From: Olleya namhaensis
Lineage (GTDB): Bacteria > Bacteroidota > Bacteroidia > Flavobacteriales > Flavobacteriaceae
DNA length: 64,000 nt
Assembly (NCBI RefSeq): GCF_900114005.1
Contig: NZ_FORM01000006.1
Span: 124,001 to 188,000 of the forward strand
Reading direction: 5' to 3'
Shown here: piece by piece, positions 1-64,000 of the stretch
Numbering within the stretch: the first letter of the stretch is position 1
How the letters are laid out: the number at the start of each line of letters is the position of its first letter
Position numbers and translations under genes: made by a program
The notes under the pieces: generated by a model
Told to the model about the DNA's origin: nothing
The model's database searches: none
What the model saw: only the letters and a program-made list of their open reading frames with translations

Positions 1-278
1 ATTAAATAATTTTGTTCTCTATTTTGTGCGTAATATTCTTGAAGCTCACAATAAAAACAAGTGATTAGCGTGTTATTATCTATTTTAATGAATAGCTCTT
101 TATTTACTTTAATATTTACCTTTTTTAAAACTTTCCTACTCACTATAAGGAGTGTATTAGTTTTATTTGTCTCTACATTTTTTAAGATAGATCTTAATAC
201 ACTATCCTTTATTGTTCTATCCCATTGTCGGTAGGCAAAATGTTCTGTTTTACAAAAACCTGCAATATTATTGCCCAT
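1..278 (-). CDS. Unknown small protein, 3' end cut off by the window edge
   Basis: An open frame runs from ATG at 278 to the left edge without a stop (at least 92 codons). It begins MGNNIAGFCKTEHFAYRQWD and later has the stretch LITCFYCE. I do not recognise the family. The start is well supported: a strong purine-rich AGGAGG lies about 7 bases upstream, and the ATG overlaps the last 11 bases of the kinase-viperin gene, so the two are almost certainly co-transcribed and probably translationally coupled. The residues that can be read are Lys/Asn-rich with three Cys, and show no signal peptide or membrane segment. By position it is a candidate partner of the viperin protein. This is inference from operon structure only. 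Confidence 0.7.
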   Translation of the reverse strand, partial: MGNNIAGFCKTEHFAYRQWDRTIKDSVLRSILKNVETNKTNTLLIVSRKVLKKVNIKVNKELFIKIDNNTLITCFYCELQEYYAQNREQNYL

Positions 279-1701
279 AAGTCAGCTCCTCCTTTCTTAA
301 ATCTTGGTTCTTATCATTACTCCAATCATAAACTCCCCCTCTATCTAAAAACTTTTCCAAATCATAATTCATAGTTTTTAAAGCTTCTTGGACACCTACT
401 TCTAAAATTGGTTTACTATAATTATGAGTCCCTTCTGCATTATCAAAAAAGCGGCCTGCAGGATCAACCATCACATAACTTCCTTTAATCTCATCATTAG
501 ATTCTGGTACAATAGTTTTTACATCTTCATGTGTAGTTAAAAAATAATTATACTCTGCTGTTGTTATTTTAAACTTATCAATTTTAATATCATTTTGACC
601 CTCAATAGGTAATACTTGTAATACTTTCCAACGTTGCGGATTAGCGTATTCTATAAATTCTGTTAAGTTGTCTTTATAGTTTACTTTATTAACCACAGTG
701 TTAATCTTTAAACCATAACCATACATTTTAATAGTATCCACTAAATCATAATAAAATGCTTTGCTTAATGGTGTTTTTCCTGTAATTGCGCGACCTATTT
801 TAATATTATTTTCATCTTCTAAACTATCTATACTTACAGCAATCCAATCTAAATAGGCTGTGTTAGCTTTTAAAAATGCGTCCGTTAATTTACTACCATT
901 GGTTACAATCATAGTAGTCATTCCCAATTGCTTTGCCTTTTTAATTAAACTTGGTAACCACTTACATAATAAAGGCTCTCCTCCTGCAAATGTTATTTTT
1001 TCAAAACCTGCTGCTGCAATATTTTCTACTACTTGTAAAGCTTCCGCTTCGGGCAAATGTCCTTTTGGCACAACATCCCTTACTACATCTTCAAAAGTTG
1101 CAAAACAAAATTCACAACGCATATTGCATGCTTTCCATAAATGAAAATTGATACTTGGAATTGCAACTACAGCATTACACTCTTGATAATGTTTAATTAT
1201 TTGTTGAGACACTTCTTTAGCTGTAAAACCATCTGTATTAATAACTAAATCATAGTTATTATCGTTTGTAAAATCAACATTGTAGCGCTCTAAAAAACGT
1301 GTTCTCATAGCGTCATTTCTTAACTTAATTGCTTGTGGACTTGTTACCTCATCTACTCTATTTCCCGAGCTTATTCTATCTGATGCATTTTGGTCTGATG
1401 CTTTTAATAGTACATTAAAAGCATTGCCTATAAAATGAAATCCAAGTCTATAATCAATAATTATATTGTCTTTACTATTGCATTCTGCTTTAAATTTATC
1501 GTCAATTATGTGGTCTAATTCTGGATGATTATTACAATGTTTTTGAAATTGATTAATAGTCATTCCATACGTTTCCATTGCAAATGTTCTAGTATAATTT
1601 CCAACAGATATAAATTCAAATTTTAATTGGTCTTCAATTAGTTTTCCTACTGTAGATTTTCCTGTTCCTGCAAATCCGCTTAATGTTATTTTGTTTTTCA
1701 T
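268..1701 (-). CDS. Cytidylate kinase-like / prokaryotic viperin (radical SAM) fusion protein
   Basis: Residues 1-175 are a P-loop nucleoside monophosphate kinase-like domain (Walker A GFAGTGKST at 9-17) whose layout resembles short archaeal-type CMP kinases. Residues 180-477 align along their whole length with viperin: the 4Fe-4S motif CNMRCEFC (Cys192, 196, 199), GGEP at 240-243, KINTVVNKVN at 332-341, RWKVLQVLPIEGQ at 357-369, VPESN at 398-402, and the C-terminal signature LDRGGVYDW. Viperins use S-adenosylmethionine to convert CTP, GTP or UTP to 3'-deoxy-3',4'-didehydro nucleotides, chain terminators that stop viral RNA synthesis; the prokaryotic members are antiphage proteins. The kinase half would plausibly feed the substrate nucleotide, as CMPK2 does beside vertebrate RSAD2. 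It is cytoplasmic. A second small gene overlaps its 3' end. Family certainty is high; the exact nucleotide used is unknown. Confidence 0.93.
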   Translation of the reverse strand: MKNKITLSGFAGTGKSTVGKLIEDQLKFEFISVGNYTRTFAMETYGMTINQFQKHCNNHPELDHIIDDKFKAECNSKDNIIIDYRLGFHFIGNAFNVLLKASDQNASDRISSGNRVDEVTSPQAIKLRNDAMRTRFLERYNVDFTNDNNYDLVINTDGFTAKEVSQQIIKHYQECNAVVAIPSINFHLWKACNMRCEFCFATFEDVVRDVVPKGHLPEAEALQVVENIAAAGFEKITFAGGEPLLCKWLPSLIKKAKQLGMTTMIVTNGSKLTDAFLKANTAYLDWIAVSIDSLEDENNIKIGRAITGKTPLSKAFYYDLVDTIKMYGYGLKINTVVNKVNYKDNLTEFIEYANPQRWKVLQVLPIEGQNDIKIDKFKITTAEYNYFLTTHEDVKTIVPESNDEIKGSYVMVDPAGRFFDNAEGTHNYSKPILEVGVQEALKTMNYDLEKFLDRGGVYDWSNDKNQDLRKEELTYGQ

Positions 1702-1727
1702 TGGTTTAAGTTTAATGGTTAGTTAAT

Positions 1728-1752
1728 CCTCGCCTTTCTAAAAAAGACGAGG
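1728..1752 (-). terminator. Hairpin between the 46-residue gene and the viperin gene
   Basis: CCTCG (1728-1732) pairs with CGAGG (1748-1752), and CTTT pairs with AAAG inside. It lies just after the stop of the small Asn-rich gene on the minus strand and 27 bases before the viperin start. No T-run follows the stem, so it may be an attenuator or RNA-processing hairpin in a shared transcript rather than a full terminator. Confidence 0.35.
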
Positions 1753-1764
1753 TATTATTAATAA

Positions 1765-1905
1765 TTACTTTTTAGAATTCTGATTTGGATTTAACTGCTT
1801 ACCTCTATTACCATGCACTTTACTATTTGCAGCATTAGTTCCAGAAGTTCCATTGTTTGAATTTGCTTGATTTGACTTGTGATTGTTTTGTTTTGAATTA
1901 CTCAT
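1765..1905 (-). CDS. Small Asn/Gly/Lys-rich hypothetical protein (46 aa)
   Basis: ATG at 1905, stop at 1765. The protein starts MSNSKQNNHKSNQANSNN, continues with GTSGTN and GNRGKQLNPNQ, and ends in KK. It is wholly hydrophilic and low-complexity, with no hydrophobic core, so it is likely disordered. Small proteins of this composition, with GTxGTN and GNRGKQxNPN patterns, occur widely in flavobacteria; their function is unknown to me. The gene reads in the same direction as the viperin fusion, 63 bases upstream of it, with a hairpin in between, and is divergent from the histidine kinase at 2118. The length suits a real small gene rather than chance because composition and motif order are retained. 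Confidence 0.6.
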   Translation of the reverse strand: MSNSKQNNHKSNQANSNNGTSGTNAANSKVHGNRGKQLNPNQNSKK

Positions 1906-2021
1906 TTTTTTAGGTTTTAATTAGATTTTTAAAAGTTCAGCACCATGCTAAACCCTTATTATTACTGTAAAGATGCAGATGATTACAATTAAATTTTCTA
2001 ATTTGTGATAGACAGACTATA

Positions 2022-2052
2022 TTTGGGATATCGCCCCGTTTTTTTGGGATAT
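2022..2052 (+). promoter_or_regulatory. Two direct repeats TTTGGGATAT with 21-bp period (possible LytTR site)
   Basis: TTTGGGATAT occurs at 2022-2031 and again at 2043-2052, 21 bp apart start to start (two helical turns). LytTR-type regulators characteristically bind pairs of short direct repeats with about this spacing. The pair lies 66-96 bp upstream of the sensor kinase/LytTR operon, in the gap shared with the divergent 46-residue gene. Autoregulation is inferred. Confidence 0.45.
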
Positions 2053-2117
2053 AAAAAAATGAATCTCAAAAAAAACAACCTTTTAATCAACCAACCACCA
2101 AAACCTACTCCGCTTTT

Positions 2118-3137
2118 ATGGATTACTTTTTAGATTTTATCCAACAATACAGACCTATTGAAGTCCTGCTTTTTATATTTATCCTTTTACTTATTAGAAA
2201 CTGGTATAACCTGTATAGAAAGCGTGTCTTTAGAAAAAGGAATAAACAGTTGACAGCACAATTAGAAGCGCAACAACTGGGCGTCTCTAAATTTGACGAA
2301 CAACTTAGAAAAGCACAATCTTTAGAAAGAAAACTAACCAAAAAGAATAATGAAATCTTTCAGTTAGAACAGCAGATAGAAGATTACATGAAAAAATTCT
2401 ATTCGTCTTTAAGTCAAAAAGAAAAGGAAATAGCGCAACATAAAGAAGCTATAAATCATCAAAAAAGAGCGTATGACCAATTTGTAAACTATAAAAATGT
2501 AGAAGCTAACAACACTAGACTTGGTGCACATTTTATTAAAAATGTAATCAGTCAAATTTATGTTGACATGGAAGAAACTGATAATAGCTACAAATCGTTT
2601 TTAGGGATTAATTATAAAATGGGTGGTAATAAAAATAAAATCCCTCCAATAAAAGCCTTAAAAAACATCTTTAAATTATTAGACTATAACGTATCTGCTT
2701 TAAATAAAGAAAACACCTCTTTAGAAGAAGAATTAGAACATATTACTATGTTTTTAGACCTTATCAAGTATCTTAAACCTAATACAAACATCCAGTTTGA
2801 TAATAGTTTAAAACAAGATCAAAAAGAAAACATAAAAATAAAACCGACCTTATTTTTCCCGTTTGTTGAAAACGCATTAAAACACGGTAGCTTAAACGAA
2901 ACGGACTCTTTTATTAGTATTGTTTTAAAAGAAAACAAGAACAAACAACTCAGCTATTGTTTAGTAAATAGTGCAGAACAACGTTTAGACTTCGACACTC
3001 AGGTTGCTGAGTCCTCAAATTTTGGCTTAAACGCTTTACAGCAATTACTTACTGCCTATTACCCAAATAGTAAATTAGAACACAAATCATTACCAAACAA
3101 TCAATATTTGTCAGAACTAACCTTAAGCTTAAATTAA
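2118..3137 (+). CDS. LytS-like sensor histidine kinase
   Basis: 339 residues. One membrane helix near the N-terminus (about 14-28) is followed by a basic stretch and a long coiled coil (about 40-120). The phosphoacceptor box GAHFIKNVI holds His138, as in the HisKA_7TM/LytS class where HFxxN is typical. A degenerate HATPase follows with the N box PFVENALKHG (Asn252) and FGLNALQQLL near the end. There is no extracellular sensor domain, so the signal is probably sensed in the membrane or by the coiled coil. The stop abuts the start of the LytTR regulator gene with no gap, so the two form one operon and a signalling pair. The input is unknown. The pair sits between defence-like genes, but a link to them is not shown. 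Confidence 0.85.
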   Translation: MDYFLDFIQQYRPIEVLLFIFILLLIRNWYNLYRKRVFRKRNKQLTAQLEAQQLGVSKFDEQLRKAQSLERKLTKKNNEIFQLEQQIEDYMKKFYSSLSQKEKEIAQHKEAINHQKRAYDQFVNYKNVEANNTRLGAHFIKNVISQIYVDMEETDNSYKSFLGINYKMGGNKNKIPPIKALKNIFKLLDYNVSALNKENTSLEEELEHITMFLDLIKYLKPNTNIQFDNSLKQDQKENIKIKPTLFFPFVENALKHGSLNETDSFISIVLKENKNKQLSYCLVNSAEQRLDFDTQVAESSNFGLNALQQLLTAYYPNSKLEHKSLPNNQYLSELTLSLN

Positions 3138-3893
3138 ATGATACGTTATATACTAGTGGACGATCAACCTAAAACTTTAAAATACGTTAAGGCTAAAATA
3201 GATACTCTACCCAAAGACTATGAACTAAAACATGTAGAAAGTTATGACAGTTCTAAAAAAGCGTATGAAAATATAAATAAAGATGACTTTGATTTACTTA
3301 TAGTCGATTTTGACATGCCTGTTTATAATGGTATTGAGTTAGCGCAAAAAATTGGTGATAATAAAAAAATCATTTTTTTAACAGGAGAAACTGAAAAAGA
3401 AAAACAAGTCATTAATAGTTTGGATATTTCAGGATACTTAAGTAAACCTTTTGATATTGAAGAATTTGAAACTATTTTAAAAAATAAGATAATTGGCAAA
3501 ATAAACAAAAATAATACCTTTAAAAAAGGAGAACGATTATCTATTGCAATTGGTGTTAATCAAGACATAGGTTTTTGCCCTGACGAAACTTGTTACATTT
3601 CAACATCACGAAACATAAAAAAATATCAATCCAACAAAAACTGTGTTCATTTTTTTGGTGAGCACGACGACGTTACTGTTACTAATGTTCGAATTAGTAT
3701 TAACGAGCTTTCTAAAAAGCTAGAACCTTACGGTTTTGAAAAAATAAACCAAAGTACTATTGTTAATCTATCTAAAATTGATAAAAGAAATAACAAAGAA
3801 CTTACTTTACTGGGAAGCGAAGAGGAATTTACTATTGGAGATAATGAAAAAAAAGGAATAGTCTCTAGAATAAGAACGCTGTTTGGTGTTTAG
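3138..3893 (+). CDS. LytTR-family response regulator
   Basis: 251 residues. The receiver domain spans about 1-120 with acidic pocket VDDQ (Asp8, Asp9), phosphoacceptor Asp57 in IVDFDMP, Thr82 and Lys103 (LSKPF). Residues about 140-250 form a LytTR DNA-binding domain, ending INQSTIVNLSKID, then a strand and a C-terminal helix. It is expected to be phosphorylated by the adjacent LytS-like kinase and to bind direct-repeat sites; such a repeat pair lies upstream of the operon at 2022-2052. Start codon ATG immediately follows the kinase TAA. Target genes are unknown; the divergent small gene and viperin operon share the same upstream region and are worth considering. Confidence 0.88.
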   Translation: MIRYILVDDQPKTLKYVKAKIDTLPKDYELKHVESYDSSKKAYENINKDDFDLLIVDFDMPVYNGIELAQKIGDNKKIIFLTGETEKEKQVINSLDISGYLSKPFDIEEFETILKNKIIGKINKNNTFKKGERLSIAIGVNQDIGFCPDETCYISTSRNIKKYQSNKNCVHFFGEHDDVTVTNVRISINELSKKLEPYGFEKINQSTIVNLSKIDKRNNKELTLLGSEEEFTIGDNEKKGIVSRIRTLFGV

Positions 3894-3914
3894 TAAATAC
3901 CTTTAAAGCTCAAA

Positions 3915-4028
3915 TTACTTCCGTTTCAACGCATCTAACGTTTTACCGTTTTTATCTTTCCAAGACGTCCAACCATTTGCTGCTCTTGCTAATATTATTG
4001 CTGCTGCTCCACTTGGTGAATTACATTT
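3915..4028 (-). pseudogene. C-terminal remnant of a DUF4357-type gene (copy A)
   Basis: Reading the minus strand gives SPSGAAAIILARAANGW, then TSWKDKNGKTLDALKRK and a stop at 3915. This is the characteristic end of DUF4357 proteins (SPSxAA, ANGWxxWK, GKTLDxL). In-frame stops occur immediately upstream and the similarity ends at the repeat boundary near 4040, so only the last 35 or so codons survive. A second, mutated copy of the same end lies at 4555-4675. Confidence 0.65.
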
Positions 4029-4039
4029 TTATTTGTTAT

Positions 4040-4148
4040 GTCATTGCGAGGCACGAAGCAATCTGTTTGTTGTTTCGATTAGCATCATGAGACTGCTTCG
4101 TCCTAGTTTGCCACGTTGTTCCTCCTCGCAACAAGCCTCATAATGACG
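4040..4148. repeat. Palindromic GTCATTGCGAG repeat, left copy
   Basis: Starts GTCATTGCGAGGCACGAAGC, has an internal GAGACTGCTTCGTCC arm, and ends with an AATGACG half-copy right at the GIY-YIG stop codon. The GAAGCAATCT and inverted GACTGCTTCG arms can fold into a long hairpin. The matching repeat stands on the other side of the same small gene at 4446-4526. The family is a REP-like palindrome of the kind seen dispersed in many bacterial genomes. Confidence 0.7.
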
Positions 4149-4436
4149 TTACAACTCATCAAACAAATCCGTCCATTCTGGATTTACACTTTCTATTAAA
4201 GCTATTTTCTGAGCTCTGCTTCCTCCTTTTAACTGCTTTTCTCTTGCTATTGCATCTCCAATCATTTGATGTGCTTCGTGATATACCAGTTTATCTAAAT
4301 TGTATCTGGCTGTAAATGATTTTAAATCGTGTTTTTCTTTATGTTGCAGTATACGTTTTTTTAAATATGCAGTAACACCAACATATAAAGTGGTGTTGTT
4401 TTTATTAGTAAGCATGTAAATATAACCTGGTTTCAT
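4149..4436 (-). CDS. Small GIY-YIG nuclease (YhbQ/UPF0213-like)
   Basis: 95 residues, a single GIY-YIG domain. The signature reads GYIYMLTNKN at 4-13 and LYVGVTAYLKKR at 17-28 (with the catalytic Arg), followed by His31 and a Glu late in the domain (EKQLKGG). The length is that of stand-alone GIY-YIG proteins. Its catalytic class cuts one DNA strand per active site. The gene is bracketed within 20 bp by GTCATTGCGAG palindromes and sits between two decayed DUF4357 gene ends, a context suggesting a small mobile or repeat-associated unit. ATG at 4436; upstream is only the right-hand repeat, so its promoter probably lies in or beyond that repeat. Confidence 0.85.
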   Translation of the reverse strand: MKPGYIYMLTNKNNTTLYVGVTAYLKKRILQHKEKHDLKSFTARYNLDKLVYHEAHQMIGDAIAREKQLKGGSRAQKIALIESVNPEWTDLFDEL

Positions 4437-4445
4437 ATTGTATAA

Positions 4446-4526
4446 GTCATTGCGAGAACTTTAGTCGAAGCAATCTGTTGATTGTAACCGTTAGCATTAT
4501 GAGACTGCTTCGTACCTCGCAGTGAC
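4446..4526. repeat. Palindromic GTCATTGCGAG repeat, right copy
   Basis: GTCATTGCGAG at the left end and CTCGCAGTGAC at the right end are near-perfect inverted repeats. CGAAGCAATCT and GAGACTGCTTCG form the inner arms. It begins 10 bp beyond the GIY-YIG start codon and matches the left copy in sequence and order of arms. Confidence 0.75.
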
Positions 4527-4554
4527 AGTATTATTCGTGTTTTGTTATGACAAT

Positions 4555-4675
4555 TTACTTCCGTTTCAATGCATCTAACGTTATACCGTTTTTATCTTTC
4601 CAAGACGTCCAACCACTTGCATTAACCCTAAAACTACAGCTGCCAAATTATGGATACTAGTTGGTGAACCGTCTA
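4555..4675 (-). pseudogene. C-terminal remnant of a DUF4357-type gene (copy B), frameshifted
   Basis: The minus strand gives GWTSWKDKNGITLDALKRK and a stop at 4555. Upstream, GSPTS..NLAAVVLG is recognisable, but a frame change separates it from NASGW, so the gene is broken. The last 60 or so bases nearly match copy A at 3915-3976. Its position just beyond the GIY-YIG unit suggests tandem duplication, or recombination around the repeat, followed by decay. Confidence 0.6.
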
Positions 4676-4753
4676 TGAGAAATATTTATATGCTTTGAGG
4701 TTTAGACAATGTTTTAATAAAGTTTAAATTACTTCTTAAATAATATTTTTTTA

Positions 4754-6943
4754 TCAATCTAAAACCATCTCAAAAAACCCAATTACTTTAAAATCCTCAA
4801 TCCCATCCTCAGAAAGTACTATCTCTTCAAAAGATGTATCAATTGATTGCGGCTTTAAAACTATGGATTGATGACTCCATGAATCTTCATTGTAAGACTT
4901 GCTACTTGAATATTCTTTAACTGTATATCCTGAACCGAAATCATAATCTTGAATATCAGTTGATTGCGCTAATACTATTCTGCCATTTCTAGATCCACCT
5001 CTATATTTTTTAAATAAACAAATAGAACCATTAGGTATTATTTTATTCATTGATTCTCCTACTACTTTACAAGCAAAATAATCGTCAGAAAAACGGATAT
5101 ATTCCGGTAATTGTATCCATTCACTAGCATCTACATTTTGCAACTCACTAAACGCTCCCGCTGCAACTTGTATATTATAAAAAGGAACACTATTTTCGAA
5201 TTGAATATCTCTAATATCTAATTTTACTATTTCTTCTTCAACATTAGATTTATGAGGCATTATAAAAGAAGACAAATAATCTCTTAAATCTTTATCACAA
5301 GCATAAACATAAGTCCCTTTTATACCCCTTAGCATTATCGTTTTATAAATATTTAATATAAATACTTTTAACTCACTTGGATCTTTAATCGATTGCTTTC
5401 CGTTTGCATCAAAATAGTTTTCTTCTTTTATGACAATCTCTCCTTTCTCTTTCGAATAAGATATTTCATTACCAAAAATTACTCCTGTATAATTTAAATC
5501 GTATCCCTGTGTCGTGTGTATACAGCCAACCTCATCTATGGCATTTGGAGAATTAACCCAATCTATATTAGTTGAATTCCATCTTAACTTTGAATTTTCA
5601 ATTTCAATATCTAAAAGACTATCATCCTTATTTGAAATCCATTTCCAAGAATAACCAGCAATCATTCTAGACAAACCAACTTCTTCATTTCTCAATTTAA
5701 CCTCTTTAATGAAAGAGTCTATGTTATCAAATAAAACAAAATCGTAATTTTTATTATTATAAATATCTTGATTAATATCTAAGTTACATTTAAGCAAATC
5801 ATCAACATATTTAACATAGGAATTCCCTCCTTTTACTCTAAATTGAGATTCTAAATATTCGATTTTTGTATCTTTTCTATTTTTAAGATTATCAAAATCT
5901 TCTTTTAAAACATCCGAAGGTTTAATAGATTGGCCTTCATCATAAAACAATATTGCTTTTGAGCTTTGTAAAGCAACCCAAGCTAATTCATTCCCTACAA
6001 ACTTATCTAAATCGAGCTTAGCATTTATCTTATCGAATGCTCCAAAATATGCTCCTAAATTAACTCTACGCCTTAGTCTATGTGATTCATCAACAATAAC
6101 TACATCATAATGTGATTTAGCAAGCTGAGCTGGGCCAATTACCATACTCGATTTTAAACCTTTAACGTTTTTAAATACTTTCTGTAAAGTCTTTCTAAGA
6201 GATGACATTGGAACAACTAAAGCCATTTTAGGATTTGGAAATCTTTGTTTTAACTTATCTATTTTAAATTTTAATTCTATTTCATCATTTCCAAAATCTC
6301 TAAAATTAAAATCTGAATTATCCGAATTGAGTAACTTAAACAAGAAAATAGCTAAGATTGTTTTTCCTGTTCCTGCACCTCCTTCTATTATTGTATTATG
6401 AACAGTATTATCTAATAAATTATCAATAATTAAATAAAGGCCTTTTTTCTGTTCTTCTGTAAGACTCTTGTATGGTGAATATTTAAATAAATCTGAATTG
6501 TCAATATGACTTAAGGAGTGTCTGGCAATACCATCTTTTCTAAGACCATTCCAAACGTCTTTAAAGACATTCCAATACACTTCCTGTTTTTGATAATAAT
6601 TATGATTTGCTATACCAAGATTTCCATTTAACAATTTGTATTGTCCATCTCCAGAAATATACTTAATTAAAAGTGATTCAATATCTAATGTTACAGACTT
6701 ATTGAATGAAGAGCTGCTTATTATTCTAAACGTTTTTAGTTTGTTTTTTTTATTGTTCTTTAAATGAGTCTTTAACCTATTAATAGCATCTGTTGTTTCT
6801 CCAACATATGCTTCTTTTACATTGTCATCGTTAAGCAAGTAAACAATTGGCCAAAGATTATTAGCATAGTAGTTATCTAATGAATCTATGCTAGTTACAT
6901 CAAAATCATGGCTTTCAATTTTAAAAGCCTCATTTCCAATCAT
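4754..6943 (-). CDS. GIY-YIG nuclease / DUF2075 helicase / S24 protease fusion
   Basis: 729 residues in three parts. Residues 30-100 are a GIY-YIG-like domain (PIVYLL 32-37, AYVGET 45-50, Arg56, Glu89). Residues 160-560 form a DUF2075-type superfamily 1 ATPase/helicase: Walker A GGAGTGKT at 188-195, Walker B VIVDESH at 282-288, then SQFRVKGG, CIHTTQGYDLNYTGVIFG and a C-terminal helicase block. Residues 585-729 are an S24 (LexA/UmuD-type) domain with an Ala-Gly cleavage site in QVAAGAF (595-596), catalytic Ser631 in GESM and Lys676 in YTVKEY, so self-cleavage looks intact. The start ATG overlaps the stop of the upstream MazG-like gene as ATGA. I infer a nuclease-helicase whose activity is switched by DNA-damage-type autocleavage, probably in defence. 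This specific role is not established. Confidence 0.85.
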   Translation of the reverse strand: MIGNEAFKIESHDFDVTSIDSLDNYYANNLWPIVYLLNDDNVKEAYVGETTDAINRLKTHLKNNKKNKLKTFRIISSSSFNKSVTLDIESLLIKYISGDGQYKLLNGNLGIANHNYYQKQEVYWNVFKDVWNGLRKDGIARHSLSHIDNSDLFKYSPYKSLTEEQKKGLYLIIDNLLDNTVHNTIIEGGAGTGKTILAIFLFKLLNSDNSDFNFRDFGNDEIELKFKIDKLKQRFPNPKMALVVPMSSLRKTLQKVFKNVKGLKSSMVIGPAQLAKSHYDVVIVDESHRLRRRVNLGAYFGAFDKINAKLDLDKFVGNELAWVALQSSKAILFYDEGQSIKPSDVLKEDFDNLKNRKDTKIEYLESQFRVKGGNSYVKYVDDLLKCNLDINQDIYNNKNYDFVLFDNIDSFIKEVKLRNEEVGLSRMIAGYSWKWISNKDDSLLDIEIENSKLRWNSTNIDWVNSPNAIDEVGCIHTTQGYDLNYTGVIFGNEISYSKEKGEIVIKEENYFDANGKQSIKDPSELKVFILNIYKTIMLRGIKGTYVYACDKDLRDYLSSFIMPHKSNVEEEIVKLDIRDIQFENSVPFYNIQVAAGAFSELQNVDASEWIQLPEYIRFSDDYFACKVVGESMNKIIPNGSICLFKKYRGGSRNGRIVLAQSTDIQDYDFGSGYTVKEYSSSKSYNEDSWSHQSIVLKPQSIDTSFEEIVLSEDGIEDFKVIGFFEMVLD

Positions 6944-7269
6944 AGTTGATTATATTTTTTAGCTGAACCTTTAGACTTTTCAACGGGATACTTTTCTCCA
7001 TTAAGTTTAATTTTATCCTTAATAATAGTCGCAACGTCTAAATCATGCTTTTCTGCTAAAAGAAGTGCGTATGAGAAAATATCGGCTAATTCTTCTTTTA
7101 CCTTAGTTTTATCTACATCCTCATTAGACTTCCATAAAAACAGCTCATTTAATTCAGCTGCTTCTATAGAAATAGCTAAAGCTAAATCTTTAGAATTATG
7201 AAATTGTTTCCAATCTCTCTCATCTCTGAAATTGATTAATAAATTGGTTATTGTTTTAAAATCACTCAT
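6940..7269 (-). CDS. MazG-like nucleotide pyrophosphohydrolase
   Basis: 109 residues from ATG at 7269 (MSDFKTITNLL). I prefer this start because the in-frame extension up to 7413 adds 48 residues that resemble nothing in the family. The all-alpha MazG/dCTPase fold is shown by SIEAAELNELFLW (ExxE) and KEELADIFSYALLL (ExxD), the metal-binding residues that hydrolyse NTPs or dNTPs to NMP and pyrophosphate. It overlaps the start of the GIY-YIG/helicase/S24 gene by 4 bp (ATGA), so the two are coupled. Relatives of this size act on dCTP or modified nucleotides. Substrate here is unknown. With viperin 5 kb away, this end of the window holds two nucleotide-acting enzymes in defence-like settings. Confidence 0.85.
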   Translation of the reverse strand: MSDFKTITNLLINFRDERDWKQFHNSKDLALAISIEAAELNELFLWKSNEDVDKTKVKEELADIFSYALLLAEKHDLDVATIIKDKIKLNGEKYPVEKSKGSAKKYNQL

Positions 7270-7419
7270 CTGATATTCAAATAAATTATTAAAGGGAGAG
7301 GTTAAATATAGAACCTTTTTCACGAATGAAATGGGTAAATAATCGTAAAATCTATTTATAACTACTAATGTATTGTAATACAATGAAACAATTAATCTTA
7401 ACAGAAAAAACAATTCCTT

Positions 7420-7626
7420 TTATTCGTTTTTTTTAATGTTTACATTTTCGTCCCATTTCATTACAGGCTTCAAACAATAAATCCAAATCATAGCAATTAC
7501 TGGTAATACAAAACCAAAAAAGCCCCATCCGCCAGTATCTCTATTTAACTCTTTTGCTTTGTTTACGCATACTAATACCCCAATAACTCTAAGTATTAAT
7601 TGTATAAAAATCGCTCCTTCATTCAT
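7420..7626 (-). CDS. Small membrane protein, two helices (68 aa)
   Basis: 68 residues with two hydrophobic spans (about 6-20 and 33-50) joined by a short loop with CVNKAKELNRDTGGWG. The C-terminus YCLKPVMKWDENVNIKKNE is charged. The layout (basic residues after the first helix, then GWGFFGFVLP and IWIYCLKP) is like small inner-membrane proteins of the superinfection-immunity type, but I cannot assign a family. It is the last of three same-strand genes (8472, 8071, 7626) spaced by 5-10 bp, so they are probably one operon. Confidence 0.6.
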   Translation of the reverse strand: MNEGAIFIQLILRVIGVLVCVNKAKELNRDTGGWGFFGFVLPVIAMIWIYCLKPVMKWDENVNIKKNE

Positions 7627-7636
7627 AATTATAAAT

Positions 7637-8071
7637 TTATTTAAGGTTAATATTTAATTCTTTTATAGCTCTTTGCTTTAATTCTGTTAGTTTATTAAAG
7701 TCTCTCTTATATTTAGAAATTTCTTGAAAAATGTCTTCTGCAATATTTTGTTTATCTGTGTTTATAAAGCGATCAGGGTGACACACTCTACTTAGTTTTT
7801 TATATAAATCTTTGGATCCACTTATACTATTCATAAGATTTGCCATATCTACCTCTCCTTTTTTGGCATTATTTAAACTGTTTTTAGAGATATCTCCAAA
7901 CTTTAAATTGCGCTGCTTTTTCTTTAATTTTATTAGCAAAAAAAGTATTACTAAAAATTGGACTAAAGCAACCCAAAACCATATTGATATTGACATGGAC
8001 GTTGCTTCTGTATTCACTAATACATCTGGTACTACAACATCTTGCTTTGCTTGTAATAAAATATTTTTCAT
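7637..8071 (-). CDS. Membrane-anchored J-domain-like protein
   Basis: 144 residues. A membrane helix (about 28-47) is followed by a basic stretch and a soluble C-terminal part. There, DLYKKLSRVCHPDRF carries the HPD tripeptide in the setting of a J domain (helix II, HPD, helix III), suggesting contact with an Hsp70 on the cytoplasmic face. The usual N-terminal J helix is short, so this is a J-like rather than a full DnaJ domain. It lies 5 bp from the 131-residue unknown gene and 10 bp from the two-helix membrane protein gene, all on the minus strand. No function beyond a putative co-chaperone role can be given. Confidence 0.6.
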   Translation of the reverse strand: MKNILLQAKQDVVVPDVLVNTEATSMSISIWFWVALVQFLVILFLLIKLKKKQRNLKFGDISKNSLNNAKKGEVDMANLMNSISGSKDLYKKLSRVCHPDRFINTDKQNIAEDIFQEISKYKRDFNKLTELKQRAIKELNINLK

Positions 8072-8076
8072 AGTCT

Positions 8077-8472
8077 TTAATTTATAAATCCTCCAATATT
8101 AGCATGTTCTTTTAAAGCCCATTTGGCACCATTAAAACCCTGATTAGCATGCACTTCTAAAGTATCCCATCCCAGAGAAATCATTTTTCGTGTTAATGTT
8201 TCGTTATCTAAAACAACTCTTCCAATTTCAATTAGTTCGCTTTTTTGTAAAGTCCTACCAGAAAGTGCTTTTATTCTAAAACCCCCTCCTCTCCATTTAG
8301 AAAAAGCATGTTTGTAACTACTATCTCCTGTAGTAATTTTAGCCTCCAATAACGTTGGAGCAACACCTGCAACAAATGAGAATTTTGCTGCTTTATTAAA
8401 ATCTTTAACTAATCGGTAACGCTCAGCAACTTCGCCAAACCACTCCGTAACTTCCATAATTTTATGCCACAT
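8077..8472 (-). CDS. Hypothetical protein (131 aa)
   Basis: 131 residues starting MWHKIMEVTEWFGEVAERYR. No signal peptide; one weakly hydrophobic segment (FSFVAGVAPTLLEAKI). The middle is Gly/Arg-rich (SKWRGGGFRIKALSGR), and the C-terminal part has WDTLEVHANQGFNGAKWALK. I do not recognise the family. It is the first gene of the three-gene minus-strand cassette ending with the J-like membrane protein and the small membrane protein, with 5 bp to its neighbour. The 350 bp upstream contain no gene and should hold its promoter. Confidence 0.55.
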   Translation of the reverse strand: MWHKIMEVTEWFGEVAERYRLVKDFNKAAKFSFVAGVAPTLLEAKITTGDSSYKHAFSKWRGGGFRIKALSGRTLQKSELIEIGRVVLDNETLTRKMISLGWDTLEVHANQGFNGAKWALKEHANIGGFIN

Positions 8473-8822
8473 AGTGTATCTTTATTTGATTAAATTCTGT
8501 ATTAAGTCTTTAATTATTAATATTCTTTTACGATCTCTGGATAATGATAAATACCATTGTTTACAATCCACTTACAAACTTAAACGCTACCAACTTGTAT
8601 TTTTTACGGGAATCCTCATTTGAGACAAATAAATATTTAGAATCAAAAAATATTGCACAGTTTTTGCTCGTTTTATAAACTAATCTTTATGATTTTTTTA
8701 TTTAAAAAAGGCTAAACTGAATGTGGAAAATATTATAAAAAAATAAAGCCTTGCTCTGGTTACGCAAGGCTTTTGTAGTGTATAAATCTAATTGATTAAT
8801 AGCATTGATTTATAGCACTGTT
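8473..8822. other. Intergenic stretch without a gene
   Basis: About 350 bp of AT-rich sequence between the unknown three-gene cassette and the lipoprotein gene. Apart from the terminator hairpin at 8735-8773 I see no ORF, RNA or clear TAnnTTTG promoter. It marks a likely junction between the accessory island and the stress block. Confidence 0.5.
8735..8773 (-). terminator. Rho-independent terminator of the lipoprotein gene
   Basis: AAAGCCTTGC (8745-8754) and GCAAGGCTTT (8764-8773) form a 10-bp stem with a 9-base loop. On the minus strand it is followed by a T-rich run, 50 bp after the stop at 8823. Confidence 0.8.
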
Positions 8823-9185
8823 TTATTCTGTAAACTCTACTATTTGTCCTGAGACGATCACTTTATATTTATTTACAAATAAAAAGCCTGATGTTTTAAC
8901 CTCTACAATCTCGTTTACTACTGTTCTAGCAGCGCCTTCCATACCTGCTGACTTAAGCATTTTTGCTTTAGCTTCTGCAATTAATCCGTTTTTAGCTAAT
9001 CCTCCAATGCCAAAAATATAGGTGGCTTGCGCTTCGCCTTTAACGATTTGCACGACTTTAAAATTCTTTTTAGTTAGCACAACTTCGGTTGTGTTTTGGT
9101 TGTAGTTTTTTGGTAAACCATAATGGGTTGCACAACTGGATAGAAACAATGTCATTACGAGTAATAAGAAAGTCATTTTTTTCAT
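8823..9185 (-). CDS. Small lipoprotein, unknown function
   Basis: 120 residues with a lipoprotein signal: MKKMTFLLLVMTLFLSSC, where the Cys at 18 would be lipidated. After it come THYGLPKNYNQNTTEV and a single compact domain in which GIGGLAKNGLIAEAKAKML is an Ala/Gly-rich helix, followed by strands ending IVSGQIVEFTE. This pattern resembles a family of short Bacteroidota lipoproteins (DUF6567-like), but I am not sure. It is expected in the cell envelope, facing the periplasm. It is monocistronic: its own terminator follows, and more than 400 bp of non-coding DNA lies upstream. Confidence 0.7.
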   Translation of the reverse strand: MKKMTFLLLVMTLFLSSCATHYGLPKNYNQNTTEVVLTKKNFKVVQIVKGEAQATYIFGIGGLAKNGLIAEAKAKMLKSAGMEGAARTVVNEIVEVKTSGFLFVNKYKVIVSGQIVEFTE

Positions 9186-9271
9186 AAATAAATATTTGAT
9201 TTTTTAATAACCTACTCCTTTTTATAGTCTGTTTTCGGCTTATTCTGACTTGAAGCGTCAAACATACCGTG

Positions 9272-9307
9272 TTAAAAAAAGAAAACCTTACGGTTTCCCG
9301 TAAGGCT
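9272..9307 (-). terminator. Terminator downstream of the sugar transporter
   Basis: CCTTACGG (9286-9293) and CCGTAAGG (9298-9305) form an 8-bp stem with a TTTC loop. On the minus strand it is followed by TTTTCTTTTTTT. It lies about 290 bp past the transporter stop, beyond the repeat element at 9440-9591, which may have been inserted between gene and terminator. Confidence 0.75.
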
Positions 9308-9439
9308 TATAGATTGTATTATTTTATTTATGATTTACAGGTCTTTATCTTGTTAGACAAAGCCCTTTTTTTTTATTGTTTTCCTGACAAGTAGTTGTGT
9401 TTACGTTATAAACCAACTGGTACTATTACCACCGACGCT

Positions 9440-9591
9440 TGCCCCGCGTTAAGGATGGAAATGGCATCCTTTTTTACGTAAGTTGGTGGTGTTGTGAAGC
9501 ATGAGCAACGCCCAAACCAACTAGTAAAAAAGATATAATGGACAGCCTGACGCACGTTTGCTACCAAAAGCAAACGTGGGTAACGCCCAAA
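9440..9591 (+). repeat. Flavobacterial dispersed repeat, copy 1
   Basis: Contains GCGTTAAGGATGGAAATGG and CATCCTTTTTT, then after a roughly 50-bp insert AAAAAAGATATAATGGACAG, CCTGACG and GGGTAACGCCCAA. The same blocks occur in the same order, inverted in the window, at 28752-28845. An additional 9-bp-stem hairpin (CACGTTTGC 9553-9561 / GCAAACGTG 9570-9578) sits inside. Each copy begins and ends with GCGTTA/TAACGC halves, giving it weak terminal inverted repeats. Confidence 0.75.
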
Positions 9592-9595
9592 ACAA

Positions 9596-10972
9596 TTAAT
9601 CCCAGAATTGCTCTATCTCCTCTAGTGTTTTTCCTTTTGTTTCTGGTATAAATTTATAGGTTACGTATACGATTACTAGTATAAAGGCTATGAATATAAA
9701 GTATGGCAATGACCCGTTCCATGGGGCACTATTATTAGTCTCGCTACCCATAACCATTGGAAAGGATTGTGATACCACATAGTTTGCTGCCCATTGTGCC
9801 GCAACTGCTACGGACATGGCTACACTACGGATTTTGTTTGGAAACATTTCTGATAATAAGACCCAAACGACTGGTCCCATAGATAGTGCAAACGAGGCAA
9901 TAAAGATTAGCACGCCTATTAATGACAGCATCCCAACGCTTTCTTGTTGCAGTGTTACGCCTAATAATAAAAACCCGACGATCATCCCTATTGATCCAAT
10001 GTATAATAATGGTTTACGTCCAAATTTATCTACTGTAAACATGGCTACAAACGTAAATACTAGATTGACAAAGGCTAATAGTATTTGTTGTGCTAGGACG
10101 TCTTCTTTTCCAAATCCTAAGGCTTTCTCGAAAATATCTGCGCCATAATACATGACTGCATTGATCCCTGTAAATTGTTGTAACATAGATAATACGGTAC
10201 CTATGGCGATGATAGCTAATATGGCTTTTGAGAAATAACTGACTTTTACGCCTGCGTCTACTTGGTTTAACGATTGTTTGATTTGTAGTAGTTCTTTTGA
10301 AGCGATATCGGCTTCGTTAATTTTTTCTAGTACCACTAAGGCTTCGTCGTCTTTTCCTTTTAAGGCCAACCAACGTGGGCTTTTTGGTACAAAAAATAAT
10401 AGGACTAAAAATAAGCCACTTGGTATTAATTCTGACCAGAACATACGACGCCATCCAAATGCGATATTCTCTGTTTGTGTTAGGTTGTTACCAATATAAT
10501 AGGTGGCTAAAAACACCACAAAAAACCCGATAACTATGGCTAACTGGTAATAGGTTACCATACGCCCGCGGATGTTTGATGGTGCGATTTCGGCAATATA
10601 CATGGGTGCGTTCATGGACGCGACTCCAATACCTAATCCTCCTAAAATTCTGAAAAAGACTAACATGCTTACCGACTGCGGAAACATTTCTGGTAAGCCT
10701 GATCCGTAAGCGGATAATGTAAATAGTAAAGCTGATATTATTAAAGACCATTTTCTACCAATTTTAATGCTTAAAGGTCCTGCTATGATGGCTCCGAAAA
10801 AACATCCTAAAAGAGCACTTCCTACGACCCAACCTTTTAAGGCTGCGCTTAAATTAAAATGCTCTGTTAAGTAAAATTGTGCTCCGTTTATGACTCCTGT
10901 GTCATATCCAAATAGTAAACCTCCTAATGCCGAAACTGCAGCTATTAAAAGTAAAAAAACGCCTTTTTTCAT
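9596..10972 (-). CDS. Sugar porter family MFS transporter
   Basis: 458 residues and 12 predicted membrane helices. It carries the sugar porter signatures: GGLLFGYDTGVINGA in helix 1, GRKWS after helix 2, the helix 4-5 block YIAEIAPSNIRGRM, PKSPRWLALKGK in the central loop, QQFTGINAVMYYG in helix 7, and PETKGKTLEEIE at the end. These define proton-coupled or facilitated uptake of hexoses or pentoses (XylE/GLUT class) in the inner membrane. The substrate is not determinable. There are no sugar-catabolic genes beside it. The gene reads away from the uspA-type gene, and a 356-bp region separates them. GC content is visibly higher in the 3' half than in neighbours. Confidence 0.88.
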   Translation of the reverse strand: MKKGVFLLLIAAVSALGGLLFGYDTGVINGAQFYLTEHFNLSAALKGWVVGSALLGCFFGAIIAGPLSIKIGRKWSLIISALLFTLSAYGSGLPEMFPQSVSMLVFFRILGGLGIGVASMNAPMYIAEIAPSNIRGRMVTYYQLAIVIGFFVVFLATYYIGNNLTQTENIAFGWRRMFWSELIPSGLFLVLLFFVPKSPRWLALKGKDDEALVVLEKINEADIASKELLQIKQSLNQVDAGVKVSYFSKAILAIIAIGTVLSMLQQFTGINAVMYYGADIFEKALGFGKEDVLAQQILLAFVNLVFTFVAMFTVDKFGRKPLLYIGSIGMIVGFLLLGVTLQQESVGMLSLIGVLIFIASFALSMGPVVWVLLSEMFPNKIRSVAMSVAVAAQWAANYVVSQSFPMVMGSETNNSAPWNGSLPYFIFIAFILVIVYVTYKFIPETKGKTLEEIEQFWD

Positions 10973-11328
10973 GTTGTTTAGTTTTTAGTTAGTACATCAA
11001 TATACCAATTATAATGTGTGGGGTTTGTCAAAAATGTGCCCTGTATGGTTTTTGTATAGGTGTATTGTTGTCTTTTTTGAGCTATACTTGACAAACCACG
11101 TCTAAATGGTATCCAAAATCTGATTTTGTAGTGTTGTTTTTGATTGCTTTTTTGTTGTTTTAAGGTGAAATTCTGGCCTGATTTGCGATACTATGTGGTA
11201 CTTGTTTTTATAATTATTTTATGGTTTGACATGACTTATATCATTTTTAGAACTCGGCTTTTAATCTACCTTCGAGGTATAATTAGTGTCTAGCGAAAAC
11301 ACTATTTAAAACCCTATTTTTTTTAGTT
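10973..11328. other. Intergenic region between divergent transporter and UspA genes
   Basis: About 356 bp with no ORF I would support. The right part holds the CRP/FNR-type box and promoter of the UspA gene (11232-11274). The left part must hold the transporter promoter, but I see no clean TTG-N19-TAnnTTTG there. Confidence 0.5.
11232..11274 (+). promoter_or_regulatory. CRP/FNR-type box and -7 element of the first UspA gene
   Basis: TGAC-TTAT-ATCA at 11232-11243, then 23 bp, then TACCTTCG at 11267-11274 (TAnnTTTG with one mismatch). The same box, spacing and -7 element precede the second UspA gene at 23130-23172, and the flanking bases after the box are also alike (CATTTTTAGAACT versus CATTTTTTAAACT). 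Confidence 0.7.
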
Positions 11329-12162
11329 ATGAAACAATCGATTTTAATTCCAACTGACTTTTCTGATAATGCTTGGAGTGCTTTATTATACACTTTAAAT
11401 TTATATAAAAATGAAGTCTGTACCTTTTATCTATTACATGCCTGGTCCGTTAAATCTACCACACGCACTTATATTACCACAAACTATATTGATACTTTAA
11501 AAGCAGATGCTGAAAAACAGTTGTTTGACCTTAAAAATCAAGCGGATGCTATTGATCAAATGTCTAAGCATACTTTCGAGATTATTTTTAGTACCGAAAA
11601 ACTGCACGATGCTGTTGACACTGCGGTTAAAGCACATGATATAGATCTTGTTTTTATGGGCACCAAAGGAAGCTCTAAATCCAAAGAAATCTTATTTGGG
11701 AGTAATACCATTACACTTATAAAAAAACTGAAGCTTTGCCCGATGGTTATTATACCCGATGGTTATGCGTTTGTGCCACCAAAACAAATGGCTTTTGCAA
11801 CGGATTATAGTCGGTTTTTTGGTAACGAGTTACAGCCTTTAAAGGACTTTAGTAAATTATACGATTCCAAAATTAAGGTGGTCCATATCTGTAAAGACAA
11901 AACGCTTACGGATGCTCAAAACTATAATTTATCAATGTTACAGGCTAATTTAGGAGATTATCCACACAGTTTTAATTGGATAAAAGACGTGACTAATAAG
12001 ACCGAAGCGATTAATACTTTTATTAAAGATGAGGCTATTAATATTCTAACCCTAATTAATTACGAGCATAGTTTTATTGAAAACCTTATTAACGAACCGG
12101 TGATTAAAAATGTGGTGTCCTATCCTACCATTCCGCTTTTAGTAATCCCTGCTATTGGGTAA
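11329..12162 (+). CDS. Tandem-domain universal stress protein
   Basis: 277 residues made of two UspA-like halves. The first half begins QSILIPTDFSDNAWSALLYTL and contains the nucleotide-binding G-2x-G-9x-G-S/T type segment MGTKGSSKSKEILFGSNT. The second half starts near MAFATDYSRFFG and lacks that motif. Cytoplasmic; members are induced under stress or growth arrest, and several bind ATP. Its promoter has the shared TGAC-N4-ATCA box with the -7 element 23 bp further on. A paralogue (23194-24042) with the same promoter architecture lies 12 kb away, on the far side of the chaperone, exporter and sensor genes. Confidence 0.88.
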   Translation: MKQSILIPTDFSDNAWSALLYTLNLYKNEVCTFYLLHAWSVKSTTRTYITTNYIDTLKADAEKQLFDLKNQADAIDQMSKHTFEIIFSTEKLHDAVDTAVKAHDIDLVFMGTKGSSKSKEILFGSNTITLIKKLKLCPMVIIPDGYAFVPPKQMAFATDYSRFFGNELQPLKDFSKLYDSKIKVVHICKDKTLTDAQNYNLSMLQANLGDYPHSFNWIKDVTNKTEAINTFIKDEAINILTLINYEHSFIENLINEPVIKNVVSYPTIPLLVIPAIG

Positions 12163-12295
12163 TTTAAAACAAAAGAAACATCCTATACAACAAAACAATT
12201 ACGGGACTTAAAGGGCGCCTTTAAAAGGTTAAACTTTTCTTATTTGTAATTTTAATTTTGATAAAAACTGTATCTTTAAAGTAAACCATAACCTT

Positions 12296-13066
12296 ATGAA
12301 ATCAAACACTAGTAATTACCAAAACAAACAAGAATACCGTCTATTTATACAAGAATCGTATACTAATTTGGTAGCTTTTAAAACTAAAGGTGATAAAACA
12401 GCATTTAACGCTTTAGTTTTAGAGATTCTGCCAACGTTAAGGAATTATATAAATAGAGGTTTAAATGTATTTATAAGTAACGGACACTTTAGTAAAGGAA
12501 AATATAAAGGTGATGATATTATCGATCAGCTTTTTATTGAAATTTATGATCATATTGACGAGGTAAAACAGGCTTCTGATTTTTATGCTTGGTTGTATCA
12601 AAAAACAGATCAACTAATGCAAGACATTAAAGTGGAAGAAGAATTTAATGAGTTGTTTTTTAAAAACATCGATACGTATTCTAAACCAGAATGGGATGCT
12701 ATGGAAGAAAAATACACCAAAGATGCAGATGGCGATTTTTTATTAATTGAAGAATTAACAGATCCGTCTTACAACCATAATGATTACGAATTAAAACCTG
12801 TTTTTATTGAAAATGATGAAGCCGATTTTATTACTAAAATAGATAAGCAAATCAATAAAGACACTATAAAACGACACACCAGTTTTGTGGTTGGTAATTT
12901 ACCTGCAGCTATGCGTCATGTTTTTGAGTTATATACTAACGAAAAACTAACACTAGAAGAAATTGCATCTATAAGACAACAAACGTTAGACGATGTGAAG
13001 CAACTTTTAAAAGATGCTAAACGCGCCTTACAAGTTAGTCTTTACAATAGGTATTTATCAAACTAA
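12296..13066 (+). CDS. Sigma-70-family-like protein with extended linker
   Basis: 256 residues. The N-terminal part (about 15-115) looks like region 2 of extracytoplasmic-function sigma factors (FNALVLEILPTLRNYINRGL, DDIIDQLFIEIYDHI, ASDFYAWLYQ). The C-terminal part (about 200-250) is a region-4 helix-turn-helix: LPAAMRHVFELYTNEKLTLEEIA then IRQQTLDDVKQLLKDAKRAL. Between them lies an acidic linker of some 80 residues (EELTDPSYNHNDYELKP), much longer than usual. No anti-sigma gene is adjacent. It stands alone between the UspA gene and a strong bidirectional terminator. I infer a role in stress transcription from context. Confidence 0.75.
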   Translation: MKSNTSNYQNKQEYRLFIQESYTNLVAFKTKGDKTAFNALVLEILPTLRNYINRGLNVFISNGHFSKGKYKGDDIIDQLFIEIYDHIDEVKQASDFYAWLYQKTDQLMQDIKVEEEFNELFFKNIDTYSKPEWDAMEEKYTKDADGDFLLIEELTDPSYNHNDYELKPVFIENDEADFITKIDKQINKDTIKRHTSFVVGNLPAAMRHVFELYTNEKLTLEEIASIRQQTLDDVKQLLKDAKRALQVSLYNRYLSN

Positions 13067-13089
13067 TACGTTACTATAACCATATTACA

Positions 13090-13125
13090 TAAAAAAAGAG
13101 CTATTATTTATTAGCTCTTTTTTTA
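13090..13125. terminator. Bidirectional terminator
   Basis: A/G-rich arm AAAAAGAGCTA and TAGCTCTTTTT arm around a TTATTTAT loop, with a run of T on the plus strand and of A on the other. It separates the sigma-like gene (plus, stop 13066) from the FMN-binding protein gene (minus, stop 13185). Confidence 0.85.
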
Positions 13126-13184
13126 TGCTTCTAATTTGATTTTGATTGTGGCTGTTATTGTGATTGAGATTGTGATTATGATAA

Positions 13185-13649
13185 TTACGCTCTAAAATCT
13201 AATCGTTTTTTACCTGTTATGTCCTCAATTTTAATAATAAATATAGCCGGCACATTGTCTTTATAAATCTTACTAGAAAAATCGCTGATAAAATTAGCCT
13301 TGCTATGCTCCTTTTCTAATATCACAGCTTTAATTCCTAAAGAGAATTTATGCAAGTAGGCTTTTGCATCACTTCCAAAATGCTGTTCAAAAACCCCATG
13401 TACTAATACAGATTTCCAATCGGTAACAGTATCCACATCAGATACTAATAAGGATACGGTTGGATGTTTACGCATGGCACTCATTTTATGCCCATCTCCA
13501 GAATAACAAATAATAGCATTAGATTCTTTGTCAAAATAATAAGTAATAGGCACTACAAATGGTCTGTTATTATAGATATAACCGATCTGACCTATATAAT
13601 TATTTTCTAAAACATACTCGATTTCTTTGGTTTCTAAATTTTTAAACAT
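13185..13649 (-). CDS. Pyridoxamine 5'-phosphate oxidase-like FMN-binding protein
   Basis: 154 residues. The split-barrel flavin-binding fold is indicated by IGQIGYIYNNRPFVVPITYY, GHKMSAMRKHPTVSLLV and SVLVHGVFEQ, the pattern of the NimA/Pyridox_ox_2 group rather than of true PdxH. Such proteins bind FMN or related cofactors and reduce small molecules. Its upstream region has a perfect TGAT-N4-ATCA palindrome at 13742-13753, 23 bp from a weak -7 element. The gene is thus grouped with the two UspA genes, the chaperone operon and the exporter operon as a likely regulon of a CRP/FNR-type regulator. Redox or low-oxygen function is inferred. Confidence 0.8.
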   Translation of the reverse strand: MFKNLETKEIEYVLENNYIGQIGYIYNNRPFVVPITYYFDKESNAIICYSGDGHKMSAMRKHPTVSLLVSDVDTVTDWKSVLVHGVFEQHFGSDAKAYLHKFSLGIKAVILEKEHSKANFISDFSSKIYKDNVPAIFIIKIEDITGKKRLDFRA

Positions 13650-13710
13650 CCGTGATTGATTTAAGGTTATACTAGCTTTTGGTTGCGCATTGTCTGTTTT
13701 GCAACTGAAG

Positions 13711-13753
13711 TAATATTATTTAAAATTGCAGTTAAAAACTATGATATTAATCA
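13711..13753 (-). promoter_or_regulatory. CRP/FNR-type box and -7 element of the FMN-binding protein gene
   Basis: Perfect palindrome TGAT-N4-ATCA at 13742-13753 (the 16-mer ATGATATTAATCAGTT is identical to the one at 20837-20852). On the minus strand 23 bp lead to TAATATTA (13718-13711), a weak TAnnTTTG match. The box overlaps the stop codon of the metallophosphatase gene. Confidence 0.65.
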
Positions 13754-14970
13754 GTTGTAGATTTTAATTCAATACAGGTGATTTCAGGTCGCATCCCAAC
13801 TCTACCAGGAAAACCCAACCAACCCAAACCACGATTAACATAAAGATATTGTCCGTTAACTTGGTATAAACCTGCCCAATGTTTGTGCTTGTATTTTATA
13901 GGACTCCATTCCTTTTTTTTAATTCGAATACCTGCTTGCATACCATGTGTATGGCCTGATAAAGTCAAAGCAATGTTGGTTTTATCTAAAACTTCTTCCG
14001 TCCAATGCGTTGGATCATGAGATAGCAAGATTTTAAACGGAATGGCTTCCGCTTGGTGTAAGGCTTTTTGTAAATCGCCATATTGTTTAAATGGTGGATT
14101 GCCCCAATTTTCAATACCTAAAATGGCTATTTTGTCTGTGTTATGTTCAATTATATCCGCTTGATTTAATAAAAGCTTAAAATTGATCGTATTAAAAAAC
14201 TGTTTTATAGTTTCAAAATTAGCTGCTTTTTCTTGTTCGGTTTGCCACGTACTGTAGTCGCCATAATCATGATTTCCTAAAATGGCGTATTTCCCTTTTT
14301 TTGCTTTTAATTTTCCTAAGGTATTTTCCCATCCTTCTAATTCCCAAGCATAATTATTTACCAAATCTCCAGTAAAGCATATGTAATCTGCATTTTCGTG
14401 ATTTATTTTTTTTATAGCTTTATCCAAAAGATGGTAGCGGTAATTAAAACTGCCTAAATGTAAATCGGAAATTTGTATGATTTTTAATCCGTTAAACGCT
14501 TTTGGTAACTGCCTAAATGTAAGGGTTACATGATGTACTTTAAAATGATACGCCGATTTAAAAATAGCATAAGCAATAACAAAAAATGGCAAAAACCCAG
14601 CAATTAAACCTATTAAAGGAATGATAATAAGCGACTGTTTTTCTGAGATGATATAGTTTGAATAATGTAAAATAGAAATAACAACTACAAATATTATTTT
14701 AGGAATAAAAGAAGACACTGTCAGTCCATATAACGAAGAAATAAGGCGCTGCTTTTTCTTTACAGCCACATGATCTAGTCTTACCTTTAGAATGATAATG
14801 GCAGTAATTAAACCAATAGTAAACAGCCAAAACACAACATTGATTGTTGTTACTAAAACCTGAGACGACATAAGGTGTGTTACAGATTGCAGCCAATAAA
14901 ACGCTAAAGCATCAATAACTAAAATAGCAAAACACAATAGTAATATTTTATAAATGGAATGACTACGCAT
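13747..14970 (-). CDS. Membrane metallophosphoesterase (calcineurin-like)
   Basis: 407 residues. Four hydrophobic helices fill the first 150 residues. The catalytic domain that follows has all the binuclear metal motifs: QISDLHLG, CFTGDLVNN, LGNHDYG, LLSHDPTHW and LSGHTHGMQ. It is of the YkuE/YaeI class, which hydrolyses phosphoesters or pyrophosphates at the membrane; in relatives the substrate is lipid-linked. The active site could be on either side; four helices predict a cytoplasmic or periplasmic domain depending on the N-terminus. It is last in a run of five minus-strand genes (from 17311), 34 bp after the MscS gene. Substrate unknown. Confidence 0.85.
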   Translation of the reverse strand: MRSHSIYKILLLCFAILVIDALAFYWLQSVTHLMSSQVLVTTINVVFWLFTIGLITAIIILKVRLDHVAVKKKQRLISSLYGLTVSSFIPKIIFVVVISILHYSNYIISEKQSLIIIPLIGLIAGFLPFFVIAYAIFKSAYHFKVHHVTLTFRQLPKAFNGLKIIQISDLHLGSFNYRYHLLDKAIKKINHENADYICFTGDLVNNYAWELEGWENTLGKLKAKKGKYAILGNHDYGDYSTWQTEQEKAANFETIKQFFNTINFKLLLNQADIIEHNTDKIAILGIENWGNPPFKQYGDLQKALHQAEAIPFKILLSHDPTHWTEEVLDKTNIALTLSGHTHGMQAGIRIKKKEWSPIKYKHKHWAGLYQVNGQYLYVNRGLGWLGFPGRVGMRPEITCIELKSTTD

Positions 14971-15004
14971 ACTGATTTTAAGTCCTTTAAACGTTTACAA
15001 CGTT

Positions 15005-15898
15005 TTATTTTTTAATTTCTATTTCAGGGATTTTAATAAGTTCAACTGTTGCTGAAGCTAAAACAACTTTACCATTGGTAGCTTCGATATCTTTTCTAAT
15101 CAGATCGTTTAAAAGGTGTTTAGTGATTCTCCTTTTTTTATAATCGACGATATAACGCAAATTAAATTGAATCCAATTATCTGTTAACGTTGTTGCTAGC
15201 GTCGGCTCTACCATTGCATCTTCTACATAATATTTAGACACGACCTCTGTCCATTTATCTTTTGAAGCTTTAGTATACTCCGCTAACGTTGTTGTTGCAG
15301 CGCCAATAATTATACTTTTAGCCAACTCGATATCAGAACCATAACGGATTGGTAAATTAAACTCGTCCCAAATAAAAGGAAAATCTTTAGAGTAATTATA
15401 CACAGGACCCTTAAACACAAAGGCGTTACTCAGTTTTACAATGCGCCCTGTATAATTATCGCTTTGCACCCATTGTCCAATTTCCATCATAGTGGTGTAA
15501 ATACTATCCACATCAATAACGTCTCCTTTAATACCGTTAATCTCAATACGATCTCCAGGCTCATACACTTTTACAATAAAAATATAAACAGAACCTGCAA
15601 TACTTAAAATTAACTCTTGTAATGTAAATGCTAATCCCGCAGACAGCAAACCTAAGGTTACTGTAAAGTCTTTTATACTTCCCGTAAAATATAGAATAGT
15701 GATAACACTAAGTATAAAATAGCCCAGTAACTCAATACCTTTTTGAGATTTATATCTTACTGAAGTATTGGCTATGTTACGTTTTAAAAAGCGTCTTATA
15801 ATTTGTACACATAGCAATACAAACACCACTATTACACTATATTTTAAAATACTTTTTACAAGAGGATAGTCTTGAAACAACTGTTGTATTGCGTCCAT
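15005..15898 (-). CDS. MscS-family mechanosensitive ion channel
   Basis: 297 residues, the length of small MscS proteins. Three membrane segments: about 14-34, 50-68, and the pore helix near 77-108 with GLLSAGLAFTLQELILSIAG, rich in Gly and Ala as in MscS TM3. The beta domain begins YEPGDRIEINGIKGDVIDV, the signature after the pore. It opens under membrane tension to release osmolytes, acting in the inner membrane. The gene lies 22 bp after cbpM-like and before the metallophosphatase, on the same strand, so it is probably expressed with the chaperones from the box-bearing promoter at 17335-17377. Confidence 0.88.
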   Translation of the reverse strand: MDAIQQLFQDYPLVKSILKYSVIVVFVLLCVQIIRRFLKRNIANTSVRYKSQKGIELLGYFILSVITILYFTGSIKDFTVTLGLLSAGLAFTLQELILSIAGSVYIFIVKVYEPGDRIEINGIKGDVIDVDSIYTTMMEIGQWVQSDNYTGRIVKLSNAFVFKGPVYNYSKDFPFIWDEFNLPIRYGSDIELAKSIIIGAATTTLAEYTKASKDKWTEVVSKYYVEDAMVEPTLATTLTDNWIQFNLRYIVDYKKRRITKHLLNDLIRKDIEATNGKVVLASATVELIKIPEIEIKK

Positions 15899-15920
15899 TA
15901 TTTAATATTAGTATGACCTA

Positions 15921-16214
15921 TCAATCTTCGTAAAGCCTTAATTTATTATTAAGCGATGTTATTTCGCTTTGCAAGGTTTCGACACGTTTTAATAAATTAT
16001 ATACTGCATCCAAGCCTTCCAAATTGATGTTTAAATCATAATGCAAACGCATCATTTTTTCGACTTCATTAATTTGCGTTACTTTAATATATTGGTCTTG
16101 CTCTGAAACTACAATTTCTATTAGTTCGTAATCCTCTAACTGGTTAATAAACGTTGTAGGCACATTATAATGCGTGCAAAAAGTGGTTATAGAAATTAAA
16201 TCTATTACTTCCAT
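15921..16214 (-). CDS. cbpM: CbpM-like chaperone modulator
   Basis: 97 residues. It has a MerR-like N-terminal helix pair (LISITTFCTHYNVPTTFINQ, then LEDYELIEIV) and a C-terminal coiled coil (LYNLLKRVETLQSEI). This is the layout of CbpM, the specific partner that binds the J domain of CbpA and restrains it. It lies 2 bp after the CbpA-like gene, as in other bacteria. The cysteine in TTFCTHY is not part of a known metal site. Symbol given on homology plus synteny. Confidence 0.8.
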   Translation of the reverse strand: MEVIDLISITTFCTHYNVPTTFINQLEDYELIEIVVSEQDQYIKVTQINEVEKMMRLHYDLNINLEGLDAVYNLLKRVETLQSEITSLNNKLRLYED

Positions 16215-16216
16215 AA

Positions 16217-17110
16217 TTATCTTAATTTTTGAAGTTCGGTAAATAATGCTTTCTCTTTATCAGTAAGTTTTGTCGGCGTTTTTATTTGGTATGTGATATA
16301 CAAATCTCCAAACTGTCCTGCTTTTTTGTACTTAGGAAACCCTTTGCCTTTCAACTTAACCTTTGTTCCGTTTTGAGTTTCTGGTTTAATAGTTAATTTA
16401 ACTTTACCGTCAAAGGTATCTACCATCAAATCGCCACCTAATAATGCGGTGTATAAATCTAAATCTACTGTAGCATACAGGTTGTCTTTATCTCTTTTAA
16501 AGGCGGTAGTATTAGTAATTGAAAACTGAATTAATAAATCACCATTTGGTCCGTTATTTGTGCCTTTACCACCGTGTCCTTTAATCTTAATAGTTTGCCC
16601 GTTTTCTACTCCTGCAGGAATAGTAATTCTGATATTTTTATTGTTAACAGTCAGCGTACGTTTATGGTCTTCGTACACATCTTTTAGATCCAACTGTAGC
16701 TCTGCATTAAAATCTTGACCTCTAAATCTTGAAGTGCGTTGCCCTCCTGACGCCTGACCACCAAACATGTTACCAAAGATGTCTTCAAAATCATGCTGAC
16801 TATAGCCGCCCGCTTGACCAGATTGACCTTGATATGCACGTTGTTGCTGTTGTTGCTGGCGTTTTGACTGCTCGTAAGCTTCAGAATTTTGCCAATGCTC
16901 TCCATATTGATCGTATTTTTTACGGTTTTCAGGATTACTCAACACCTCATTAGCTTCATTAATTTCTTTAAACTTTAGTTCAGCATCTTTATCATTCGGA
17001 TTTAAATCTGGGTGATACTTACGTGCTAGTTTTCGGTATGCTTTTTTTATATCTTTTTCGGACGCTGTTTTGGAGAGTCCCAATGTTTTATAATAATCTA
17101 CAACTGCCAT
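16217..17110 (-). CDS. cbpA: CbpA-type DnaJ family co-chaperone
   Basis: 297 residues. N-terminal J domain with HPD at 33-35 ([10 protein letters not shown]) after [10 protein letters not shown]. Then a Gln- and Gly-rich linker ([10 protein letters not shown] at about 84-93, and [10 protein letters not shown]), a DIFGNMFGG segment, and two C-terminal substrate-binding domains (about 125-297). There is no Cys-rich zinc region, so it is a class B J protein as CbpA is. It delivers substrates to DnaK. Neighbours are a CbpM-like modulator 2 bp downstream and a 66-residue protein directly upstream. The operon promoter carries the TGAC-N4-ATCA box, pointing to stress-linked expression. Confidence 0.92.
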
Positions 17111-17311
17111 TTATTTTGATTTATGATGTTCGATATGTTCTTTTAATGTGTTTAAATAATCTTGTAAAACCGTAGGATTTATTTCTGGATGTTCCATAGA
17201 AGGAATCGTGCTTGGATCTTCTTGCAAAAGCGCATATAACTCTGGATAATTTTTCTCAATTTTAAAAGTTAAATCAGTAATTTCTTTTATTAATTCCTGC
17301 TCTGTTTTCAT
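17111..17311 (-). CDS. Small conserved hypothetical protein (66 aa)
   Basis: 66 residues starting MKTEQELIKEITDLTFKI. Predicted helices flank a Pro-containing acidic middle (PSTIPSMEHPEINPTVLQDY), ending TLKEHIEHHKSK. No signal peptide or metal motif. It directly precedes the CbpA-like gene (stop adjacent to ATG) and is the first gene of the operon. I know of similar short proteins beside cbpA in flavobacteria but of no assigned function; a chaperone-related role is inferred from position only. Confidence 0.7.
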   Translation of the reverse strand: MKTEQELIKEITDLTFKIEKNYPELYALLQEDPSTIPSMEHPEINPTVLQDYLNTLKEHIEHHKSK

Positions 17312-17334
17312 ATCCTAAATGGGTTTAATTCTTA

Positions 17335-17377
17335 TAAATGTACTCTTAAATTTACAAGAATAAATTGACAACAATCA
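17335..17377 (-). promoter_or_regulatory. CRP/FNR-type box and -7 element of the chaperone operon
   Basis: TGAC-AACA-ATCA at 17366-17377, 23 bp, then TACATTTA (17342-17335 on the minus strand), matching TAnnTTTG at all but the last base. The first gene starts at 17311. The bases beyond the box (AATCAGTT) match those at the 13742 and 20838 sites. Confidence 0.7.
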
Positions 17378-17394
17378 GTTTAATGTGTTAATAA

Positions 17395-18069
17395 TTAGCT
17401 AATTATTTTACCATCTTCCATCGTGATAATACGATCGGTACGTTTTGCAAAATCTTCGTCATGGGTTACAATTAACAAGGATAAATTTTCTTCCACACTT
17501 AGCTTTTTAAAGATATTAAACACATTATCTGCATTATGACTATCTAGATTCCCTGTGGGCTCATCCCCCATAATTATTGATGGATTATTTATCAGCGCTC
17601 TCGCAATAGCAACGCGCTGTTTTTCGCCTCCAGATACTTGAGACGCACGTTTATGTGCTAAATGCTCGATATTTAATATTCTTAGTTTCTCAAGCGCATC
17701 TTTTTCTATGGCTTTGATGCTTTTTTCGCCTAACTTTTTAGCAGGCAACATCACGTTTTCTAATACCGTAAATTCTGATAATAAATAATGAAACTGAAAA
17801 ACAAAACCAATGTGTTTGTTTCTTATAACAGTTAACTTTTGTCTGCTATCCCCTGTTATTAACTCGTTATTCAAATACAATTCACCCTCATACTCTGTAT
17901 CCATGGTAGACAAAATGTACAATAGCGTAGATTTCCCACAACCAGACTTTCCCATTATGGAGACAAATTCGCCTTTATTAATTTTAAAACTAATATCCTT
18001 TAGCACGTGAAAAGACACTGGCTTTTTAAAGTATTTGTTTATATTTTTTGCTTCTAAAACGGTTTCCAT
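17395..18069 (-). CDS. ABC transporter ATP-binding protein (LolD/MacB type)
   Basis: 224 residues: Walker A GKSGCGKST at 40-48, Q loop VFQFHYLL, signature SGGEKQR, Walker B IIMGDEP and the switch His in LIVTHDEDF. The subfamily is that which powers FtsX-type permeases. It overlaps the permease gene by 1 bp and is the last gene of a four-gene minus-strand operon (TerB-like, adaptor lipoprotein, permease, ATPase). Together these make a MacAB/Lol-like complex moving something from the periplasmic face of the inner membrane, not a classical importer. Confidence 0.92.
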   Translation of the reverse strand: METVLEAKNINKYFKKPVSFHVLKDISFKINKGEFVSIMGKSGCGKSTLLYILSTMDTEYEGELYLNNELITGDSRQKLTVIRNKHIGFVFQFHYLLSEFTVLENVMLPAKKLGEKSIKAIEKDALEKLRILNIEHLAHKRASQVSGGEKQRVAIARALINNPSIIMGDEPTGNLDSHNADNVFNIFKKLSVEENLSLLIVTHDEDFAKRTDRIITMEDGKIIS

Positions 18070-19331
18070 TATTGTCCTCTTATTATTCTTACTGGGTCTA
18101 TTTTCTTAGCTTTAAGCGAAGGCAAATAGCCTGCAAAAAAAGTTGAAATAATTGCAAACGAAAACCCTATAACATAATACCAGATACTAAAATCTATAGG
18201 GTACGTTTCTACTTTTGCTAATGCGTCCGTTTTAAACGGAATGGTGCTAATTATATTAGTAAAAATCAAACCGATTAACAGTCCTAGAAGACCTCCAACT
18301 ATTCCAATAATTAAGGCTTGACTCATAAAAATATACTGCACATCATTGCCTGAAAAACCGACTGCTTTTAAAATAGCTATGTCATTCATTTTTTCATAAA
18401 TAAGCATACTTAAAATATTGTACACACCAAAACCTGCAACAATCAATAACGCGATAGAAACCGCATAAGTAATAAGATTTCTAACATCTGTACCGGTTTC
18501 AAATTGTGCGTTAGCGGTTTTTATATCTATAGCAGTTACATTAAATTGTTGTTCTATTTTTTTAGATAATGGCAATGCCTTTTCAATATCATAAAGCTTG
18601 ACATTAATATCTGTTATGTAATTTTGTGCTTCACCTAAAATACGTTGCACTGTTTTTAAATTAACAAAACTTTGAATAGCATCAACATCCGAAATACCAC
18701 TTTGGTAAAGACCAACAATTCTTAAAGGAAAAACATCACCTTTTATTGTGCTTATCTGAATACGATCACCAACCGATAACGCCATTTTTTTGGCAATACC
18801 TGATCCCAATAATATTCCATTTTCAGTGTTTTTAAGTTTCTCAGGAGAACCTTCAATAATATAATCTCTAAAATTAAATAATCTAGCTTCTTCCGTAGGT
18901 TGTATCCCTGTTAAATTACCAGCAATTTCAATAGAACCTGCGATATAAAATATTTGTGTTTTTATTTGCGGAATCGCTCCTTTTACATCTTCATTCTCAT
19001 TTAAAAAATTTATAATAGGTGTAGCATTGTGGATTTTTTTCTGACTTAACTTTGGTTTGATAGAATGCACCACATTTAAGCTGTTTTTAAAGGCATCATA
19101 AATATCTACAGGTTGCTGTTTTGAGGGTTCAATTTCATTATAGACATGTATATGTGGGGTTTGATTTAAAATTAAATCGTCTAACATATTGTTTAATCCA
19201 GTCATAAAACTAACCAAAGTAATATACGCACCAATACCAAAAGTGACTCCTAAAGCCGCAATAGCAGTAGATTTAAACTTAGTTAACAATTGCTTTTTTG
19301 CAATATCAAGTATGACAGGCCAGTTTACCAT
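18069..19331 (-). CDS. ABC transporter permease, FtsX/LolC-like
   Basis: 420 residues. One N-terminal membrane helix (about 20-42), a large periplasmic domain of about 230 residues (MacB_PCD type), then three helices in the C-terminal FtsX region (VSIALLIVAGFGVYNILSM, a helix near SQALIIGIVGGLLG, and one near WYYVIGFSFAIIS). It ends with the PSLKAKKIDPVRIIRGQ motif common in this family. It should form a homodimer or work with the 224-residue ATPase, and share the periplasmic adaptor encoded just upstream. Genes overlap by 1 bp on both sides. Substrate unknown. Confidence 0.9.
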   Translation of the reverse strand: MVNWPVILDIAKKQLLTKFKSTAIAALGVTFGIGAYITLVSFMTGLNNMLDDLILNQTPHIHVYNEIEPSKQQPVDIYDAFKNSLNVVHSIKPKLSQKKIHNATPIINFLNENEDVKGAIPQIKTQIFYIAGSIEIAGNLTGIQPTEEARLFNFRDYIIEGSPEKLKNTENGILLGSGIAKKMALSVGDRIQISTIKGDVFPLRIVGLYQSGISDVDAIQSFVNLKTVQRILGEAQNYITDINVKLYDIEKALPLSKKIEQQFNVTAIDIKTANAQFETGTDVRNLITYAVSIALLIVAGFGVYNILSMLIYEKMNDIAILKAVGFSGNDVQYIFMSQALIIGIVGGLLGLLIGLIFTNIISTIPFKTDALAKVETYPIDFSIWYYVIGFSFAIISTFFAGYLPSLKAKKIDPVRIIRGQ

Positions 19332-20410
19332 TATTCTGGTTTATAGATGTATGTGTCTTTGGTAATACCGTCTAAAACCTCAATACTTTCAAGATCTCCT
19401 AAACCTGTAGTAATGGTTACTAAACCAGCATCAGTTTGCACCTGGTTATTACCGGTGATATAACTTTTAGGGATGGTTAGCACATTTTGCTTTTTAGAAA
19501 TAACAATATTTGCTTCGCCAGAAAGTCCCGGATACAATACATCAGGAGGATTTACAAAAACAGCTTCGACTTTAAAGGTCTGATTACGCTCGTCTTTTTT
19601 AGGATAAATTTTGGACACTTTACCTTCCAAGACTTTACCGTTATAAGCATCCAATGTTATTAATACGTCCTGATTTTTAATAATTTTGACAATATCCACT
19701 TCGTCAACCAACATTTCAATAATAAAAGTAGAAGCACTTCCAATGGAAGCTATAGGTTCCATAGTATTTATAAGCTCTCCAGAGGCTTTATAAAGGGCAT
19801 ACACCTTACCATTTATAGTGCTTTTTACAGTAAAGTCTTTAGTGTTAATTAAAGAGGTTTGATAGGTGTTTTTTGCTTGTTTAACATTGGTGTTTAACTG
19901 ATTTTTAGTTTGGTTATATTTATTTTTAAGTAATGTCCAGCTGTTTTTTGATAATTGATAATTTAATTGTTTGTTATCAAAATCAGCTTTAGAACCTATG
20001 TTTTGATTCCAAAGATTTTGTTGTCTAAAAAAGTTAACCGAATCGTTTTTATATTTCAAATTAGCAGCTTCAATTTCATCTAAAATTCCTGATAAAATAG
20101 CCGCACTCCCATTGTAATTTTCTTTAGCCAAATCCAAAGCTAGTTTTGCGTTTTGCGTATTTAAAACTGGTGTGTTATTAATAATCTGAGAGAGGGCTTG
20201 TCCTTTTGTAACTAAATCACCTTCTTCTACTAAATTTTGATCTAAAATACCTGCAACACTAGCGTAAGCTTGATATAAACTATCGGGTTGTATTGTTACA
20301 GATGTATATACAAACTCCGTTAAATCTTGGGTTGTAGGACGTGTTTTTTCTGTATCTTTTTTACAAGACCACAAAAATAAAATGGCTACAAAAAACAAAT
20401 ACTTTTTCAT
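19331..20410 (-). CDS. Periplasmic adaptor (membrane fusion) lipoprotein
   Basis: 359 residues. Lipoprotein signal MKKYLFFVAILFLWSC with Cys16 as the lipidation site. A biotinyl-lipoyl-like half (ASVAGILDQNLVEEGDLVTKG) is split by a long coiled-coil hairpin (about 85-185, Asn/Lys-rich). The beta-barrel domain follows (KDFTVKSTINGKVYALYKASG, then VEAVFVNPPDVLYPGLSGEANIV). This is the HlyD/MacA architecture that connects an ABC permease to an outer-membrane channel. It overlaps the TerB-like gene by 4 bp and the permease by 1 bp. No outer-membrane TolC-like gene is present in the operon. Confidence 0.88.
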   Translation of the reverse strand: MKKYLFFVAILFLWSCKKDTEKTRPTTQDLTEFVYTSVTIQPDSLYQAYASVAGILDQNLVEEGDLVTKGQALSQIINNTPVLNTQNAKLALDLAKENYNGSAAILSGILDEIEAANLKYKNDSVNFFRQQNLWNQNIGSKADFDNKQLNYQLSKNSWTLLKNKYNQTKNQLNTNVKQAKNTYQTSLINTKDFTVKSTINGKVYALYKASGELINTMEPIASIGSASTFIIEMLVDEVDIVKIIKNQDVLITLDAYNGKVLEGKVSKIYPKKDERNQTFKVEAVFVNPPDVLYPGLSGEANIVISKKQNVLTIPKSYITGNNQVQTDAGLVTITTGLGDLESIEVLDGITKDTYIYKPE

Positions 20411-20790
20411 ATCTTTTTTAATTCGATATCTAACTTAGCTAATAATATTAATTCGGACTTATTTCTACCAGAAAAACGACTCGCAATAGCATTTGCTGTT
20501 TGTAATACCAACGCTTTTGTTTTGGGTGTAAAAAGGACTTTATTGGTTGTCATATAGCTCAAAAAGTTATCAAAACAGACCTCAGCCTCGTGCGCTTTTG
20601 TATCATGTAACCAATCAAACATAGCCACAATAATATTGGCATTATTAGAATGCGACCACGCTTGCTTCACAACCATTTTTAAAGTCTCAATTTCTGTAGC
20701 TTCTACAACGCCATCTGCATTAGCTATAGCATAAAATAATTCTCCAAGATTTTGATAGAATAGCGTCGTACTATCTTGCTTATTTTTCAT
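20407..20790 (-). CDS. TerB-like domain protein
   Basis: 127 residues, all helical, no signal peptide. FYAIANADGVVEATEIETL is the TerB/DjlA-N signature (Ala-Asp-Gly loop followed by acidic residues), and a second repeat-like part runs through DNFLSYMTTNKVLFTP. TerB proteins are linked to tellurite resistance and envelope stress; many bind metal ions. It begins the operon with the adaptor, permease and ATPase (4-bp overlap with the adaptor). The promoter region carries TGAT-N4-ATCA at 20838-20849. What it senses or does for the exporter is unknown. Confidence 0.75.
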   Translation of the reverse strand: MKNKQDSTTLFYQNLGELFYAIANADGVVEATEIETLKMVVKQAWSHSNNANIIVAMFDWLHDTKAHEAEVCFDNFLSYMTTNKVLFTPKTKALVLQTANAIASRFSGRNKSELILLAKLDIELKKI

Positions 20791-20806
20791 CCCATTAATT
20801 TAACAT

Positions 20807-20849
20807 CCAAAGTAATCCTAATGCATTACCTAACACATGATATTAATCA
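20807..20849 (-). promoter_or_regulatory. CRP/FNR-type box and -7 element of the TerB/exporter operon
   Basis: Perfect palindrome TGAT-N4-ATCA at 20838-20849, 23 bp, then TACTTTGG (20814-20807 on the minus strand; one mismatch to TAnnTTTG). The divergent sensor kinase starts at 20884 or 20917, so the site could also act there, but the spacing fits only the minus-strand promoter. Confidence 0.68.
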
Positions 20850-20883
20850 GTTAATACAGTAATAGTGCCTTTTTTTTTGTATT

Positions 20884-22053
20884 TTGAATTTTTATTTTAC
20901 ACCACAAGCGCCCTTTATGTTTAAGAATAATCAGGACATTTTTCAAATTTTATCTGAAGCAATCTCAGAAGGCATTCTAATAGTCGATGAAACTCAAACC
21001 ATTATAGCCGTAAATTCGTCTACAGAAGACATGTTTGGTTATGATAAAGACGAATTAAACACCAAACCATTAGAAACATTAATCCCTTCTAATTATCAAA
21101 AAGGACACGGTAAGCAGTTTAATTCGTATTACAAAAACAGTGAAAAACGTACCATGGGTAAAGGACGTGCTCTTTTTGCTGTTAAAAAAGATGGTAGTAC
21201 ATTTCCTGTAGAAGTCGGTTTAAATCCATTTAACGTGGCTGACAAAAAATACGTTATGGCCTTAGTTATAGATATTACCGAACGTAAAAACTATACAGAT
21301 AAACTAGAAAAAACGGTTGAAGAACGCACTAAACAACTTAGAGAAGCTTTAGAAACGGAAAAAGAATTAAACGATTTAAAAACCAAGTTTTTATCGCTAG
21401 TATCTCACGAATTTAAAACACCTTTAACAGGGATTTTAACCTCGTCCATGCTATTAAGTAAATACAAACTAGCAGAGCAACAAGACAAAAGAGACAAGCA
21501 TATAAATACCATAAATAGTAAAGTACAATACCTAAATAATATTTTAAACGACTTCCTGTCTGTTGAGAAACTAGAATCTGGAAAGGTTAATTATAAGTTT
21601 ACCGAGTTTAGATTAAGTAAAGTTGTAAACGAAGTGGTTTACAATGCTAATATGCTTTTAAAAGAAGGTCAGAAAATAAAATACCCTGAAAATATTGATG
21701 ACATTTCATTGATATTAGACGAAAAAACGATAGAATTAGCTTTGTCTAATTTGGTGCATAATGCTATAAAATACTCGCCTGAAAACACCACTATCGAGCT
21801 ACAAGTCAATCAGGATAAGACGCACACCACTTTTAAGATTATTGACAACGGAATTGGGATTCCGAAAAATGATCAAAAAAATATTTTTAATCGCTATTTT
21901 AGAGCCGAAAACGCTTTACTAGACCAAGGGACTGGTATTGGTTTAAACATTGTAAAAACGCATTTAGAAAACTTAGGAGGATCTATAAGTTTTGAAAGTA
22001 TCGAAAATTCAGGATCCACTTTTACTATTATAATACCTAACAAAGCCAACTAA
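20884..22053 (+). CDS. PAS-domain sensor histidine kinase
   Basis: 389 residues, no membrane helix, so soluble. PAS domain about 17-135 (GILIVDETQTIIAVN, FGYDKDEL, MALVIDITERK). Short coiled coil, then HisKA with His175 in LVSHEFKTPL, and HATPase_c with NLVHNAIKYSP, DNGIGIPKND and GTGIGLNIVK. The start may be Met12 (20917), since the first 11 residues look unlike PAS leaders. Its stop overlaps the regulator ATG by 1 bp, so it should phosphorylate that hybrid receiver-CRP protein. The PAS ligand is not evident: there is no heme-binding His or Cys pattern I can point to. A divergent box-bearing promoter lies upstream. Confidence 0.9.
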   Translation: MNFYFTPQAPFMFKNNQDIFQILSEAISEGILIVDETQTIIAVNSSTEDMFGYDKDELNTKPLETLIPSNYQKGHGKQFNSYYKNSEKRTMGKGRALFAVKKDGSTFPVEVGLNPFNVADKKYVMALVIDITERKNYTDKLEKTVEERTKQLREALETEKELNDLKTKFLSLVSHEFKTPLTGILTSSMLLSKYKLAEQQDKRDKHINTINSKVQYLNNILNDFLSVEKLESGKVNYKFTEFRLSKVVNEVVYNANMLLKEGQKIKYPENIDDISLILDEKTIELALSNLVHNAIKYSPENTTIELQVNQDKTHTTFKIIDNGIGIPKNDQKNIFNRYFRAENALLDQGTGIGLNIVKTHLENLGGSISFESIENSGSTFTIIIPNKAN

Positions 22054-23105
22054 TGAAAACCATACTTTTAATTGAAGATGATATTGTTTTAAGAGAAAAT
22101 ACAAAAGAGCTTTTAGAACTATCCGATTATAATGTAACTACTGCTGCCAATGGTAAATTAGGTTTACAGGCTGCAATAGCCACTTTGCCTGATATTATTG
22201 TTTGCGATATCATGATGCCAGAATTAGATGGTTATGGTGTCTTAGAAGGTTTGTCTAAACAAGATAGTACTATGCATATTCCGTTTATCTTTTTGTCTGC
22301 AAAAACGGAACGACATGATGTTAGAAAAGGCATGGATTTGGGTGCGGATGATTATATTACAAAACCATTTAGTGAAGACGAAATTATTAGCGCAATTGAA
22401 AGTCGATTAGCAAAAGCTGCTATTTTAAAAGACAGACGAAATCAGCAAGCATCTAAAAACGATGACAGCCAAGACGAACTAAGAAGTTTAAACGATTTAA
22501 AAAACTTTTTTGATGACAATGGTGAGATTTTTGATTTTTCTAAAGACGAGCACATTTACATCGAAGGAAAAAACTCCAACTACATTTATCTAATAACAAA
22601 AGGTATTGTAAAGTGTCATAAATTAGATGAAAATGGAAAAGAGCTAACCACAGCATTACATAAAGAAGATGATTTGTTTGGGTATACCTCGTTTACACAA
22701 AACATTCCTTATCAAGAAACTGCAACCACTATTAGTGATGCTACCCTAGTTGGATTATCTAAAAACGAACTTAAAAACATACTAAACACCAATCATAAAT
22801 TAACCTTAGAGTTAATCCAATTGCTAACGGATGATATTACTGGCGTAAAAAATCAGCTTTTAGAAATGGCATACAGCTCGGTTTATAAAAAAACAGCGAC
22901 TACCATTTTAAAGTTTGCTGACAAATTAAATTGTAAACCAGACGAGGCTATTAAAATATCTAGAAGTGATCTAGCCAGTGTTGCTGGTATTGCTACCGAA
23001 ACTTTGATTAGAACCTTATCTAGTTTTAAAAAGCAAGGTTTGATAGTTATAGAAGGCCGAAATATTAGAATTGTTGATGTTGAAAAACTTAAGGAGGTCT
23101 GCTAA
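22053..23105 (+). CDS. Response regulator with CRP/FNR-type output
   Basis: 350 residues. Receiver domain 1-120 with Asp9/10, phosphoacceptor Asp52 (VCDIMMPELDG) and Lys104 (ITKPF). A cyclic-nucleotide-binding-like beta roll follows (about 150-245, EGKNSNYIYLITKGIVKCHK), without the Cys set of oxygen-sensing FNR. The winged helix (about 275-350) has recognition helix TETLIRTLSSFKKQG. Glu316 and Arg320 hold the positions that in CRP (Glu181, Arg185) and FNR read the TGA half-site. That matches the TGA-N6-TCA boxes before six promoters in this window, so it is the best local candidate for their regulator. It is coupled to the PAS kinase by a TAATG overlap. DNA binding is inferred. Confidence 0.9.
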   Translation: MKTILLIEDDIVLRENTKELLELSDYNVTTAANGKLGLQAAIATLPDIIVCDIMMPELDGYGVLEGLSKQDSTMHIPFIFLSAKTERHDVRKGMDLGADDYITKPFSEDEIISAIESRLAKAAILKDRRNQQASKNDDSQDELRSLNDLKNFFDDNGEIFDFSKDEHIYIEGKNSNYIYLITKGIVKCHKLDENGKELTTALHKEDDLFGYTSFTQNIPYQETATTISDATLVGLSKNELKNILNTNHKLTLELIQLLTDDITGVKNQLLEMAYSSVYKKTATTILKFADKLNCKPDEAIKISRSDLASVAGIATETLIRTLSSFKKQGLIVIEGRNIRIVDVEKLKEVC

Positions 23106-23129
23106 AATTATACTAAAATAAAGTAGATA

Positions 23130-23172
23130 TGATTTTTATCATTTTTTAAACTGCTTGATAACTATAGATTTG
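23130..23172 (+). promoter_or_regulatory. CRP/FNR-type box and -7 element of the second UspA gene
   Basis: Perfect palindrome TGAT-TTTT-ATCA at 23130-23141, 23 bp, then TAGATTTG at 23165-23172, a full TAnnTTTG match. No TTG is present at -33. The box centre lies about 41 bp before the expected transcription start, where class II activators of this family sit. Confidence 0.75.
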
Positions 23173-23193
23173 TTTGAATAAGACCTATTTAAA

Positions 23194-24042
23194 ATGAAAT
23201 CTATATTACTACCTACAGATTTTTCTGAAAATTCATGGAATGCTATCGCCTATGCGCTACGCTATTTTTCTAACACAACGTGTACGTTTTACTTACTTCA
23301 TGTTAACCCAATAACAGAAGTTGCTATTACAGATATAGACTATAATTACAACATAGAACCATTAATAACAGAAGAATTACAAACAAAACCTGCTAGAAAA
23401 AAATTAAATGGGCTGCTAAAAAAAATAGCAATTCAGTTTTCTAACAATCCTAAGCATTCTTTTTTTACAATCAACGATACTGATTTTTTTATAGACGCGG
23501 TTAGAAAACAAGTTTTAGAAAAAAAAATAGACCTTATAGTAATGGGTACCAAAGGTGCTTCTGGATTAAAAAAGTTAATTATTGGTAGTAATACAGCAGA
23601 CATAATAACTAAAGTAAAATGCAATACGTTAGTTGTTCCAGAAAACGCAACTTTTAAATCGTTAGACCAAATTGCATTTCCAACGGATTTATTACAATTT
23701 TATGGAATAACAACCTTAGCGCCTATTTTAGAGAACTTAGAGCATTTTAATGGCACATTAAACATTGTAAATATTAACAAAAAAGAAGTCAATCTAAATA
23801 AAGATCAAGAAAAAAACAAAGACTTTTTAGAAGACTATTTTAGTACATATCCTCATCAATTTCATTTTTTAACACATACAAAAATAGAAAATGGAATTAA
23901 TACCTTTGTAAAAAGTAAAAATATAGATATGATTGTAATGATTGCCAAAAGTCTTAATTACTTTCAGCAACTATTTTTTCATTCTAAAATAGAAGAAATA
24001 AGCTATCAAACGGATATTCCGTTTTTAGTGCTTCACGAATAA
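23194..24042 (+). CDS. Tandem-domain universal stress protein
   Basis: 282 residues, two Usp halves. SILLPTDFSENSWNAIAYAL opens the first, and MGTKGASGLKKLIIGSNTAD gives the ATP-binding type motif; the second half is degenerate and ends IPFLVLHE. Paralogue of the protein at 11329-12162 (same opening KSILLPTDFS versus QSILIPTDFS). Starts 89 bp after the regulator gene with its own box-bearing promoter and is followed after 8 bp by the patatin gene. Likely induced by the phospho-relay just upstream; this is inference from the promoter match. Confidence 0.9.
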   Translation: MKSILLPTDFSENSWNAIAYALRYFSNTTCTFYLLHVNPITEVAITDIDYNYNIEPLITEELQTKPARKKLNGLLKKIAIQFSNNPKHSFFTINDTDFFIDAVRKQVLEKKIDLIVMGTKGASGLKKLIIGSNTADIITKVKCNTLVVPENATFKSLDQIAFPTDLLQFYGITTLAPILENLEHFNGTLNIVNINKKEVNLNKDQEKNKDFLEDYFSTYPHQFHFLTHTKIENGINTFVKSKNIDMIVMIAKSLNYFQQLFFHSKIEEISYQTDIPFLVLHE

Positions 24043-24050
24043 TTTACAAC

Positions 24051-24812
24051 ATGAATATAGGCTTAGTCCTTTCTGGTGGTGGTATGCGAGGTGCCGCACA
24101 TATTGGCGCTATAAAAGCATTGGAAGAACACGGTATTTTCCCAACACACATAGCAGGCGCCAGTGCTGGTGCTATTATTGGCGCATTGTATGCTTATGGC
24201 TTTTCTTGCGAAAAAATGTTGGACTTTTTAAAAACAATTCAGCTTTTTAATTACAAAAAATTTGCAGTTAGTAAACCTGGATTTATTGATGCCGAAAAAT
24301 ATTATAACTACTTTAAAAAACAGTTTCCTGAAGATAATTTTAACGCATTAAACAAACAACTCTTTATAACTGCTACTAATATTTTAAGTGGCGATTCAGA
24401 GGTCTTTACGGATGGAGAGTTAATCAAACCTGTCTTGGCATCTGCTTCATTTCCTGGATTGTTTTCGCCAATAAAAATGAAACAAGGATTATATGTAGAT
24501 GGTGGTGTATTAAATAACTTTCCTGCAGAGTTATTACAAAAAGACTGCGATCAAGTCATTGGTGTTTATTTAAACTTATACAAAACCAAAACACAAGCGC
24601 AATTAAAACATTTTCATAATATTATTGAGCGCTCCATTACTATAGGTGCAGTACAAGCTGATATACAAAAGTTTTCCGATTGTGATATTTTAGTGGCACC
24701 TCATGCCTTAAGTCAGTTTGCGCTTTTTGATAAAAGAAATATCGATGCTATTTATAAAATTGGTTATGACAGCATGAAAGCAGCCTTAAAAGATAAGCAG
24801 ACTAATACTTAA
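24051..24812 (+). CDS. Patatin-like phospholipase
   Basis: 253 residues. Oxyanion loop SGGGMRGAAHIGAI near the N-terminus, nucleophile elbow GASAG (Ser about 41) and catalytic Asp in VDGGVLNNFP. This is the RssA/YchK class of small bacterial patatins, which hydrolyse acyl chains from lipids. No signal peptide, so cytoplasmic. It lies 8 bp after the UspA gene and probably shares its promoter, placing lipid turnover in the same stress response. Confidence 0.9.
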   Translation: MNIGLVLSGGGMRGAAHIGAIKALEEHGIFPTHIAGASAGAIIGALYAYGFSCEKMLDFLKTIQLFNYKKFAVSKPGFIDAEKYYNYFKKQFPEDNFNALNKQLFITATNILSGDSEVFTDGELIKPVLASASFPGLFSPIKMKQGLYVDGGVLNNFPAELLQKDCDQVIGVYLNLYKTKTQAQLKHFHNIIERSITIGAVQADIQKFSDCDILVAPHALSQFALFDKRNIDAIYKIGYDSMKAALKDKQTNT

Positions 24813-24850
24813 TTATGTAATTAGTAAACATTCCCTAAAATGTACGACTC

Positions 24851-24879
24851 TTATTATGACAAGCAATTCCGTATCTTTG
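24851..24879 (+). promoter_or_regulatory. Bacteroidota-type promoter of the selO gene
   Basis: TATCTTTG at 24872-24879 is a full TAnnTTTG -7 element, with TTA at 24851 close to the -33 position. Transcription would start about 10 bases before the ATG at 24897. Confidence 0.6.
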
Positions 24880-24896
24880 TTATATAAAGGCTTTAC

Positions 24897-26459
24897 ATGA
24901 AACTGAACATAAAAAACACATTTACCTCACAACTTCCCGCAGATCCAATAACAGACAATAGTAGACGTCAAGTCACTAAAGCATGTTATAGTTTTGTAAC
25001 ACCAAAACAAACTGCAAAACCAGAATTAGTGCATGTCTCTCCAGAAATGTTGGACACCCTAGGTATGTCAGAAAACGATGCTAAAACAAAACAGTTTTTA
25101 AACGTATTTACGGGTAATACTGTGTTGGAAGGCACCACGCCATACGCTATGTGTTATGGTGGACACCAATTTGGACATTGGGCTGGGCAATTAGGTGATG
25201 GTCGTGCTATTAATTTATTTGAAGTCGAACACAATAACAAAAACTGGAAACTACAATTAAAAGGTGCTGGAGAAACACCATATTCTAGAACAGCAGATGG
25301 TTTAGCAGTTTTACGAAGCTCTGTTAGAGAGTATTTATGTAGCGAAGCTATGTATCATTTAGGTGTGCCAACCACACGCGCTTTAAGCTTAGCGTTATCC
25401 GGAGACCAAGTCTTGCGTGACGTCATGTATAACGGTAATCCAGATTACGAAAAAGGTGCGATTGTGTCTAGAATTTCTCCAAGCTTTTTACGTTTTGGAA
25501 GTTTCGAGATTTTAGCCTCAAGACAAGATACGGAAACCTTAAAAACACTTGTAGACTATACTATAAATACCCATTTTACGCATTTAGGTACACCAAACAA
25601 ACACGCTTACGTTCAGTTTTTTAACGCGGTAGCTATGCGAAGTTTAGACATGGTTATCCATTGGCAACGTGTTGGTTTTGTGCATGGTGTTATGAATACC
25701 GATAACTTATCAATCCTAGGATTAACTATCGATTATGGACCTTACGGATGGTTAGAAGGTTTTGAGCCTGGATGGACGCCAAATACTACAGATAATCAAA
25801 ACAAACGCTACCAATATGGCGCGCAACCAGATATTGTCCTTTGGAATTTATACCAATTAGCAAATGCCTTATATCCATTAATTGAAGAAGCAGAAGGTTT
25901 AGAAGCGGTGTTAGCAAATTATGCAGAACAGAAAGACATCCAATACCTACAAATGATGCGTAGTAAAATTGGATTGTCATCCGAAGAGCAATTAGATGCC
26001 AATCTTATTCAAGAACTAGAAGACTGTTTGCAGTTAACAGAAACAGATATGACTATCTTTTTCCGTAATCTATCAGATTTTGATGGTGTAAATCCGACTA
26101 ACGGGTTACAAATTATTCGTGAGTCTTTTTACGACATAAAATCAGTAACCGAAGCTATAAAAGACAGATGGAACTTATGGTTTGAGAGTTATGCAGACCG
26201 TTTGGAACGCGACCCAATTTCAGCGAAAGCGAAAAAAGAAAACATGAACAGCGTAAACCCAAAATACGTGTTACGTAATTACATGGCGCAATTAGCTATA
26301 GATGATGCTAACAAAGGCGACTACAAACTTATTGATGACTTATTCAATTTATTAAAACAACCTTATGCAGAGCAACCTAAATACGAAAAATGGTTTGCAA
26401 AACGACCAGAATGGGCAAGACATAAAGTAGGTTGTTCTATGTTGTCATGTAGCTCTTAG
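24897..26459 (+). CDS. selO: SelO/YdiU family protein adenylyltransferase
   Basis: 520 residues. The pseudokinase family SelO transfers AMP from ATP to Ser, Thr or Tyr of proteins, using an inverted ATP orientation, and is linked to redox control. Seen here: GGHQFGHWAGQLGDGRAINL, LQLKGAGETPYSRTADGLAV, SSVREYLCSEAMYHLGVPTT, VHGVMNTDNLSILGLTIDYG, PKYVLRNYMAQLAI and the C-terminal Cys motif GCSMLSCSS, where eukaryotes have selenocysteine. Full length. The segment ISAKAKKEN is encoded by a short dispersed repeat (TTCAGCGAAAGCGAAAAA at 26219-26236) that is also found between genes. An MsrA-like gene follows after 122 bp. Confidence 0.95.
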   Translation: MKLNIKNTFTSQLPADPITDNSRRQVTKACYSFVTPKQTAKPELVHVSPEMLDTLGMSENDAKTKQFLNVFTGNTVLEGTTPYAMCYGGHQFGHWAGQLGDGRAINLFEVEHNNKNWKLQLKGAGETPYSRTADGLAVLRSSVREYLCSEAMYHLGVPTTRALSLALSGDQVLRDVMYNGNPDYEKGAIVSRISPSFLRFGSFEILASRQDTETLKTLVDYTINTHFTHLGTPNKHAYVQFFNAVAMRSLDMVIHWQRVGFVHGVMNTDNLSILGLTIDYGPYGWLEGFEPGWTPNTTDNQNKRYQYGAQPDIVLWNLYQLANALYPLIEEAEGLEAVLANYAEQKDIQYLQMMRSKIGLSSEEQLDANLIQELEDCLQLTETDMTIFFRNLSDFDGVNPTNGLQIIRESFYDIKSVTEAIKDRWNLWFESYADRLERDPISAKAKKENMNSVNPKYVLRNYMAQLAIDDANKGDYKLIDDLFNLLKQPYAEQPKYEKWFAKRPEWARHKVGCSMLSCSS

Positions 26460-26581
26460 TTTTTATAAATATATAATTTTTAACTCCTCTCGTTAACTAA
26501 AGAGCGATGAATTTCAGCTTTAGCTTAAATCGGAGAGTTTGACCTAAAACGCGAAGCAGTTTTAAAACCCTATTTAAAACA

Positions 26582-27091
26582 ATGAACAATAAAATAGCAT
26601 TTGGAGGTGGTTGTCATTGGTGCACAGAAGCGGTATTTCAAGCCTTAAAAGGTGTTCAAAAAGTAGAACAAGGTTTTATAGCTTCTAATAAAGACCACAC
26701 AACTTTCTCGGAAGCAGTAATCGTTCATTACAATCCAGAAATAATTACGCTTGATATCTTAATTCAAATTCATTTATATACGCACAAAAGCACTTCTAAT
26801 CATTCCATGCGTACAAAATACAGATCAGCAATCTATTATTTTTCCGAAGCACAAAAAGAAGTTGCTGCTTTGCTCCTAGCTAATTTACAATCAGAATTTG
26901 AAGCAACTATTATTACAAAAACACTTCCTTTTAAGGACTTTAAACCGTCAGAAGCACAATTTAAAAACTACTACAAAAACAATCCAAACAAACCCTTTTG
27001 TCAAACTTATATTAACCCAAAACTTAAGTTATTACAAGCAAAGTTTAGCAAACATTTAACGGATAACCTACAGCGTAAATCTATTAGCTAG
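26582..27091 (+). CDS. Divergent MsrA-like protein
   Basis: 169 residues. FGGGCHWCTEAVFQALKGV matches the start of peptide-methionine (S)-sulfoxide reductase, with Cys11 in the catalytic place (GCHWCTE for the usual GCFWCxE). The C-terminal PFCQTYINPKL also fits. However, the GYxGG motif is replaced by GFIASNKDHTTF, the following G-x-TGHAE block is missing, and HQ before the YYK motif is absent (QFKNYYKNN). So the protein is a shortened relative whose activity on methionine sulfoxide is uncertain. No signal peptide. It sits beside selO, a redox-linked gene. Confidence 0.75.
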   Translation: MNNKIAFGGGCHWCTEAVFQALKGVQKVEQGFIASNKDHTTFSEAVIVHYNPEIITLDILIQIHLYTHKSTSNHSMRTKYRSAIYYFSEAQKEVAALLLANLQSEFEATIITKTLPFKDFKPSEAQFKNYYKNNPNKPFCQTYINPKLKLLQAKFSKHLTDNLQRKSIS

Positions 27092-27102
27092 TAGCTATTT
27101 AG

Positions 27103-27110
27103 TATCTTTG
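27103..27110 (+). promoter_or_regulatory. -7 promoter element TATCTTTG
   Basis: A full TAnnTTTG match 17 bp before the ATG of the DUF2452-like gene at 27127. There is no clear TTG at -33. Confidence 0.5.
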
Positions 27111-27126
27111 TTAAAAAAGAAAAAGG

Positions 27127-27567
27127 ATGTCAGACACTAAAAAACCTGATAATATTGTCTTTAACCAAGAGACACAAAAATACGATGCATCATTAAAACC
27201 GTATGCAACAAATGTTGGTGCTCCAGCCATAAAAGTAACGGAAAACGTCACTTGGAAAAACAAAAACGTACACAAAGCCAATCAGCAAATTAAAGCCAAG
27301 TATTTAGAGCTAAAAGCAGAATACGAGAAAATGATGGCAGAACTAGAATATAACAATCTAGTCTATAATGCTAAGTTTAATTTTCAGCCTATAATTGGCG
27401 ACACCTATCATTTATACAGAGATAAAAAAGGACAACCCTTTTTGTCCATTATTGCTCCAGAACAATGCAATTTTGACTTTATAGGTAGTTTTTACTTAAA
27501 TTCGGAGCATATCTGGAAAAAAATAGACCAAGAAATTATTGGCCAAGATCTAATTACTAATGAGTAA
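27127..27567 (+). CDS. DUF2452-like protein
   Basis: 146 residues, soluble. It opens MSDTKKPDNIVFNQETQKYD and includes LKPYATNVGAPAI, a charged helix (NQQIKAKYLELKAEYEKMMA) and GDTYHLYRDKKGQPFLSII near the end, with FDFIGSFYLNSE. I assign it to the DUF2452 family from this pattern. No catalytic motif. It overlaps the following membrane protein gene by 8 bp, suggesting co-translation. Function unknown. Confidence 0.7.
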   Translation: MSDTKKPDNIVFNQETQKYDASLKPYATNVGAPAIKVTENVTWKNKNVHKANQQIKAKYLELKAEYEKMMAELEYNNLVYNAKFNFQPIIGDTYHLYRDKKGQPFLSIIAPEQCNFDFIGSFYLNSEHIWKKIDQEIIGQDLITNE

Positions 27568-27976
27568 TCTTAGTATTATAAGTCTACTCTTCGATTTTGG
27601 ATTAGTGGTATTAATTTGGATGGTTCAGCTTATTGTTTATCCAAGTTTTAAATATCACAATCAAGAGTCATTAATAAAATGGCACGCCAAATACACGGTA
27701 AGAATAGCTGGTATTGTTATCCCGTTAATGTTTGGACAGCTTATACTCTATTTATATTTAGTATTTATGCAAGAAGATGCGTCTATTTATATTAGAACCG
27801 TTTTAACTATCAGTGCGTGGATAGCGACATTTGCAATATTTGTTCCGTTACACAACACAATTAACAACGGAAAAAGCACAGAAAAAACACTCAGTCAATT
27901 AGTATCCAAAAACTGGATTAGAACAGCAATTTGGACATTACTTTTTATTATTAATCTAATAACTGTAGTAAAATAA
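27560..27976 (+). CDS. Four-helix membrane protein
   Basis: 138 residues with four hydrophobic helices: about 7-26, 44-68, 78-99 and 115-135. Polar ends and a WHAKYTVRIAGI segment between helices 1 and 2 are the only distinctive features. Short membrane proteins like this in Bacteroidota are unassigned. Overlaps the DUF2452-like gene by 8 bp and ends just before a bidirectional terminator. Confidence 0.65.
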   Translation: MSNLSIISLLFDFGLVVLIWMVQLIVYPSFKYHNQESLIKWHAKYTVRIAGIVIPLMFGQLILYLYLVFMQEDASIYIRTVLTISAWIATFAIFVPLHNTINNGKSTEKTLSQLVSKNWIRTAIWTLLFIINLITVVK

Positions 27977-27981
27977 AAGCA

Positions 27982-28017
27982 TAAAAAAATCCCAAGTATA
28001 ACACTTGGGATTTTTTA
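27982..28017. terminator. Bidirectional terminator
   Basis: AAAAAATCCCAAGT and ACTTGGGATTTTTT around an ATAACA-type loop, ending the plus-strand membrane protein gene and the minus-strand aldolase gene (stop 28065). Confidence 0.9.
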
Positions 28018-28064
28018 TAATATTATATAGTCCGCAAATTGCTAACTATTTAATCAGTACAAAA

Positions 28065-28718
28065 TTAGTTTCCTTTTTTGTAATCTTCTAAAAACTTAGC
28101 TAAACCACTATCTGTTAAAGGATGTCTTAATAACCCTTCAATAGAGCTTAAAGGACCAGTCATAACGTCTGCACCTAATTTAGCACAATCAATAACGTGC
28201 ATTGTATGACGTACAGAAGCAGCTAAAATTTCAGTTTCAAAAGCGTAGTTATCATAGATATGTCTAATCTCTGCAATCAGGTTTAAACCATCCGTAGAGA
28301 TATCATCCAAACGTCCAATAAAAGGAGACACATAAGTTGCACCAGCCTTAGCAGCTAATAATGCCTGACCAGGAGAAAACACTAACGTTACATTAGTTTT
28401 AATGCCTTTATCGCTAAAGTATTTACAAGCCTTAATACCATCTTTAATCATTGGTAATTTAACCACGATTTGATCATGTAATTCAGCAAGCGCCTCACCT
28501 TCTTTAACCATACCTTCAAAGTCAGTAGCAATTACTTCCGCACTAACATCACCATCCACAATGTTGCAAATGTCAACATAATGCTTCATGATATTATCAT
28601 GACCAGTAATCCCTTCTTTAGCCATTAAAGACGGGTTAGTAGTAACACCATCTAAAATACCCATATCCTGAGCGTCTCTAATTTGGTCTAAATTGGCAGT
28701 ATCAATAAAAAATTTCAT
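28065..28718 (-). CDS. Fructose-6-phosphate aldolase/transaldolase family
   Basis: 217 residues, the compact class of transaldolase-like enzymes. It starts [14 protein letters not shown] and has [13 protein letters not shown], the Schiff-base Lys in [26 protein letters not shown] and [10 protein letters not shown]. The reaction is either transfer of dihydroxyacetone between sugar phosphates (pentose phosphate pathway) or reversible cleavage of fructose 6-phosphate; the sequence cannot decide. In organisms with no other transaldolase these serve as TalA. Promoter-like TATATTTT lies 8 bp before the start. Confidence 0.92.
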
Positions 28719-28751
28719 TCTAAAATATATTTAAGTTGTGTATAAAATTAT

Positions 28752-28845
28752 TTTGGGCGTTACCACAAGGGTCAGGCTGTCCGTTATATCTTTTTTTGCC
28801 ATTTGTGGCAGCAAAAAAAGGATGCCACTTCCATCCTTAACGCAA
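28752..28845 (-). repeat. Flavobacterial dispersed repeat, copy 2
   Basis: Read on the minus strand: TTGCGTTAAGGATGGAAGTG then GCATCCTTTTTT, a short GCTGCCACAAATGGC hairpin, AAAAAAAGATATAACGGAC, AGCCTGACCC and GGTAACGCCCAA. It matches copy 1 at 9440-9591 block for block, without the 50-bp insert. It is located upstream of the aldolase gene. Confidence 0.75.
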
Positions 28846-28904
28846 TGCAAAGTTACAATTTAACTTTTGCAAGTAAAATAATGATATCAAATGATATTAA
28901 CATT

Positions 28905-29336
28905 TTATTCAAAAAACTTAAAGGTTTTCTCGCAATCTAAGTCTTGTATGTAATAATTCATTTTAAAATTATCATGATCCCATTCTAATCGCCAATCAAA
29001 AACAAACGCTTCAAAAGAAATTACAACAACAGACATAACACATAATGCTACAATAACAATTTTTCCAAAAACCCTAAAAACTTTATGTTTTATGGTATCT
29101 AAAAAGTAAACTAATCCGTAAATAAAAATACTCCAAAATAAAACATTACCAATAAAACCTTTAGCATACAAATTTCCAGACATGGAAAAAATCCAAGTCC
29201 TGTCTGTACTTTGTATAAACGGAAAGCCATAAAAATCAGGCCAATTCTCGTCAGTTAAACATACATACTTATAGGTAACAAAGTGCGGTAATGTAAAGGC
29301 TACAGCTATACAAAGTGTTGCTAAAAGCCTTTTCAT
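28905..29336 (-). CDS. Membrane protein of unknown function
   Basis: 143 residues with an N-terminal signal-anchor (MKRLLATLCIAVAFTLPHFV), two more hydrophobic helices (about 63-82 and 89-110) and a soluble C-terminal tail (WRLEWDHDNFKMNYYIQDL). The periplasmic part has LTDENWPDFYGFPFIQSTDR. I do not know the family. It starts 2 bp after the SDR gene stop, so both are probably one operon. Confidence 0.6.
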   Translation of the reverse strand: MKRLLATLCIAVAFTLPHFVTYKYVCLTDENWPDFYGFPFIQSTDRTWIFSMSGNLYAKGFIGNVLFWSIFIYGLVYFLDTIKHKVFRVFGKIVIVALCVMSVVVISFEAFVFDWRLEWDHDNFKMNYYIQDLDCEKTFKFFE

Positions 29337-29338
29337 GA

Positions 29339-30139
29339 TTATAATTTGTAATGATTCAATAATAACTTTTCATACATCGTATCCGGTAACAAAAACTTTA
29401 AAATAATAGAAAACTTTTGCATCGGCGCACCAACCTTATAATGTATTTTAGGATTTTTGGTATTAATTACTTGATGCACTTTTTTAGCCACAGCAATTGG
29501 AGAACTACTATTGTCAACGTGATCATCAATATCTTTAAGTACGTTTGGATACTTAGTGTATGGCGAGTCTTTTAAAACAGGTGCATGATAACGTCCTGCA
29601 GCAATATTAGTTGCAAAATCACCTGGAGCAATATTGGTAAACTTTACACCAAAATCCTTGGTTTCCATACGTAACGCTTCCGTAACAAGCTCTAAAGCAC
29701 CTTTACTAGCACTATAAATACCACGATAAGGCAATCCCATATATCCAGCAATGGATGTAATGTTTATAACCAAACCTGACTGTTGTGCTCTCATTTGAGG
29801 CAACACTGCCTTGATAACATTTATAGGTCCAAAAAAGTTAGTATTAAAATTATGTTGGATTTGATCTTGCGGAATTTCTTCAATAGCACCATTAATACCA
29901 ACACCTGCATTGTTAACCAACACATCCAACTTCCCTTCTGCTGCAATCACTGCTTTTACAGCTGCTGCAATAGTCACCGTATCATTAACATCTAAAGCGA
30001 CCAACTTAAATTTACTGTTGGTATAATTAGACGGATTACGACTGGTACCATAAACAACACACCCTTTTTCGGTTAAAAACTCACCTATAGATTTTCCTAT
30101 TCCAGAAGAACCTCCTGTAATTAATACGACTTTAGACAT
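29339..30139 (-). CDS. Short-chain dehydrogenase/reductase
   Basis: 266 residues, classical SDR: cofactor motif TGGSSGIGKSIG at 8-19, NNAGVGING, catalytic Ser in INITSIAGYMG, and YSASKGA (Tyr, Lys). An unusual tail with YHAPVLKDSPYTKYPNV and a C-terminal LLPDTMYEKLLLNHYKL resembles the group acting on lipids or retinoid-like substrates. Coupled to a small membrane protein gene 2 bp downstream. Substrate unknown. Confidence 0.9.
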   Translation of the reverse strand: MSKVVLITGGSSGIGKSIGEFLTEKGCVVYGTSRNPSNYTNSKFKLVALDVNDTVTIAAAVKAVIAAEGKLDVLVNNAGVGINGAIEEIPQDQIQHNFNTNFFGPINVIKAVLPQMRAQQSGLVINITSIAGYMGLPYRGIYSASKGALELVTEALRMETKDFGVKFTNIAPGDFATNIAAGRYHAPVLKDSPYTKYPNVLKDIDDHVDNSSSPIAVAKKVHQVINTKNPKIHYKVGAPMQKFSIILKFLLPDTMYEKLLLNHYKL

Positions 30140-30282
30140 GTAAATAATTTTAAAAGTTAAAAGTAAAAAAGTTGAATTACAAAACGACTGTAACCAAAAA
30201 AGATTTGCTAGAATTAACTAACAAATCTTTACTTTATATGTTTAAACCTCTTTTATAAAAGGATTTAGAATAATCAAAAAAA

Positions 30283-30376
30283 GGCAAGCTACCTACATCA
30301 CACCGCTACGACCATTTACCTTTGCTTCGTTCCCGACCTGGAGGATTCAACAGGAGCTGGTTGTGTAGGACTTGCC
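30283..30376 (-). ncRNA. ffs: Signal recognition particle RNA (small bacterial type)
   Basis: On the minus strand the transcript begins near GGCAAGTCC, contains the conserved CCAGGTCGGGAACGAAGC apical loop sequence of bacterial SRP RNA and ends CTTGCC, which pairs with the 5' end. The size, about 94 nt, fits the small SRP RNA class without Alu domain. A run of T (30282-30276 read on the minus strand) follows as terminator, and a canonical promoter precedes it. The RNA binds Ffh and targets nascent membrane proteins. Confidence 0.92.
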
Positions 30377-30381
30377 AGGTG

Positions 30382-30411
30382 CAAAGATACACACATTTTA
30401 TTTTCTTGCAA
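30382..30411 (-). promoter_or_regulatory. Canonical promoter of the SRP RNA gene
   Basis: TTG (30411-30409) - 19 bp - TATCTTTG (30389-30382), the exact Bacteroidota primary sigma consensus, ending about 6 bp before the RNA 5' end. Confidence 0.85.
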
Positions 30412-30465
30412 TCATTTTTTATAATGAATTTTAATAAATAACTTGCTAACAAATAAGTTTACAAA

Positions 30466-31503
30466 ATGAAAGCATTTAAATACCTTACAATCATATTTTT
30501 AGCAACAACACTTTTTTCGTGTGGTGACAACGTCGAAGCGCAAAAAAAGAGTTTTTCTATGACTACCAATGCCCAAAACGGTACAATTAGTATTGATAAA
30601 ACGCTAGAAGTAGCATTAAAAAACCCTAAAAACATCCAGATTTCTTCTGTAAGTTATCAGTTAGACGGAAAAAATATTGAGGCTAAACAAACACTTTCCG
30701 ATTTTAAATTAGGAGAACATACCTTAAAAGCAACTATTAATTTTGATGGCGAAACTACAGAAATCAAAAAAACCATTGCGTTATTAAGTGCAGTAGCACC
30801 AAAGTTTTTATCTATAGAAGTAATTAATACGTTTCCGCATGACAACACTTCTTTTACACAAGGTTTAGAATTTAACAATGGAGTGCTATTTGAAAGTACT
30901 GGACAACGTGGCGAATCTAAAATTAGAAAAATAGATTATAAAACCGGTGACGTTATTACTGAAACAGCTATTCCTGATGCCTTTTTTGGAGAAGGTATTA
31001 CCGTACTTAATAATACCGTTTACCATTTAACTTGGCAAGGTCAAAAAGGGTTTACTTATGATGCCACTACCCTAGAAAAGAAAAGCAGCTTTAACTATGG
31101 TCAAAGTAAAGAGGGTTGGGGATTTGCAAACGACGGAACTAAATTATATAAAAGTGATGGTACTAGTTTAATTTGGAGCCTAAATCCAGATACGCTAATT
31201 GAAGAAGATCACATACAAGTTTGCACTACAAAAGGAAAAATTGGAAGATTAAACGAAATAGAGTTTGCTAACAACAAGTTATACGCTAACATCTGGGAGA
31301 AAAACGGAATTGCTATAATCAATCCTAAAAATGGTGCTGTAGAAGCGGTTATTGACTGTACGATCTTAACAAAACAAATTCCTAATTTTTCAATTAACGA
31401 AAACTGTTTAAATGGTATTGCTTACAATCCAGAAACACAAACGTTTTTCTTAACCGGAAAACGTTGGGATAAATTATTTGAGGTTAAAATTTTAGAAAAC
31501 TAA
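30466..31503 (+). CDS. Glutamine cyclotransferase-like lipoprotein
   Basis: 345 residues. Lipoprotein signal MKAFKYLTIIFLATTLFSC, then a small Ig-like domain (about 35-110) and a glutamine cyclotransferase-type beta-propeller (about 115-345): FTQGLEFNNGVLFESTGQRG, GEGITVLNNTVYHLTWQG, GWGFANDGTKLYKSDGTS, NEIEFANNKLYANIWE and NCLNGIAYNPETQTFFLTGK. Plant-type enzymes of this fold form pyroglutamate from N-terminal Gln. Here it would act in the periplasm or at the outer membrane. The N-terminal Ig-like domain is an addition to the usual enzyme. Confidence 0.85.
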   Translation: MKAFKYLTIIFLATTLFSCGDNVEAQKKSFSMTTNAQNGTISIDKTLEVALKNPKNIQISSVSYQLDGKNIEAKQTLSDFKLGEHTLKATINFDGETTEIKKTIALLSAVAPKFLSIEVINTFPHDNTSFTQGLEFNNGVLFESTGQRGESKIRKIDYKTGDVITETAIPDAFFGEGITVLNNTVYHLTWQGQKGFTYDATTLEKKSSFNYGQSKEGWGFANDGTKLYKSDGTSLIWSLNPDTLIEEDHIQVCTTKGKIGRLNEIEFANNKLYANIWEKNGIAIINPKNGAVEAVIDCTILTKQIPNFSINENCLNGIAYNPETQTFFLTGKRWDKLFEVKILEN

Positions 31504-31610
31504 TCCAAAACAAAAAGTTAAAAGATTATAAATTAGCTGTTAAAGTCTCTTAATTAAATTTATCATGTCCGCGATAAATCTAAATTTGAGACTAATCAAC
31601 CAACCAAATC

Positions 31611-32369
31611 TTGAAGAATCTTACGCTTTTAATTGTCTTTTTGGCAAGCTGCTTTGTATCCGCACAAACAATAAATGGTAGTGTTTACGACTCTATTTCT
31701 ACCTTAGAAAACATTAAAATAACAAACCTATCTTCAAAACAAATGACAAGTTCCGATGTAAACGGAAGGTTTTCAATAGCAGGAAAAATTGGAGATACGC
31801 TTCATGCCAGTTCTTTATTTTATAATGAGCAAAAGTTAGTTTTAAAAGATTATCATTTCCACGAAAGTGTAGTTATCGAGCTTAAACAAATTTTTAATAA
31901 TTTAGACGAAGTACAACTTATCACGCCCCATAAAGAAACTTTGGCTGATATTGAAACGGTTCAAGTAACCCTTAAAAATCAGTTTGCAGAGGATAGAAAA
32001 AACAATCCTCACCTCTACTCTAAACAACCTACCACTGGCGGAATAGATATTATACAAGTTATTGGCCTAATAGCAAAACTATTTGAAAACAAAGACAAAT
32101 ATGTAGCTCCACCGTTTGTTGCAATAACTTTACAAGATTTAGAAGCACTTATTGAAACGTCTCAATTATTTGACAAAAAATTATTGACCAATACTCTAAA
32201 TATACATGAAGATAATATTAATTTATTTTTGCAATATTTAGAAGCTAAAACAATTGATAGTGAGTTATTAAAAGAAAACAAGGAGGTCTATTTATTGGAG
32301 ATTTTTATAAAATCAGGTGAAGATTTTAAACAGTTAGTGGATACTTTTAATGCTAAAAACAAACAATAA
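31611..32369 (+). CDS. Secreted protein with carboxypeptidase-regulatory-like domain, TTG start
   Basis: 252 residues. The start codon is TTG: it gives MKNLTLLIVFLASCFVSAQ, a complete signal peptide, and no ATG or GTG fits better. Residues 20-105 resemble the CarboxypepD_reg-like (CNA-B type) fold common in Bacteroidota secreted proteins (TINGSVYDSISTLENIKI, VNGRFSIAGKIGDTL, VIELKQIFNNLDEV). The C-terminal half is helical with ITLQDLEALIETSQLF. Function unknown. It stands 107 bp after the glutamine cyclotransferase gene; the gap holds ATTTATC-N8-GATAAAT. Confidence 0.7.
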   Translation: MKNLTLLIVFLASCFVSAQTINGSVYDSISTLENIKITNLSSKQMTSSDVNGRFSIAGKIGDTLHASSLFYNEQKLVLKDYHFHESVVIELKQIFNNLDEVQLITPHKETLADIETVQVTLKNQFAEDRKNNPHLYSKQPTTGGIDIIQVIGLIAKLFENKDKYVAPPFVAITLQDLEALIETSQLFDKKLLTNTLNIHEDNINLFLQYLEAKTIDSELLKENKEVYLLEIFIKSGEDFKQLVDTFNAKNKQ

Positions 32370-32397
32370 ACATTACTTTTAGGGCTTATTATAACTA

Positions 32398-32781
32398 ATG
32401 AAATCATACAGCCAAACGTTAACAGTAACGCCTAACGATCTTGACGAGTTAAACCACGTCAATAACGTAAAATATATTGAATGGGTAAACCAAGTTGCTA
32501 AAGCACATTGGGTAACTCACGCCACACAACAGATTTTAGATCAGTATTTCTGGGTTTTAATTTCGCATCATATCGATTACAAACAAGAAATTGTGTTAGG
32601 ACAAACCGTAACCTTAAATACTTACGTTAAATCCTGTCAAGGTTTAACCTCTATTAGAGTGGTAGAAATACTTGTGGATGGCAAAATTTGCGCCTATTCC
32701 GAAACTAAATGGTGCCTGATACACACGGAAAACAATAAACCGGCTAGAATCACATCAGAAATCATTACTCTTTTTCAATAA
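32398..32781 (+). CDS. Acyl-CoA thioesterase, hotdog fold
   Basis: 127 residues. It is a 4-hydroxybenzoyl-CoA thioesterase-type hotdog domain: PNDLDELNHVNNVKYIEWVNQ carries the catalytic Asp and the conserved Asn-His pair, and VLGQTVTLNTYVKSCQG forms the central strands. Members hydrolyse acyl-CoA or acyl-ACP thioesters. Cytoplasmic. Placed 28 bp after the secreted TTG-start gene, same strand. Substrate not determinable. Confidence 0.85.
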   Translation: MKSYSQTLTVTPNDLDELNHVNNVKYIEWVNQVAKAHWVTHATQQILDQYFWVLISHHIDYKQEIVLGQTVTLNTYVKSCQGLTSIRVVEILVDGKICAYSETKWCLIHTENNKPARITSEIITLFQ

Positions 32782-32852
32782 TTTTAAAGTCACATACTAA
32801 TTAGCCTTTAAAAAAGTTATATTTTAGTCAATCAAAGTTACAATTACATTTT

Positions 32853-34406
32853 ATGAAGCGTACGCTATATTTTATCTGCTGTATTGGGTTTATCTTAATG
32901 GTAAGTTCTTGCCGAAAGGATTTTGAATTCCAGGCGAGTTCTGGAGGTTTAGAATTCTCTAAAGACACGATTTATTTAGATACTATTTTTGCAAATATAG
33001 GTTCAAGCACTTATAATCTAAAGGTCTACAATACTAGTAATGATGACATCTCAATACCTACTCTACAATTACAAAACGGAGAAAACTCTGGGTACCGACT
33101 AAATGTAGATGGTCAAGCAGGCAAAAGCTTTACAGACGTACAACTATTAGCTAAAGACAGTCTGTTTATTTTTATTGAAACAACTTATAACACAGATACA
33201 ACACCACTTACTAATAACGAGTTTGTTTATACAGATAAAATAATATTTGATTCTGGAGACAATCTACAGGATGTAGATTTAGTAACCTTAGTTAAAGATG
33301 CTAACTTTATTTATCCTGATAAAAATAACACAACAGGTATTATTGAAACCTTAACCTTAACTATTGACGGTACACCAACCGCTACAGAAATACAAGGTCG
33401 CGAGTTACTACCTGAAGAATTAAACTTTACTAACGAAAAACCTTATGTCATTTACGGTTATGCTGCGGTACCTGCAGGAGAAACACTAACTATAGATGCG
33501 GGAGCACGAATTCATTTTCATGCTAACTCAGGTTTATTGGTCTCAGAAGGTGCTACTTTAAACGTAAATGGTGCTTTAAGTACTGATCCTGAATTACTAG
33601 AAAACGAAGTTGTTTTTGAAGGTGATCGATTAGAACCATTATTTAGTGATGTCCCTGGACAATGGGGAACCATTTGGTTATTTGAAGGCAGTCAAAATAA
33701 TACTATTAATCATGCGACTATTAAAAATGCCACAGTTGGTGTATTATCCGATGGTAATGCAGATGCGGTAACAGATAAATTAACCATTACAAATTCGCAA
33801 ATATATAATATCAGTACGTTTGGTATTCTAGGTCGTAACACGTCGATTACAGCAGATAACATCGTCTTAAATAATGCTGGACAAGCTAGTTTTGGAGCTA
33901 CTTTTGGTGGAAAATACAACGTCACCCACTCTACTATTGCAAATTATTGGAACAGTAGTTTTAGACAATTCCCGGCGCTGCTAATTAACAACTTTGTAGC
34001 TGATGCTGAAAACACTGCGTTTGTTGCAGATTTAACCGAAGCTAATTTTAGTAATTGTATAATATATGGTAATGATAACCCTGAGTTATTAATTGACCAA
34101 ATTGAAGATGCTGCAGTAGTTTTTAATTTTAAATTTACTAATTGTCTATTACGTTTTCAAGATTCTAGCAATTTCTTTTCTAGCCCTAATTATGATTTTG
34201 ATAATGCAACACATTACGAAAACATGATTTTTAACGAAGCTCCTGATTTTGAAAATCCTTTGGAAAACAATTTAAAAATTGGTGAAGACTCAGCTGCTAA
34301 TGGTCAAGGTAATACTACTTTTTCTAGTCAAGTCCCAAATGATATTTTAGGCGTTAGCAGAACCACTAGTCCGGACTTAGGTGCATTTCAACATATCATC
34401 TTTTAG
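32853..34406 (+). CDS. Large lipoprotein with beta-helix-like repeats
   Basis: 517 residues. Lipoprotein signal MKRTLYFICCIGFILMVSSC. Residues about 20-150 look like an Ig-like/CARDB-type domain (TIYLDTIFANIGSSTYNLKV). Residues about 200-450 show the irregular short-turn pattern of a right-handed beta helix (NTINHATIKNATVGVLSDG, FSNCIIYGNDNPELLI). No catalytic residues are visible. The C-terminus SPDLGAFQHI is typical of this Bacteroidota family. Cell-surface or periplasmic location is inferred. Confidence 0.75.
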   Translation: MKRTLYFICCIGFILMVSSCRKDFEFQASSGGLEFSKDTIYLDTIFANIGSSTYNLKVYNTSNDDISIPTLQLQNGENSGYRLNVDGQAGKSFTDVQLLAKDSLFIFIETTYNTDTTPLTNNEFVYTDKIIFDSGDNLQDVDLVTLVKDANFIYPDKNNTTGIIETLTLTIDGTPTATEIQGRELLPEELNFTNEKPYVIYGYAAVPAGETLTIDAGARIHFHANSGLLVSEGATLNVNGALSTDPELLENEVVFEGDRLEPLFSDVPGQWGTIWLFEGSQNNTINHATIKNATVGVLSDGNADAVTDKLTITNSQIYNISTFGILGRNTSITADNIVLNNAGQASFGATFGGKYNVTHSTIANYWNSSFRQFPALLINNFVADAENTAFVADLTEANFSNCIIYGNDNPELLIDQIEDAAVVFNFKFTNCLLRFQDSSNFFSSPNYDFDNATHYENMIFNEAPDFENPLENNLKIGEDSAANGQGNTTFSSQVPNDILGVSRTTSPDLGAFQHIIF

Positions 34407-34482
34407 ATTGAACGAAAGAATAAAATAGCACTAGCTTTTTCTTTTAGTTTTGAATTAAATAACAACCCTCAATTATTTAGTC

Positions 34483-34704
34483 ATGATAAAAATAAAAAGA
34501 AATATGAGCAATTTTGATAGACTAGTCCGTTTTATTGTGGTTTTATTGCTTGTAGCGATATTATATGTAGGAGAATTTGATGGTCCCATAGCTTTTATTA
34601 TTATACTAATTTCAGCCATGTTTTTATTTGCTAGTGTTACAGCTTTTTGTCCATTTTACAAATCGACTAACATTTCAACTTATGATTCTGACGATTATTT
34701 ATAA
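34483..34704 (+). CDS. DUF2892 small membrane protein
   Basis: 73 residues, two membrane helices (about 16-30 and 35-52). NMSNFDRLVRFIVVLLLVA and FLFASVTAFCPFYK match the DUF2892 (YgaP-C-like) pattern, including the CPFY motif near the end. Function of the family is not established; some members sit in rhodanese proteins. Ends 30 bp before a bidirectional terminator. Confidence 0.82.
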   Translation: MIKIKRNMSNFDRLVRFIVVLLLVAILYVGEFDGPIAFIIILISAMFLFASVTAFCPFYKSTNISTYDSDDYL

Positions 34705-34732
34705 TAGTTTGATTAACATCTAATTTTACATA

Positions 34733-34763
34733 AAAAAAGCCAGCTTTTCAGCTGGCTTTTTTT
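34733..34763. terminator. Bidirectional terminator
   Basis: AAAAAAAGCCAGC and GCTGGCTTTTTTT around TTTTCA, between the DUF2892 gene and glyA. It is followed directly by TTCCGCGAAAGCGAAAA, a short dispersed repeat. Confidence 0.9.
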
Positions 34764-34794
34764 CCGCGAAAGCGAAAAATAATTTTATAATAGA

Positions 34795-36069
34795 CTAAGC
34801 TACAAACAATGGTAACTCACTCATCATTGCATTAACTTTAATTGCGATTTCGTCTAATAAATCTTCGTTTTCATGATTCATGATTACTTGATCAATTAGC
34901 TCTACGATAGCTTCCATTTCGTTTTCTTTTAAACCTCTGGTTGTAATTGCAGCAGTACCAACTCTAATTCCTGATGTTACAAATGGAGATTTATCGTCAA
35001 ATGGCACCATATTTTTGTTTACTGTAATGTCTGCTTTTACTAATGCTTTTTCAGCATCTTTACCTGTAATGTTTTTGTTACGTAAGTCAATTAACATCAT
35101 GTGGTTATCTGTACCTCCAGAAATAATTTTGTATCCACGTTTTACAAAAGCCTCTGCCATAGCAGATGCATTTTTCTTAACCTGCAACATATAATGCATA
35201 AACGGCTCTGTTAGCGCTTCTCCAAAAGCAATTGCTTTAGCAGCAATAATATGCTCTAATGGTCCACCTTGGTTTCCTGGAAAGACTCCAGAATCTAAAA
35301 GTGAAGACATCTTTTTTAAGTTTCCGTTTTTAAGTTTTAATCCAAATGGGTTATCAAAATCTTTACCCATTAATATCATCCCTCCTCTTGGTCCACGTAA
35401 TGTTTTGTGCGTCGTAGTAGTTACAATGTGACAATGTGGTAATGGATCGTTTAAAATACCTTTTGCAATTAAACCTGCAGGATGTGATATATCTGCCAAT
35501 AGCAAAGCTCCAACACTATCTGCTATTACTCTAAAACGTTTAAAATCTATGTCTCTAGAATATGCAGAGGCACCTGCAATAATTAATTTAGGCTGTTCTT
35601 TAGTTGCAATTTCTTGAATCTTATCATAGTTTAAAACACCTGTAGCTTCTTCTACACCATAAAATACCGGATTGTATAATTTTCCAGAAAAATTTACTGG
35701 AGAACCATGTGTTAAATGCCCACCATGAGATAAATCGAATCCTAAAATTTTATCTCCTGGTTGTAATACTGCATGATAAACAGCTGTATTTGCTTGACTT
35801 CCTGAGTGTGGTTGCACGTTAGCATATTCTGCACCAAATAAAGCTTTTGCTCTATCAATTGCTATCTGCTCTACCTCGTCAACAATCTCACATCCACCAT
35901 AATAACGCTTCCCAGGGTATCCTTCTGCATATTTGTTGGTTAATACAGATCCTGCTGCTTCCATTACTTGGTCACTGACAAAGTTTTCTGAGGCAATTAG
36001 TTCTATACCATTTAGTTGGCGTTCTTTTTCGGCTTGAATCAATTCAAAAATCTGTTCGTCGCGTTGCAT
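34795..36069 (-). CDS. glyA: Serine hydroxymethyltransferase
   Basis: 424 residues, full length. It converts serine and tetrahydrofolate to glycine and 5,10-methylene-tetrahydrofolate, with pyridoxal phosphate bound to the Lys in [14 protein letters not shown]. Also seen: IELIASENF near the start, [30 protein letters not shown] and [10 protein letters not shown]. Cytoplasmic. No folate genes are adjacent; single gene with its own terminator. Upstream lies a TTTCCGCTTAAGCGAAAAAT repeat (36088-36107). Confidence 0.97.
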
Positions 36070-36147
36070 AGTTATGTCTTTTTGTTATTTCCGCTTAAGC
36101 GAAAAATGTTTTAGAGTTAAATATTTATCAAAAATAAGAAATAACCA

Positions 36148-36176
36148 TTGTAAATAATTCAAAAAACATATATTTA
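36148..36176 (+). promoter_or_regulatory. Promoter of the fumarylacetoacetase gene
   Basis: TTG at 36148-36150, 18 bp, then TATATTTA at 36169-36176, close to the TTG-N19-TAnnTTTG consensus. It lies 38 bp before the ATG. Confidence 0.5.
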
Positions 36177-36213
36177 CTTAGAATTTATAAACAACAAATC
36201 AACAATTATATAT

Positions 36214-37506
36214 ATGCCATTATCAGCTAATAATCCAGACAGAAAATCATGGTTACACGTCGATAAAAATTCTGACTTCCCAATTCAAAATATTCCGTTT
36301 GGTGTTTTCTTAACAAGAGATGACATTATTACTATCGGAACACGTATTGGTGATACAGCAATTGACCTAGGTGCGTTACACCAATTAGGATATTTTGAAG
36401 GTATCCCTTTAACAGAAGACATATTTTTACAAGACACACTAAACGATTTTATTGCGGATGGACGCAAAACATGGCGTTTAGTAAGAAATAGAATTGCCGA
36501 AATTTTTGATGCTGAAAATGATGCATTAACTAATAATTTAAAGCATAAAGAGATTGTTTTATTTAGATTAGATGAAATAGAAATGCAATTACCTGTGCAA
36601 ATTGGTGATTATACAGATTTTTACTCAAGTATAGAACACGCTACTAATGTAGGGACTATGTTTAGAGATCCTGACAATGCTTTATTACCAAATTGGTTAC
36701 ATATACCTGTTGGATATCATGGTAGAAGTAGCTCAATAATCCCATCAGGAATACCTGTACACAGACCACAAGGTCAAACGTTACCTGCAGGAGCAACAGA
36801 ACCTGTTTTTGGACCTAGTAAACTAATTGATTTTGAATTAGAAATGGGTTTTATTACTACTGATGCTAATGATTTAGGAGAACCTATTCCTGTGGATGAA
36901 GCTGAAGAATACATCTTTGGATTAGTGTTATTTAATGACTGGTCTGCTAGAGATATCCAGAAGTGGGAGTATGTGCCACTAGGACCGTTTTTAGCTAAAA
37001 ACTTTGCGTCTTCAATTTCGCCTTGGATTGTCACTTTAGATGCTTTACAACCCTTTAAAACAAGTAGTCCTAAGCCATTAAAAAAACAATTACCTTACTT
37101 ACAACAGTCTGGCAAAAAGAGTTACGATATTAATTTAGAAGTTGCTATACAACCAGAAAAAGCTAAAGAAACCGTAGTTAGTAAATCTAACTTTAAGCAC
37201 ATGTACTGGAGTATGTCGCAACAATTAGCGCATCACACCGTAAATGGTTGCCCAATAAACTCTGGAGACATGATGGGAAGTGGAACTATCTCTGGTCCAA
37301 CACCAGATAGTTACGGATCTATGTTAGAGTTATCTTGGAGAGGTGAAAAACCTGTTAAACTTAATGATGGTACAGAGCGTAAATTTATTAATGATAACGA
37401 TACTGTTATTATGAGAGGTTACTGCGAAAAAGATGGTACTAGAATTGGTTTTGGTGAAGTATCTACAAAATTACTTCCCGTTTTCCAACCTAAAAAACAG
37501 AAATAA
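36214..37506 (+). CDS. fahA: Fumarylacetoacetase
   Basis: 430 residues, the length of the tyrosine-degradation enzyme rather than the short FAH-fold hydrolases. It cleaves fumarylacetoacetate to fumarate and acetoacetate, the last step of tyrosine catabolism. Seen: FGVFLTRDD, DFYSSIEHATNVGTMFRD (catalytic His region), PVGYHGRSSSI, FELEMGFI (metal-binding Glu), FNDWSARDIQKWEYVPLGPF, QQLAHHTVNGCPINSGDMMG and GSGTISGP. No homogentisate dioxygenase gene lies beside it. Own promoter and terminator. Confidence 0.96.
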   Translation: MPLSANNPDRKSWLHVDKNSDFPIQNIPFGVFLTRDDIITIGTRIGDTAIDLGALHQLGYFEGIPLTEDIFLQDTLNDFIADGRKTWRLVRNRIAEIFDAENDALTNNLKHKEIVLFRLDEIEMQLPVQIGDYTDFYSSIEHATNVGTMFRDPDNALLPNWLHIPVGYHGRSSSIIPSGIPVHRPQGQTLPAGATEPVFGPSKLIDFELEMGFITTDANDLGEPIPVDEAEEYIFGLVLFNDWSARDIQKWEYVPLGPFLAKNFASSISPWIVTLDALQPFKTSSPKPLKKQLPYLQQSGKKSYDINLEVAIQPEKAKETVVSKSNFKHMYWSMSQQLAHHTVNGCPINSGDMMGSGTISGPTPDSYGSMLELSWRGEKPVKLNDGTERKFINDNDTVIMRGYCEKDGTRIGFGEVSTKLLPVFQPKKQK

Positions 37507-37530
37507 CAAAACACTACATATCAAACAATT

Positions 37531-37566
37531 AACCCTTAAATTATTAAATTTAAGGGTTTCTTTTTG
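37531..37566 (+). terminator. Terminator of the fumarylacetoacetase gene
   Basis: AACCCTTAAATT and AATTTAAGGGTT form a 12-bp stem with a short ATTA loop, followed by TCTTTTT. Confidence 0.85.
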
Positions 37567-37623
37567 GGGTTTGGCACAGCTATTGAATACTACTTAAAAT
37601 AGAAACCAATAAAATCCCAAAAG

Positions 37624-38808
37624 ATGAAAAATTTTACTCTTATTACAGTACTTCTTCTAGTACTAACATCTTGTGTTGGAAGAAAGCAAATCGAAAAGCA
37701 ATTACACTCTGGTAATTACGATTTAGCTATTAGTAATGCTTTAAAAAAGTTAGAAAACAACAAGGACAAAAAACGCAAACAAAGCTATATTTTAATGCTT
37801 CAGGATGCATATTATAAAGTTGTTGCAGATGACCACAGTAATTTAAATCATTTAACTAAGGATGGTAACCCAGAACTTTTTGAAACTATTTACAACACGT
37901 ATTTAGATTTAGAGTCTCGTCAAACCGCTATTAAACGCGTGTTACCATTACAAATTGGAGGAAAAACAATAACCTTAGATTTTAATGATTACAGTAGCCA
38001 AATTGTAAAATACAGAGCTAAAGTATCAGAATATAAATATGGTCAAGCTACAAGCTTACTGCAATCTAGTAGTAGCAAATACGACTACCGTGAGGCTTAT
38101 AGCTTATTAAATACAATAGAAGCTATTAATCCAAATTATAGAGACGTTAGGTCTTTAATGGATGATGCCCATTTTAAAGGAACTGATTTTGTATTGGTAA
38201 CTATTGAAAATCAAACCCGTCAGATTATACCACAACGTTTAGAGTCTGATTTATTAAATTTTGACACTTATGGATTGGATCAGTTCTGGACTGCATATCA
38301 CGCAAGTTCTGATACAAATATAGACTACGATTATGCGATGCAATTGCAACTACAACGTATTAATATATCTCCAGAACATATTACCGAAAGACAATTATTA
38401 CGTCAAAAAGATATTGTAGATGGTTGGGAATATGTTTTAGATACTAATGGAAATGTAGCAAAAGATAGTTTAGGAAATGATATTACTCAAGATAAAATTG
38501 TTAATATTAAAGCTAGGTTTTTTGAAGTAAATCAGTTAAAATCAACTCAAGTTATCGCTAGAGTTGTTTATACAGATTTAAAGCAAAATCAAATATTAGA
38601 TAATTTTAATATTGACAGTGAATTTATTTTTGAAAACACTTTTGGAACTGTACGTGGTGATCAAAGGGCTCTAAATAATGGCGATTTACAGTTACTAAGA
38701 AACAGACAGATTCCTTTTCCTAATAACGAACAAATGGTTTATGATACAGGAGAGGATTTAAAATATAAACTAAAAGATATAATAAACAGCTATAGTTTTA
38801 GAGGCTAA
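37624..38808 (+). CDS. Lipoprotein with helical repeats, unknown
   Basis: 394 residues. Signal MKNFTLITVLLLVLTSC with Cys17 as lipidation site. The first 150 residues look like helical (TPR-like) repeats: QIEKQLHSGNYDLAISNALKK, then YREAYSLLNTIEAINPNYRD. The C-terminal half is beta-rich with a typical linker WEYVLDTNGNVAKD. It should sit in the envelope facing the periplasm. No family function is known to me. It ends just before a terminator whose sequence recurs at 46216. Confidence 0.7.
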   Translation: MKNFTLITVLLLVLTSCVGRKQIEKQLHSGNYDLAISNALKKLENNKDKKRKQSYILMLQDAYYKVVADDHSNLNHLTKDGNPELFETIYNTYLDLESRQTAIKRVLPLQIGGKTITLDFNDYSSQIVKYRAKVSEYKYGQATSLLQSSSSKYDYREAYSLLNTIEAINPNYRDVRSLMDDAHFKGTDFVLVTIENQTRQIIPQRLESDLLNFDTYGLDQFWTAYHASSDTNIDYDYAMQLQLQRINISPEHITERQLLRQKDIVDGWEYVLDTNGNVAKDSLGNDITQDKIVNIKARFFEVNQLKSTQVIARVVYTDLKQNQILDNFNIDSEFIFENTFGTVRGDQRALNNGDLQLLRNRQIPFPNNEQMVYDTGEDLKYKLKDIINSYSFRG

Positions 38809-38826
38809 ACCTTAATTAAATATCAT

Positions 38827-38860
38827 AAAAAAACTCCCAAATTACCTTGGGAGTTTTTTT
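38827..38860 (+). terminator. Terminator, almost identical to the one at 46216
   Basis: AAAAAACTCCCAA, ATTACC loop, TTGGGAGTTTTTTT. Ends the preceding lipoprotein gene. The tail GTGTAA/GTGTGT after the T-run also matches that at 46216-46249, with one base different in the loop or stem. Confidence 0.9.
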
Positions 38861-38907
38861 GTGTAATCAATTTATTAGACTAAATTTAACTCTAATATTA
38901 TCCAAAT

Positions 38908-41283
38908 ATGCGTTATACCATCCTACTTATTACATTGTTAATTAGCACATTCTCTTTTTGTCAAGTAAATAATAGTAATCTAGTAGAACAAATTACTAAT
39001 AGTGGTTTTTTTCATAATTATAACGTAGAAAATTTTTATCTACACACTAATAAAGATGTTTATTTTACTGGAGAAAATATCTTTTTTAAAGCTTATGTCG
39101 TTAACGAAGTTGACAACACACCTAATATGGACACAAAAAACCTTCATGTTAATCTGTACAATAATGAAAACAAATTAGTCTCTAGCCAATTGTTTCATGT
39201 TGAAGAAGGTAAGACTAATGGCTCCATTAAATTACCAGCACATCTAAAGTCGGGACAATATACAATACAACTAGATACGCAATGGAACAGAAATTTTAAA
39301 TCAGGATCCAATTTTTTAATATTAGTAAAAAATATAGATCAAACTGATTTTAGCACTACAGTAACCACAGATATTGAAACGACTGAAGAGCCTATTACAT
39401 TTTATCCTGAAAGTGGATCATTAATAGAAAACAACGAAAATGTTATTTATTTTAAAGTCAAAAACGATAATGTTAAAGCCCCTATTGGTCGTATAGTAGA
39501 AACAAAAACAGGTCGACGAGTAGCTAAAATATTTCCTATTAATAGTAATTATGCTAAAAGCACATTTTTTTACGATTCAGAATTTACCGCTATAATTAAC
39601 GTTGACGGTAAAAAAGAAAAAATTACGATACCTAAAGCAAATAAAACTGGTTTTACACTTTATAAAACTAAATCAGAAAAAGATGACGTTATAAACTTTC
39701 AATTAAGCACCAATCGTGAAACTATTAAAAAACAAAAATTTATATATGCAGTACATCATAAAAAAGGGGTTTTAAAAACTAAAGCATCTTTTAATCTAAC
39801 TGAAAATATATTAAACTATAATTTCAACATTTTAAAATCTGATTTATTTCCTGGATTAAATACAATCTCAGTATTTGATAATCAAAATAAACTACTAATA
39901 GAGCGTTCTTTTTTTTACAAAGACAAAAAGAAAGTTGATATTTTAGCCAAAGTAATTTCGCAAAGTCAGGATTCCACCACATTAGATTTAAACCTTATTA
40001 ATATAAATAAAGCAACTAACATTAGTATTAGTGTCTTGCATGAAGATAGCGAGGTTATTAATTATAATACTTCTATAACTAACACCTTACTTTACCAAGA
40101 CACAAATTTTAATACATCAGAAAGCACAGATCTGTATTTTCAACAACAAACTCTAGAAAATAGTTTTGTTTATAAATCAAAAGATAAACAGCTAGCATTT
40201 AGCAAAGAATATGGTATTAAGTTAATTGGAAGTTTAAATGCTCCTGTAAAAGAACCTACAAGCTATCAAGTAGCCCTTACCTCTAGCACCAATGAGATTT
40301 TTACAACTACAGACTTAAAAGCTGACAAAAAATTTAAATTCGAGAAATTATATTTAACACACCCTTCTGAGTTTACTTTGTTATTGCTTAACAAAAATGG
40401 TAAATCGCAAGAATCTCGTTTCTATATTTATAATATAAATACAGATTACGTAGCTTTTAACACATTGCAAAACCCAATTAGCTTTAGAAGTGATTTTATC
40501 AAACCAAAAATCACAAAAAAAACATACACACAATCAGAATTAGAAGTACCCAAATTTATATCTAAAAATGTAGAACAATTGGATGAAGTTGTTTTAGAAG
40601 ATGTTCAGAAAAGGAATGAAAAAAGAATAAAGCAGATAAAAAAAGAAAATCTGTATTTAGCTATAAATGCAGGCTTATCTCGTGACTATTTGATAGATCC
40701 CGATAAAGATTTTCAAACATTAGAACAATACCTAAGAACAATTACAGGCATACGTGTAGTAAATGACACTTCCCTTATAAGAGTACTAAACGCAAGACCA
40801 GGAGGTAATTTTAAACAGAGAAATTATATTTCTATTGTCATAGATGGTAATTTTATTACTCAAAAAGCAGGAGGGTTACAAAACCCACATAGACCAGTAA
40901 CAGATTTTGAATTAATATCTGTTAATCTATCAGGACTTGGAAACGGGATAGTGCATCAAAATGGGGTAATAAATTTAGTGACCAGAAAAGGAAAATCAAT
41001 TACTAGTAATAGTTATGTATCAAAAAATTACAAAACAACAAACGGTTATAATCTAAACCAAGAAACACTAAGTGATAGTAATTTGTTTTACCCCAGCAAA
41101 TCATCTGAATATGCCTTTAGCACTATAGATTGGATTCCTGATTTAACATTAAACCCAAGTACTACAAATACAATTAAAATAAAAAAACCACTGGGAGAAC
41201 ATGTAAAACTAATAATTAACGGTGTTAGCCTTGATGGAGAGTTAATTTATAAAGTTATTGAGTTAAAAGTACCATTAGAATAA
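38908..41283 (+). CDS. Secreted macroglobulin-like/TonB-plug protein, tandem copy 1
   Basis: 791 residues. Signal peptide (MRYTILLITLLISTFSFCQ). Residues 40-130 read as a macroglobulin MG2-like domain (FYLHTNKDVYFTGENIFFKA, SGQYTIQLDTQWN). Beta-sandwich domains follow up to about 560. A TonB-receptor plug-like region comes near 560-710 (LDEVVLEDVQ, YLRTITGIRV, FELISVNLSGLG, GVINLVTRKGK), and the tail is short with no 22-strand barrel. So it has the surface-exposed and plug parts, but no full transporter. First of three tandem paralogues. Similar single genes exist across Bacteroidota with unknown function. It starts 47 bp after a terminator and should have its own promoter. Confidence 0.8.
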   Translation: MRYTILLITLLISTFSFCQVNNSNLVEQITNSGFFHNYNVENFYLHTNKDVYFTGENIFFKAYVVNEVDNTPNMDTKNLHVNLYNNENKLVSSQLFHVEEGKTNGSIKLPAHLKSGQYTIQLDTQWNRNFKSGSNFLILVKNIDQTDFSTTVTTDIETTEEPITFYPESGSLIENNENVIYFKVKNDNVKAPIGRIVETKTGRRVAKIFPINSNYAKSTFFYDSEFTAIINVDGKKEKITIPKANKTGFTLYKTKSEKDDVINFQLSTNRETIKKQKFIYAVHHKKGVLKTKASFNLTENILNYNFNILKSDLFPGLNTISVFDNQNKLLIERSFFYKDKKKVDILAKVISQSQDSTTLDLNLININKATNISISVLHEDSEVINYNTSITNTLLYQDTNFNTSESTDLYFQQQTLENSFVYKSKDKQLAFSKEYGIKLIGSLNAPVKEPTSYQVALTSSTNEIFTTTDLKADKKFKFEKLYLTHPSEFTLLLLNKNGKSQESRFYIYNINTDYVAFNTLQNPISFRSDFIKPKITKKTYTQSELEVPKFISKNVEQLDEVVLEDVQKRNEKRIKQIKKENLYLAINAGLSRDYLIDPDKDFQTLEQYLRTITGIRVVNDTSLIRVLNARPGGNFKQRNYISIVIDGNFITQKAGGLQNPHRPVTDFELISVNLSGLGNGIVHQNGVINLVTRKGKSITSNSYVSKNYKTTNGYNLNQETLSDSNLFYPSKSSEYAFSTIDWIPDLTLNPSTTNTIKIKKPLGEHVKLIINGVSLDGELIYKVIELKVPLE

Positions 41284-41313
41284 CACAACAAAAACCGATT
41301 ACAATAGTATTTA

Positions 41314-41356
41314 AAATGGTAATTATGTTAAAAAACATAAATCACCATTGCTTTTT
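41314..41356 (+). terminator. Possible terminator between copies 1 and 2
   Basis: AATGGT and ACCATT pair around an inner ATGTT/AACAT stem, followed by GCTTTTT. The stem is interrupted, so confidence is limited. Confidence 0.45.
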
Positions 41357-41401
41357 GGCATAAAGATTGATAAAATATTTTCAACCAAAGCCAAACCAAA
41401 C

Positions 41402-43738
41402 ATGAAATATCCCTTCGTTGTTATTCTTTTTATTATTTCTAATGCTTTATACAGTCAAAGCGCCGTAAAAGAAAGTCCATTAAACACTATCGAAAACAAC
41501 CCTTTTTTTCATAATTACAATATTGAAAATTTTTATTTACACACTAACAAAAGCTTGTATTTTACTGAAGAACGCGTCTTTTTTAAAGCCTATGTGGTCA
41601 ACGAAGCAAACAATAAACCAAACTTAGACACTAAAAATCTTCATGTCAATATTTATGCTTTTAACAACCAATTAATCCTTAGCAAGTTGTTTTATACAGA
41701 AAATGGCGTCTCGTCTGGATCTATTGCTTTACCCAAGGACCTTGAGTCTGGTGAATATACCATACAGCTAGACACACAATGGAATAAAAACTTCAAAGAA
41801 GGCTCAAATTTTACAATTCAAATTCACAATCTAAAAGACTCGAAAACCATGACCTCGTTTTTGGAAAACGAAGAAACAGAAGATCATCAAAACCAAAGTG
41901 AAGACATAAACGAAGATAGTATTACCTTTTTTCCTGAAAGCGGATCCCTTCTAGAAGACATCGAAAACACTATCTTTTTTAATATTAAAAGTGATGATCA
42001 AGCACAAATAACAGGGAAAATAATAGATATTAATACGGAACAAGAAGTTGCTAAAATTGAAAACAGAAATAGTACGTCTGCAAAATCAACTTTTAACTAC
42101 AATTCCAATTTTATTGCTGTTTTTAATATTGATGGTAAAACACAAAAAATAGAACTCCCTTCTGCCAATCCTACAGGATTTATACTTACTAAAACAAATA
42201 CTAAACAAGACAATACTGTTAATTTCAAATTAAAAACCAATGCCAAAACATTGGCAAATACAGACAATAAATTTACTTATGCAGTACTACATCAAAAAGG
42301 AATTGTAAACGCTACAGCACCATTTAATCTATCTGAAAGCATATTAACCTATAATTTAAACTTTTTGAAAACAGATTTATTTAATGGACTTAATACTGTA
42401 TCTGTATTTGATAGCCAAAATAAATTAATAACAGAACGATCATTTTATAACAAAGACAAAACACAAGGTGATATACTTACCTCTATTATTAATCAAAACA
42501 AAGATTCCATTACCTTAGATTTAAGTCTTATTAATGTCAACAAAGCGACTAACATTAGTATAAGTGTTTTACATGAAGATAGTAAAGCTATTGATTACAA
42601 ATCAAAAATACAAAACACGATTAACAAAGAATATACTGCTTTAAAAGACAATCAAACCAGCAGTTTTTCTTATAAAAAAATAAAAAACAAGCCATTACTA
42701 TTTGAAAATGAAAAAGGGTTAATAATTAAAGGGACACTAAATAGTAATATAAAAAAACCTAAAGACTATAAAGTTATATTAGTATCTCCTAAAAACAATA
42801 TACTATTATCACGTGCCTTAAATAGTGATAAAACTTTTGAATTTAAAAATGTTTACTTTGCGCATCCTTCTGAATATTCGCTTACATTATTAGATAAAGA
42901 GAATAAAATAATTAAAGCCGATTTTTATGTGTATAACACATTTATAAATTACAATGCAGACAGTACCATAATTAAACCTAAAAAATTAAAAGCATCTAAA
43001 AACAAGGTGTTACAGGAAAATATAGTCTATAAAAACACTGAATTACCGCAGCAAAAAAATATTGAAATTTTAGATGAAGTTGTTCTTGATAATATAGAAA
43101 AAATAAAAGAAGAAAAAATAAAAAAAATACTAAAAGAAAACCCTATAATAGCATTAAACAAAGGGTTTTCAAACTACTATTTAATTGATATTAACAAAAA
43201 TCATGAGAGTTTAGAAAGCTACCTAAGAAAACTCCCTGGATTAGATATTAAATACTTTAATGGAGAAACATATGTATATCTTCAAAGAAAATCAGAACTT
43301 GCCAAAATAACCTTAGATGGTAGCCCTATCAGCCAATCAAGAGGTTTCTCTCTAGCCAATCAAAGTGTAAATAGTTTCGAATTAATAACTGTAAAGATTT
43401 CTGAACTTGGATACCAAGGTACTTTTAGTGGAAATGTCAATTTAATTAGCAGAAAAGATTATTCTAAGTTAAAAATTAAAAACTCTGACGTGAAACAGCA
43501 CAAAACAAATACTGGATTTAATTTTAACGCAACAACACTAAATGACAGTAACTTATTCTATCCCATAAAACAAACCGAAAAAGAATATAGTACTATTGAC
43601 TGGATTCCAGACTTCACGTTAAATCCAAATACCACTAACATTCTTAAGATAAAAAAACCAATAGATGAACATGTAAAACTAATTATCCAAGGAATTAGCC
43701 TTGATGGTGATTTGATTTATAAGATTATTCAATTGTAA
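41402..43738 (+). CDS. Secreted macroglobulin-like/TonB-plug protein, tandem copy 2
   Basis: 778 residues from ATG at 41402. I prefer this start because it opens the signal peptide MKYPFVVILFIISNALYSQS; an upstream in-frame TTG adds only 18 unlikely residues. Same domain plan as copy 1: MG2-like part (YLHTNKSLYFTEERVFFKA), sandwich domains, and plug-like end (LDEVVLDNIEK, YLRKLPGLDI, FELITVKISELG). Bases 41402-42609 align without a gap to 43793-45000 of copy 3 and are nearly identical. After that point the two diverge until the last 130 bases. The middle is shorter than in copies 1 and 3. Confidence 0.8.
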   Translation: MKYPFVVILFIISNALYSQSAVKESPLNTIENNPFFHNYNIENFYLHTNKSLYFTEERVFFKAYVVNEANNKPNLDTKNLHVNIYAFNNQLILSKLFYTENGVSSGSIALPKDLESGEYTIQLDTQWNKNFKEGSNFTIQIHNLKDSKTMTSFLENEETEDHQNQSEDINEDSITFFPESGSLLEDIENTIFFNIKSDDQAQITGKIIDINTEQEVAKIENRNSTSAKSTFNYNSNFIAVFNIDGKTQKIELPSANPTGFILTKTNTKQDNTVNFKLKTNAKTLANTDNKFTYAVLHQKGIVNATAPFNLSESILTYNLNFLKTDLFNGLNTVSVFDSQNKLITERSFYNKDKTQGDILTSIINQNKDSITLDLSLINVNKATNISISVLHEDSKAIDYKSKIQNTINKEYTALKDNQTSSFSYKKIKNKPLLFENEKGLIIKGTLNSNIKKPKDYKVILVSPKNNILLSRALNSDKTFEFKNVYFAHPSEYSLTLLDKENKIIKADFYVYNTFINYNADSTIIKPKKLKASKNKVLQENIVYKNTELPQQKNIEILDEVVLDNIEKIKEEKIKKILKENPIIALNKGFSNYYLIDINKNHESLESYLRKLPGLDIKYFNGETYVYLQRKSELAKITLDGSPISQSRGFSLANQSVNSFELITVKISELGYQGTFSGNVNLISRKDYSKLKIKNSDVKQHKTNTGFNFNATTLNDSNLFYPIKQTEKEYSTIDWIPDFTLNPNTTNILKIKKPIDEHVKLIIQGISLDGDLIYKIIQL

Positions 43739-43792
43739 TATTTAAGCTATAATTAAAAAACAGTTCATTTATATAACCAAAACCAATTAAAC

Positions 43793-46192
43793 ATGAGATA
43801 TCCCTTCTTCGTTATTCTTTTTATTATTTCTAATGCTTTATATAGTCAAAGCGTCGTAAAAGAAAGTCCATTAAACACTATCGAAAACAACCCTTTTTTT
43901 CATAATTACAATATTGAAAATTTTTATTTACACACTAACAAAAGCTTGTACTTTACGGAAGAACGCGTCTTTTTTAAAGCCTATGTGGTCAACGAAGCAA
44001 ACAATAAACCAAACTTAGACACTAAAAATCTTCATGTCAATATTTATGATTTTAACAACCAATTAATCCTTAGCAAGTTGTTTTATACAGAAAATGGCGT
44101 CTCGTCTGGATCTATTGCTTTACCAAAGGACCTTGAGTCTGGTGAATATACCATACAGCTAGACACACAATGGAATAAAAACTTCAAGGAAGGTTCAAAT
44201 TTCACAATTCAAATTCACAATCTAAAAGACTCGAAAACCGAGACCACTATTTTGGAAAATGAAGAAATAGAAGATCATCAAAACCAAAGAGAAGACATAA
44301 ACGAAGATAGTATTACCTTTTTTCCCGAAAGCGGATCCCTTCTAGAAGACGTCGAAAACACTATCTTTTTTAATATTAAAAGTGATGATCAAGCACAAAT
44401 AACAGGGAAAATAATAGATATTAATACGGGACAAGAAGTTGCTAAAATTGAAAATAGAAATAGTACGTCTGCAAAATCAACTTTTAATTACAATTCCAAT
44501 TTTATTGCTGTTTTTAATATTGATGGCAAAACACAAAAAATAGAACTCCCTTCTGCCAATCCTACAGGTTTTATACTTACTAAAACAAATACTAAACAAG
44601 ACAATACTGTTAATTTCAAATTAAAAACCAATGCCAAAACATTGGCAAATACGGACAATAAATTTACTTATGCAGTACTGCATCAAAAGGGAATTGTAAA
44701 CGCTACAGCACCATTTAATCTATCTGAAAGCATATTAACCTATAATTTAAACTTTTTGAAAACAGATTTATTTAATGGACTTAATACTGTAACTGTATTT
44801 GATAGCCAAAATAAATTAATAACAGAACGATCATTTTATAATAAAGACACAAAACAAGGCGATATACTAACTTCTATTATCAATCAAGACAAAGACTCCA
44901 TTACCTTAGATTTAAGTCTTGCTAATGTCAACAAAGCGACTAACATTAGTATAAGTGTTTTACATGAAGATAGTAAAGCTATTGATTACAAATCAAAAAT
45001 TACTAATACGCTACTTCACCAAGAGTCCGGTTTTAATACAGAAGAAAGTAACGATCTATACTTTCAACAACTGCATCCTAGTAATAGTTTTGTATATCAA
45101 TACAAAACCAAACAAAAGCTACCATTTACAAAGGAATACGGGCTTAAGTTAATTGGTAAATTAAATAAAGTAGTAAAAGAACCAAAAAACTTTCAAGTTA
45201 CTCTAGCAGCTGGCACTAATGAGCTGTTTACAAGCACTAAGTTAAATGCAGATAATACTTTTAAATTCGAAAAATTATATTTAACCCATCCTTCAGAATA
45301 CAACCTATTATTGATGAATAAAAACGGTAAATCAGAAGAAGCGCGATTTTATATCTACAGTCTTAATAGTGACTATCAAGCTAATAAAATATTAAAAAAC
45401 AAAAGCATTACGGCTAATAAAAATAGTATAACAACAAAAACACTAACTAATCGAACAACCAATTTAGACATCTATTTTCCAATATCAAAAAATGTTGAAC
45501 ATTTAGATGAAGTTATATTAGAGGATGTAAGAGCCATAAGAGATAGAAAAATAAAGGCAATTAAAAAGAAAAACCCTTATTTGGCAATAAACGCTGGACT
45601 AACCAGAGACTATTTAATTGACCCTGAAAAAGACCATCAAACTCTGGCACAATATTTATTAACTAAAGTAAGCGGTGTTAGAGTAAAAACTAGCGGATCA
45701 AATGTATATGTTTATAACATCAGGAGAAGCGGAATGGATTTATCTCCATCCCTAATTAGAATAAATCTTAATGGTATTAACGTAGGTCAAACAAATGGTC
45801 TATTAGACCCAAATCAACCAGTTTCCAATTTTGAATTAATTTCTATTAACCCTAGTGGTTTAGGTGGTGGTATTACTAATGAGAGTGGCGTATTAAATTT
45901 AATAACCAGAAAAGGAAAATCTATTTATGGCAAAAAATACATCTCTAAAACCTACAAAACAATTTCTGGATTTGAAATGCAAAAAGAAAAAATCACAGAC
46001 ACTGAGTTATTTTACCCTAATAAAACATCAGAAAATATTTATGGCACTATTGACTGGGTTCCAAACTTCACATTAAATCCAAATACTACTAACATTCTTA
46101 AGATAAAAAAACCAATAGATGAACATGTGAAACTAATTATCCAAGGAATTAGCCTGGATGGTGATTTGATTTATAAGATTATAGAGTTATAG
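43793..46192 (+). CDS. Secreted macroglobulin-like/TonB-plug protein, tandem copy 3 (mosaic)
   Basis: 799 residues with signal peptide MRYPFFVILFIISNALYSQS. The first 403 codons are almost the same as copy 2. Between codons 404 and about 750 the protein instead resembles copy 1 (ITNTLLHQESGFNTEESNDL, YLTHPSEYNLLLMNKNGKS, DEVILEDVRAIRDRKIKAIK, NAGLTRDYLIDP), and the last 45 codons again match copy 2. This is a gene-conversion mosaic. Domains as in copy 1. Ends at a terminator shared with the convergent marC-type gene. Confidence 0.8.
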   Translation: MRYPFFVILFIISNALYSQSVVKESPLNTIENNPFFHNYNIENFYLHTNKSLYFTEERVFFKAYVVNEANNKPNLDTKNLHVNIYDFNNQLILSKLFYTENGVSSGSIALPKDLESGEYTIQLDTQWNKNFKEGSNFTIQIHNLKDSKTETTILENEEIEDHQNQREDINEDSITFFPESGSLLEDVENTIFFNIKSDDQAQITGKIIDINTGQEVAKIENRNSTSAKSTFNYNSNFIAVFNIDGKTQKIELPSANPTGFILTKTNTKQDNTVNFKLKTNAKTLANTDNKFTYAVLHQKGIVNATAPFNLSESILTYNLNFLKTDLFNGLNTVTVFDSQNKLITERSFYNKDTKQGDILTSIINQDKDSITLDLSLANVNKATNISISVLHEDSKAIDYKSKITNTLLHQESGFNTEESNDLYFQQLHPSNSFVYQYKTKQKLPFTKEYGLKLIGKLNKVVKEPKNFQVTLAAGTNELFTSTKLNADNTFKFEKLYLTHPSEYNLLLMNKNGKSEEARFYIYSLNSDYQANKILKNKSITANKNSITTKTLTNRTTNLDIYFPISKNVEHLDEVILEDVRAIRDRKIKAIKKKNPYLAINAGLTRDYLIDPEKDHQTLAQYLLTKVSGVRVKTSGSNVYVYNIRRSGMDLSPSLIRINLNGINVGQTNGLLDPNQPVSNFELISINPSGLGGGITNESGVLNLITRKGKSIYGKKYISKTYKTISGFEMQKEKITDTELFYPNKTSENIYGTIDWVPNFTLNPNTTNILKIKKPIDEHVKLIIQGISLDGDLIYKIIEL

Positions 46193-46215
46193 TAATTATA
46201 CCAAGGACCTATCAT

Positions 46216-46249
46216 AAAAAAACTCCCAAATTACTTTGGGAGTTTTTTT
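46216..46249. terminator. Bidirectional terminator, near-copy of the one at 38827
   Basis: AAAAAACTCCCAAA, TTAC loop, TTTGGGAGTTTTTTT, with T-runs on both strands. Ends the tandem array (plus) and the MarC gene (minus, stop 46255). Confidence 0.9.
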
Positions 46250-46254
46250 GTGTG

Positions 46255-46866
46255 TTAAGCAAAAAAGTCTTTTAATCCGCTTAAAATACTTTGTACAGCA
46301 TAGGAAGCTAAAATTAATCCCATAATTTTACTAATTACGGTAATACCATATTCCCCAATCCGTTCTTGAACCTTATTAGCTGCCAGTAATAATAAGCTTG
46401 TTAACCCAATTACTACAAGAACTAATACTGTGGTTAACAACTGTTGCTGTATGTTGTAAATATGATTATCTGTTAACAATACAACCGCCATAATAGCGCC
46501 TGGTGATGCTATAGACGGAATAGCTACAGGAAAAATAGTAACGTGTTTATAATCTTTAATACCATGTTTTTCTGTTTCGGGCTTACCCTCCCCAAAAATC
46601 ATAGTTAATGCAAACAAAAACAATATCACGCCTCCAGAAATCTGAAACGCATCTAACGTAACATTCATTCCTTCTAAAATTAACTGCCCTATAACTATAA
46701 AAAATAACAGCACTAAAAAAGCAACAAAACTGGCTCTAATAGCAATTCGTTTTTTATATTTTTTATCAAAATTTTTGGTAGCTTCCAAATACACAGGTAT
46801 AGACCCCAAAGGATCAATAACTGCAACTAAAAACAAAAAAGTCGTTAAAATTTCTTTCATAAACAT
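46255..46866 (-). CDS. MarC family membrane protein
   Basis: 203 residues with six membrane helices. AVIDPLGSIPVYLEATKNF at the start and the repeat-like PVAIPSIASPGAIMAVVLL in the middle are the MarC/UPF0056 (NAAT family) signatures. Despite the name, a role in multiple antibiotic resistance has not held up; some members carry neutral amino acids. Inner membrane. Overlaps the DUF3124-like lipoprotein gene by 1 bp. Confidence 0.9.
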   Translation of the reverse strand: MFMKEILTTFLFLVAVIDPLGSIPVYLEATKNFDKKYKKRIAIRASFVAFLVLLFFIVIGQLILEGMNVTLDAFQISGGVILFLFALTMIFGEGKPETEKHGIKDYKHVTIFPVAIPSIASPGAIMAVVLLTDNHIYNIQQQLLTTVLVLVVIGLTSLLLLAANKVQERIGEYGITVISKIMGLILASYAVQSILSGLKDFFA

Positions 46867-47375
46867 TACTCTATTTCAACACCTGTAGTAGTAAAAGATA
46901 AGCCTTGTTGTCCTGATGTAGATATCTGTACGGCTTCAAAATAAGGCGGTTTAACATCTTTAGAGGCAATCCAATCAAATACAAAATTAGCACCTGTACC
47001 ACCTTCAATATCCCTTTCGTTTATTACAATTTCTATAGTCTGCATTGGCTTGACATAAATAGTCTCTGTAAAATAGGCTTTAATTAAATCACCACTAGTA
47101 TTGTAAAAATCAGCTTCTTTTATAAAAATAGTATCTTTTTTATTAATATTCCTTAAGCTTACCGTAGCAGTTAAATTATGTGTTTTGTGTTCCGTAACAC
47201 TATAAATTTGAGAATAAACAGACAAATAAGTTGATCCCGAAACTAATAACGAGTCCGTTAATGGTTTATTCCATTGCATAGCTTTCCAATTATTGGATGC
47301 CACGTAGACCTCTTCAGGTTTAGTATCGCAACTAAAAGCGGTTAATACAATAATAAATAGTAATACGTATTTCAT
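46866..47375 (-). CDS. DUF3124-like lipoprotein
   Basis: 169 residues. Lipoprotein signal MKYVLLFIIVLTAFSC, Cys16. The domain reads STYLSVYSQIYSVTEHKTHN, LTATVSLRNINKKDTI, KPMQTIEIVINERDIEGGTG and ANFVFDWIA, which fits DUF3124. Expected in the periplasm or on the inner face of the outer membrane. Lies between the YtxJ-like gene (3 bp) and marC (1-bp overlap), one operon. Function unknown. Confidence 0.8.
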   Translation of the reverse strand: MKYVLLFIIVLTAFSCDTKPEEVYVASNNWKAMQWNKPLTDSLLVSGSTYLSVYSQIYSVTEHKTHNLTATVSLRNINKKDTIFIKEADFYNTSGDLIKAYFTETIYVKPMQTIEIVINERDIEGGTGANFVFDWIASKDVKPPYFEAVQISTSGQQGLSFTTTGVEIE

Positions 47376-47378
47376 AAT

Positions 47379-47759
47379 TTAAACAAATTTAAATAAATCA
47401 ATTTCATTTATAGCGCCATGACTTGCATGTGCAATCACTACTCCATTTTTTATCACCAATAACTGTGGCGATTGGTGCATTACCTGAAACTTAAAACCAG
47501 CTTCATTTGAGACGTCTCGATAACTTAATAAATCTAAATAATATAAATCTAAATTAATATCCAAATCAAATGCGGCAACAAACTGATTCATAACCATGCT
47601 GCTAATGCCACATCTTGTAGAGTGCTTAAATATAACCTGTGTTTTTCCTAAAGATAATTTAGCAATTTCATCTAACTGACTAACCGTCGTTAAATTTTTC
47701 CAAGGAAGTATTTTCTTTTCTTTTGGCTCTTTAGAACCCCCAAATAATTTTCCAAACAT
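47379..47759 (-). CDS. ytxJ: Bacillithiol-system protein YtxJ/BrxC-like
   Basis: 126 residues, thioredoxin-like fold. FKHSTRCGISSMVMNQF carries the single active-site Cys in the TRC motif of YtxJ (usually TRCPIS or TRCGIS), and HQSPQLLVIKNG holds the cis-Pro. Proteins of this family reduce mixed disulfides with bacillithiol, the thiol of many Bacteroidota and Firmicutes. It is the first gene of a three-gene operon with DUF3124 and MarC genes. A perfect TGAT-N4-ATCA palindrome lies 57 bp upstream (47816-47827), but without a properly spaced -7 element. Confidence 0.88.
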   Translation of the reverse strand: MFGKLFGGSKEPKEKKILPWKNLTTVSQLDEIAKLSLGKTQVIFKHSTRCGISSMVMNQFVAAFDLDINLDLYYLDLLSYRDVSNEAGFKFQVMHQSPQLLVIKNGVVIAHASHGAINEIDLFKFV

Positions 47760-47815
47760 AATAATTTCTTTTTAGCAAAATAACTGCTATAAGTTAAACA
47801 AAAATATCATTTTTA

Positions 47816-47827
47816 TGATACATATCA
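47816..47827. promoter_or_regulatory. Isolated TGAT-N4-ATCA palindrome
   Basis: TGAT-ACAT-ATCA, the same core as the six CRP/FNR-type boxes. The -7 element expected 23 bp toward the YtxJ gene is poor (TTATAGCA), so the match may be by chance or use different spacing. Confidence 0.35.
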
Positions 47828-48025
47828 TTGAATATGTCGAAACGTTTTAATTAACTTACATAGAAATTAAAAACAAAGCACAACTGACTAAAAGTCAGTC
47901 TAAAACAGTCATTAAGCGACATTTTGTCTTGCAATTGCAATTGGTAAGGTAATTGAAATACTGCTCTTGTAAACAATTATAAACATAAGTTTTCGCTTAG
48001 GCGGAACTACAAATAAATAGACTAT

Positions 48026-50635
48026 ATGAACCCAGATAATTATACAATCAAATCGCAAGAAGCCATACAACGCGCTCAGCAGATTGCGCAAAGTTATGGC
48101 CATCAACAAATAGAAAATGAACACTTTTTTAAAGCCATTTTTGAGGTTGATGAAAACGTACTACCATTCATCTTAAAAAAACTGAATGTCAATCTTAATG
48201 TATTAGAATTAGCATTAGATAAGCAACTAGAAAGTTTTCCTAAAGTTACAGGAGCAGATTTAATACTCTCTCGTGAAGCCAGTAAAACATTAAACGAAGC
48301 GTCTATTATTGCAAAAGCAATGAATGACGATTACGTATCTATAGAGCACTTTATTTTAGCGGTCTTTAAATCAAAAAGCAAAATAGCACAAATGCTAAAA
48401 GACCAAGGCGTAACAGAAAAAGGTTTAAAAGCAGCAATAGACGAATTAAGAAAAGGAGATCGTGTAACCTCACAAAGCCAAGAGGAGACCTACAACTCCC
48501 TTAATAAATACGCTAAAAATTTAAACAAATTAGCCAGAGACGGAAAACTAGATCCTGTTATTGGTCGTGACGAAGAAATTAGAAGAATCCTTCAAATTTT
48601 ATCTCGTCGTACTAAAAACAACCCAATCTTAGTTGGAGAACCTGGAACTGGTAAAACCGCTATTGCGGAAGGTTTAGCACACAGAATTGTAGATGGTGAC
48701 GTCCCAGAAAACCTAGTGGATAAGCAAATATTTGCGCTAGACATGGGAGCACTTATTGCAGGTGCTAAATTTAAAGGAGAATTTGAAGAACGTCTAAAAG
48801 CGGTTATCAAAGAAGTAACAGATAGCGAAGGAGATATTGTACTATTTATTGACGAAATCCATACGCTTGTTGGTGCTGGTGGCGGACAAGGTGCAATGGA
48901 TGCTGCAAACATTTTAAAACCTGCTTTAGCGCGTGGAGAATTACGTGCTATTGGAGCAACAACTTTAGACGAGTACCAAAAGTATTTTGAAAAAGACAAA
49001 GCTTTAGAGCGTCGTTTCCAAAAAGTAATGGTTAATGAGCCTGATACAGAAAGTGCGATTTCAATTTTAAGAGGAATTAAAGAAAAGTACGAAGCACACC
49101 ATAAAGTACGCATAAAAGATGATGCTATTATTGGTGCTGTAGAGTTATCTCAACGCTATATTACCAACAGATTTCTTCCGGATAAAGCAATTGACTTAAT
49201 GGATGAAGCTGCTGCTAAAATGCGTATGGAAATCAACTCTAAACCAGAAGAGTTAGATGTTCTGGATAGAAAAGTGATGCAATTAGAGATTGAAATAGAA
49301 GCTATTAAGCGAGAAAAGGACGAAAGTAAATTAAAAACATTACGTGCTGACTTAGCAAACTTAAAAGAAGAACGCAACGAAATGAATGCTAAATGGATTA
49401 GCGAAAAAGAAGTTGTAGACAACATACAAAACAGAAAGCAAGACATTGAAAACTTTAAGCTTGAAGCTGAAAAAGCAGAACGCGATGGAGATTACGGTAA
49501 GGTTGCCGAGTTACGCTATGGTAAGATTAAAGAAGCTCAAGAAGCACTAGAAAAATTACAGAAAGATTTAGCTGATAACCAATCTGAAAATTCTTTAATC
49601 AAAGAAGAAGTTACTTATGAGGATATAGCAGAAGTCGTTGCTAAATGGACAGGCATTCCTGTTACCAAAATGTTGCAAGGCGATCGCGAAAAACTTTTAA
49701 ACCTTGAAGCAGAATTACACAAGCGTGTGGTTGGTCAAGAAGAAGCTATTGTAGCGGTTAGTGATGCTGTAAGACGTAGTCGTGCAGGATTACAAAATCC
49801 AGAAAAACCAATCGGAACATTCCTGTTTTTAGGAACAACTGGTGTGGGTAAAACGGAATTAGCCAAAGCGTTAGCAGAATATCTGTTTGATGATGAAAGC
49901 GCAATGACCAGAATAGATATGAGCGAGTACCAAGAGCGTCATGCGGTAAGCAGATTAGTTGGTGCTCCTCCAGGATATGTTGGTTACGATGAAGGTGGAC
50001 AATTAACCGAAGCAGTTAGACGTAAACCTTATTCTGTAGTGCTTTTAGACGAAATTGAAAAAGCACATCCAGACACGTTTAACATCTTATTACAAGTGTT
50101 AGACGAAGGGCATTTAACAGATAACAAAGGTCGTATTGCAGATTTTAAAAACACCATCATCATCATGACATCCAATATGGGAAGTCAATTAATACAAGAG
50201 CGTTTTGATGCTGTAAAAGATGTAGAGACGGCTATTGAAGGTGCTAAAGTGGATGTTTTAGCCTTATTAAAACAAACGGTAAGACCTGAGTTTATAAATA
50301 GGATTGATGACATTATTATGTTTACACCTTTAACACAAGATAATATTACAGAAATTGTTGGATTACAGCTAAAAGGTATTTCTAAAATGATTGCAAAACA
50401 AGGGATTACTTTTGATGCAACACCAGAAGCTATTACCTACTTAGCAGACAAAGGTTATAATCCAGAATATGGAGCAAGACCTGTAAAACGTGTCATTCAG
50501 AAAGACGTACTTAACCAATTAAGTAAAGAAATCTTATCAGGAAAAGTAACAACAGATAGTATTATTTTACTAGATGCTTTTGATGGCGAATTAGTCTTTA
50601 GAAATCAAGGCGATTTAGTAACAGAAGAACTGTAA
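48026..50635 (+). CDS. clpB: ClpB disaggregase
   Basis: 869 residues, full length. The AAA+ hexamer unfolds aggregated proteins with DnaK. N-terminal double repeat ([20 protein letters not shown] and [18 protein letters not shown]), first ATPase with GEPGTGKT and [12 protein letters not shown], the coiled-coil middle domain (about 400-530), second ATPase with GTTGVGKT and [11 protein letters not shown], and the arginine-finger segments RPEFINRID and GARPVKR. Starts [15 protein letters not shown], without the longer leader of some homologues. Own terminator. Its upstream region has a TTTTCGCTTAGGCGGAA repeat (47990-48006) and no visible CIRCE or other operator. Confidence 0.97.
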
Positions 50636-50701
50636 TCACAAAGTTCTGTTAACGTAAAATAAAGCGTGAAAGAGCACGTTTTAATTATGGTTGGTTAGTT
50701 G

Positions 50702-50747
50702 AAAAGCAACACAATACTTTACAAAAGTGGCGTGTTGCTTTTTTTTG
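50702..50747 (+). terminator. Terminator of clpB
   Basis: AAAAGCAACAC (50702-50712) and GTGTTGCTTTT (50732-50742) with a 19-base loop and a T-run. It lies immediately before the next gene's TTG start. Confidence 0.85.
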
Positions 50748-50754
50748 TTCTATA

Positions 50755-52701
50755 TTGTATTACTCTAATAAAAAACCACTTAGCTTGATCACATCCCAAC
50801 TAAAAAATCATCTCGTCGTTCTTTTTATATTAACCTCAACATTTGTTTTATCTCAGACTAAGTTTAAACGTGTATTAACTTCGGAAACGGATTTTAATGC
50901 CTTAAAAACATCTCCAAATACTAATAAATATGGGAATATTGATGCTTTAAAAGTCGTTTTTGATATTAAAGAACAACAACTCTATTTTATCAACAGTAAA
51001 AACTACAAATACCACTACCATTTTTGTAAAGGGTATTTAGAGATCCCAGAAACTTTAAGAGAATTTAATAATTCTAACTACAAAGCGCAGCATAAAAACA
51101 AACGCTTTTTATTGGGAAACATAAATCATTATTTAGCTAACAACACCTACAACCTTGAGCTTTCTCCTATTGATGATATGCAAATTGCAGACATTAAAAC
51201 ATTTTACGAAGCCATCAAAAAAGCAACATATTTCAAAACCTTTAATTTCTTTCTAAATACTGCAAGATTAGAACAACTAGAAGCTGTTTTAGACATTCCC
51301 ACAATATCTGCTTCCAATTTATATGGCGACCAAACATATCAAGCGGTAAGTACTCAAAAAAGTTATGGCTGCTTAAAATTTGTTGCTGTTGATTCGTTAA
51401 AACAAAACAATATTTCTAAACATGATATAATTGTTATAAATCAACCTATCCTAGAATTACCTATTACTGCTGGCGTTATAACCACTATTTTGCAAACACC
51501 ATTAAGTCACATTTCTGTATTAGGAAAAAACAGACAAATTCCAATCGCAGCTTATACTAAAGCCATGCAATCTGATATTTTAAAAAGCTTCAACAATCAA
51601 TATGTTTCTTTTGAAGTGGCTTTAGACACCTTTTACATCAAACCAATCTCTAAAGAATTGTTTGAAAGAAAAACTAAAAAACAGAAAAAATCGACGTTGT
51701 TTCTAGAAAAAAACACAGCGATAAAAACCTTAATTAATGCAGACAATTTAAATCAAAACTCAATAAACACCGTTGGTGGCAAAGCTGCTAACTTTGGTGT
51801 GTTATATGATTTAGCTAAAAAAGAAGCCTTTAAAATTCCGGAATCGGCATTTGCTATTCCGTTTTACTATTATGAAGCACATCTAAAAACGTCTGGAGCA
51901 GACAGCTTAGTCAAGCAAATGATTTATGATTACAAAATCAATCAAGATGCTAATAAACTAACAGAGCAACTAAAAACAATTCAGAAACTAATAAAAAAGA
52001 CACCTTTAGATCCTGAATTAATATCTAATGTCGAAGCCAAAATTAAAAGTTTAGGAGACGAGACACGCTTACGATTTAGAAGCTCGACAAATGCAGAAGA
52101 TATTGTTGGGTTTTCGGGAGCAGGATTATACGACTCTAAAACAGGTATTGTTGGTAGCAAGAAAAAATCTATTGAAAAAGCAATCAGAAAAGTATGGTCA
52201 AGCCTATGGTATGAGCGTGCCTTTTTAGAACGAGACTACTTCAATATTGACCAAAATAGCATTGCAATGGGTATTTTAGTGCACCGCTCCTTCCCTAACG
52301 AGAAAGCCAATGGTGTTGCTATTACCAAAAATTTATATCGAAAAAACTACCTAGGAACCGTTATTAATGTCCAAGTTGGAGAAGCTAGTGTTGTTCAACC
52401 TGAAGATGGTGTGACCTGCGACCAAATTATTTGCTATTCTGGATCGTCTTCTAAATTATATAACGAAAAACGTATTGTCGAAATCATATCACACTCTAAC
52501 CTTAACAATGGTAAATTAGTAATGACTGAAGCCGAAATAATTACACTCTCCGAACAATTAGAAAAAATCAAAAAACACTATTACTATAACGTGTATAAAT
52601 CCAAACAGAAGTACTTAGAGTTTGGTTTGGATATAGAATTTAAACTAGATGGAGCGGATAGAGAATTATATATAAAGCAGGTAAGATATTTTAACGATTA
52701 A
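50755..52701 (+). CDS. Exported PEP-dikinase-like protein (swivel domain before ATP-binding domain)
   Basis: 648 residues from TTG at 50755; TTG at 50785 would also work, and both give a signal peptide ending FILTSTFVLSQ. Residues about 215-285 are a phosphohistidine swivel domain (TPLSHISVLGKNRQIPIAA, with the active His). Residues about 340-648 are a PEP/pyruvate-dikinase ATP-binding domain (TVGGKAANFGVLYDLAK, LRFRSSTNAEDIVGFSGAG, KVWSSLWYERAF, VQVGEASVV). The order is reversed relative to PEP synthase and resembles that of glucan dikinases. No PEP-binding barrel is present. Export with an ATP-dependent fold is odd; the acceptor is unknown. Confidence 0.8.
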   Translation: MYYSNKKPLSLITSQLKNHLVVLFILTSTFVLSQTKFKRVLTSETDFNALKTSPNTNKYGNIDALKVVFDIKEQQLYFINSKNYKYHYHFCKGYLEIPETLREFNNSNYKAQHKNKRFLLGNINHYLANNTYNLELSPIDDMQIADIKTFYEAIKKATYFKTFNFFLNTARLEQLEAVLDIPTISASNLYGDQTYQAVSTQKSYGCLKFVAVDSLKQNNISKHDIIVINQPILELPITAGVITTILQTPLSHISVLGKNRQIPIAAYTKAMQSDILKSFNNQYVSFEVALDTFYIKPISKELFERKTKKQKKSTLFLEKNTAIKTLINADNLNQNSINTVGGKAANFGVLYDLAKKEAFKIPESAFAIPFYYYEAHLKTSGADSLVKQMIYDYKINQDANKLTEQLKTIQKLIKKTPLDPELISNVEAKIKSLGDETRLRFRSSTNAEDIVGFSGAGLYDSKTGIVGSKKKSIEKAIRKVWSSLWYERAFLERDYFNIDQNSIAMGILVHRSFPNEKANGVAITKNLYRKNYLGTVINVQVGEASVVQPEDGVTCDQIICYSGSSSKLYNEKRIVEIISHSNLNNGKLVMTEAEIITLSEQLEKIKKHYYYNVYKSKQKYLEFGLDIEFKLDGADRELYIKQVRYFND

Positions 52702-53006
52702 GTAACAAATTATGGTAATGCCAAGTTATAACGACTACTTCCCTAACTCTAATGGCTAACAACTAGACTTTTAAGCTATATTAAGCCTATGCACTGCCTT
52801 TTTAGAGATAAAACGGGTATTTATAAAGACTATTAAAAATCACTAAAACTAAAGCTTACTATAGCTAATTGCATATCAAATAGCTACACTAAATTTAAAC
52901 AAATAAAGCCCTTTATTAATTCCAAAATTTAATTTTAAATTTTAAAAGTCCCTTTTTTATTACTACCTTGAAAACATTGAACTATCAACCAAAACCATAA
53001 AACAAC
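52702..53006. other. Intergenic stretch without a gene
   Basis: About 305 bp, AT-rich. Several stop codons in all frames and no hairpin with a T-run. The only promoter-like string is TACCTTGA near 52973, close to the next start. Confidence 0.5.
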
Positions 53007-53408
53007 ATGGGAATATTCCATTATTACGATATAGGTAATGCCGAAATTTATGTTTTTGATGACTTTCTAATTAAACAGGTCAAAGAAGGTGCTTTTATCA
53101 GTGATGATGAAACAGAGTTATTTGTTGAAATAATAGAAAAACATTTCAAGAATAAAAATTTTGCTTTTATTTCCAACCGTGTCGCCTCTTATACTATTAA
53201 TCCTTTAGTTTATAATGCAGCAAAAGAAATTTCAAATTTAGTTGCTTTTGCGGTTATTAGTACTGACGAAAAAATGCGTGAAACTTCCAGGTTTGAAAAC
53301 AAATTTCATAACAAACCGTTTGAGCTTTTCGAAAATTTAAGCGATACCATACTTTGGACGTCTAAAATTATAAAACAAGAAGACGAGAAAAAGTCTGAAA
53401 TTTTATAA
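53007..53408 (+). CDS. STAS/SpoIIAA-like hypothetical protein
   Basis: 133 residues, soluble. It alternates strands and helices: NAEIYVFDDFLIKQVKEG, FAFISNRVASYTINPLVY, LVAFAVISTDEKMRET and the C-terminal helix ILWTSKIIKQ. The arrangement resembles the SpoIIAA/STAS-like fold used by several short flavobacterial proteins, but no motif settles it. No neighbours on the same strand. Function unknown. Confidence 0.55.
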   Translation: MGIFHYYDIGNAEIYVFDDFLIKQVKEGAFISDDETELFVEIIEKHFKNKNFAFISNRVASYTINPLVYNAAKEISNLVAFAVISTDEKMRETSRFENKFHNKPFELFENLSDTILWTSKIIKQEDEKKSEIL

Positions 53409-53417
53409 ATGGATTGA

Positions 53418-53987
53418 TTAAAAGCTAAATTCTAAAACTAGAATACGTCTATGAAAATAATCAGTATAATCTGATCTCAGATTTATAAGACCAAGAACAG
53501 CTAATTCATTAGGCATTAAACCGGCAGCCTCTCTTCTATTCCAATAATTAGTAATAAAACTATCATCACCTTTTATTTTATAAAGTGCTTTCATGTACTT
53601 CCCAATGTTATTAGCTTCTAATATTTTAGTTGAATCTTTAGATTCTGATAAGTTACTGTAGCGATAAACTTCATCCCATAAACCACTTTCATGGAATTCT
53701 TTATTTGTTTTATTTGACTGAAATTCAAACTTTTTAGGGTCCTCAATTTGAATAGAAAGTAAATCAATCAAATACTTTTTATAAGCAATATCAACAGATA
53801 AATCAGGATACATTTTAGTTAAATTATTTTCAAAATCTAACACAAGTGCATTAAGAGATGCTACTTGTCTCTCTCCAAGTATATCCTCAAATATCGCAAC
53901 CCTTTTTTCTGATATAGTTTTAGAACACCCAAGTGTTAAAAGAAAAAGAAGTACAATTTGAATTTTATATGTTTTAAAAACTATCAA
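53418..53987 (-). CDS. Lipoprotein, unknown
   Basis: 189 residues. Signal sequence IVLLFLLTLGC with a lipidated Cys at about 21. The mature part is helical, with ERQVASLNALVLDFENNL, YKKYLIDLLSIQI and a charged stretch KFEFQSNKTNKEF. Located 20 bp after mqo on the same strand, so read-through is possible. No family recognised. Confidence 0.6.
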   Translation of the reverse strand: MIVFKTYKIQIVLLFLLTLGCSKTISEKRVAIFEDILGERQVASLNALVLDFENNLTKMYPDLSVDIAYKKYLIDLLSIQIEDPKKFEFQSNKTNKEFHESGLWDEVYRYSNLSESKDSTKILEANNIGKYMKALYKIKGDDSFITNYWNRREAAGLMPNELAVLGLINLRSDYTDYFHRRILVLEFSF

Positions 53988-54007
53988 ATTTCTATTTTAT
54001 TTTTTAC

Positions 54008-55495
54008 TTACAATTTTAAAGCTACTGCACTCTTTTTTAATTGTGCTTTAAACAAGTCTTCTGTAACCTCAATATTATAAAAAGGAATCATTTTATCCAT
54101 TACCGTCTTACCTTCTTCAGAGTTTAATAGTTCTGGAAAGGCTTTTTCTAAGACCTGTAACATTACAGACGTTGCTGTAGATGCTCCCGGAGAAGCACCA
54201 AGTAAGCAAGTAATACTACCATCTTTACTACTTACTACTTCCGTACCAAATTGTAAAACACCACCTTCAAATTCGTCCTTTTTAATAATCTGAACACGTT
54301 GTCCAGCTACTAAGATTTCCCAGTCATCACTATTAGCATCTTTAACAAATTTGCGTAACTCTTTCATACGGTCTTCATGAGAGGAAGTTACCTGTTCTAT
54401 CAAATATTTAGTTAAAGGTAAATTATGCCAAAAAGCACCTAATAAAGGTGAGATATTGTCAAATTTAACCGATTTAAACAAATCAAAATTAGAACCTTCT
54501 TTTAAAAACTTAGGACTAAAACCTGCAAATGGACCAAAAAGCAATTCGCGTTTTCCGTTTATATATCTAGTATCTAAATGCGGTGTAGACATTGGTGGAT
54601 CGCCAAGTCCTGCCTTACTATATACCTTAGCGTTATGTTGTTTTATAATGGCTTCGTTTTTACAAACCAACCATTCCCCACTTATTGGAAAACCACCATA
54701 CCCTTCTTTTTCATCAATTTCTACTTTTTGCAATAACAATAAGCTACCACCTCCTGCTCCAATAAAAACATGTTTAGATTCTAGATTATGTTTTTGGTTA
54801 GTTTCAAGATTTTCTATTTCTACAGTCCAATCAATATCTGGACTTGGATCAATATCTTTAACTTCCATATTACAATATACAGGTGTATCAAATTTGGTTT
54901 CTAAAATATTGAATAATGTTTTTGTTAATGTACCATAATTAACCTCTGTACCTCTATCAATTCTAGAAGCAGCCATTACCTCATCCTCGTCTCTGTTATT
55001 CATAATTAACGGAAACCATTCTTTCATTTTACTCTTATCCTTTGTAAATTGGATAGTATCAAACATAAAATGATGTTTCATGGTATTAAAACGATGCTCT
55101 AAATAATCTGCATTTTCTTTACCTAAAACCCAACTATGGTGTGGCACTGAAGCAATAAAACTATCAGGATCTTCAATTAAGCCATGCGTCGCTAAATAGC
55201 TCCAAAACTGTTTAGACTCTTCAAACTGTTGACAAATTTTAATAGCTTTATCAATGACTACTTTACCGTCTTCTTCAGGGCAATAATTAAGTTCGCAAAG
55301 CGCAGAATGTCCCGTACCTGCATTATTCCAAGCTGCAGAACTCTCTTGAGCCACCTCACTAAGACGCTCCACAATTAACACCTTTAAATCTGGTTTTAGC
55401 AGTTTAGAAATCAGTGCCAATGTTGCACTCATAATTCCACCTCCAACACAAATTAAATCGTATTCTTGTTTACTATCTAGTTTAGCTTTGCTCAT
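54008..55495 (-). CDS. mqo: Malate:quinone oxidoreductase
   Basis: 495 residues. It oxidises malate to oxaloacetate and reduces quinone at the inner face of the membrane, an FAD-dependent step that substitutes for malate dehydrogenase. Seen: DLICVGGGIMSATLAL (FAD-binding), AAWNNAGTGHSALCELNY, VFIGAGGGSLLLLQK, SGEWLVCKN, FGPFAGFSPKFL, LVAGQRVQIIK and LLGASPGASTATSVM. Start at MSKAKLDSKQEY gives the normal family length. Single gene, with a lipoprotein gene following. Confidence 0.96.
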   Translation of the reverse strand: MSKAKLDSKQEYDLICVGGGIMSATLALISKLLKPDLKVLIVERLSEVAQESSAAWNNAGTGHSALCELNYCPEEDGKVVIDKAIKICQQFEESKQFWSYLATHGLIEDPDSFIASVPHHSWVLGKENADYLEHRFNTMKHHFMFDTIQFTKDKSKMKEWFPLIMNNRDEDEVMAASRIDRGTEVNYGTLTKTLFNILETKFDTPVYCNMEVKDIDPSPDIDWTVEIENLETNQKHNLESKHVFIGAGGGSLLLLQKVEIDEKEGYGGFPISGEWLVCKNEAIIKQHNAKVYSKAGLGDPPMSTPHLDTRYINGKRELLFGPFAGFSPKFLKEGSNFDLFKSVKFDNISPLLGAFWHNLPLTKYLIEQVTSSHEDRMKELRKFVKDANSDDWEILVAGQRVQIIKKDEFEGGVLQFGTEVVSSKDGSITCLLGASPGASTATSVMLQVLEKAFPELLNSEEGKTVMDKMIPFYNIEVTEDLFKAQLKKSAVALKL

Positions 55496-55552
55496 TATAT
55501 CCTAATTTTTCTTTAAATATAAATAAGTCCAGTGATATATTAATTCTGAAAC

Positions 55553-55583
55553 AAAAAAAAGACTACAAATTGTAGTCTTTTTA
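55553..55583 (-). terminator. Terminator of ompW
   Basis: AAAAAGACTACAA and TTGTAGTCTTTTT with a minimal loop and T-runs on both sides. It lies 20 bp past the ompW stop, and could also serve a plus-strand transcript. Confidence 0.88.
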
Positions 55584-55601
55584 ATTTAACCTAAGCTATT
55601 A

Positions 55602-56219
55602 TTATAACTTAACACCAATACCAACACCTATAATTAATGGGTTAATATCAACATCTACAGGCAACATAACATCTCCTGTATTAACCGTTACATCTGTACT
55701 TAATAATAATTGTTTAATATCAAAATTGATAAACCATTTATCGTTTAAGTTGTAGTCAATCCCTGCTTGGAAAGAAAAACCAACAGAATTATCGTAATCC
55801 ATACCTACAACATCTCCTGAATCTTCTCCATAAAAAATAGTGTAGTTTACACCTGCTCCAACATAAGGTTTAAAATCTCCTGCGTAAAAATGGTATTGCA
55901 AATTTAACGTTGGTGGTAATAACCATACATACCCTAAATCTGTTTCACCTACCTCAACATCATGTTTAGTGGTTGCTAAAATTAGTTCTGCTGCCCAATG
56001 CTTAGTAAAAAAGTATGTAAAATCTAACTCAGGCACTACGGTCGTAGAAATATCCACATCTGCACCATCAAGATCATCACCAGGAGATGGTATTACACCA
56101 GCCACTCTAAATCTTGCCTGCCATTTATTAAAATCAGTGTCATTTGATACTGTATCCTGCGCATGCGCGTTTAATCCAAATAAACCGACTACTAAGACTG
56201 CTAAAAATATTTTTTTCAT
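55602..56219 (-). CDS. ompW: OmpW-like outer-membrane protein
   Basis: 205 residues. Signal peptide MKKIFLAVLVVGLFGLNAHA. Eight-stranded barrel of the OmpW type: WQARFRVAGVIPSPGDD, DFTYFFTKHWAAELILATT, YVWLLPPTLNLQYHF, FKPYVGAGVNYTIF, VGFSFQAGIDYNLNDKW and a C-terminal GIGVKL. Small hydrophobic molecules pass laterally through this barrel; in enterobacteria ompW is controlled by FNR and responds to oxygen. Here the promoter has TGAC-N4-GTCA and a perfect TAATTTTG at the same spacing as the stress-block genes. Symbol by family and length. Confidence 0.9.
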   Translation of the reverse strand: MKKIFLAVLVVGLFGLNAHAQDTVSNDTDFNKWQARFRVAGVIPSPGDDLDGADVDISTTVVPELDFTYFFTKHWAAELILATTKHDVEVGETDLGYVWLLPPTLNLQYHFYAGDFKPYVGAGVNYTIFYGEDSGDVVGMDYDNSVGFSFQAGIDYNLNDKWFINFDIKQLLLSTDVTVNTGDVMLPVDVDINPLIIGVGIGVKL

Positions 56220-56251
56220 AATATAATTGATTTGTTGTTTGTTTTATACCA

Positions 56252-56294
56252 CAAAATTACGGGAGACTAAAAGCTTAAAAGCTGACTTTTGTCA
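56252..56294 (-). promoter_or_regulatory. CRP/FNR-type box and -7 element of ompW
   Basis: Perfect palindrome TGAC-TTTT-GTCA at 56283-56294, 23 bp, then TAATTTTG (56259-56252 on the minus strand), a full TAnnTTTG match. It is 33 kb from the nearest of the other five sites, yet the spacing is the same to the base. Confidence 0.75.
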
Positions 56295-56399
56295 TTGTTT
56301 AAGTAAGTTTTTTTGTTGTTTTTGCAGTATAAAATTCTACTAAAAGTAACCCCTGCCTTTTAATCAAAAACCATTAACTTTATATCTTAATTTATTTAG

Positions 56400-57071
56400 A
56401 TGAAACCATTAAGCAAGTACATAGATCACACCATATTAAAAGCTACAGCTACTAAAACAGATATTATAAAATTGTGTCAAGAAGCCAAGGAGCACGATTT
56501 TTTTTCCGTTTGTGTAAATAGTTGTTATGTTAGTTTGGCTAAAGCCGAATTAAAAAATAGTGCTGTCAAAGTCTGCAGCGTTATTGGTTTTCCTTTAGGT
56601 GCCATGAGTACTATTGCTAAAGTTGAAGAAACTAAACAAGCCCTAAAAGATGGTGCGGATGAGATTGATATGGTTTTAAATATAGGTCTTTTAAAAAGCG
56701 AAGATTTTGATGCTGTTTATAAAGACATTGACGCTGTAAAGAAAGTAATGCCTAACAACACATTAAAAGTGATTTTAGAAACTTGCTATTTAAATGACCT
56801 AGACATTAGTAAAGCCAGTGCATTAGCAATTCAGGCTAAAGCCGAATTTATAAAAACGTCGACAGGTTTTGGAACTGGAGGTGCAACTATAGAAGCTATT
56901 ACTTTAATGAAAAACGCCATTAATAACGGTAACACAAAAATAAAAGCCTCCGGAGGTATTAGAGATACAGATACCGCTTTACAGTATATTAATCTTGGTG
57001 TTGACCGTATTGGTACATCTAACGGAATTGCAATTGTAACCGGCCAAGCTTCGGGAGATAAAAGTTATTAA
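56400..57071 (+). CDS. deoC: Deoxyribose-phosphate aldolase
   Basis: 223 residues. It splits 2-deoxyribose 5-phosphate into glyceraldehyde 3-phosphate and acetaldehyde in nucleoside catabolism. Seen: DHTILKATATKTDI near the start, VCSVIGFPLGAMST, GADEIDMVLNIG, VILETCYLN, FIKTSTGFGTGGAT (Schiff-base Lys) and IKASGGIRD. Followed after 35 bp by deoD, so the two form a salvage pair. Confidence 0.96.
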   Translation: MKPLSKYIDHTILKATATKTDIIKLCQEAKEHDFFSVCVNSCYVSLAKAELKNSAVKVCSVIGFPLGAMSTIAKVEETKQALKDGADEIDMVLNIGLLKSEDFDAVYKDIDAVKKVMPNNTLKVILETCYLNDLDISKASALAIQAKAEFIKTSTGFGTGGATIEAITLMKNAINNGNTKIKASGGIRDTDTALQYINLGVDRIGTSNGIAIVTGQASGDKSY

Positions 57072-57106
57072 TCTCAAGCGTAAGCATTTCACCTTAAAAA
57101 ATAATT

Positions 57107-57805
57107 ATGAGTATACATATTGGAGCCCAAAAGGGCGATGTTGCAGAAACTATATTGTTACCAGGAGATCCTTTACGTGCTAAATGGATTGCCGAAACCT
57201 TTTTTGAAAATCCTGTTTGCTTTAATAACGTTAGAGGCATGCTTGGCTATACAGGAATGTATCAAGGTAAACGCGTGTCTGTAATGGGTACAGGAATGGG
57301 CGTGCCTAGTATTTCTATTTATGCACATGAGCTAATTACACAATTTGGTGTAAAAAACCTGATTCGTGTTGGTAGTGCTGGTTCTTACCAAGAACATATC
57401 AAGATTAGAGATGTTGTTTTAGCTATGGCAGCATCCTCAAATTCTGGAATAAACACGCTTAGATTTGGAGGTGCCGATTATGCACCTACTGCTAGTTTTG
57501 AATTGTTTCAAAAAGCGGTGGACGCTGCAAAAAACAAAAACATAGCCATTAAAGCAGGTAATGTTTTTACCTCTGACGAGTTTTATACGGATGATTTTGA
57601 GTCCTACAAAAAATGGAGTAAATTTGGTGTGCTTTGTGTAGAGATGGAAACTGCTGGTTTATATACCGTAGCTGCCAAACACAATGTAAATGCATTAACG
57701 ATATGTACTATTTCAGACTCGTTAGTTACAGGAGAAAAAACGACTAGTAAAGAACGAGAAACCACTTTTAAAGACATGATAAACATTGCTTTAGAATTAG
57801 CCTAA
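57107..57805 (+). CDS. deoD: Purine-nucleoside phosphorylase, DeoD type
   Basis: 232 residues. Phosphorolysis of purine (deoxy)nucleosides. [20 protein letters not shown] at the start, the phosphate-binding [44 protein letters not shown] and VEMETAGLY (substrate Glu) are as in hexameric bacterial enzymes. The released deoxyribose 1-phosphate feeds DeoC (upstream) via a phosphopentomutase not present in the window. Together they return purine nucleosides to central carbon. Confidence 0.95.
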
Positions 57806-57814
57806 TATTGACTT

Positions 57815-58324
57815 ATGAAAAAACTACTACTTCTATTTTTAGTATTCCTTTTTACCTTTTCTGCACAAGCACAGCAAGATGATAACACGTCAACCACAAC
57901 GTATTATTTTATTAGACATGCAGAAAAAGATAGAAGCGATGCCACAAACCATAATCCACAACTAATTAAAAAAGGAAAACGTCGTGCAAGAAAATGGAAA
58001 CGTTATTTTAAAAAAATACAGATAGACGCCATCTACTCTACTAACTACAAACGCACTTTAGGAACTGCTTTTCCGACGTCAAAAAACAAAAAATTACCTG
58101 TAATTGCATACAATCCAAACGCTATAGATTATGACGATTTTAAAAAACAAACCAAAGGGCAATCCGTTTTAATTGTTGGACACAGTAATACAACACCAAG
58201 ATTTGTAAACGCCATAATAAATCAAGAAAAACACGAAGATATTGACGACGCTATAAATAGCAAACTGTTTATAGTAACCATTACTAACGGAAAAATTACA
58301 GATCAAGTTATAGACCTTAAATAA
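57815..58324 (+). CDS. Exported histidine phosphatase family protein
   Basis: 169 residues. Signal peptide MKKLLLLFLVFLFTFSAQA. Histidine phosphatase (phosphoglycerate mutase-like) fold: catalytic RHAEKDRSD, IYSTNYKRTLGTAFP and VLIVGHSNTTPRF with the second His. Acts in the periplasm, on an unknown phosphoester. It follows deoD after 9 bp and overlaps the GNAT gene by 1 bp (TAATG), so it is part of this operon. It could hydrolyse nucleotides outside the cell to nourish the salvage pathway; inference only. Confidence 0.85.
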   Translation: MKKLLLLFLVFLFTFSAQAQQDDNTSTTTYYFIRHAEKDRSDATNHNPQLIKKGKRRARKWKRYFKKIQIDAIYSTNYKRTLGTAFPTSKNKKLPVIAYNPNAIDYDDFKKQTKGQSVLIVGHSNTTPRFVNAIINQEKHEDIDDAINSKLFIVTITNGKITDQVIDLK

Positions 58325-58827
58325 TGCTAAACTTAAGTCCTGTTACCGTTGCTAAGCATGAAGTATTGCTGCAATTAATGCAACGTATTTATCCACCAGC
58401 CTACAGACAGCTTTGGAAAAACAACGATTGCAATTGGTACATAAACTCACAATACAACCTTAAGCACGTCACTAAAGAATTAGACGTTAAAAACACCGAT
58501 TACTTTTTTATCCAATACAATACTATAACCATTGGTATTTTAAGGTTGGTACATCAAATACCAGAGGCAACAACCAAATTACACCGTTTGTATCTAGATC
58601 ACGATTATCAAGGATTAGGTCTAGGAAAACAATTAATGCAACTGTCAGAAAACCGCGCAAAAGCAAATCAATCCACCTCTATCTGGTTAGAAGCTATGGA
58701 TACACAATTACAAGCTTTAAATTTTTATAAAAAATGTGGCTTTAAAATTGTAGACTCCTATGCGTTGGATTTTGAATTAATTATGGACCCTTTTAAAGGG
58801 ATGCATAAAATGACTAAACAATTATAA
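58324..58827 (+). CDS. GNAT acetyltransferase
   Basis: 167 residues. Acetyl-CoA binding loop DYQGLGLGKQLMQLSENRA (Q/RxxGxG/A motif), preceded by LHRLYLDHDYQG and followed by SIWLEAMDTQLQALNFYKK, then CGFKIVDSYALDFELI. Substrate not determinable. Overlaps the phosphatase gene by 1 bp. Confidence 0.88.
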   Translation: MLNLSPVTVAKHEVLLQLMQRIYPPAYRQLWKNNDCNWYINSQYNLKHVTKELDVKNTDYFFIQYNTITIGILRLVHQIPEATTKLHRLYLDHDYQGLGLGKQLMQLSENRAKANQSTSIWLEAMDTQLQALNFYKKCGFKIVDSYALDFELIMDPFKGMHKMTKQL

Positions 58828-58848
58828 TTACTTTAACTTCAATTTTAT

Positions 58849-58856
58849 TAGCTTTG
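58849..58856 (+). promoter_or_regulatory. -7 promoter element of smpB, very close to the start codon
   Basis: TAGCTTTG, a full TAnnTTTG match, ends 5 bp before the ATG at 58862. Transcription would then begin at or next to the A of the start codon, giving a leaderless mRNA. Confidence 0.55.
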
Positions 58857-58861
58857 CACCA

Positions 58862-59320
58862 ATGCAAAAAAAGATAAACATACTTAATAAAAAGGCTAAA
58901 TTTCAATATGAAATTTTAGATAAATACACTGCTGGAATCGTTTTATCCGGAACAGAAATTAAATCTATTAGAAACAGTCAAGCATCTATCGCCGAATCTT
59001 TTTGCGAGTTTAATGAGCGTGGTGAGCTATTTGTAATTAACATGAATATCCAAGAGTATGCTTATGGTAATTATTACAACCACAGACCAAAAGCAGAACG
59101 TAAGTTACTTTTAAACAAAAAAGAACTTAAAAAAATGCTTAAAGAAGTTAATACGTCAGGTTTAACTATCATTCCTTTGCGCTTATTTTTAAACGAAAAA
59201 GGTTTCGCCAAATTAGATATTGCGTTAGCAAAAGGTAAAAAACTGTATGATAAGCGCGAAACAATGAAGGATAGAGATAACAAACGTGATCTAGATCGTA
59301 TTAAAAAATCGTTTAACTAA
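58862..59320 (+). CDS. smpB: SsrA-binding protein SmpB
   Basis: 152 residues. Binds tmRNA for trans-translation of stalled ribosomes. Seen: INILNKKAKFQYEILDKYTA, GIVLSGTEIKSIRNSQASI, AYGNYYNHRPKAERKLLLNK, SGLTIIPLRLFLNEKGFAKL and the basic C-terminal tail KGKKLYDKRETMKDRDNKRD that enters the A site. Full length. tmRNA (ssrA) is not in this window. Confidence 0.97.
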   Translation: MQKKINILNKKAKFQYEILDKYTAGIVLSGTEIKSIRNSQASIAESFCEFNERGELFVINMNIQEYAYGNYYNHRPKAERKLLLNKKELKKMLKEVNTSGLTIIPLRLFLNEKGFAKLDIALAKGKKLYDKRETMKDRDNKRDLDRIKKSFN

Positions 59321-59524
59321 ACACCTCTTTTTCTTAATCTGCTTCCTGTTTATGCTTTGGTTTCAACTAAAACAAAAACGGTACACAGCAACAGCTTTAG
59401 TTTTCTATTTAAAAAAAACTTTATAATTTCTATAACAATATTCAATTTCAATAAGTTATATGTTTGAAGGCAGGCAACCTTTTTTAATAAAAAAGCGTCT
59501 ATACTAATAAACAACCAACTTTAA

Positions 59525-61993
59525 ATGAAATACTCTCTACTTACGCTATTTAGTTTAGTTAGCACTTTTGCGTTTTCTCAAATTACAGGTACTGTAACAT
59601 CTGACAATAACACGCCTCTAGCTGTCGTAAATATTTTTATCGAAGACACATACACGGGTACCACCACAAATAATGATGGTAATTATTTATTAGAAGTTTC
59701 TAAAACAGGAGACTATACTGTTACATTTCAATATTTAGGTTACAAAACCTTAAAAAAGAAGGTCACAATTGATAAATTTCCGTTTGTATTAGATGCTGTA
59801 TTATCAGAAGAAGACATCAACTTAGACGAAGTTGTGATTAACTCAGAAGAGAATCCAGCTAACGTCATCATGAGGCAGACCATAGCCAAACGTAAAGACA
59901 ATCTTAATAAATTAAAAGCGTTTAGAGCAGAGTTTTACTCAAGAGGTCTATTAAAAATGGTAGACGTACCCGAAAAAGTTTTAGGTCAAGATGTTGGCGA
60001 TTTTGATGGAGCGTTAGATAGCACCAGAACAGGAATTGTTTACTTATCGGAAACCATATCTAAATTAGAATACCAAGCACCAAAACCAATTAAAGAGACT
60101 ATTATAGCTTCAAAAGTAAGTGGGGATAGTAATGGGTTTAGTTTTAATAATGCGACTGATGTCGAATTTAACTTTTACCAAAACACCTTTGAACTAGGAA
60201 GCGAAATAGTGTCTCCTGTTTCAGACTTCGCATTTAATTATTATAAATTTAAGTTGGTCGGAACATTTTATGATGACTTAGGAAACCTAATTAATAAAAT
60301 TGAATTACTGCCTAAACGCAAAAACGACAAAGCATTTGGTGGTTTTATATATATCGTAGAAGACCAATGGAGTTTGTTTGGTACAGACGTTACATTAACT
60401 GGGCAACAAGCACAAATACCTGCTGTAGATTTATTTACAATTAAACAAACGTTTACCTATTATGATACTGAAAAATCATGGATAAAAACCACGCAATTAT
60501 TCGATTTCAAGTTCGGTATTTTTGGTTTTAATGGTGATGGACGTTTTACTGCTGCTTATAATAACTACGAGTTTAACCCTAATTTTAAGGCTAAAAACTT
60601 TACAAGAGAAGTCTTATCTTTTGAAGATAATGCCAATAAAAAAGATTCCATTTACTGGGACACAAAAAGACCTGTACCGTTAACTAATCTAGAAGCTAAT
60701 GACTATGTTAGAAGAGACAGTATACAGTTAATTAGAGAGTCTAAACCCTATTTAGACTCGGTAGACACAGTTAATAACAAATTTAAATTCGGTAATATTT
60801 TAGGAGGGTACAGTTACAACAACTCTTATAAAAAAACCTATTTTAATATCTCCTCTCCTATCAGTAAATTAGCTTACAATACTGTGCAAGGTTGGAATGG
60901 TACAGTATCTGCTAGCTATAGCAAATACTTTAAGGACGATAGTCCTGAGTATTTAAGACTATCTTCTAGCATAAATTATGGCGAGTCAGATGATCGGTTA
61001 AGAGCTATCGGAAACATCAGCTATAGATTTGACAAAAAAAACAGAGCAAGAATAGCATTATCCGGAGGTAGTAAAGTAGAACAATTTAATCCTAACCTAT
61101 CTAGTTTAGAATTACTAAACACCGCGTATTCCCTTACTGCAGAAAAAAACTATTTAAAAATTTACGATCGTAGCTTTGCACAAATAGACTATAGTCAAGA
61201 GTTACTTAATGGCTTACAACTATCTACAGATTTAAGTTATAACGACAGAAAACCATTATTTAACACTACGGACCAGGCGTGGTACCCTCAAGACAACAGA
61301 GACTATACTAGCAACAACCCATTAGATCCAACAGCTAACGGTGTAGCCTCTTTTGACGCGCACAACATCATGAAACTTAATGTAAACACGCGCATTAACT
61401 TTGGGCAAAATTACATGAGCTATCCTTTTGGAAAATATAACCTTCCAAATAGTAAAATACCAACACTATATTTAGGTTACGAAAAAGGGTTTGGAAGTAG
61501 TAACTCCAACTACAATTTTGATCAATTTAAAGGGATGCTATATCAACGCTTAAATTTAGGTAACAAAGGGGATTTAACCTATTTAGCAAAAGGAGGGGTT
61601 TTTAACAATGCAGACAATATTGCTTTTGTAGATTATCACCATTTTAATGGTAATCAAACTAATGTAGTTCTGGATGGCAATTATATAAATGCCTTTAAAA
61701 TTTTACCGTATTACGCGTTAAGTACTAATAAGGCTTACGCCGAAATACATGCAGAACATAACTTTAAGGGTTATATTTTAAACAAAATTCCGTTATTAAA
61801 TAAGCTTAATTTTAATTTGGTTGCAGGATTTAATGCAGCAGCCACAAATGGCAATAAACCATACACCGAATACTCGCTTGGATTAAGTAATTTAGGTTGG
61901 GGTAAAATGCGCTTTTTACGTGTAGATTATGTGCGTGCTTACCAAGGAAGCGGTTTGGTTAACGATACGTTTATGTTTGGATTTAGCTTTTAA
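59525..61993 (+). CDS. DUF5686 / carboxypeptidase-regulatory-like outer-membrane protein
   Basis: 822 residues. Signal peptide MKYSLLTLFSLVSTFAFSQ. A carboxypeptidase regulatory-like domain (about 19-100: TGTVTSDNNTPLAVVNIFIE, TGDYTVTFQYLGYKTLKKK) precedes LDEVVINSEENPANVIMRQTI, the DUF5686 signature start. The rest is beta-rich, ending in a barrel-like series with aromatic strand ends (FLRVDYVRAYQGSG, FMFGFSF, C-terminal Phe). It is therefore likely an outer-membrane barrel with an N-terminal periplasmic domain. Role unknown. Confidence 0.85.
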   Translation: MKYSLLTLFSLVSTFAFSQITGTVTSDNNTPLAVVNIFIEDTYTGTTTNNDGNYLLEVSKTGDYTVTFQYLGYKTLKKKVTIDKFPFVLDAVLSEEDINLDEVVINSEENPANVIMRQTIAKRKDNLNKLKAFRAEFYSRGLLKMVDVPEKVLGQDVGDFDGALDSTRTGIVYLSETISKLEYQAPKPIKETIIASKVSGDSNGFSFNNATDVEFNFYQNTFELGSEIVSPVSDFAFNYYKFKLVGTFYDDLGNLINKIELLPKRKNDKAFGGFIYIVEDQWSLFGTDVTLTGQQAQIPAVDLFTIKQTFTYYDTEKSWIKTTQLFDFKFGIFGFNGDGRFTAAYNNYEFNPNFKAKNFTREVLSFEDNANKKDSIYWDTKRPVPLTNLEANDYVRRDSIQLIRESKPYLDSVDTVNNKFKFGNILGGYSYNNSYKKTYFNISSPISKLAYNTVQGWNGTVSASYSKYFKDDSPEYLRLSSSINYGESDDRLRAIGNISYRFDKKNRARIALSGGSKVEQFNPNLSSLELLNTAYSLTAEKNYLKIYDRSFAQIDYSQELLNGLQLSTDLSYNDRKPLFNTTDQAWYPQDNRDYTSNNPLDPTANGVASFDAHNIMKLNVNTRINFGQNYMSYPFGKYNLPNSKIPTLYLGYEKGFGSSNSNYNFDQFKGMLYQRLNLGNKGDLTYLAKGGVFNNADNIAFVDYHHFNGNQTNVVLDGNYINAFKILPYYALSTNKAYAEIHAEHNFKGYILNKIPLLNKLNFNLVAGFNAAATNGNKPYTEYSLGLSNLGWGKMRFLRVDYVRAYQGSGLVNDTFMFGFSF

Positions 61994-62190
61994 CTACGTC
62001 CTACAAAATGCATAATTCACGATTCTTTAATTTATAATAGAAGTTAATTAGTATCGCTTGCTATGCAATACAGAGCTTGACTTTGCCACTTTTTTTTTAA
62101 AACTAACCTCGTTTAACGACTGATATAAAATATTAAAAACAAATCACATTCGCTAAACGTTAGCAGTAATTCAAACCAATCTTAAACCAA

Positions 62191-62967
62191 ATGAAAAATA
62201 CTTTAGTTTTATTAATGTTTCTTTTACTAACGTCTTGTACCTTAATTTTTCCAAAAGTTGCCCTTAAAAGAGCTGGCATATTTGACACAAAAAGCGAACT
62301 GATAATTATAGAAAGTAAAAATCAAAGAATAATATTTATCGGAATGCATCATTTTGGTAAAAAAGAATTTTATGATGACGTTGCTAATAAAATTGACTCA
62401 TTACAAAAATTAAATTATACTATCTTTTATGAAAACGTAGGAAAGCGTAAAGAAACTGATTCTCTAACAGCAATAAAAAACTTTAAAAAACTAAGAAAGT
62501 TAATGGGCTTCTTCCCAATTCAATATATAGATACAACTACAAACAAAATTGAAAACAAAATAAATTATAAAGGAAAACATAAGTTAATAAACCAACCAAG
62601 ATATCCTAAATTAGGGGTTGATAGTATAACTGCTGTAAAAGCAGATATAGACATCACTGAATTAATCTTAGAGTTTGAGAAGAAAAACGGAGATATTAAG
62701 TTAGATAGTTGTGATTTAAAAACTAAGTTAACCGAGAAAGACTACAAATGTAAAAAAGTAAACAAAGCTGTTTTTAGAGAATTTAGAAATAAATATCTCG
62801 GAAATTTTAGAGAAGCGCACTTAGCGGAAGTAATAAATAGAAGTAATAAAAATAAAGTTCTAGTTATTTATGGAGATGCACATTTTTGGGGACTGTATAA
62901 AGAAATGAAACATCTAGATAACGATTTTAACATTACAAAACATAAAACTATATTAAAACATGAATAA
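62191..62967 (+). CDS. TraB/PrgY-like lipoprotein, tentative
   Basis: 258 residues. Lipoprotein signal MKNTLVLLMFLLLTSC, Cys16. IIFIGMHHFGKKEFYDDVAN with following YTIFYENVGKRKE, and the C-terminal NKVLVIYGDAHFWGLYKEM, are spaced like the two conserved blocks of the TraB/TIKI/EreA-like fold (GxxH ... GxxH). Known members are proteases or hydrolases. This is a tentative fold match; function unknown. No operon neighbours. Confidence 0.55.
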   Translation: MKNTLVLLMFLLLTSCTLIFPKVALKRAGIFDTKSELIIIESKNQRIIFIGMHHFGKKEFYDDVANKIDSLQKLNYTIFYENVGKRKETDSLTAIKNFKKLRKLMGFFPIQYIDTTTNKIENKINYKGKHKLINQPRYPKLGVDSITAVKADIDITELILEFEKKNGDIKLDSCDLKTKLTEKDYKCKKVNKAVFREFRNKYLGNFREAHLAEVINRSNKNKVLVIYGDAHFWGLYKEMKHLDNDFNITKHKTILKHE

Positions 62968-63130
62968 TTAACTGCTAAATTTTTAGTCAATTAACGAAAG
63001 TCCTTGCAGACTTTCTATCTGTAATTTATTTGCTAACTTAAGTACTTAAAACATGCAATTAATACTATCCAACAATTAAACGAGTATCTTAAAAAAACAA
63101 GTTTTTTGTGTTACCAAAATTAAGCAACCA

Positions 63131-63772
63131 CTAATTCTTATCCTCTAAAAGCGGAACAAATCTAAACTCACCAAATTCTGTTTTTTCAAAATCCTTTTGA
63201 CCTGTTCTTACAAAAAGGGTCATTGTTTGTACATTTTCGCCAACAGGTATAACTAAACGTCCACCAATTTCTAATTGTGCTAATAATGGGTTTGGCACAA
63301 AAGGGGCACCAGCAGTAACTATTATACTTTTAAAAGGGGCTTCTTCCTTCATCCCTTTATAACCATCGCCGAAAATTAAACTTTTAGCTCTGTAACCTAA
63401 TTTTGGTAAAAATCTGCTAGTAATTTTAAACAGTTCTTGTTGCCTTTCAATACTATACACTTTAGCACCAAGCTCGCATAAAACAGCAGTTTGGTAACCA
63501 CTACCTGTTCCTATTTCTAATACTTTATCGCCTCTTTTAACTTGCATTAATTCCGTTTGAAACGCAACAGTATACGGTTGAGAAATGGTTTGATTAGCCG
63601 CAATAGGAAATGCTTTATCTTGATACGCGTGGTCCAAAAAGCTAGAATCCATAAATAAATGTCTAGGTATCTTGCCAATAGCAGCCAATACAGCAGTGTT
63701 TGTAATTCCTTTATTCTTTAAAACAGCAACTAATTGCTGACGTAAGCCTTTATGTTTAAAAGTATCTTTCAA
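63131..63772 (-). CDS. pcm: Protein-L-isoaspartate O-methyltransferase
   Basis: 213 residues. It methylates isoaspartate in damaged proteins with S-adenosylmethionine to start repair. Seen: SQPYTVAFQTELMQVKRGDK, EIGTGSGYQTAVLCELGAKV (SAM-binding motif I), YSIERQQEL, GDGYKG and APFKSIIVTAGAPFVP, LEIGGRLVIPVG. Full length. Single gene; upstream about 160 bp separate it from the divergent oxidoreductase gene. Confidence 0.94.
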   Translation of the reverse strand: MKDTFKHKGLRQQLVAVLKNKGITNTAVLAAIGKIPRHLFMDSSFLDHAYQDKAFPIAANQTISQPYTVAFQTELMQVKRGDKVLEIGTGSGYQTAVLCELGAKVYSIERQQELFKITSRFLPKLGYRAKSLIFGDGYKGMKEEAPFKSIIVTAGAPFVPNPLLAQLEIGGRLVIPVGENVQTMTLFVRTGQKDFEKTEFGEFRFVPLLEDKN

Positions 63773-63905
63773 TGGTAGTCCTTAGTTTAGAGCATAAAAT
63801 TACTTCAAAAATTCAACCCTGAAAAGGATTTCCGTCAATTTATAATTTTGTCTTAAATCCAATATATAATTATTAAATTCATATAAAATACTGTGTAAAA
63901 AAACT

Positions 63906-63913
63906 TATTTTTG
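63906..63913 (+). promoter_or_regulatory. -7 promoter element TATTTTTG
   Basis: A full TAnnTTTG match, 18 bp before the ATG at 63932. Confidence 0.45.
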
Positions 63914-63931
63914 TATAAAACATAACAAACT

Positions 63932-64000
63932 ATGCTAAAAGCTGGTGTATTAGGTGCTGGTCACCTTGGAAAAATTCATCTTAGACTATTAAATCAATCA
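63932..64000 (+). CDS. Gfo/Idh/MocA-type oxidoreductase, 5' end only
   Basis: 23 codons up to the window edge: MLKAGVLGAGHLGKIHLRLL. The GAGHLGKIH dinucleotide-binding motif at the very start is typical of Gfo/Idh/MocA NAD(P)-dependent sugar-type oxidoreductases. The remainder lies outside the window, so the substrate group cannot be told. Confidence 0.75.
   Translation, partial: MLKAGVLGAGHLGKIHLRLLNQS

Follow-up and report, generated by a model that had tools for sequence, protein, structure and literature searches.

The locus described here is probably an inducible prokaryotic viperin operon which, as judged from its sequence, would make ddh-nucleotides under the control of a dedicated two-component circuit. 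It lies in the window, i.e. the whole stretch of 64,000 nucleotides of Olleya namhaensis DNA that was analysed. The enzyme, a kinase–viperin fusion, is already known; less familiar are the small operon with helper genes and the apparent dedicated on-switch. The strongest new evidence is a candidate operator that is private to viperin loci and lies beside a regulator of the right kind. The features are listed below in window coordinates, except where a contig is named.

Contig C14:123570-123980: NT5C nucleotidase gene, wholly outside the window, after the 97-aa gene
1..278, minus strand (whole gene contig C14:123985-124278): 97-aa protein with a weak RelE-like predicted fold
268..1701, minus strand: kinase–viperin fusion gene, 477 aa, single complete open frame
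322..1158, minus strand: viperin radical-SAM domain, residues 182-460
1180..1701, minus strand: cytidylate-kinase-like P-loop domain, residues 1-174
1724..1757, minus strand: hairpin between micropeptide and fusion gene
1765..1905, minus strand: conserved 46-aa micropeptide frame between candidate operator and fusion gene
2002..2051, minus strand: candidate operator of three TATC[CA]CAAA direct repeats in steps of 21 and 20 bp
2118..3137, plus strand: divergent histidine-kinase-like protein, 339 aa, with one N-terminal membrane segment by eye
3138..3893, plus strand: response regulator with receiver and LytTR DNA-binding domain, 251 aa

The fusion enzyme

The first-pass annotation had read a kinase-like domain and a full viperin domain in a single frame. 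This was confirmed: the frame encodes 477 aa, and both domains score above curated cut-offs. All motifs quoted for the fusion were found, namely GFAGTGKST (residues 9-17, with K15 as the Walker lysine), CNMRCEFC, which holds the CxxxCxxC radical-SAM triad Cys192/196/199, KINTVVNKVN, RWKVLQVLPIEGQ and LDRGGVYDW. In the profile search, NF038283 (viperin_w_prok) matched residues 182-455 with 324.8 bits (cut-off 180), and the nearest solved structures of the viperin half are the PDB viperins 7n7h and 5vsl (E about 1e-47). A MoaA-like identity of the C-terminal half had been put up against the viperin reading. The MoaA profile scored 84.8 bits, below its cut-off of 284.05, and with NF038283 above its own cut-off an assignment to MoaA or another radical-SAM family was ruled out.

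The kinase half matched Pfam PF13189 (Cytidylate_kin2) with 50.2 bits, above the gathering score of 28, and the NCBIfam (d)CMP kinase equivalog TIGR02173 with 81 bits, below the cut-off of 102.1. The modelled domain aligned with P-loop kinases (best Z 17.4, 160 aligned, rmsd 3.1). Shikimate kinases were mostly on top of its structural neighbours, and the first cytidylate kinase appeared at rank 17 with Z 15.4. Thus, with the equivalog score under its cut-off and a shikimate-kinase-like model, the fold does not settle the kinase substrate. The model of the whole fusion had an overall mean pLDDT of 58.9 and a pTM of 0.40, with low confidence in the viperin half. Much of that half fell below pLDDT 50, and the interdomain geometry, which bears on a possible channelling of substrate between the two activities, was discarded as unusable. 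Of the checks proposed for both halves, profiles were positive for each, and structure prediction supported the P-loop kinase fold but gave a low-confidence viperin half.

Two further points of the annotation had to be corrected. The transfer of NMP to NTP by the fused kinase goes too far; NMP kinases yield NDP, so another kinase must finish the NTP. The parallel to vertebrate CMPK2 holds in role, as viperin is found with a nucleotide kinase, but not in family: the CMPK2 domain is of the thymidylate-kinase type, and the fused kinase matches cytidylate-kinase models. Nor is the fusion a new or surprising arrangement: PADLOC-DB 2.0 (2023) already holds a dedicated model for it. This model, PDLC02905 'Viperin-kinase fusion', matched residues 1-473 with 1017.8 bits over 473 of its 474 positions. 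The fusion thus belongs to a class of enzymes that had been catalogued before.

Relatives of the fusion and the viperin tree

Scanning GTDB genomes yielded 7 loci. In addition, genomes were sampled at three levels: 397 from the family and 395 from the phylum, searched with the fusion model at E<=1e-60, and 395 from the class, searched with NF038283 at E<=1e-25. Viperins were found in 8, 2 and 17 genomes, respectively, the own genome being counted each time. Nine distinct full-length fusions have the kinase first (the one in the window and those of loci L010-L013, L015, L016, L026 and L027), and L014 is a broken copy. The eight further full-length fusions are 71-86% identical to the window fusion. 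Since they are intact and have the same domain order, a sequencing or frame artefact was ruled out. The Walker lysine and the three cysteines of the triad are invariant in all nine. The fusion loci are related, and locus counts given here do not equal independent events. The fusion of L013 sits in a Saprospiraceae MAG, which suggests transfer or mis-binning.

A tree was built from 27 viperin domains. The kinase-first fusions, 10 rows including the broken copy, grouped together; their fork, at 89/83, is below the tool's star, and all of 200 bootstrap trees (100%) kept them apart from the other labelled rows. The opposite order, with viperin first, was found in L030 (4231-5664), L051 (5020-6405) and L055 (4222-5622). 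These three viperins are drawn at three other places of the tree, although a single change among them would satisfy the starred branches. This separate placing suggests that viperin and kinase fused on more than one occasion. In L052 and L054, the kinase is a separate protein encoded immediately behind viperin.

Plasmid- or phage-borne copies of the fusion were also looked for and rejected: 85 plasmid and 6 phage records match, none covering 80% of the query, and the matches of the 6 phage rows and of the 10 plasmid rows listed fall in the viperin part.

A two-component pair and a candidate operator

The divergent gene pair encodes a putative sensor and its regulator. The histidine-kinase-like protein matched PF06580 (His_kinase) at residues 178-218 with 18.3 bits (E 0.0029), which is under the gathering score of 25.2; His138 and an N-box-like ENxxKHG are invariant in the 11 proteins aligned. 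The regulator matched PF00072 (62.3 bits) and PF04397 (28.6 bits), each above its cut-off. PADLOC gave weak matches only for the two proteins (SIR2, 15.1 bits; PDC-M60C, 23.1 bits). The pair was found beside all ten kinase-first loci (nine intact and the broken L014) and also beside the viperins of L029, L031 and L032. Across the family and phylum samples, it is present in six of nine distinct viperin genomes (own, G294, G168, G109, G390 and G033). In the class sample, a match to the histidine kinase profile lies next to a receiver-like frame in 4 of 16 viperin loci (L051, L053, L055 and L065), among which the response regulator profile matched the L055 regulator only. The own genome has 11 LytTR matches. 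With this number, a pair beside 10 of 10 loci makes chance adjacency unlikely; common descent is the larger caveat.

In LytTR sites, direct repeats are spaced by about two helical turns. The triple repeat upstream of the operon is present in 9 of 11 aligned intergenic regions when one mismatch per copy is allowed; L014 and L029 have a pair only. Shuffling gave no triple in 500 shuffles for each intergenic locus, in a test that was not blind, as the motif was derived from the same 11-locus alignment. In the own genome of 3.52 Mb, the exact triple pattern occurs once. When up to 3 mismatches were allowed in a search of 13 genomes, about 49 Mb in total, 11 matches were returned, in nine of the genomes; the reversed pattern, used as a control, returned none. 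By contig coordinates, all 11 matches lie in the viperin locus. The 13 genomes had been picked for carrying viperin, so that this exclusivity is better evidence than the shuffles, yet is not blind either. The triple was not found in the four other genomes of the search, which are those of L014, L029, L031 and L032, nor near the viperins with a histidine-kinase-like neighbour in L051, L053, L055 and L065.

In two loci, a second triple operator lies behind the viperin operon (L012, 7148-7603; L015, 6790-7226). Behind each come two short peptide frames and, further on, what looks by eye like a terminator hairpin. The second of these peptide frames has a QLNPxxxEYxxSREE motif.

Genes downstream of the fusion

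The gene of the 97-aa protein starts inside the end of the fusion gene and reaches beyond the window with its last 5 residues and the stop. It lies directly behind the fusion in all nine full-length kinase-first loci. Distant relatives were found in 4 of 16 class-level viperin loci, several of which are incomplete or cut by contig ends (L051, L052, L055 and L060, upstream of viperin in the last). In the 397 family genomes its profile matched four, three of them with the fusion. The fourth, G353, was rejected as a family member, the match being weak and frame-broken and viperin being absent within the 10 kb taken. The structural model (pLDDT 75.0) was nearest to RNases of the RelE/HigB type, weakly (best VIA Z 4.8 for RelE 4fxh_B, rmsd 2.6, 59 aligned). 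Foldseek returned no match at E<=0.001, Pfam and NCBIfam gave nothing convincing, and PADLOC had no match at E<=5 for this protein or for NT5C.

The NT5C protein matched PF06941 with 57.8 bits (gathering score 24.8). Its DMDG motif is intact in the own genome, where the viperin-locus gene is the sole NT5C match (E<=0.001). NT5C follows the 97-aa gene in eight of nine kinase-first loci and is missing in L015; it is frame-broken in L013 and L016, and the motif Asp is changed in L010. Loss or damage in four of nine loci argues that NT5C is dispensable. In L031, a distant lone viperin, the viperin gene is followed by NT5C and then by a thymidylate-kinase-type gene. Predicted kinases and nucleotidases thus recur with viperin, the nucleotidase not being kept everywhere.

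This arrangement bears on what the fused kinase does. It might mainly recycle ddhNMP from degraded, ended RNA, with the nucleotidase opposing it and protecting the host; the two enzymes would then set the lifetime of the chain terminator and not the supply of NTP. In line with such a role, the operon encodes a kinase together with a 5'-nucleotidase that would work against it, and L031 has the row of three genes. However, the kinase is intact in all nine fusion loci, four of which have lost NT5C or carry a damaged copy, and we find a role mainly in recycling rather doubtful. We favour a kinase that supplies viperin with substrate.

A further protein of 119 aa (p119; L009, 10576-10935), without a Pfam family, is encoded downstream in five of nine kinase-first loci at varied distances and is a possible further operon member.

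A micropeptide and a hairpin in the leader

Between the candidate operator and the fusion gene, 8 of the 11 aligned loci encode a peptide of 45-46 aa with HGNRGKQLNPNQ close to its end. L027 has an unlike peptide at this position, and in L013 and L015 the intergenic alignment revealed no peptide frame between operator and fusion gene. In the seven copies of equal length, pairwise differences amount to 284 at third codon positions versus 75 and 72 elsewhere, and of the 352 codon pairs that differ, 199 are synonymous (the pairs are not independent). The micropeptide had one match in the own genome at E<=1 and nothing in Pfam at E<=0.1. It was found in 9 of the 397 family genomes, four with viperin (G000, G294, G109 and G033) and five without, at E<=1e-60 for the fusion model. 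It may act as a leader peptide, a regulator or an antitoxin.

Relatives of the micropeptide adjoin various genes. Those in L080 (7029-7163) and L081 (6667-6825) lie next to proteins of 213 and 221 aa which are alike by eye. The one in L082 (6800-6976) adjoins a MoxR-vWA pair, the one in L083 (4683-4823) an AAA-DUF7192 pair, and the one in L084 (about 6817-6942) a glycosyltransferase-like gene, as judged by eye.

A stem is predicted behind the peptide in all nine loci with a peptide; compared with 200 dinucleotide shuffles per locus, its z lies between -2.3 and -6.9, and its sequence diverges most in L027 and L029. The position of this hairpin between micropeptide and fusion gene would fit a fusion gene with a promoter of its own behind the hairpin, the pair and the operator serving the two-component genes or the micropeptide only. 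The second operators in L012 and L015, which precede only short peptide frames and a terminator-like hairpin, would fit as well. On the other hand, the operator stands before the fusion in L013 and L015 with no peptide frame found in between, and L015 has no stable hairpin (z 0.0), although the L013 leader is structured to some extent (z -3.3). We regard a separate promoter as unlikely and keep to a common transcript that includes the fusion gene.

Other viperin loci and the wider neighbourhood

In three loci, a divergent sigma-54 activator lies beside viperin (L052, 2822-4756; L059, 2900-4795; L066, 840-2657). The L052 activator, the only one of the three scanned, matched PADLOC RtcR CARF_AAA_HTH with 233 bits. 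These activators are possibly a second kind of dedicated viperin regulator, which possibly senses RNA ends. Three other loci have, upstream of viperin and on the same strand, a gene for a protein of 634-827 aa and no two-component pair (L028, 5832-7760; L030, 5735-8218; L033, 2693-4597). One of these large genes weakly matches PADLOC 'Viperin-associated NERD' (25.8 bits), and one has TPR repeats. In L053, a TauD-type dioxygenase gene lies close behind viperin (3968-4678). In the window itself, positions 4754-6943 encode a 729-aa protein, by eye a GIY-YIG/ATPase/S24-like fusion, near a MazG-like frame; the surroundings are perhaps a defence island.

Discussion

From what the sequence shows, namely gene content, domain matches and conserved sites, we propose the following course of events. 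The membrane-anchored, histidine-kinase-like protein would sense infection or the resulting damage and phosphorylate the LytTR regulator. The regulator would then bind the triple repeat of the divergent promoter region and so turn on the transcript, a step suggested by the conserved, locus-exclusive site. The induced transcript would comprise the micropeptide, the hairpin, the fusion and the RelE-like protein, to which several loci add an intact NT5C. From what is known of the family, the viperin half, with SAM and a 4Fe-4S cluster, would convert an NTP, most likely CTP, to the 3'-deoxy-3',4'-didehydro-NTP, and thereby end phage RNA chains. The fused NMP kinase would turn NMP, for instance from RNA breakdown or as ddhNMP from ended transcripts, into the diphosphate and so keep viperin supplied, with a cellular kinase making the triphosphate. 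A role of the kinase domain as nucleotide sensor or structural partner, which its score under the (d)CMP kinase equivalog cut-off might indicate, is very improbable, as the Walker lysine, R38 (SxGxxxR), the DYR motif and Arg 109, 115 and 128, which we take to be the residues expected for catalysis, are invariant in all eight fused and separate kinases aligned. As weaker parts of the proposal, the RelE-like protein may add RNA cleavage or translation arrest, and the nucleotidase may dephosphorylate ddhNMP or dNMP, sparing the host or starving the phage.

Constant production of chain-terminating nucleotides would be expected to burden the cell, and a viperin that has a sensor, a regulator and a sharp operator to itself would make the timing of this production testable. 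We suggest, tentatively, that some bacterial viperins may resemble an interferon-stimulated gene in their wiring, with a two-component system of their own that acts through a genome-unique operator of three repeats on viperin, the fused kinase, the RelE-like protein, the nucleotidase and the micropeptide. In the same tentative picture, the micropeptide would belong to an undescribed family (~45 aa, Asn/Lys/Gln-rich, with an HGNRGxQLNPN-like motif) that goes with a number of unrelated operons, defence-like in part, and might serve these as a shared regulator or immunity factor. If true, this would be a bacterial parallel to the infection-induced animal viperin, reached by different parts, and the micropeptide, should defence operons prove to share it, would offer a new way into the regulation of defence.

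As Bernheim et al. are said to have described in 2021, prokaryotic viperins are antiphage producers of ddh-nucleotides, some of them with kinases. The literature on prokaryotic viperins and kinases was covered with the available parts of PMC10865869, PMC10058120, PMC11249213 and PMC9252829, and also of PMC10732462 and PMC11291487. According to the available part of a 2024 essay, 15% of bacterial viperin genes adjoin a kinase gene similar to CMPK2 (PMC11249213). The words 'nucleotidase', 'two-component' and 'histidine kinase' are absent from the available main text of PMC10865869. A search on viperin, nucleotidase and phage found no paper, and viperin was absent among the matches listed for two-component and LytTR systems. 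Among those listed for two-component control of anti-phage defence, no such viperin circuit appeared by title. Within this partly available literature, which does not include Bernheim et al. 2021, the whole locus with circuit, operator, micropeptide and helper genes was not found.

The closest catalogued system is the PADLOC pVip-kinase (PDLC02905), which has the same domain order and is matched at 473 of 474 positions. In contrast to this model, which describes the enzyme only, the locus described here adds the 97-aa protein, NT5C, the histidine-kinase-like protein and the response regulator. Loci in which a pVip gene adjoins hicA or relE have been reported, as far as the source was available, and share with the window locus a small RNase-toxin-like gene beside viperin (PMC10865869). 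LytS/LytTR systems have in common with it the REC-LytTR regulator and the direct-repeat pattern; unlike them, it has a short histidine-kinase-like protein below the His_kinase cut-off, and three repeats that are private to a defence locus. In vertebrates, RSAD2 and CMPK2 are a gene pair of viperin and nucleotide kinase that is induced by infection via interferon signalling. The window locus shares the association of viperin with a nucleotide kinase, although the vertebrate kinase is of a different family, and induction, which runs through interferon signalling in vertebrates, would here run through an apparent two-component circuit.
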